This document shows, in pieces, positions 1-20,799 of a stretch of DNA of 20,799 bases. The stretch comes from a virus, in the IMG/VR virus record IMGVR_UViG_3300030117_006388, positions 1-20,799 of that record, one strand, 5' to 3'. The translations under genes were made by a program, and so were the position numbers. The first letter of the stretch is position 1, and the number at the start of each line of letters is the position of its first letter. Below the pieces are notes generated by a model. The model saw only the letters and a program-made list of their open reading frames with translations, was not told the origin of the DNA and did no database searches.

Positions 1-680
1 CAAAGCCTTATATCAACTACAATATGTGGGGCACAAAGACTGGGCGTATGACAACTCGCAAGCACTACTTCCCAATCCTCACACTTGATGGCGACTATCG
101 CTCTATCATCAAACCAACAAATGATTATTTTGTAGAACTTGACTACAATGCAGCGGAGCTTCGTGTTTTACTTAGTCTTAGTGGCAAAGTTCAGCCAACA
201 GAAGACATCCACACTTGGAACTTGAACAACGTGTATAGTGGAGTTGGAAGTAGGGAAGAGGCAAAAAAGCGCATCTTTGCTTGGCTTTACAACCCTCAGT
301 CAAAAGACTTTGCCTCTAATCGTGTTTATGAACGCGAGAGTGTTTTAAGAAAATACTGGAACGGACAAGTTGTAATAACTCCGATGGATCGTGTAATTCA
401 AGCGGATAAACACCACGCACTAAACTATTTAATACAAAGCACGACCAGCGATATCGTGCTATCACGAGCATTTAAAATTGCCGAGAAGCTTAAAGATAAA
501 AACTCTTTTATTTCTTTCACACTTCATGATAGTATTATTATAGACTTTGATGATGGCGAAAGAAAATTGGTGGAGGAGTTATTAAATATCTTTTCTCAAA
601 CACCTCTTGGGAAGTTTCAAGTTAATCTTAGCGCTGGCAAATCTTACGGGGATATGAGGAGGATTGAATGGACACAATAG
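1..680 (+). CDS. Family A DNA polymerase, C-terminal part (5'-truncated by window edge)
   Basis: The reading frame is open from base 3, so the gene begins upstream; about the last 226 residues are visible. They form the palm and fingers of a DNA polymerase I-family enzyme, which extends primers in template-directed DNA synthesis. Visible: GTKTGRMT (template-contact motif), motif A VELDYNAAELRVL with its metal-binding Asp, a motif B (O-helix)-like KKRIFAWLYN in which the usual final Gly is Asn, the HALNYLIQSTTSD segment, and motif C LHDSIIIDF with the His-Asp pair. The fingers between motifs B and C are shorter than in T7 or E. coli Pol I. Whether an exonuclease domain exists cannot be seen. 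The stop overlaps the next gene by 13 bases. Family assignment is secure; full length and role are unknown. Confidence 0.9.
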   Translation, partial: KPYINYNMWGTKTGRMTTRKHYFPILTLDGDYRSIIKPTNDYFVELDYNAAELRVLLSLSGKVQPTEDIHTWNLNNVYSGVGSREEAKKRIFAWLYNPQSKDFASNRVYERESVLRKYWNGQVVITPMDRVIQADKHHALNYLIQSTTSDIVLSRAFKIAEKLKDKNSFISFTLHDSIIIDFDDGERKLVEELLNIFSQTPLGKFQVNLSAGKSYGDMRRIEWTQ

Positions 681-1504
681 TTGGACTTGGAAAAGCCGGT
701 TGTGCTATTGCAGACAAATTTGCACAATATCCCCAGTACAAGGTTTTTAAAATTGACTCTGAGGGATTAGATTCAAAAAGCAAAAACAACTATGTCTTAA
801 CAAAGCAGGGCAGCCCAGAAGATTATGAAACAAGTGTTCGCTCCATGAAAACTTTTTTTAAAAGAATTACGGACGATGTTCTTTTTATTTTATCTGGCTC
901 TGGCATGATTTCAGGCTCGGCTTTACAAATCTTGAAGAACTTAAAAGATAGGAATGTCAACATTCTTTATATCAAGCCAGACTTGGAATTTCTTGGACAC
1001 AACAACATTCTTCAAGAGCGTGTTGTAAGAAATGTTCTACAAGAATACACTCGCTCTGGTCTTTTTAATCGCATCTTTCTTGTGGACAACAAGAGAATAG
1101 AACAGATCCTTGGTGAAGTTCCAATTATTGGCTATTATGATAAATTAAATGAACTTATCGTTTCCACTTTTCATATGGTCAATGTATACAACCACCAAGA
1201 AGCTATCCACGCAACCCCATTCGATACGGCAGACACAACTCGCATTTCTACACTTGGAATACTAAATGTTGAGGAGGGTGAAGAAAAATTGTTTTTTTCC
1301 CTTGACAACATCCGAGAGAAGTGTTATTATTATGCTATCAACTCAAAAGTTTTAGAAACAGACGGAAAGCTTTTGCGAACACTAACCGACAATATTAATA
1401 AAAACATTGGCAAAGAAGTTCGTGCCGGATTTCAAGTTTACTCTACCTCTTATGAGCAGAGTTATGGATACTTGGTTGCGAACACCGAGAAAACAAACAA
1501 TTAG
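668..1504 (+). CDS. Divergent FtsZ/tubulin-like GTPase
   Basis: This 278-residue protein follows the FtsZ/tubulin fold order. It has a T1-like glycine loop (IVGLGKAGCAIADKF, residues 4-18), then KIDSEG where FtsZ has INTDAQ. A strand DDVLFILSGSG leads to GMISGSA (79-85) in place of the signature GGGTG(T/S)G. YIKPDLEFLG (101-110) matches the FtsZ TKPFPFEG region and IFLVDNKRI (136-144) matches VIPNDRL. DTAD (186-189) matches the catalytic T7-loop DxxD. FtsZ and phage PhuZ proteins bind GTP and form filaments; that this one does so is inference. The signature motif is degenerate (three Gly lost), so nucleotide binding may be altered. A strong ribosome-binding site, AGGAGGA at 657-663, fixes the start inside the polymerase gene. 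An alternative is an uncharacterised Rossmann-like protein. Confidence 0.62.
   Translation: MDTIVGLGKAGCAIADKFAQYPQYKVFKIDSEGLDSKSKNNYVLTKQGSPEDYETSVRSMKTFFKRITDDVLFILSGSGMISGSALQILKNLKDRNVNILYIKPDLEFLGHNNILQERVVRNVLQEYTRSGLFNRIFLVDNKRIEQILGEVPIIGYYDKLNELIVSTFHMVNVYNHQEAIHATPFDTADTTRISTLGILNVEEGEEKLFFSLDNIREKCYYYAINSKVLETDGKLLRTLTDNINKNIGKEVRAGFQVYSTSYEQSYGYLVANTEKTNN
1302..1330 (+). promoter_or_regulatory. Sigma70-type promoter inside the FtsZ-like gene
   Basis: A -35 TTGACA (1302-1307) and a -10 TATTAT (1325-1330) are separated by 17 bases, with an extended -10 TG at 1322-1323. It lies within the coding region of the FtsZ-like gene and would transcribe the small membrane protein gene just downstream. 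The match is near consensus, but activity is inferred. Confidence 0.5.
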
Positions 1505-1511
1505 GACTTAT

Positions 1512-1787
1512 ATGAAAACCGCATTAAACTTTCTTAAAAACTATTGGAAAAGACTGGCTACTATGTTTGTCCTTTCGATGGTCGGAACTTTCGCAGCAAT
1601 TCAGGTTCATAAAAGTGGTATTGAAGTCGGAAAACATGTCGGACGATGTGAAATAACTTGTGCCCTCTTTATGGGCGACTTTATTGCTTACGATGATGAA
1701 GGCTGTCAATGTGAATTGGCACATGGATTTTTGATTACAGTTCCGATTAATCCAAATTATTTTGAAAATTCTTTGACAGAAGAATAA
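1512..1787 (+). CDS. Small single-pass membrane protein, function unknown
   Basis: The protein has 91 residues. Start chosen at the ATG preceded by AGGA (1503-1506), which overlaps the stop of the upstream gene; a longer frame reaching back to 1407 would overlap that gene by about 100 bases and has no ribosome-binding site. A basic N-terminus (KNYWKR) precedes one hydrophobic segment at about residues 15-31, so the positive-inside rule puts the N-terminus in the cytoplasm and the rest outside. The outer part holds four cysteines (46, 50, 65, 67), possibly disulfides or a metal site. I do not recognise the family. Lying 7 bases after the FtsZ-like gene, it could be a membrane partner, but no sequence feature shows this. 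It could equally be an exclusion or lysis-related protein. Confidence 0.65.
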   Translation: MKTALNFLKNYWKRLATMFVLSMVGTFAAIQVHKSGIEVGKHVGRCEITCALFMGDFIAYDDEGCQCELAHGFLITVPINPNYFENSLTEE

Positions 1788-1801
1788 AACTATGTTACAA
1801 T
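1773..1801 (+). promoter_or_regulatory. Strong sigma70-type promoter for the SSB-UvsX operon
   Basis: TTGACA (1773-1778), a 17-base spacer and TACAAT (1796-1801), with an extended -10 TG at 1793-1794. The predicted start near 1808 is about 67 bases before the SSB start codon and just upstream of a hairpin. Together they suggest early expression by host RNA polymerase. Confidence 0.7.
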
Positions 1802-1810
1802 CTTTAATAG

Positions 1811-1834
1811 CAAAGCGAGAGATTTATCGCTTTG
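1811..1834 (+). promoter_or_regulatory. Hairpin in the SSB mRNA leader
   Basis: A perfect 8-bp inverted repeat, CAAAGCGA (1811-1818) and TCGCTTTG (1827-1834), encloses an 8-base loop. It would sit almost at the 5' end of the transcript from the promoter at 1773. No U-tract follows, so it is not a terminator. A 5'-end hairpin could stabilise the message or take part in translational control, as the T4 gene 32 leader does; this is inference. Confidence 0.5.
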
Positions 1835-1874
1835 ACTCTAGACCAACCAGTCACAAACCAACAAGGAGATAAAA

Positions 1875-2636
1875 ATGGCAATTAATCTAGATAAAATGAG
1901 AGAGCGCAAAGCAGCGCTCGAAGGCAAAGGCGGCGGCAACCGCGATACATTCTGGCGTCCACAAGATGGCGAACAGTGTATTCGTATTGTTCCCACTGCT
2001 GACGGCGACCCCTTCAAGGACTTCTGGTTCCACTATAATGTGGGCAACAACCCAGGGTTCCTTAGTCCGAAGAGAAACTTCGGAGAAGAGGATCCGCTAA
2101 ATGATTTTGTTCGCAAGCTCTTCAATGAGGGCACCGAAGAAAGCATTAAGATGGCGAAGTCGCTTATGGCTCGTCAAAGGTTTTTCTCCCCCGTTCTCGT
2201 AAGAGGCGAGGAAGATAGAGGTGTCCGTATCTGGGGATATGGAAAGCAAGTTTATGAGCAATTGCTCAATCTTGTTCTCAACCCAGAATACGGAGATATT
2301 ACCGACACGGAAACGGGAACAGACCTCGTTCTCCACTATGGTAAGCCCCCAGGAGCAAGCTTCCCACAAACGAAGCTGACTCCGCGTCGTCGCTCTTCTG
2401 TTCTCTGTGATGATGCAGTCGGCGGTGATGACCGTTGCGCGGAATTGCTTGAAAGCATTCCTGAATTCGATACGCTTTTTGAGCGTAAAACGCCAGAAGA
2501 AGTTGGAGCACTGTTAGATGCTTATCTGCTTGGCGAAGAAGGCACCACGGAGGATACTAATACTACAACCCCTCCTCCCTCCACTGACACAGTATCCTCT
2601 GTTGATGCTGCCTTCAACGAACTCATGGGAGCGTAA
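1875..2636 (+). CDS. Single-stranded DNA-binding protein, T4 gp32-like
   Basis: This 253-residue protein coats single-stranded DNA at the replication fork and in recombination. The gp32-type layout is visible: a short basic N-terminus (NLDKMRERKAAL) like the cooperative-binding segment, then WRPQDGEQCIRIVP, FWFHYNV, SPKRNFGEEDPLNDFVRKLF, and PVLVRGEEDRGVRIWGYGKQVYEQLL of the OB-fold core. A Thr/Pro/Ser-rich acidic tail (about 223-243) ends in DAAFNELMGA and is the usual protein-recruitment arm. The Cys residues that form the zinc site in T4 gp32 are Ser, Asp and Asn here, so zinc binding appears lost. AAGGAG just upstream gives a strong ribosome-binding site, as expected for an abundant protein. 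UvsX follows after 63 bases. Confidence 0.82.
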   Translation: MAINLDKMRERKAALEGKGGGNRDTFWRPQDGEQCIRIVPTADGDPFKDFWFHYNVGNNPGFLSPKRNFGEEDPLNDFVRKLFNEGTEESIKMAKSLMARQRFFSPVLVRGEEDRGVRIWGYGKQVYEQLLNLVLNPEYGDITDTETGTDLVLHYGKPPGASFPQTKLTPRRRSSVLCDDAVGGDDRCAELLESIPEFDTLFERKTPEEVGALLDAYLLGEEGTTEDTNTTTPPPSTDTVSSVDAAFNELMGA

Positions 2637-2652
2637 TCCCCGCGCCCACAGG

Positions 2653-2677
2653 GAGGCACAGGGTCATCAGGTGCCTC
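2653..2677 (+). promoter_or_regulatory. Intergenic hairpin between SSB and UvsX genes
   Basis: A perfect 7-bp stem, GAGGCAC (2653-2659) with GTGCCTC (2671-2677), carries an 11-base loop. Only scattered Ts follow, so it is unlikely to be an efficient terminator. It could be a processing or stability element that makes SSB more abundant than UvsX. Function inferred only. Confidence 0.4.
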
Positions 2678-2699
2678 ACACCTTTACATTGGAGATTAA

Positions 2700-3821
2700 A
2701 TGAGAATGGCGAAAGCTAAAAATACAAAAGCTGGTAAGTTAAACTTATCTGATATGCGTGCTCTTATTAACAAGAGGGCTGGTCTTAATGTCGCCCACGA
2801 CTTGACCGAACAAAATCCTACTGAGGTTAAAGAGTGGATTCCAACTGGCTCTCGCTGGTTAGATTCAATTATTTGTCGTGGTAAACTTTCTGGTATCCCT
2901 GTCGGCAAGATTGTTGAGATTGCAGGCTTAGAGGCAACCGGCAAGTCCTATATGGCAGCACAAGTCGCTGCGAATGCTCAAAAGCTGGGAATTGATGTTA
3001 TTTATTTCGATTCAGAGTCGGCAATTGACCCCGGCTTTCTTGAAAAAGCGGGCTGTGATTTAAGCAGTCTTCTTTATGTTCAGGCTGCATCTGTTGAGTT
3101 TGTCTTAGAGACTATTGAAGACCTACTTGCCAACAATGATAATCGCATGTTATTTATCTGGGACTCGCTTGCGCTCACGCCTGCTATTTCTGATATTGAA
3201 GGCGATTTCAACCCCCAGTCTTCTATGGCTGTAAAGGCTCGTATTCTTGCCAAGGGTATGTCCAAGTTGACAGTTCCAATTGCGAACTCTCAATCAACAT
3301 TCTTGGTTTTAAATCAGCTAAAATCAAACATCACTCGCTCACCTTCCGAGGCTATGACAACTCCTTATGTCACACCAGGCGGAAAGGCTATGATCTATGC
3401 CTACTCGCTTCGTATCTGGCTAACAGGACGAAAAGCCAAGGCATCCTTTGTCACTGATGACAAGGGTTTCCGTATCGGTTCAGAAGTCAAGGTAAAGCTG
3501 GAAAAATCCCGCTTTGGAACCCAAGGAAGGCAGTGTAATTTTCGCATTTTATGGGGCGATGAGATTGGTATTCAAGATGACGAAAGTTTATTTGATGCTA
3601 TTGCAGGATCTTCAAGCTTAGTTCGCACTGGTGCTTGGTATACGCTCCTTGATTCTTCTGGTGAAGCTTTGGGTACAAAGTTTCAAGCAACTAAGTGGAC
3701 TGAGCGCATGACTGATGAAAGTTTTCGTGCAAGAGTTTACGAGATTATGGACGAAGAAGTTATTTATAAATTTGATAAGCGCGAAGGAAACGCAGCAGAT
3801 TTTTACGAAGAAGGTGAATAA
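2700..3821 (+). CDS. uvsX: UvsX/RecA-type recombinase
   Basis: This 373-residue protein is a RecA-family ATPase that forms filaments on single-stranded DNA and drives strand exchange in recombination-dependent replication and repair. The Walker A loop GLEATGKS lies at residues 76-83. It is followed by VIYFDSESAIDP (catalytic Glu region), Walker B-like MLFIWDSLAL, and FLVLNQLKSNI with the switch residues near a DNA-binding loop. The N-terminal substrate-selection sequence (TGSRWLDSIICRG) and the acidic C-terminus (NAADFYEEGE) resemble T4 UvsX. GGAG at 2691-2694 is 5 bases before the ATG at 2700; a second ATG at 2706 is possible but more distant. The SSB gene upstream is its natural partner. 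Length is close to the family norm. Confidence 0.88.
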   Translation: MRMAKAKNTKAGKLNLSDMRALINKRAGLNVAHDLTEQNPTEVKEWIPTGSRWLDSIICRGKLSGIPVGKIVEIAGLEATGKSYMAAQVAANAQKLGIDVIYFDSESAIDPGFLEKAGCDLSSLLYVQAASVEFVLETIEDLLANNDNRMLFIWDSLALTPAISDIEGDFNPQSSMAVKARILAKGMSKLTVPIANSQSTFLVLNQLKSNITRSPSEAMTTPYVTPGGKAMIYAYSLRIWLTGRKAKASFVTDDKGFRIGSEVKVKLEKSRFGTQGRQCNFRILWGDEIGIQDDESLFDAIAGSSSLVRTGAWYTLLDSSGEALGTKFQATKWTERMTDESFRARVYEIMDEEVIYKFDKREGNAADFYEEGE

Positions 3822-3828
3822 TGCGAAC

Positions 3829-3855
3829 TAATTATACGTCTAAAAAGTATAATTA
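3829..3855 (+). repeat. AT-rich inverted repeat upstream of the lipoprotein gene
   Basis: TAATTATAC (3829-3837) and GTATAATTA (3847-3855) form a perfect 9-bp inverted repeat around a 9-base spacer. It lies between the UvsX stop and the lipoprotein ribosome-binding site (AGGAG at 3862-3866). The right arm contains TATAAT (3848-3853), which could be a -10 box, but there is no good -35. It could be an operator or a weak RNA hairpin; there is no U-tract after it. Confidence 0.45.
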
Positions 3856-3871
3856 AGCAATAGGAGTTAAA

Positions 3872-4204
3872 ATGAAAAAGCTTATTACAACAGCACTATT
3901 TGGTGTTTTCTTGTCAGGATGTGTGGCACACGCTCACCCTCCACCGCCACAATCTCACTACCACGCTCACAAGCCAGTTCTTGTGAAGGCGTGGGTTTGG
4001 TCTCCAGGGTATTATCGTGCCAACGGAGTTTGGATCCGAGGGCATTGGTATGTTGATCGTGTTCAGCGATATAAGCTGAATCGCTATCCTCGTACACATA
4101 TTCGGTGGGTAGAGGGTCGCAGAAGACCTGTAAGACCAGATCGTCCACATCGTTATCATCGTGGACACCGACATAAACATCGTCATCGCCACCACCGACG
4201 ATAA
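3872..4204 (+). CDS. Small His-rich lipoprotein with WxPGY/WxxGxW repeat
   Basis: The 110-residue product starts with a lipoprotein signal peptide: basic KK, a hydrophobic stretch, and lipobox LSGC with Cys17 as the lipidation site. Val at the next position predicts outer-membrane sorting in Gram-negative hosts. The mature part has WVWSPGYYRANGVW then IRGHWY, the aromatic/Gly pattern of the YXWGXW-type repeat proteins of bacterial envelopes. The last ~25 residues are almost only His, Arg and Lys, a possible metal- or polyanion-binding tail. It has its own leader and is followed at once by a terminator, so it forms a one-gene unit between replication genes, like a 'moron'. Known phage lipoproteins often block superinfection; that role here is inference. 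No catalytic motif is seen. Confidence 0.75.
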   Translation: MKKLITTALFGVFLSGCVAHAHPPPPQSHYHAHKPVLVKAWVWSPGYYRANGVWIRGHWYVDRVQRYKLNRYPRTHIRWVEGRRRPVRPDRPHRYHRGHRHKHRHRHHRR

Positions 4205-4211
4205 ACAAATC

Positions 4212-4236
4212 GCCCCCTACTGGGGGCATTTTTTTT
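4212..4236 (+). terminator. Rho-independent terminator after the lipoprotein gene
   Basis: A 6-bp GC stem, GCCCCC (4212-4217) with GGGGGC (4222-4227), closes a TACT tetraloop. An A and then eight Ts (4229-4236) follow. It ends transcription 8 bases after the lipoprotein stop codon, and the next promoter begins 11 bases later. Confidence 0.93.
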
Positions 4237-4246
4237 AAGATAATGC

Positions 4247-4275
4247 TTGACAACGCTATTGTATGATGCTATATT
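4247..4275 (+). promoter_or_regulatory. Sigma70-type promoter for tRNA-Leu and the 5' nuclease
   Basis: TTGACA (4247-4252), a 17-base spacer and TATATT (4270-4275), with an extended -10 TG at 4267-4268. The predicted start near 4282 coincides with the 5' end of the tRNA, and the element sits immediately after a strong terminator, which supports it as a genuine promoter. Confidence 0.75.
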
Positions 4276-4283
4276 ATTATCAT

Positions 4284-4370
4284 GCTTGAGTGGTGGAATA
4301 GGTAGACACAAGGGACTTAAAATCCCTCGCTCAGTTGGGCATGCGGGTTCGATTCCCGCCTCAAGCACCA
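4284..4370 (+). tRNA. tRNA-Leu (anticodon UAA)
   Basis: An 87-base tRNA folds completely. The acceptor stem is GCTTGAG (4284-4290) with CTCAAGC (4360-4366), discriminator A and an encoded CCA (4368-4370). The anticodon stem AGGGA/TCCCT encloses CTTAAAA, with anticodon TAA at 4318-4320. A long variable arm (4328-4342, GCTC/GGGC stem) is the class II hallmark of tRNA-Leu. The T-arm GCGGG/CCCGC has loop TTCGATT. It reads UUA (and UUG) codons, which are frequent in the AT-leaning phage genes. It is the only tRNA seen in this window and shares a promoter with the downstream nuclease gene. Confidence 0.97.
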
Positions 4371-4376
4371 TTTATT

Positions 4377-5339
4377 ATGAAACGACTACTTGTAATTGAC
4401 GCTCTCAACTTGATGTTCCGAAACTACATCGTGAACCCAAGTTTATCTACAAACGGACAACCTATTGGAGGATTGAAAGGTTTTCTACAATCCCTCCAGA
4501 AACTCATTAGAGAAACAAAGCCCGACCAAGTTGTTATCTGTTGGGACGGCGAAGGCGGTAGCCAAAGACGAAAATCTAAAAACAAGGGCTATAAAGAAGG
4601 ACGCAAGCCCATTCGTCTTAACCGAGATATTCGCAACCTCACCGAGAATGAAGAGATATCAAATAAGATCTGGCAGCAGACAAGGCTTGTGGAGTATCTA
4701 AACGAACTACCTATTGTCCAGCTTATGTTGCCCGCCGTAGAAGCAGACGATATTATTAGTGTGGTTGTTCAACATCCAAGCTTTGCGGGTTGGCAAAAAG
4801 TTATTGTGTCCTCTGACAAAGACTTTTTCCAGTTGTGTGATGGAGAGACTATTGTCTTTCGCCCCATCCAGAAACAAATTGTTAATCAGAAGAGTCTTGT
4901 TGAAGAGCATGGAATTCATCCAAAGAACTTTGCTCTTGCCCGTGCGATTGCTGGTGACAAGTCAGATAATCTTCCAGGCGTTGGTGGAGTTGGGCTTCCA
5001 ACCATCTCCAAGCGCTTTCCTTTCTTTTCGGAAGATGTGGCTTATGACATTGACACGCTGATGGAATACTCGCAAAAACACGCGGGTAAAGTTAAGGCAT
5101 ATACAAATGTGCTTGAAAACCGAGAAGTAGTAGAGGAAAACTATCGCCTCATGCAGCTTTACACTCCAAGTGTAAGTGTTCAGGGCAGAAAGAAAATTAA
5201 TTATGCACTGGATAACTTTGAGGCAGAGTTCGCTAAAACAATCATTAAGGCAATGATGATTGAAGATGGATTTGGCGTCGTTAATTTTGTTGATATGTAT
5301 GCTTGGATGAATAAGATTGTAGCAGATTCGCGAACATAA
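4377..5339 (+). CDS. 5'-3' exonuclease / flap endonuclease, T4 RNase H-like
   Basis: This 320-residue FEN-family nuclease would remove RNA primers and 5' flaps from lagging-strand fragments. Visible acidic metal-site motifs include LLVIDALNLMFRN (Asp8), VVICWDGEGG with a following Arg/Lys-rich segment, LPAVEADDIISV, and VIVSSDKDFFQL. These are followed by AGDKSDNLPGVGGVG, the helix-3-turn-helix DNA-binding motif. Length matches T4 RNase H (about 305). The in-frame ATG at 4335 lies inside the tRNA and is rejected; the ATG at 4377 begins the conserved MKRLLVID start. Only 6 bases separate the tRNA CCA end from this ATG and no Shine-Dalgarno sequence is present there, so translation may occur on an almost leaderless processed mRNA or on the unprocessed transcript. 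Confidence 0.88.
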   Translation: MKRLLVIDALNLMFRNYIVNPSLSTNGQPIGGLKGFLQSLQKLIRETKPDQVVICWDGEGGSQRRKSKNKGYKEGRKPIRLNRDIRNLTENEEISNKIWQQTRLVEYLNELPIVQLMLPAVEADDIISVVVQHPSFAGWQKVIVSSDKDFFQLCDGETIVFRPIQKQIVNQKSLVEEHGIHPKNFALARAIAGDKSDNLPGVGGVGLPTISKRFPFFSEDVAYDIDTLMEYSQKHAGKVKAYTNVLENREVVEENYRLMQLYTPSVSVQGRKKINYALDNFEAEFAKTIIKAMMIEDGFGVVNFVDMYAWMNKIVADSRT

Positions 5340-5353
5340 AACTATTTATTAAT

Positions 5354-6202
5354 ATGAAACTTTATAATAAATGGAGACAAACATTCGGAGACTCAATCGA
5401 CGTGCAGCCGACCTCCGAACTTTTAGTCAAGAACTTTAAAAAATTCATTACAGAACAAAATAATCCAGAGGATGTGGATCTATCAAGTTTTGAGTTTTAC
5501 GATGACCTTAACAAAGACTTTTGGAATCAAGAAGGCGAAAGATTAGATCCAGAAATCAGACAAAAACTCCTCGCTATTGCGAACGACTTTTGGGATTCAC
5601 TGGAAGTTGGGGATACTGAGTATGATGACATTACGTTCACTGGATCTCTCGCTGCCCATAATTATTCTAAATTCTCTGATGTTGACCTTCACCTTCTTGT
5701 TGATTTTTCACAGGTAGACGACAAGATTGATTTGGTAAGAGAATACTTCAACGCTATGAAGTCTATTTGGAATCGTCTTCATGATATTCTTATTAAAGGG
5801 TATGAAGTTGAAATCTATGTTCAAGATGTTAATGATCCACACGAGGCACAAGGGCTTTATTCAGTTCTTGATGATAATTGGATTAAAAAGCCCGTCCTTG
5901 ACAAACAAGACTTTGACAAGGACAATGTAAGAAAAAAAGCTACGGATCTTATGGATCAGATTGATCGCCTACAGCCCCTTATCGACGACGGCAAATACGA
6001 AGAAGCTGAAAAATATGCGGACAAATTAAAAGCTAAAATTCGCAAAATGAGAAAAACGGGTTTAGAAACAGTTGGTGCTTACTCCGTTGAAAATCTCGCA
6101 TTTAAAGTTTTAAGAAGAAACGATTATCTTGGCAAGCTCTCCGACGCAAAACGAGAGGCTTATGATAAAATGTTATCAGTAAAAGAGCACCAATTTAAAT
6201 AA
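5354..6202 (+). CDS. Nucleotidyltransferase of the DNA polymerase beta superfamily
   Basis: This 282-residue protein carries the minimal nucleotidyltransferase signature. Gly-Ser is at 97-98 (FTGSLAAHNYS), with SDVDLHL giving the metal-binding Asp109 and Asp111, and a third acidic residue, Glu153, in YEVEIYV. Such enzymes add a nucleotide to RNA, a protein or an antibiotic; the substrate here cannot be told. The N-terminal 40 residues contain KNFKKFITE, which resembles the T4 capsid-targeting peptide (KTYQEFIAE). The C-terminal third is charged and helical, with a likely coiled coil around residues 190-235. No clear ribosome-binding site precedes the ATG, 14 bases after the nuclease gene. A CCA-adding role is unlikely, since the tRNA already encodes CCA and the domain layout differs. 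Confidence 0.75.
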   Translation: MKLYNKWRQTFGDSIDVQPTSELLVKNFKKFITEQNNPEDVDLSSFEFYDDLNKDFWNQEGERLDPEIRQKLLAIANDFWDSLEVGDTEYDDITFTGSLAAHNYSKFSDVDLHLLVDFSQVDDKIDLVREYFNAMKSIWNRLHDILIKGYEVEIYVQDVNDPHEAQGLYSVLDDNWIKKPVLDKQDFDKDNVRKKATDLMDQIDRLQPLIDDGKYEEAEKYADKLKAKIRKMRKTGLETVGAYSVENLAFKVLRRNDYLGKLSDAKREAYDKMLSVKEHQFK

Positions 6203-6207
6203 TATAT

Positions 6208-6235
6208 TTTACACGCAGCGTAGCTGTGTTATAAT
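6208..6235 (+). promoter_or_regulatory. Sigma70-type promoter for the helicase-reductase operon
   Basis: TTTACA (6208-6213), a 16-base spacer and a perfect TATAAT (6230-6235) preceded by TG at 6227-6228. It sits in the 63-base gap before the helicase gene, with a predicted start near 6242. Confidence 0.7.
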
Positions 6236-6265
6236 ACCTATGTAGTTTATAAATTAGGTGCATAT

Positions 6266-7630
6266 TTGACCGCTCAAGATAAAGTTAATTTTAGTAAATA
6301 TGGCAAGTCTTTCCAAGAGGGACTTGCCGCACTTATCTTACAAGACCGTGCATTTTCAGACCAGATACAAGAAGTTTTAGAAACAGAGTATTTTGAACTG
6401 AAATATTTGCAGGTTTTTGTAGATAGGGTTTTCTCATACAAACAAAAATACAACGTTCATCCAACATCTAAAATTCTGATGACGATTCTTCGCACTGAAT
6501 TGGATGATGAGACTGACGCTGTAAAAAAACAGACACGAGATTATTTTTCAAGGATTTATAATACCGACGTAAGAGATGAGGACTTCATAAAGAACACATC
6601 TCTTGACTTCTGTCGAAAACAGGTCTTAAAATCAGCAATGATTAAGTCTGTTGGATTATTAAAAAACTCATCATATGATGAGATTGCAAAAGTTATCAAT
6701 GAAGCTCTTAAACTCGGCAGTAACTCAGATTTTGGTTATGATTATATTGCAGACTTCGAAAAACGATTTGAGATAAAAGCGCGTGACCCAATCACGACAG
6801 GCTGGGATGAGATTGATAAACTTTGTAGAGGCGGAATTGGAAATGGAGAACTTGGTGTTGTAATTGCGCCAACTGGTGCTGGAAAATCTATGGTACTTGT
6901 CCATCTTGGAGCCCAGGCTTTAATGCAAGGAAAGACTGTTGTACACTACACTCTTGAACTTGCTGATACCAGTATTGGTATTCGTTATGATAGTTGTATT
7001 ACGAGTGTTTCTTTATCTGAAACGCATTCTTTTAAAGAAATGATTTATGAAAAAGTGCAGGAAGTGCCTGGGCGTCTAATTATTAAGGAGTACCCAACGA
7101 AGTCTGCGAGCACACAAACGCTCAAGAATCATATTGAAAAACTTAAACAAAGAGATATAAAAGTTGACATGATTCTAGTAGACTATGGAGACTTATTAAA
7201 ACCTGTTACCGTTACGAGAGAGAAAAGGCACGACTTGGAATCTATTTATGAAGAATTACGAGCCATCGCACAAGAAAACAAATGTCCAGTCTGGACAGCA
7301 TCTCAAACTAACCGTTCAGGTTTAAATGCCGAAGTTGTGACTTTGGAGTCAATTTCGGAGGCATACAGCAAATGTTTTGTTGCCGACTTTATCTGTTCGG
7401 TATCCAGAACAATTGACGATAAAAACAATAATACAGGGCGCATGTTTGTTGCTAAAAATCGCTTTGGTCCAGATGGGCTTGTTTATCCGGCTAAAATGGA
7501 CCTGAGCAGAGTTAAGATTGATATTTTACCCTCAACAGGTGAGACAATTGGTGAAATTCAAGTCAATGCCGCAAAACAGCAGTCAGAAAAGTTGAAAGAA
7601 AAATACAAAAGATTTAAGGATGGAAAATAA
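6266..7630 (+). CDS. Replicative DNA helicase, DnaB / T4 gp41-like
   Basis: This 454-residue hexameric-type 5'-3' helicase would unwind the fork and carry the primase interface. The N-terminal ~160 residues are helical (DnaB N domain). The RecA-like motor begins at TGWDEIDKLCRGGIGNGE, with Walker A APTGAGKS (201-208), the HYTLEL segment, Walker B MILVDYGD (Asp306), and WTASQTNRSG (motif with sensor Gln). FVAKNRFGPDG carries the arginine-finger region. The likely start is TTG at 6266, 5 bases after AGGTG (6256-6260); no upstream in-frame ATG is present. It overlaps the reductase gene by 11 bases. Primase (gp61-like) and loader genes are not in this window. Confidence 0.87.
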   Translation: MTAQDKVNFSKYGKSFQEGLAALILQDRAFSDQIQEVLETEYFELKYLQVFVDRVFSYKQKYNVHPTSKILMTILRTELDDETDAVKKQTRDYFSRIYNTDVRDEDFIKNTSLDFCRKQVLKSAMIKSVGLLKNSSYDEIAKVINEALKLGSNSDFGYDYIADFEKRFEIKARDPITTGWDEIDKLCRGGIGNGELGVVIAPTGAGKSMVLVHLGAQALMQGKTVVHYTLELADTSIGIRYDSCITSVSLSETHSFKEMIYEKVQEVPGRLIIKEYPTKSASTQTLKNHIEKLKQRDIKVDMILVDYGDLLKPVTVTREKRHDLESIYEELRAIAQENKCPVWTASQTNRSGLNAEVVTLESISEAYSKCFVADFICSVSRTIDDKNNNTGRMFVAKNRFGPDGLVYPAKMDLSRVKIDILPSTGETIGEIQVNAAKQQSEKLKEKYKRFKDGK

Positions 7631-10031
7631 ATTGGGAAAACTTAAAAACTACTTCAATGGCGATGAATTAGCCTCAAACGTATGGCTGACTAAATATGCT
7701 CTTAAAGATAAGAGCGGTAAAGTTTTAGAGGAGACACCGGATGATATGCACAATCGCATCGCCTCTGAGTTTGCTCGTATTGAAGAAAAGTTCGGAGGCG
7801 AGAATGCTCTATCAAGAGAACAGATTTATGATTTAATTAAAAATTTTGACTACATTGTACCGCAAGGCTCGCCCATGATGGGCATTGGAAACAATCATGT
7901 CAATGTGTCCCTTTCTAACTGTGTTGTTGTTGCCTCACCAGAAGACAATATTTCTTCAATTATCGATTCAAGTAAATCTCTCGCCAATCTATTTAAAAGA
8001 CGTTGTGGCGTAGGGCTTGATATTAGCCAATTACGCCCCGAAGGCACTCCCGTTAACAACTCCGCAGGCACCACCACGGGTGCTTGGTCTTTTGCTGATT
8101 TATATTCATATGTTTGTCGTATGATTGGACAAAACGGACGCCGAGGGGCACTGATGATCTCAATGGATGTGCGTCATCCTGATATCGAAAAATTTGTCAC
8201 AATGAAACATGATCTCACAAAAGTCACGGGTGCAAATGTGTCTGTGAAAATAAGTGATGATTTTATGGAGGCAGTAGAAAGCAATGGAACATTTACTCTT
8301 CGGTTTCCTGTTAACTCAGAAAACCCGAAATACACGAGAGAAGTTGACGCCGCCGCTCTCTGGCAGCAAGTCGTAGAATCGGCTACTAAAACAGCAGAGC
8401 CGGGACTTTTGATGTGGGGCAATATTGAAAAATACCTTCCCGCAGAGGCATATGCTGATGATGGTTTTAAAACCATCTGTACAAACCCTTGCGGCGAAAT
8501 TCCCTTATCTGCCTACGACTCTTGTCGTCTTATTTCCGTCAATCTTAAAAACTTCGTCAAAAATCCATTTACACAAAAAGCATCTTTTGATTACAAGCAT
8601 TTTTCCAAGGTCGCAGCATATGCCATGCGCCTTTCCGATGATCTTGTAGAACTTGAAATTGAAAAGCTTGACAGCATTATCAAAGCATGTGATACAGACG
8701 ATGAAAAGGAACTGTGGGAGAACTTAAAGACTGCTTGTGTTAATGGTCGTCGCACTGGGCTTGGTACTCACGGCTTGGCAGACGCCCTCTCTTGTCTTTC
8801 GCTTGCATATGACTCCGAAGAGGGTATCGAGGTTATTGATAAAATTTATAAAACACTGAAAGTGTCTGCCTACACCGAATCAGTAAATCTTGCCCAAGAA
8901 CGTGGTGCTTTTGCGGTCTTTAACTGGGAAAAGGAAAAAGACAACGCATACATCAAGTCGCTCCCCAAGAAATTACGTGATCTTATTGCTGAGTTTGGTA
9001 GAAGAAATATTTCTATTTTAACAAATGCGCCCACGGGTTCAGTCTCTATTATGTCACAAACATCATCGGGCATCGAGCCAGTCTTTCGTAATTCCTATAC
9101 ACGCCGCCGCAAGTTGTCTCACAATGATTCCGATGTAAAAGCAGATTTTGTCGATGATTTGGGTGATCGCTGGGTTGAGTACGAGGTTTTTCACCACAAT
9201 GTTCGTGAATATCTTGAAGCGCATGATACTGAAGAAGTTCCTGACTTTTTCACTGAATCTGATGCAATTGATTGGGAAAATCGAGTTCGTATTCAGGCAG
9301 CAATTCAAAAACACATTGACCATTCGATTAGTTCGACTATTAATCTACCAAAAGGGACCGATCCAGAGGTTGTGTCGCGTCTTTATCAGTTAGGCTGGAA
9401 ACTTGGCTTGAAAGGGATTACAGTTTATGTTGATGGTTCACGCACAGGGGTGCTTGTCACCAATACAGAGGAATCCGAAGAGACTTTTCCTGAAAACGAA
9501 GCCGTAAAACGCCCTACTGATCTGCCGTGTAGCATCCATCACACAACCATTCAGGGTGAGAAATGGATTATTTTAGTAGGCATGCTTGACGGTAAGCCTT
9601 ATGAAGTTATGGGTGGCTTATCTAACTTAATTGAAATCCCTGCAAAGCACACTGAAGGCGTTCTTGTCAAACACCCGCGAAAAACAATGAATTCTGTTTA
9701 TGACTTACGTGTTGGAAAAAATGGCGACACTATTGTGGTCAAAGACATCGTTAAGGTTTTTGACAATCCAAACTATGCCGCATTTACTCGTCTTATTTCC
9801 CTATCACTGCGTCACGGAGCAAATATTCAATATGTTGTGGAGCAGATGCAAAAAGATAGAGACAGTGATATGTTTTCGTTTGCTAAATGTGTTGCCCGAG
9901 TGCTTAAGAACTATATTACTGATGGCTCAAAAGCAAGTGACAAAACCTGTCCAGAGTGTAATGCCGATGGGCTTATTTATATCGAAGGTTGCCTAACATG
10001 CAAATCTTGTGGCTACGCCAAGTGCGGATAA
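7620..10031 (+). CDS. nrdJ: Adenosylcobalamin-dependent (class II) ribonucleotide reductase
   Basis: This 803-residue enzyme makes deoxyribonucleotides from ribonucleotides using vitamin B12, with no oxygen requirement and no small subunit. Motifs: SNC with Cys101 (one of the redox pair), an FKRRCGVGLDIS region, NPCGEIPL with the thiyl-radical Cys291 and Glu293, TNAPTGS, and GITVYVDGSR. The C-terminus holds a Cys cluster (777, 780, 791, 794, 797, 802), the zinc-ribbon-like tail typical of NrdJ that relays reducing equivalents. Class II enzymes are common in marine phages, whose hosts obtain B12. The ATG at 7620 overlaps the helicase gene; AAGG lies immediately before it, so a TTG at 7632 (residue 5) is a possible alternative start. 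It appears complete. Confidence 0.95.
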   Translation: MENKLGKLKNYFNGDELASNVWLTKYALKDKSGKVLEETPDDMHNRIASEFARIEEKFGGENALSREQIYDLIKNFDYIVPQGSPMMGIGNNHVNVSLSNCVVVASPEDNISSIIDSSKSLANLFKRRCGVGLDISQLRPEGTPVNNSAGTTTGAWSFADLYSYVCRMIGQNGRRGALMISMDVRHPDIEKFVTMKHDLTKVTGANVSVKISDDFMEAVESNGTFTLRFPVNSENPKYTREVDAAALWQQVVESATKTAEPGLLMWGNIEKYLPAEAYADDGFKTICTNPCGEIPLSAYDSCRLISVNLKNFVKNPFTQKASFDYKHFSKVAAYAMRLSDDLVELEIEKLDSIIKACDTDDEKELWENLKTACVNGRRTGLGTHGLADALSCLSLAYDSEEGIEVIDKIYKTLKVSAYTESVNLAQERGAFAVFNWEKEKDNAYIKSLPKKLRDLIAEFGRRNISILTNAPTGSVSIMSQTSSGIEPVFRNSYTRRRKLSHNDSDVKADFVDDLGDRWVEYEVFHHNVREYLEAHDTEEVPDFFTESDAIDWENRVRIQAAIQKHIDHSISSTINLPKGTDPEVVSRLYQLGWKLGLKGITVYVDGSRTGVLVTNTEESEETFPENEAVKRPTDLPCSIHHTTIQGEKWIILVGMLDGKPYEVMGGLSNLIEIPAKHTEGVLVKHPRKTMNSVYDLRVGKNGDTIVVKDIVKVFDNPNYAAFTRLISLSLRHGANIQYVVEQMQKDRDSDMFSFAKCVARVLKNYITDGSKASDKTCPECNADGLIYIEGCLTCKSCGYAKCG

Positions 10032-10040
10032 GGAGAAACA

Positions 10041-10325
10041 ATGCTACAGCCGTTTAATAGACATATTTTGATCACACCAGAGTTTGTCGAAAGAGAAAAG
10101 AAGAAAGAACAATCAACAATTCTGCTTCCCGATGACTATACAAAAGTTGAGGGAAAATACTGCTCTGCTGTTGTTCACAGCACAGCCGACGATTGTCGTT
10201 TTGAAAACTTAACTACAGGAGCCCGTATTCTCGTTAATCGAGCAATGATTGAAGAGGTGGAATATGAAGGCAAAAAGCATCACCTCATTTTGGATAATTA
10301 TGTAATCGCACAAATTAAGGAGTAA
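10041..10325 (+). CDS. GroES-like co-chaperonin
   Basis: This 94-residue protein matches the GroES / T4 gp31 fold. It opens with LQPFNRHILITPE, has a mobile-loop region with STILLPDDY where GroES has a hydrophobic GroEL-binding tripeptide (Ile-Leu-Leu here), and then GKYCSAVVHS. It ends with LTTGARILVNRAMIEEVEYEG and LDNYVIAQI. It would cap the host GroEL ring to fold phage proteins, classically the major capsid protein. Length equals that of GroES (about 97). AAGGAG lies just before the ATG, 9 bases after the reductase stop. It is shorter than T4 gp31 (about 111), so it is closer to bacterial GroES in size. Assignment rests on overall pattern rather than a single motif. Confidence 0.82.
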   Translation: MLQPFNRHILITPEFVEREKKKEQSTILLPDDYTKVEGKYCSAVVHSTADDCRFENLTTGARILVNRAMIEEVEYEGKKHHLILDNYVIAQIKE

Positions 10326-10329
10326 TAAT

Positions 10330-10464
10330 ATGGCGCACCATTATCAAGACTTTTTTACGTCATGTGACTGGCGTATACCAAAAAAGAATCAAACTTCAGG
10401 TTCAATAGGTCAAGATAAAAAAGAAGAAAATAAAGAAGCCAAATGTTCCAATACAACAAAATAG
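10330..10464 (+). CDS. Small hypothetical protein, 44 residues
   Basis: A short frame begins at ATG 10330, 7 bases after an ideal AAGGAG (10317-10322), and ends with TAG at 10462-10464. It encodes MAHHYQDFFTSCDWRIPKKN followed by a Lys/Glu/Asn-rich hydrophilic tail with a second Cys. No membrane segment or known domain is visible. It overlaps the next gene by 22 bases, and the otherwise empty 117-base interval supports it being real. The next gene's start lies inside its last codons, which suggests translational coupling. Function unknown. Confidence 0.6.
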   Translation: MAHHYQDFFTSCDWRIPKKNQTSGSIGQDKKEENKEAKCSNTTK

Positions 10465-11351
10465 CACTTGGATGTTCATTAAGTTCAGCACTTTATTGTT
10501 TTTATAATCAAATACCAATGATTTATGTCGAAAGACGCAAGGTCCATCCATTTGAATTTTTTAAACCAAACACCGATCTTAGTTTACTTAAAATTGAGCC
10601 CCTGCGTTATGACTTGAAAATGTCTGACGAAGGGGTTGCCGTGTTTGGACCCTCAAAGCGCCAAGTATATGAAAAAATTATGGTTTTACTATCTTTATCT
10701 GGTTTGGTGCCTTTTTCAAATTTAGCAAAATCACTCCATATTGATAAAAAACACTTAAAAGTCATCACTGAGCGTAACAGGGCTTACGATATCGCATACG
10801 AGGAACTTATAGTTTTTGACGATACCAATATTTCAGGCTTATCCAGCATCTTGAAGGATAACAAGGATCAAAAAACACAAGTTTTAGACTGGTTTGAAAT
10901 TAACCAAGGCAGCAACACCCCGTTGGATTACATCAAAACCGACGATAACTTTGTGAAAGACATATTTTTATACAAATCCAAGCGACCTGATGTAAAGCCA
11001 GGTGTTAAAGATCTGGTAGCCATCTCATATATGACACCAAACGAGGCAAAATACGATTATCAGAACTCCGACACTTATGCCCGTTTTAAAATCTTGAAAA
11101 CTATGAAAGAAGCAGGCGTTAGAGGTCAAAAAAACGGCAAAAATCCGAATTATCCAGACCGCTCATCCGAGCCTTTTAAGTGGATATCGCCAAAAATCAC
11201 TTTTGTGACCCGAGAGATTGTTCCTCCGCCTATGTCGAAGTACCGCAACACCAAAAAGGTCAAATTTTGCTATGATACACCCGAACAGATTATGTCGGAG
11301 AACACTATAAAAATTAATTCTTACTCAACGAAGCTTTTGAACGCATTCTAA
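10443..11351 (+). CDS. Hypothetical protein, unknown function, coupled to the next gene
   Basis: I do not recognise this 302-residue protein. The N-terminus (YNKIALGCSLSSALYCFYNQ, then IPMIYVE) has the strand-turn-helix-strand rhythm of a Rossmann-type nucleotide-binding start, but a clean GxGxxG is absent. The middle contains helical segments (VYEKIMVLLSLSG, FSNLAKSL), and the C-terminal third is rich in Lys, Tyr and Pro with no obvious catalytic motif. There is no signal peptide or clear membrane segment. Its stop codon TAA shares its last A with the ATG of the next gene, so the two are translationally coupled and probably act together. It starts within the preceding small gene. Confidence 0.7.
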   Translation: MFQYNKIALGCSLSSALYCFYNQIPMIYVERRKVHPFEFFKPNTDLSLLKIEPLRYDLKMSDEGVAVFGPSKRQVYEKIMVLLSLSGLVPFSNLAKSLHIDKKHLKVITERNRAYDIAYEELIVFDDTNISGLSSILKDNKDQKTQVLDWFEINQGSNTPLDYIKTDDNFVKDIFLYKSKRPDVKPGVKDLVAISYMTPNEAKYDYQNSDTYARFKILKTMKEAGVRGQKNGKNPNYPDRSSEPFKWISPKITFVTREIVPPPMSKYRNTKKVKFCYDTPEQIMSENTIKINSYSTKLLNAF

Positions 11352-12304
11352 TGGAACCTAAACCAACCGTTAAATTAACATCATTTCACTTGGCAGGAAT
11401 TATTCCTGTTGCTGGGCATAAACACGATTTCGGCTTTCAGTGGGACAATGTTATGATGCCCATCGCAGAAAACTACACTGCTTTGGAGCGAAGTGTGATG
11501 GAGTGTGCATATGCGGGCTGTGAAACAATTTGGATTGTGTGCAATCAGGACATTCAGCCATTAATCCGTCATAGACTGGGAGAAATGGTTCAAGATCCGG
11601 TTTGGTATGGAAGAACCCTTTCAGTAAAACCAGAGGAACACCGAAAACAAATTCCAATCTATTATGTACCAATTCACCCCAAAGATCGCGATAGAGTTGA
11701 TTGCTACGCTTGGAGCATACTGCATGGGGCAAATACTGCGTATTGGATTAGCCGACAAATGAGTGTTTGGCTAACACCAGATAGATATTATGTATCCTTC
11801 CCGCTCTCCGTCTATCCCGAAAACGCACCGAGGGTCCATAGAAAATTAATTTCTAGTGACAACAACTTCTTTTTCTGTTATAATGGTAAAACAGTAAAAG
11901 ACAACGAATATATGGGCTTTACGTTTGGACCCGAAGATTTTATTAAAAGCAGACAAGTGATCAGAAAAGAGGGAACGCGAGAATGGAAGGACGGTGGTGA
12001 TGAAAGACCGACAGAACGGCTTCCACTTGAAAAAAGGTGGTCAGCGCGTCATTTTTCCCTTGACAAAGTATTTAAACCTGTTATAATAATAGAGTCAAAT
12101 GTAAAAGAGTTGGAATGGTATCACGACTTATCTAGTTGGGACAGCTATGTCAATTATTTTGCATCTGAAGAATCAAAGACAATACAACGTCCTTATAAAG
12201 GCTTATTAAAATACCATGAATGGAATGGTTTAGGAGTAGAAAATGCCAACAAAGACAACATCAGTGAATCCGAACACAGTGACAGATTTACAAAATCAGA
12301 TTGA
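11351..12304 (+). CDS. Divergent sugar-nucleotidyltransferase-like (GT-A fold) protein
   Basis: This 317-residue protein begins like NDP-sugar pyrophosphorylases: LAGIIPVAGHKHDF (14-27), DNVMMPIAENYTALERSV, then ECAYAGCETIWIVCNQD (51-67). This mirrors the family order of glycine loop, K(x)LLPI and 'leyvieea..aGi.eiiivt'. The usual GxGTR loop and its Lys are not conserved (GHKHDFGFQ instead), so catalysis is uncertain. IPIYYVPIHP and AWSILHGANTAYW match the next core strand and helix. The C-terminal half is unlike known family members, with many Trp and Tyr. No ribosome-binding site precedes the ATG, which overlaps the upstream stop by one base. The last 62 bases overlap the next gene and carry promoters upstream. 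It could supply an activated sugar or base, or bind one. Confidence 0.55.
   Translation: MEPKPTVKLTSFHLAGIIPVAGHKHDFGFQWDNVMMPIAENYTALERSVMECAYAGCETIWIVCNQDIQPLIRHRLGEMVQDPVWYGRTLSVKPEEHRKQIPIYYVPIHPKDRDRVDCYAWSILHGANTAYWISRQMSVWLTPDRYYVSFPLSVYPENAPRVHRKLISSDNNFFFCYNGKTVKDNEYMGFTFGPEDFIKSRQVIRKEGTREWKDGGDERPTERLPLEKRWSARHFSLDKVFKPVIIIESNVKELEWYHDLSSWDSYVNYFASEESKTIQRPYKGLLKYHEWNGLGVENANKDNISESEHSDRFTKSD
11856..11884 (+). promoter_or_regulatory. Sigma70-type promoter nested in the GT-A-like gene
   Basis: GTGACA (11856-11861), a 17-base spacer and a perfect TATAAT (11879-11884) with extended TG at 11876-11877. It lies in coding sequence and would drive the coiled-coil gene and the DnaE-type polymerase downstream. 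Confidence 0.5.
12060..12087 (+). promoter_or_regulatory. Second sigma70-type promoter nested in the GT-A-like gene
   Basis: A perfect TTGACA (12060-12065), a 16-base spacer and a perfect TATAAT (12082-12087) with extended TG at 12079-12080. It lies about 155 bases before the coiled-coil gene and 400 before dnaE, and is the best candidate for driving the polymerase gene. Confidence 0.65.
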
Positions 12305-12467
12305 TCTTTTGACCAAGCAACTTGCCACCGAGCGGGCCAAAACACAACAATTTGGTGCTATTTTAGGTCAAATGCGATATCGAGTGACAGAAATTTTAAA
12401 TTTAGAACCAAGCATTCGTACCGAAATTTTGAAAGAGCTTGACACTGTGTTTAAACGCGCACTGTAA
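12243..12467 (+). CDS. Small coiled-coil protein, unknown function
   Basis: The 74-residue product has a disordered Thr/Asn-rich start, then a heptad-like helix (LQNQIDLLTKQLATERAKTQ, residues about 16-35). A second helical part (ILGQMRYRVTEILNL, then IRTEILKELDTVFK) follows. AGGAG lies about 7 bases before the ATG, inside the end of the upstream gene, which it overlaps by 62 bases in another frame. No catalytic residues are apparent. The DnaE-type polymerase gene follows after 20 bases, so a structural or polymerase-accessory role is possible but not shown. Confidence 0.7.
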   Translation: MPTKTTSVNPNTVTDLQNQIDLLTKQLATERAKTQQFGAILGQMRYRVTEILNLEPSIRTEILKELDTVFKRAL

Positions 12468-12487
12468 TCAATTTAGAGGAGGGTAAG

Positions 12488-15400
12488 ATGAACGACCGTA
12501 CAAAATCCAACATCCCGTTCGTTGGGCTACACGCACATAGCGTGGCAGGATCATTATTTGACGCACTGGGATATCCACCAGATCATATGGATTTTGCATA
12601 TGAGAACGGCTGCGATGCACTTGCTCTTACAGACCACGGAAATGCAAATGGTCTTTCTCATCAAGTGCTTCATGCTAAAAAGATGAAGGAGCAAGGTAAA
12701 GCCTTTAAGCCCATCTTTGGATGTGAAGCATACTTTATTCCATCTATCGCTGAATGGCGTAATGAGTATGAAAGAGCACTTGAAGACAAAAAGCGTGCCA
12801 AGACACTCGGTTCAGAGTTGAGCGGTGCCACTGTAGAGGACGAAAACTCCAGTAAAAAAGTCCAAGATGTATTGCGCCGCCGTCGTCATCTTATCCTCCT
12901 CGCCCAAAATCAAACAGGGCTTCAAAACCTATTTAAACTAATTTCTGAAAGCTATAAGAGTGAAAACTTCTATCGCTATCCTCGTATGGATTATGATCTC
13001 CTTGCGAAGTATGGCGAGGGGATTATCGCTGCCTCTGCCTGCCTTGGCGGTGTCTACGCTGGAAATTTCTGGGAGAACCGCGAAGAGGGTGACGAGGCTG
13101 TTCTTAACGCCATGCGTGAGACAACTCGCAGAATGGTCGCTATCTTTGGTGACCGCTGGTATGGCGAGCTACAATGGAACAATGTTCCAGAACAGCATAA
13201 GCTAAATCAGTTTATTATTAAGATGCATGAAGAGTTTGGTATTGGGCTTATCTCAACGGCGGACAGCCACTATCCAAACCCCGATGCGTGGAAAGACCGC
13301 GAGCTTTATAAGCGCCTCGGCTGGCTTGGAAAGGCTGCTCCGTCTTATGAGAGCACCGAACTTCCAATTGACGTTGATGAGATTGGTTATGAGCTTTATC
13401 CAAAGAACGGCGACCAAATGTGGGAGAGCTACAAGAAGTATTCCGCCGAGTGTGGTGTTGAATACGACGATGATCTTGTCCTTCAGTCCATCAGACACAC
13501 TCACGAAATCGCTCATCAGCGTATTGAAGACTTCCTGCCAGATAATACTGTTCGCCTTCCAGATTTTGTTGTTCCCGCAGGATATACAGCAACACAGGCG
13601 CTTGTCAATATGTCTATTGAGGGCTTGCGGGTAAAAGGCTTTCATAGCGATAAAGAATATACAGAGCGCCTCCGTCACGAACTCACCGTTATTGATGACC
13701 GAGGTTTCTCAAAATATTTCTTAACCATGAAGGCGATTGCAGACCGAGCCAACGATTGTATGCTTACAGGTCCAGGTCGTGGTTCTGCCGCAGGATCCCT
13801 TGTTGCTTACGCTCTCGGCATCACCCAGATCGACCCGATTAAGTATGGTCTGTTGTTCTCACGTTTCCTGCGCTCTGACGCTACTGATTATCCAGATATT
13901 GACTATGATGTAGCGGCACCGATGGAACTAAAAGAACAATTGATTGAGGAGTGGGGCGACACCACCGTTGTTCCCATTTCTAACTGGAACACGCTTCAGT
14001 TGCGTTCTCTTATCAAGGATATTTCCAAGTTCTACGGCATTCCGTTTAAGGAGGTAAATGAGGTCACAGGCAAGATGCTTTTAGAGGCAACTCCAGCCGC
14101 CAAGAAGGCACACGGCATTAAGGCAGGTGTGTATACTCCCACCTTTGAGGAGACGAAAGAATATTCTCCAACCCTCCAAGCGTTTTTGAACAAGTATACC
14201 AATATCGCTAATCATATTGATATGTTATATGGTCAGGTGCGCTCCTGTTCTCGTCATGCAGGTGGTGTTGTGGTCGGTGAAAATCTCGACAAGTGGATGC
14301 CACTGATTAACTCCAAGGGTGTCCGTCAGACGCCCTGGGCAGAGGGACAGAACGTCCGTCACTTGGAGCCAATGGGCTTTATCAAGTTTGATATTCTTGG
14401 GCTTTCCACCCTTGCGATGATTGATGGTGCTATCCGTCATATTTTGAAGCGAGAACACGATATTGAAGAGCCATCATTTAATGATGTAAAAGATTATTAT
14501 AATAAACACCTACACCCAGACACTATCAATTTAGACAATCAAGAAGTCTACAAAAATATCTTTCATACCGGCAAGTGGGCAGGAATCTTCCAGTTTACAG
14601 AGAAGGGCGCTCAGGGTTTTTGCCAGCGAGCAAAGCCCACGAGTATCGTGGATATATCAGCCATCACATCCATCTTTCGCCCAGGTCCATTGTCAGCGAA
14701 AGTTGATGACCAGTATGTAGAAGCCAAGCAGCAGCCGCAGTACATTAAGTATGACCACCCGCTTATCCAAGAGGTAACCGAGGAAACCTACGGCTTCCTT
14801 ATCTTTCAAGAACAGATTGCAATTCTGGCTCACAAGCTGGGCAAGGGCTTGTCTCTTGATGAGGGCAACAAGCTCCGCAAACTTCTCACCAAGAAGGGAA
14901 CGGGCAAGGGTCACGAAGCCAAGATGAAGATCCATTCTAAGTTCATCACCGGCTGTGTCGAGAAGGGTATTCGCCACAATGTAGCCGAAGAGATTTGGAA
15001 TAAGTTTGAATATTTCTCAGGCTATGGATTCAACAAGTCCCATGCTGTGTCTTATTCTATGTTGTCTTACCAGTGTGCGTGGTTGGCTCATCACCACCCC
15101 GCAGAGTGGATGGCTGCGTTCTTAGACAAAGAGCCCGAGAGCCGAAAAGAAAAAGCTATCAATATTGCGAAGGGCTTTGGTTTTGGTATCCGCAAGCTGG
15201 ATGTTAATACTTCTGGTCGTGTTTGGGAGATCTCCAAAGATGGACAAACCCTTATTCAGCCGCTAACTTCTATTAAGGGTCTTGGCGAGGCTGCGATTGC
15301 ACAGATTATTAGTAACCGACCCTTTGAAAAGGTTGAAGATTTTATCTTTAACGATAATATGGTATATTCCAAGCTTAACAAGAAGGCACTGGATGTGCTT

Positions 15401-15919
15401 GTACGCTCAGGTGCGATGAATGGGCTTGTAGATGATCGATTTAGTGGTCTCAAGCACTTCTGGTCCGCAGTTGCTGTTGATCGACCACGAAAGCTAAAGA
15501 AGTTTGAAGAAAATATTGAGTTGTATCGTCCAGAGGGCGACTTTGACGAAGAGGATATTATTCAATACACTGTTGAGCTTACAGGCGTATTTCCAATGTC
15601 CGAGGTGATGAACAGCGATATTATGGACAAGTTGTACCAGAATATGATTCCACCCATTGGAGAGTTTGACCCTGACTTGCGCGTGACTTGGTTTATTCCT
15701 CGCAAGATTGTTCCGAGGAAGACAAAGAACAATAAAGAATATTGGGTTGTTGAAGTCATTGACGATACCGGCACAACTGCAAATATTAAGTGCTGGGGTG
15801 TCAACTCAAAGTTTGATATCCTGTATCTTAACCGCCCATATATGGCAAAACTCGACTGGCACCCTACGTGGGGCTTTAGCACGAGATCACTAAAACATAA
15901 TTTTAGACTATTATCTTGA
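12488..15919 (+). CDS. dnaE: DNA polymerase III alpha subunit-like (family C, DnaE-type) polymerase
   Basis: This 1143-residue protein is a complete family C replicative polymerase. The N-terminal PHP domain keeps a full-looking set of metal ligands: HAH (15, 17), Asp25, DH (49-50), Glu80, His134, Cys185, Asp259 and His261. E. coli DnaE has lost several of these. A charged ~45-residue insertion lies between Glu80 and His134. The catalytic core shows LTGPGRGSAAGSL (residues ~428-440) and PDIDYD with Asp470/Asp472; CSRHAGGVVVG marks the region of the third Asp. Helix-hairpin-helix-like (IKGLGEAAIAQI) and OB-fold (KEYWVVEVIDDTGTTANIKC) domains follow. A strong GAGGAGGG precedes the ATG. E. coli DnaE is 1160 residues, so length is normal. 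No epsilon proofreader, clamp or clamp loader is seen in the window. Confidence 0.96.
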   Translation: MNDRTKSNIPFVGLHAHSVAGSLFDALGYPPDHMDFAYENGCDALALTDHGNANGLSHQVLHAKKMKEQGKAFKPIFGCEAYFIPSIAEWRNEYERALEDKKRAKTLGSELSGATVEDENSSKKVQDVLRRRRHLILLAQNQTGLQNLFKLISESYKSENFYRYPRMDYDLLAKYGEGIIAASACLGGVYAGNFWENREEGDEAVLNAMRETTRRMVAIFGDRWYGELQWNNVPEQHKLNQFIIKMHEEFGIGLISTADSHYPNPDAWKDRELYKRLGWLGKAAPSYESTELPIDVDEIGYELYPKNGDQMWESYKKYSAECGVEYDDDLVLQSIRHTHEIAHQRIEDFLPDNTVRLPDFVVPAGYTATQALVNMSIEGLRVKGFHSDKEYTERLRHELTVIDDRGFSKYFLTMKAIADRANDCMLTGPGRGSAAGSLVAYALGITQIDPIKYGLLFSRFLRSDATDYPDIDYDVAAPMELKEQLIEEWGDTTVVPISNWNTLQLRSLIKDISKFYGIPFKEVNEVTGKMLLEATPAAKKAHGIKAGVYTPTFEETKEYSPTLQAFLNKYTNIANHIDMLYGQVRSCSRHAGGVVVGENLDKWMPLINSKGVRQTPWAEGQNVRHLEPMGFIKFDILGLSTLAMIDGAIRHILKREHDIEEPSFNDVKDYYNKHLHPDTINLDNQEVYKNIFHTGKWAGIFQFTEKGAQGFCQRAKPTSIVDISAITSIFRPGPLSAKVDDQYVEAKQQPQYIKYDHPLIQEVTEETYGFLIFQEQIAILAHKLGKGLSLDEGNKLRKLLTKKGTGKGHEAKMKIHSKFITGCVEKGIRHNVAEEIWNKFEYFSGYGFNKSHAVSYSMLSYQCAWLAHHHPAEWMAAFLDKEPESRKEKAINIAKGFGFGIRKLDVNTSGRVWEISKDGQTLIQPLTSIKGLGEAAIAQIISNRPFEKVEDFIFNDNMVYSKLNKKALDVLVRSGAMNGLVDDRFSGLKHFWSAVAVDRPRKLKKFEENIELYRPEGDFDEEDIIQYTVELTGVFPMSEVMNSDIMDKLYQNMIPPIGEFDPDLRVTWFIPRKIVPRKTKNNKEYWVVEVIDDTGTTANIKCWGVNSKFDILYLNRPYMAKLDWHPTWGFSTRSLKHNFRLLS

Positions 15920-15944
15920 CAATTAAAAATGTGTCAGTTATAAT
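15916..15944 (+). promoter_or_regulatory. Perfect-consensus sigma70 promoter downstream of dnaE
   Basis: TTGACA (15916-15921), 17 bases, TATAAT (15939-15944): both hexamers and the spacing are exact. It overlaps the dnaE stop codon and sits 23 bases before the next start codon, which has AAGGAG in between. It would head the dUTPase, nuclease, methyltransferase and purine-enzyme operon. Confidence 0.8.
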
Positions 15945-15966
15945 GTATAAACATTAAGGAGAAAAA

Positions 15967-16257
15967 ATGGACCTATCAATTGTTAGTAACGATGTTGTTG
16001 TGGAAGCACAACTCAACCAAGAAGAAGAAGCAAAGCGCCAAAAGGTGCTTGAATATATTCGCTCGCTCAGAGCTATCGAGGATGCTATTGAGCCATACGC
16101 AGAGCAGAAGCGCGAACTCAAGGCAGAGTTCAAAGAGCAGGGCTGGCTTACAGGTGATGAGATCTCTGTTGCAGTCAAGGCTTATCGTATGCTAAAGGCA
16201 GACCAAGATATCGACGAGCTTGTTGAGATGTTTAACTTCTTGCGAGGTGATAAGTGA
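15967..16257 (+). CDS. Small helical, possibly DNA-binding protein (GapR/DsbA-like pattern)
   Basis: The protein has 96 residues and is almost wholly helical. The central part (VLEYIRSLRAIEDAIEPYAE, then KRELKAEFKEQGWLTGDEIS) resembles the pattern of small double-stranded DNA-binding proteins such as GapR and T4 DsbA: a long charged helix ending in an '(K/A)exGf/l...' turn, then a second helix (VAVKAYRMLK). This is pattern similarity only. AAGGAG lies 6 bases before the ATG and a perfect promoter lies just upstream, so high early expression is expected. Its TGA overlaps the GTG start of the dUTPase gene. Confidence 0.6.
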   Translation: MDLSIVSNDVVVEAQLNQEEEAKRQKVLEYIRSLRAIEDAIEPYAEQKRELKAEFKEQGWLTGDEISVAVKAYRMLKADQDIDELVEMFNFLRGDK

Positions 16258-16712
16258 TTATTGAATATCACAGAACCCACTTTAATTCGCACCCTCCAAC
16301 ACGAGGAAATCCAAGCGATGCAGGACTCGATGTTTATTTTTCGCCAAAAACACGCGACCCAGTGACAATTGAACCAGGGCAAAGCGTCATTCTGCCCACT
16401 GGGCTTAAATTTGGCGTTCCTCACGGGTACATGTTGGAGGTAAAAAACCGCTCTAGCGTTGCTTCTAAGCGCTCTCTCATTGTCGGTGCCTGTGTGGTGG
16501 ATTCGGGCTATGATGGCGAGGTCTTCGTCAATCTTCACAATATTGGGACAGAGCCACAAGTGGTTGAACCACACACAAAAATTGCACAGGTTGTTATGAC
16601 CCCTGTTGTCTCATTCCGTGCCCTGGAGACAACAAACCCAAACCTTTACGATTGGTATCCTATTACTATTAGCGATAGAGGCGACGGTGCGCTGGGGAGT
16701 ACAGATGAATAG
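16254..16712 (+). CDS. dut: dUTP diphosphatase (trimeric dUTPase)
   Basis: This 152-residue enzyme hydrolyses dUTP to dUMP, keeping uracil out of DNA and supplying the thymidylate precursor. All five family motifs are present: PSDAGLDVYF (I, residues 20-29), KNRSSVASK (II), VVDSGYDGEVFVNLHN (III, with the base-stacking Tyr and catalytic Asp), KIAQVV (IV), and RGDGALGSTDE (V, where the canonical RGxxGFGSTG has Leu for Phe). The start is GTG at 16254, overlapping the upstream stop as GTGA, with GAGGTG just before it. Length fits the homotrimeric class. Beside the reductase upstream, it completes a nucleotide-supply set. Confidence 0.95.
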   Translation: MIIEYHRTHFNSHPPTRGNPSDAGLDVYFSPKTRDPVTIEPGQSVILPTGLKFGVPHGYMLEVKNRSSVASKRSLIVGACVVDSGYDGEVFVNLHNIGTEPQVVEPHTKIAQVVMTPVVSFRALETTNPNLYDWYPITISDRGDGALGSTDE

Positions 16713-17304
16713 TGTAATTTATGAAACTATGAAAAGCAGAGTCGTGCCAGGTATAATTGGGGCTGCTACAAAAAGCACCTCACCAATTAAGCGGTGGCTT
16801 CAAGTAAGCACATTGCCTCAGCCAGTAAGTATTGTTTTTGGAAGACTGTACGAAGAAACCATGAATGACTTAATTGAGCAGTCGGTGGAATATGAAGTAA
16901 TAACTAATTCATCTGAAAAAACATACATTACTCCTGATTGTCAATTAACTAATGTCTCCAAGGGCAATAAAGACGTTGACGTGCTTTTTAGAAAAGGAAA
17001 CGTTATTTATTATCGTGAGGTAAAATGTAATTTATCCCTTGACAGTGAGAAAAGCAAAGTAACTGCACAAAAAGTACAGAATATTTCGTCTCGGTTGAAA
17101 ATTTTATTTCCAGATTGTGAAATCAACTTTGCCATCTTAAATATGGATTGGGATGGCAAGAAGACAAATATGCACGATGTCCGTATTGAGTATGCAGGAG
17201 AGTTCATTAACCGCCTTGGCATTGAGGACATGTCAAAACAAAATTATCTTAACATTGGGCAACAATTGGGGCGGGACTATAGAGAGGGTATTGATGCCAG
17301 ATAA
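16705..17304 (+). CDS. Putative PD-(D/E)XK nuclease, restriction-endonuclease-like
   Basis: This 199-residue protein shows the PD-(D/E)XK core. A helix has acidic residues (GRLYEETMNDLIE, Glu50/Glu51), and then a strand-turn-strand NKDVDVLFRKGNVIYYREVK gives Asp92 and Glu105-Val-Lys107 with normal 12-residue spacing. A further strand (INFAILNMDWD) follows the core helix, as in type II restriction enzymes. It would cleave DNA with Mg2+. The ATG at 16705 is chosen; the same frame extends upstream only as overlap with the dUTPase gene. Its end overlaps a Dam-family methyltransferase by 11 bases. That pairing is the main argument for a restriction endonuclease; alternatives are a Holliday-junction resolvase or a DNA-repair nuclease. 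Confidence 0.6.
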   Translation: MNSVIYETMKSRVVPGIIGAATKSTSPIKRWLQVSTLPQPVSIVFGRLYEETMNDLIEQSVEYEVITNSSEKTYITPDCQLTNVSKGNKDVDVLFRKGNVIYYREVKCNLSLDSEKSKVTAQKVQNISSRLKILFPDCEINFAILNMDWDGKKTNMHDVRIEYAGEFINRLGIEDMSKQNYLNIGQQLGRDYREGIDAR

Positions 17305-18136
17305 AATGATACCCATGTTTAAGTGGTCTGGTGGCAAACGCAGAGAAACCAAACATGTTCATGAATTAATACCACATAACTTTGATACTTTCTTTGAGCC
17401 TTTTGTTGGGGGTGGCGCAGTTTGGTTTGAACTTGGTCACACTAAAAATTGTGTTGGTGACACGCACCCAGAGGTAATTAATTTTTATAATACTGTAAAA
17501 TCGCACGGAAAAGAATTTATTGATGATCTAAATTCATATGCGATAAATTACAAAAACACTATTATTGAAACTAAGCCAAAGATGAGAGAAGAGTATAAGG
17601 ATTTAGCAGACAGTTATTATAGCTGGCGTGACGGTCAGCATACTACAGACTATGATCTTGCTAAGAGATTTTATATTTTACGAAATCTTGCTTTTGGTGG
17701 AATGCTCAGATATAACCGTGCTGGTAAATTTAATGTTCCGTATGGTTATTACAAGAATTTTAAACAACTAGATTGGAACGAAGATTATAAAAATCTTTTT
17801 AAAAACACAGAGTTTGTAAACCAAAACTGGCTTGATACGGTATCGAATGCAAGCACTAATGATTTTGTATTCTTAGATCCTCCGTATACTCGCGAATTTA
17901 CTAAGTATTCGGCTGAGGGAGACTTTGGAGAACAACAGCACCGAGAACTAGCAGAGTGGTTTGCTACCAAGTCAACACAAGCGATGATAATACTTAATAA
18001 AGATGATTTCACCGAAAGCTTGTATTCAAATTTTATACAAAAAGAGTATGAGTTTTCATATGGAGTGAGATATAGAAAAGATCGCTTAAACAAAGATGAT
18101 GTCACAACCTATCATTTTGTAGCTACAAATTACTAA
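17294..18136 (+). CDS. DNA N6-adenine methyltransferase, Dam family
   Basis: This 280-residue protein transfers a methyl group from S-adenosylmethionine to adenine in DNA. The class alpha (D12) motif order is clear: KWSGGKR (10-16), FFEPFVGGGAVWFEL (33-47, SAM-binding motif I), NLAFGGMLRYN-GKFNVPYGYY (131-153, family signature), and FVFLDPPYTREF (191-202) with catalytic DPPY at 195-198. Length matches Dam/DpnM (about 280). The recognition site cannot be read from sequence, although GATC is the commonest for this family and GATC is present many times in this window. AGAGGG (17283-17288) gives the ribosome-binding site for ATG 17294, inside the end of the nuclease gene; the two are probably co-translated. 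Confidence 0.93.
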   Translation: MPDKMIPMFKWSGGKRRETKHVHELIPHNFDTFFEPFVGGGAVWFELGHTKNCVGDTHPEVINFYNTVKSHGKEFIDDLNSYAINYKNTIIETKPKMREEYKDLADSYYSWRDGQHTTDYDLAKRFYILRNLAFGGMLRYNRAGKFNVPYGYYKNFKQLDWNEDYKNLFKNTEFVNQNWLDTVSNASTNDFVFLDPPYTREFTKYSAEGDFGEQQHRELAEWFATKSTQAMIILNKDDFTESLYSNFIQKEYEFSYGVRYRKDRLNKDDVTTYHFVATNY

Positions 18137-18147
18137 GAGAGAAACAC

Positions 18148-18432
18148 ATGAACCGTAAACAACGACGTGCAAGAGAAGCACAAATTCGCAAGGATAGCAA
18201 TGACGAATTAGCAGCCCAAGTTGCTATGTTCGGCAAGCTACCTGAACAATGCACCGCTTGCGAAAAAGTTTTTGACACAAAGGACAAAGAAATGGCAACG
18301 ACTTGGAATGTTGTTGTCAGAAAGGAAGATGAGGAAAACCCTGTCCGACTTTACTGCCCGACTTGTTGGGACACAGCCCAAGAAGTTATTGCGAACTTTT
18401 TTAAGCAAATGGAAGAAGACAATGAATCTTGA
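18148..18432 (+). CDS. Zinc-ribbon protein of unknown function, marine-phage type
   Basis: The product has 94 residues. A very basic start (MNRKQRRAREAQIRK) is followed by FGKLPEQCTACEKVFDTKD and, after ~30 residues, LYCPTCWDTA. The two CxxC pairs (Cys35/38 and Cys70/73) should bind one zinc. The layout resembles small zinc proteins I recall from T4-like marine phages; their function is not known to me. A GAGAG-type ribosome-binding site lies just upstream, 11 bases after the methyltransferase stop. It overlaps the next gene by 11 bases. Confidence 0.78.
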   Translation: MNRKQRRAREAQIRKDSNDELAAQVAMFGKLPEQCTACEKVFDTKDKEMATTWNVVVRKEDEENPVRLYCPTCWDTAQEVIANFFKQMEEDNES

Positions 18433-19453
18433 AACACACATCACCTTTGACGATGTTCTGTTAGTGCCACAATACAGCGATATTAGATCTCGCGCAGAGG
18501 TTTCTCTATCGTCAGAACTGTCAGAGGGCTTGGAACTTCGTGTTCCAATTATTTCGGCACCAATGGATACAGTGTGCGGTCAACATATGGCTGCTAAAAT
18601 GGCTGAATTTGGAGCGCTCGGTGTTATTCACCGCTATAATACAATTGAAACACAAGCAGAGCTTGTATCGAACGCATCAAAAAAAGGATTAAAAAATGTG
18701 GGTGCCGCTATCGGAATCACGGGTGACTACGTTGAACGTGCTGCTGCTCTAATCGAGGCAGGTGCTAGCGTTCTTTGTTTGGATGTCGCTCACGGGGATC
18801 ATGTCTTGATGCACGTTGCCGCTCATAACATTGTTGATAGATTTAGCAACATAGCACACATTATGGCGGGAAACGTTGCAACATATACAGGTGCTCTTGC
18901 TCTCGCACACATTGGGGTTGAGAGTGTTCGAGTCGGCATCGGTGGCGGTTCTATCTGTTCCACTCGTATCCAAACTGGACACGGAATGCCAACACTGGCT
19001 TCTGTTATTGACTGTGTTAGGGTAAAAGAAAAGTTTCCTAATTTTAAAATCATCGCTGATGGTGGAATCAAGACATCTGGGGATATGGTTAAAGCTTTAG
19101 CTGCGGGCGCAGACTTTGTGATGGTCGGCTCCCTACTGGCTGGAACCTCTGAATCTCCAGGCGATGTTATTTATAAAGATGGTGAGAGATACAAGTCTTA
19201 TCGAGGCATGGCAAGCAAAGATGCCCAGATGGATTGGCGAGGAAAAACGTCTTCTCTTGAAGGCGTGGCGACAGTCATCCCTTATAAAGGTGCAGTATTT
19301 CCTGTGTTAGAGGGGCTTGAAAACGGTATTCGCAGCGGACTTTCATATTCAGGTGTTCGCAATCTTGTGCAACTGCGCGAAGATGCCAAGTTTATTCGCC
19401 AAACCGCTTCCGGTCTTGCTGAGAGCAATACCCACATTATGTGGAGATACTAA
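18422..19453 (+). CDS. IMP dehydrogenase / GMP reductase family enzyme without CBS domains
   Basis: This 343-residue TIM-barrel enzyme starts TFDDVLLVPQYSDIRSR and has VPIISAPMDTVCG, CLDVAHGD, GNVATYTGA and VGIGGGSICSTRI with the catalytic Cys179. IIADGGI-SGDMVKALAAGADFVMVGSLLAG and YRGMASKDAQ follow. The CBS pair of normal IMP dehydrogenase (about 490 residues) is absent. The flap after YRGM is short and lacks the Arg-Tyr dyad of IMP dehydrogenase, as in GMP reductase. It could therefore make XMP from IMP (towards GTP) or convert GMP to IMP. The ATG at 18422 is chosen because it starts the conserved domain and follows GGAAG. An upstream same-frame extension overlaps the zinc-ribbon gene and is rejected. 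Confidence 0.88.
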   Translation: MNLETHITFDDVLLVPQYSDIRSRAEVSLSSELSEGLELRVPIISAPMDTVCGQHMAAKMAEFGALGVIHRYNTIETQAELVSNASKKGLKNVGAAIGITGDYVERAAALIEAGASVLCLDVAHGDHVLMHVAAHNIVDRFSNIAHIMAGNVATYTGALALAHIGVESVRVGIGGGSICSTRIQTGHGMPTLASVIDCVRVKEKFPNFKIIADGGIKTSGDMVKALAAGADFVMVGSLLAGTSESPGDVIYKDGERYKSYRGMASKDAQMDWRGKTSSLEGVATVIPYKGAVFPVLEGLENGIRSGLSYSGVRNLVQLREDAKFIRQTASGLAESNTHIMWRY

Positions 19454-19791
19454 TGCCAAAAAAACAGTGGGATGAAAAAGGCGAGAAGATACAAACTTAT
19501 ATACCCGAATCACATAAGGTAGAGCTAAAGATACGCCTCCATCACCACGGCATGACCCAAGCAGGTTTTTTGCGAGGGATCATTAAAGCATTCTTAGAAG
19601 AGGACGCTCAATTTATGGCGTGGTTTAACGAATGGAAGTTGCGCAACAGCAAAGTCAAGTCATCGAAAAGACACGCTAAATCAGATAAGCTAAAACAAAA
19701 AGGAAAAGAACTCTCGTCGATGTTTGGGATTAACGAGGGAGAACTTGATAATATCTTTGATGTTATCGCACAGGAGCACCCAGACCTATGA
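19453..19791 (+). CDS. Ribbon-helix-helix-like small protein, putative regulator
   Basis: The product has 112 residues. The segment KIQTYIPESHKVELKIRL, then MTQAGFLRGIIKAFLEED, has the strand-helix-helix spacing of ribbon-helix-helix DNA-binding proteins. A basic linker (KVKSSKRHAKSDKLKQKGKE) and an acidic C-terminal helix (ELDNIFDVIAQEHPDL) follow. The ATG at 19453 overlaps the upstream TAA as TAATG and has GGAG 6 bases before it; a GTG at 19441 in the same frame is less likely. The gene overlaps the next by 4 bases (ATGA). The context with a sigma-like protein suggests a role in transcription, which is inferred. Confidence 0.68.
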   Translation: MPKKQWDEKGEKIQTYIPESHKVELKIRLHHHGMTQAGFLRGIIKAFLEEDAQFMAWFNEWKLRNSKVKSSKRHAKSDKLKQKGKELSSMFGINEGELDNIFDVIAQEHPDL

Positions 19792-20012
19792 TTGAATGCG
19801 CTAAAAAATGTTGTGAACTCAAGGTATCGTGCCCAATTTCGGATTGTCGAGATTGGGTTGAATACGAAGAAGATTTAAACTGTGTCAATATCGCGGTTGA
19901 TAAAAATGGACCAATGAAACTCCGTCAGATTGCGGAACGTCTTGGTGTTACGACTGCCAGGGCACAGCAGTTAGAAAAGGCTGCTTTGGCTAAATTAAAG
20001 AAACTTATGTAA
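19788..20012 (+). CDS. Stand-alone sigma-70 region 4-like protein with Cys-rich N-terminus
   Basis: The product has 74 residues. The C-terminal half (GPMKLRQIAERLGVTTARAQ, then LEKAALAKLKK, residues 41-72) matches the helix-turn-helix of sigma-70 region 4, which reads the -35 box and binds the RNA polymerase beta flap. The N-terminal half has six cysteines (4, 8, 9, 15, 20, 32), likely a small zinc fold. No regions 2 or 3 exist, so it cannot be a full sigma factor. It may act as a late-transcription factor or co-activator, comparable in concept to T4 gp33/gp55; this is inference. It is translationally coupled to the upstream gene and is the last gene before a 79-base gap. Confidence 0.75.
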   Translation: MIECAKKCCELKVSCPISDCRDWVEYEEDLNCVNIAVDKNGPMKLRQIAERLGVTTARAQQLEKAALAKLKKLM

Positions 20013-20030
20013 TTTTATTCTTTTTGTTCT

Positions 20031-20059
20031 TTAACAATCTAATTATAAGTGATTATTTT
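20031..20059 (+). promoter_or_regulatory. Possible promoter before the acidic scaffold-like gene
   Basis: TTAACA (20031-20036), a 17-base spacer and TATTTT (20054-20059) make a moderate sigma70 match in the 79-base gap. The same stretch holds TATAAGTG (20044-20051), which faintly resembles a T4-type late box. Either could serve the downstream gene; evidence is weak. Confidence 0.3.
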
Positions 20060-20091
20060 GCACACAAATAACGTATTTAGGAGAATTTATT

Positions 20092-20799
20092 ATGAGCAAA
20101 AAGAAGTTACTTTCTGAAAACGAGATCCGACGCTTCCAAGGTCTCGCAGGCATACCCGCTCTTGGCGAGATGCACTGCCCCTCTGGTGAAAGGGAGGAAG
20201 ATGAAGTTGAAGAAGGGATGCACGATGGTGCCCGCCATGAGGACGAAGAAGAAATGGAAGAGGGCATGCACGACGGAGAGCGTGAAGAGGATATGGATAT
20301 GGGTGATGAGCCCATGGACATGGACATGGACGTAGAAATGGATCCTTCCGATAAAGGAGGTGATTTAGATCTTAGTCCAGACCAAAAAGAAGATCTCGCT
20401 GCTGATATCGTTCGCGCAGTAGCACAAGAGCTTTCTCAAGCCCTTGACCTCGACGAGCCCATTGAAGTTGAAACCGATGGCGGGGAAGACTTAGAAATGG
20501 ACATGGATATGGGTGGCGATGATGAAGAGTTAGATCTCGACATGGGCGACGAGCCCGCAGACGACGCCCCTGGAATGCGTTATATGGAAGAGGAAGAAGA
20601 GCCCCTTGAAGAAGAAGAGGGAGCTTTCGCCCCCAGCCACTACTGTGTTCATCACGGCGGTGTCCAGCACGAAGGCAAGTTCCAGATGGCTGAGGCTGTT
20701 GGTCACAACTGGAGCAAGAAACAGGGTCGCGTTACCCATTATGACATGAAGTTGAAGAATGGCACCGTTCTTGAAAACGTGGCTTTTGAAGACATTCAA
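20092..20799 (+). CDS. Very acidic scaffold/prohead-core-like protein (3'-truncated by window edge)
   Basis: The frame is open from ATG 20092 to the window end (236 residues, no stop). AGGAG (20079-20083) is 8 bases upstream. A basic start (MSKKKLLSENEIRRFQGLAG) leads into a long Asp/Glu/Met-rich region containing two copies of EEGMHDG (residues 40-46 and 56-62) and several MDMDM runs. After a helical segment (PDQKEDLAADIVRAVAQELS) and more acidic runs comes a neutral-to-basic domain (YCVHHGGVQHEGKFQMAEAV and onward to VENVAFEDIQ-like sequence). Acidic, low-complexity composition and the start pattern resemble phage prohead core or scaffold proteins, but no family motif is certain. It could mark the start of the head gene block. 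Confidence 0.6.
   Translation, partial: MSKKKLLSENEIRRFQGLAGIPALGEMHCPSGEREEDEVEEGMHDGARHEDEEEMEEGMHDGEREEDMDMGDEPMDMDMDVEMDPSDKGGDLDLSPDQKEDLAADIVRAVAQELSQALDLDEPIEVETDGGEDLEMDMDMGGDDEELDLDMGDEPADDAPGMRYMEEEEEPLEEEEGAFAPSHYCVHHGGVQHEGKFQMAEAVGHNWSKKQGRVTHYDMKLKNGTVLENVAFEDIQ

Follow-up and report, generated by a model that had tools for sequence, protein, structure and literature searches.

A minimal, divergent tubulin/FtsZ-fold protein encoded in the replication operon of uncultured marine T4-type phages

Introduction

A gene located between those of a family A DNA polymerase and a gp32-like single-strand DNA-binding protein (SSB) in an uncultured phage encodes what is almost certainly, by fold and homology, a minimal and divergent member of the tubulin/FtsZ superfamily. 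We call this protein TubL, and the stretch of DNA in which it was found (20,799 nt of the IMG/VR record IMGVR_UViG_3300030117_006388, positions 1 to 20,799, one strand) is here referred to as the window. Its one fixed position among the replication genes of a large phage lineage suggests a tubulin-shaped protein that serves genome replication, rather than the centring of a phage nucleus. The reading that we favour, tentatively and with slightly less than even confidence, is that TubL is a nucleotide-binding component of the replication machinery (a scaffold or a switch), a GTP-hydrolysing filament or FtsZ decoy role being less likely.

If the favoured reading is true, TubL would be, to our knowledge, the first member of the tubulin superfamily to act in or on a replisome and not as a division or transport filament. 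Phage tubulins have so far been regarded as a mark of the nucleus-forming jumbo phages (Chimalliviridae, in a survey of tailed phages), with a handful elsewhere (PMC11835377), and TubL is a core gene in an abundant uncultured lineage of T4 type. Additionally, the standard profile libraries miss TubL and, therefore, viral tubulin counts based on PF00091 are too low. Two questions are raised by these observations: what a tubulin fold does within a replication operon, and how much the GTPase signature can change before the fold ceases to be that of a filament GTPase.

Results and Discussion

tubL is a core gene of the replication operon

The tubL reading frame, which has a Shine-Dalgarno-like gaggagga immediately 5' of its ATG, is located in the window among the following genes:

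3..680, + strand: end of the family A DNA polymerase gene (polA; PF00476, E 4.2e-13), overlapping tubL by 13 nt
668..1504, + strand: tubL, ATG open reading frame of 278 aa (P0001), predicted divergent tubulin/FtsZ-fold protein
1512..1787, + strand: small protein with a single hydrophobic stretch and four cysteines (CEITC...CQC), without Pfam match
1875..2636, + strand: gp32-like SSB (PF08804, E 3.1e-11)
2700..3821, + strand: RecA/UvsX-type recombinase (PF00154, E 5.6e-35)

The open reading frame is a genuine gene, since it has homologues in at least 590 IMG/VR loci, evolves under strong purifying selection (dN/dS 0.03-0.09) and occupies a fixed site between polA and the gp32 gene; the homologues and the dN/dS rule out a chance or spurious reading frame. 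Moreover, tubL is a vertically inherited core gene of its phage lineage. Among the testable loci, PolA lies upstream of tubL in 109/111 and the gp32-like SSB lies downstream of it in 126/128, with RecA/UvsX and then a 5'-3' exonuclease and DnaB coming next across loci. Of 99 loci, 46 have a polA-tubL overlap of exactly 13 nt, and in 71 it falls within 30 nt. When the scan was seeded with the SSB, and not with TubL, 67 of the 68 testable loci carried TubL, and the sole locus without it (L222) has only 1.7 kb of upstream sequence, too little to show that the gene is missing. TubL distances correlate with those of the SSB (r 0.77) and of RecA (r 0.71), the latter two correlating with each other to a similar degree (0.70). 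This fixed and translationally coupled place points to a replication role for TubL, although the position in the operon may mirror the timing of expression and not a physical role.

The small membrane-type protein encoded at 1512-1787 was considered as an obligate partner of TubL and rejected as a general one, given that it is present in only 45/128 tubL loci, mainly those of the window's clade. Two sigma-70-like promoters were also observed in this region of the window, a near-perfect extended one (TTGACA-17-TACAAT) at 1773-1801, before the gp32-like gene, and a second one (TTGACA-17-TATTAT) inside tubL, at 1302-1330.

Sequence comparison and predicted fold

The TubL family is new to the libraries searched. 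P0001 has no match in Pfam (including PF00091) and only sub-threshold matches in PHROGs, and a search of the sequences of solved PDB structures with the family profile (hmmsearch) gave nothing convincing. Among 34 TubL members, PF00091 matches two (2/34), with an E of 0.014 or worse, under the curated cut-off. The hhalign alignment between TubL and FtsZ is collinear from T1 through H7 (server score 36.7, E 3.6e-4), and its score is marginal and settings-dependent: it reached 26.2 against a maximum of 22.9 from 40 column-shuffles, 23.4 with other settings (below the maximum of 25.5 from 100 shuffles), and, with 169 TubL sequences, 26.2 where the shuffles peaked at 19.8. With these results, a proof of homology from sequence only fails.

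Because the FtsZ profile comparison is marginal and depends on the settings, the fold assignment rests on structures. Using a 32-sequence alignment of IMG/VR relatives as input, AlphaFold2 (AF2) produced a model of TubL with a pLDDT of 93.8 and a pTM of 0.91, for which Foldseek retrieved 503 PDB matches at E <= 0.001. The best 50 of these 503 comprise FtsZ and TubZ proteins only (E 9e-13 to 6e-11), with TMq values of 0.65-0.75 (TM ~0.7), 12-15% identity and approximately the whole chain aligned. A second model, obtained for a distant TubL branch with an SSNY-type T4 segment (pLDDT 89), again has FtsZ and TubZ as its best 50 PDB matches (best E 1.4e-12). The models from the two branches present the two-domain tubulin/FtsZ architecture, with a nucleotide-binding Rossmann domain, the central helix H7 and a C-terminal activation domain. 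In the viral structure library (BFVD), the best matches are annotated as FtsZ, cell division protein, PhuZ or tubulin, and some are unnamed. Two independent AF2 models, together with their Foldseek matches, thus give strong support to the tubulin/FtsZ fold that an earlier note on this DNA, based on the sequence alone, had called, and the tubulin core, whose absence from a predicted structure would by that note's own criterion have refuted the call, is present in the TubL models.

These comparisons also bear on whether the fold is used in an enzymatic or sensing role, as in a protein that binds NAD(P) or another nucleotide, which we regard as very improbable. The GxGxxG motif of TubL and D30, at the end of strand 2, do fit an NAD-type Rossmann site, as do the weak Pfam matches to TrkA_N in 10/34 members (best E 4.6e-6) and those to the saccharopine-dehydrogenase NADP domain, and to this extent they also count against a replisome role. 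Nevertheless, the TrkA_N-type matches are generic Rossmann similarity only. The full-length structural matches are FtsZ and TubZ, no NAD(P)-Rossmann protein appears among the best 50 PDB structural matches of either model, no profile match to such a full domain is significant and, in the viral structure library, Rossmann epimerases reach a TMq of 0.3-0.4 versus 0.7-0.8 for the FtsZ-like proteins.

The putative nucleotide site: kept, altered and gained elements

The conservation of individual residues was counted over 169 distinct TubL homologues. The relevant elements in the window are:

683..706, + strand: T1-like glycine loop, residues 6-13 (GLGKAGCA), by hhalign to FtsZ T1
896..922, + strand: T4 position, residues 77-85 (GSGMISGSA), in place of GGGTG(T/S)G, by hhalign to FtsZ T4
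1040..1060, + strand: family signature at the end of H5, residues 125-131 (QEYTRSG; consensus QEYARSG), from the 169 homologues
1088..1090, + strand: T6 Asn141, aligned with the FtsZ PNDK asparagine by sequence-profile alignment
1133..1150, + strand: start of H7, residues 156-161 (YYDKLN), with the tubulin-like base-recognition position N161, by alignment
1223..1234, + strand: T7-like DTAD, residues 186-189, in the window's TubL

All the elements quoted in the earlier note (the T1-like loop, KIDSEG at residues 28-33, DDVLFILSGSG at 69-79, GMISGSA at 79-85, IKPDLEFLG at 102-110, LVDNKRI at 138-144 and DTAD) occur in TubL where it had placed them. The T1-like element of the window's protein (G6-L-G8-K-A-G11) reads GLGQAGCN or GLGQAGCNIA in many other clades, with G6 present in 168/169 homologues and G8 in all 169/169. 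Asn141 is conserved in 160/169, N161 in 159/169 and Y156 in 151/169; we take N161, by alignment and from knowledge of the family, to be the base-recognising H7 position of tubulins, with an H7 register that may be off by one residue. Overall, each of the pocket positions G6, G8, N141 and N161 is retained in 94% or more of the 169 sequences.

The GMISGSA that had been pointed out instead of the phosphate-binding signature GGGTG(T/S)G is present, and the departure from the T4 motif is family-wide, with GxISGA as the consensus and SSNY in one clade. The statement that DTAD keeps the two catalytic acids is correct for the window's TubL and does not extend to the family, since residue 186 is D/E in only 76/169 homologues and residue 189 in 126/169. 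The segment 176-192 (T7/linker) is among the more variable parts of the protein (entropy 2.41 vs the TubL mean of 1.92), in comparison with a T7 DFAD that is invariant in 19 FtsZs; R192, within this segment, is conserved. Additionally, the AF2 model has neither the H8 helix nor a C-terminal extension, tail or H11, given that the chain stops 5 residues past the last strand. The replaced T4 glycines, the variable T7 and the absence of H8 and of the C-terminal tail argue against a classic GTP-hydrolysing filament. On the other hand, the family has invariants of its own, namely Q125, R129 and S130 (169/169 homologues), and the entropy of the H5-S6 turn is as low as 1.02 vs the same mean.

The phage lineage

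The T4-type marker gp23 was found in 8/13 TubL records, including the five largest (the other five are fragments), in agreement with the T4-like setting that had been assigned to this DNA. For the one gp23 examined, taken from a TubL record, the closest sequences are those of Flavobacterium phage immuto, Microcystis phage Mel-JY01 and Rhodothermus phage RM378, which makes the TubL phages, an uncultured marine lineage of T4 type, a Far-T4-related group. Tubulin goes unmentioned in the Far-T4 paper (PMC4360716), and a 2026 study linked marine Far-T4-like phages mainly to Flavobacteriales (PMC13037479). A WOR-3 host, derived from a MAG match (L143; CP070664.1, 79% identity), was rejected, because the MAG "chromosome" is a string of contigs separated by runs of 100 N, in which the sequence of this phage type occupies a 5-kb contig of its own, present through binning contamination.

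The cultured Far-T4 relatives have the same operon order without TubL, and the TubL profile found no homologue in them. A replisome of this type does not, in general, therefore require TubL, which weighs against a replisome role. The genes at tubL's place in immuto and Mel-JY01 were tried as homologues and rejected, as they have no match to TubL. Immuto gp002 (L286:1346-1801) and a Mel-JY01 gene (L285:7675-8064) resemble each other, both containing VHRKKESNT.YTIN.LN, and lie near the same spot after polA, roughly the place of TubL in the marine lineage. DnaE (DNA polymerase III alpha) is encoded by the window and by all five large TubL contigs tested, whereas immuto and Mel-JY01 lack it; in the window, it is a protein of 1143 aa (12488-15919) additional to the family A polymerase.

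Comparison with known tubulin-like systems

Bacterial FtsZ (PDB 5mn5, 4dxd, 1fsz and others) is the best Foldseek family for TubL, and has in common with it the whole-chain fold, the order of the elements, the T1 glycines, the T6 asparagine and H7. In contrast to FtsZ, TubL lacks the GGGTG(T/S)G signature, an invariant T7, H8, the C-terminal linker and the conserved tail peptide. TubZ, from plasmid and phage partition systems, also has a tubulin fold and is among the top PDB matches (4ei7, 2xka); however, TubL does not have its long C-terminal helix, and sits in a replication operon, with no iterons, repeat array or partition site found beside the gene (window 1-4300) and no obvious TubR-like gene adjoining it (the neighbours being PolA, the small membrane-type protein and gp32). 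The best viral structural match (TMq 0.80) is A0A6J5RW92, an "FtsZ Cell division GTPase" of an uncultured phage (BFVD), which differs from TubL in its length (452 aa), shares 16% identity with it and, being annotated as FtsZ, is presumably more canonical.

PhuZ of the Chimalliviridae (phiKZ gp39) is, like TubL, a phage-encoded tubulin fold of large myoviruses, and it might be thought that TubL similarly polymerises head to tail, positioning or segregating replicating phage DNA or capsids despite its altered signature, which we consider rather doubtful. The full tubulin/FtsZ fold of the model (including the C-terminal domain), the kept T1 and base-recognition positions, the acidic residue found at 189 in most homologues and the conserved R192 are consistent with such a role, for which phage tubulins provide precedent (PMC4244570, PMC3678025). 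The invariant residues, moreover, lie towards both ends of the N-domain (by secondary-structure order), which also fits a head-to-tail assembly and counts against a replisome role. However, the phiKZ tubulin interface involves T7 and the base of H8, with the tail ordered on the neighbouring subunit, and PhuZ possesses helix H11 as well as an acidic tail (PMC3678025), whereas in TubL T7 is variable and H8, H11 and the tail are absent. The T4 signature motif, present in the PhuZ homologue of RAY (PMC10299810), is lost in TubL, and the PhuZ of Noxifer in BFVD is a weak structural match (TMq 0.51). The phages differ as well, since the nuclear shell protein (chimallin) and the multisubunit RNA polymerase of PhuZ phages were not found with TubL: BLAST with phiKZ gp54 gave no match in the 13 TubL records (the query finds itself, and a very divergent shell could escape), and no Rpb2-type polymerase was found.

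A second tubulin-like family, TubL2, is present in the same lineage. This canonical FtsZ-like protein (~364 aa) is encoded by a genome that also encodes TubL (G003; L293:3390-4481 = G003:C1:103389-104480, - strand), contains an N-terminal acidic extension and the motifs AGGGGGTGSA and FDsKDLE, and matches FtsZ profiles with a probability of 97% (E 5e-11), being nevertheless under the PF00091 cut-off (28 vs 33 bits). TubL2 occurs in at least 107 IMG/VR loci and in none from INPHARED, and was not detected in three further TubL genomes (G001, G002 and G004), profile search included. Many of the genes flanking its loci also occur in G001-G004, but the loci lie at several distinct sites in the genome, and TubL2 therefore looks like an accessory gene of the lineage in which TubL, with its altered signature, is a fixed core gene.

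TubL might also cap, block or seed filaments of TubL2, with which it coexists in G003, or of the host FtsZ, for instance to stop host division. A tubulin fold that lacks an evident catalytic T7/H8 face could serve as a filament cap, and there is precedent for phages that inhibit FtsZ through small proteins (PMC3961180, PMC10714956). We consider this modulation unlikely, given the fixed place of tubL in the replication operon, the genomes in which TubL was found without TubL2, and an identity to FtsZ of only 12-15%, which makes copolymerisation with the host protein improbable. The roles put forward in the earlier note (a cytomotive filament, or a decoy interfering with host FtsZ) find no specific support in a protein with this low identity, a lost signature, a variable T7 and no H8 or tail.

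A proposed role in replication

A nucleotide-binding scaffold or switch within the replication machinery is favoured by several features taken together: base-binding positions that are kept, a signature that is lost, a T7 that varies, the lack of H8 and tail, a new invariant surface, and the strict coupling with the polymerase and SSB genes. We infer that TubL binds a nucleotide and partner proteins and that it does not undergo classic GTPase cycling. In the mechanism that we propose, TubL would be made together with DNA polymerase A through translational coupling and would bind a guanine nucleotide via the retained T1, T6 and H7 positions, acting as a nucleotide-dependent scaffold or switch that may dock on PolA, gp32, UvsX and the helicase through the family-specific QEYARSG surface. 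Any TubL assembly would be short or non-hydrolysing, and not a dynamic, GTP-burning filament. In a broader perspective, we consider it possible, though less likely than not, that a whole marine T4-type lineage has incorporated a protein of tubulin fold into the machinery of its replication as a core part common to all members, its phosphate loop being replaced and its QEYARSG surface new and invariant, with some members having TubL2 as well.

Other genes of the window

Further along the window, a gene for IMP dehydrogenase (GTP synthesis) was found at 18428-19453 (PF00478, E 5.7e-107), which is also present in 5/8 other TubL records tested and in Mel-JY01, as well as a 74-aa protein with a match to sigma-70 region 4, at 19788-20012 (PF04545, E 1.5e-6).
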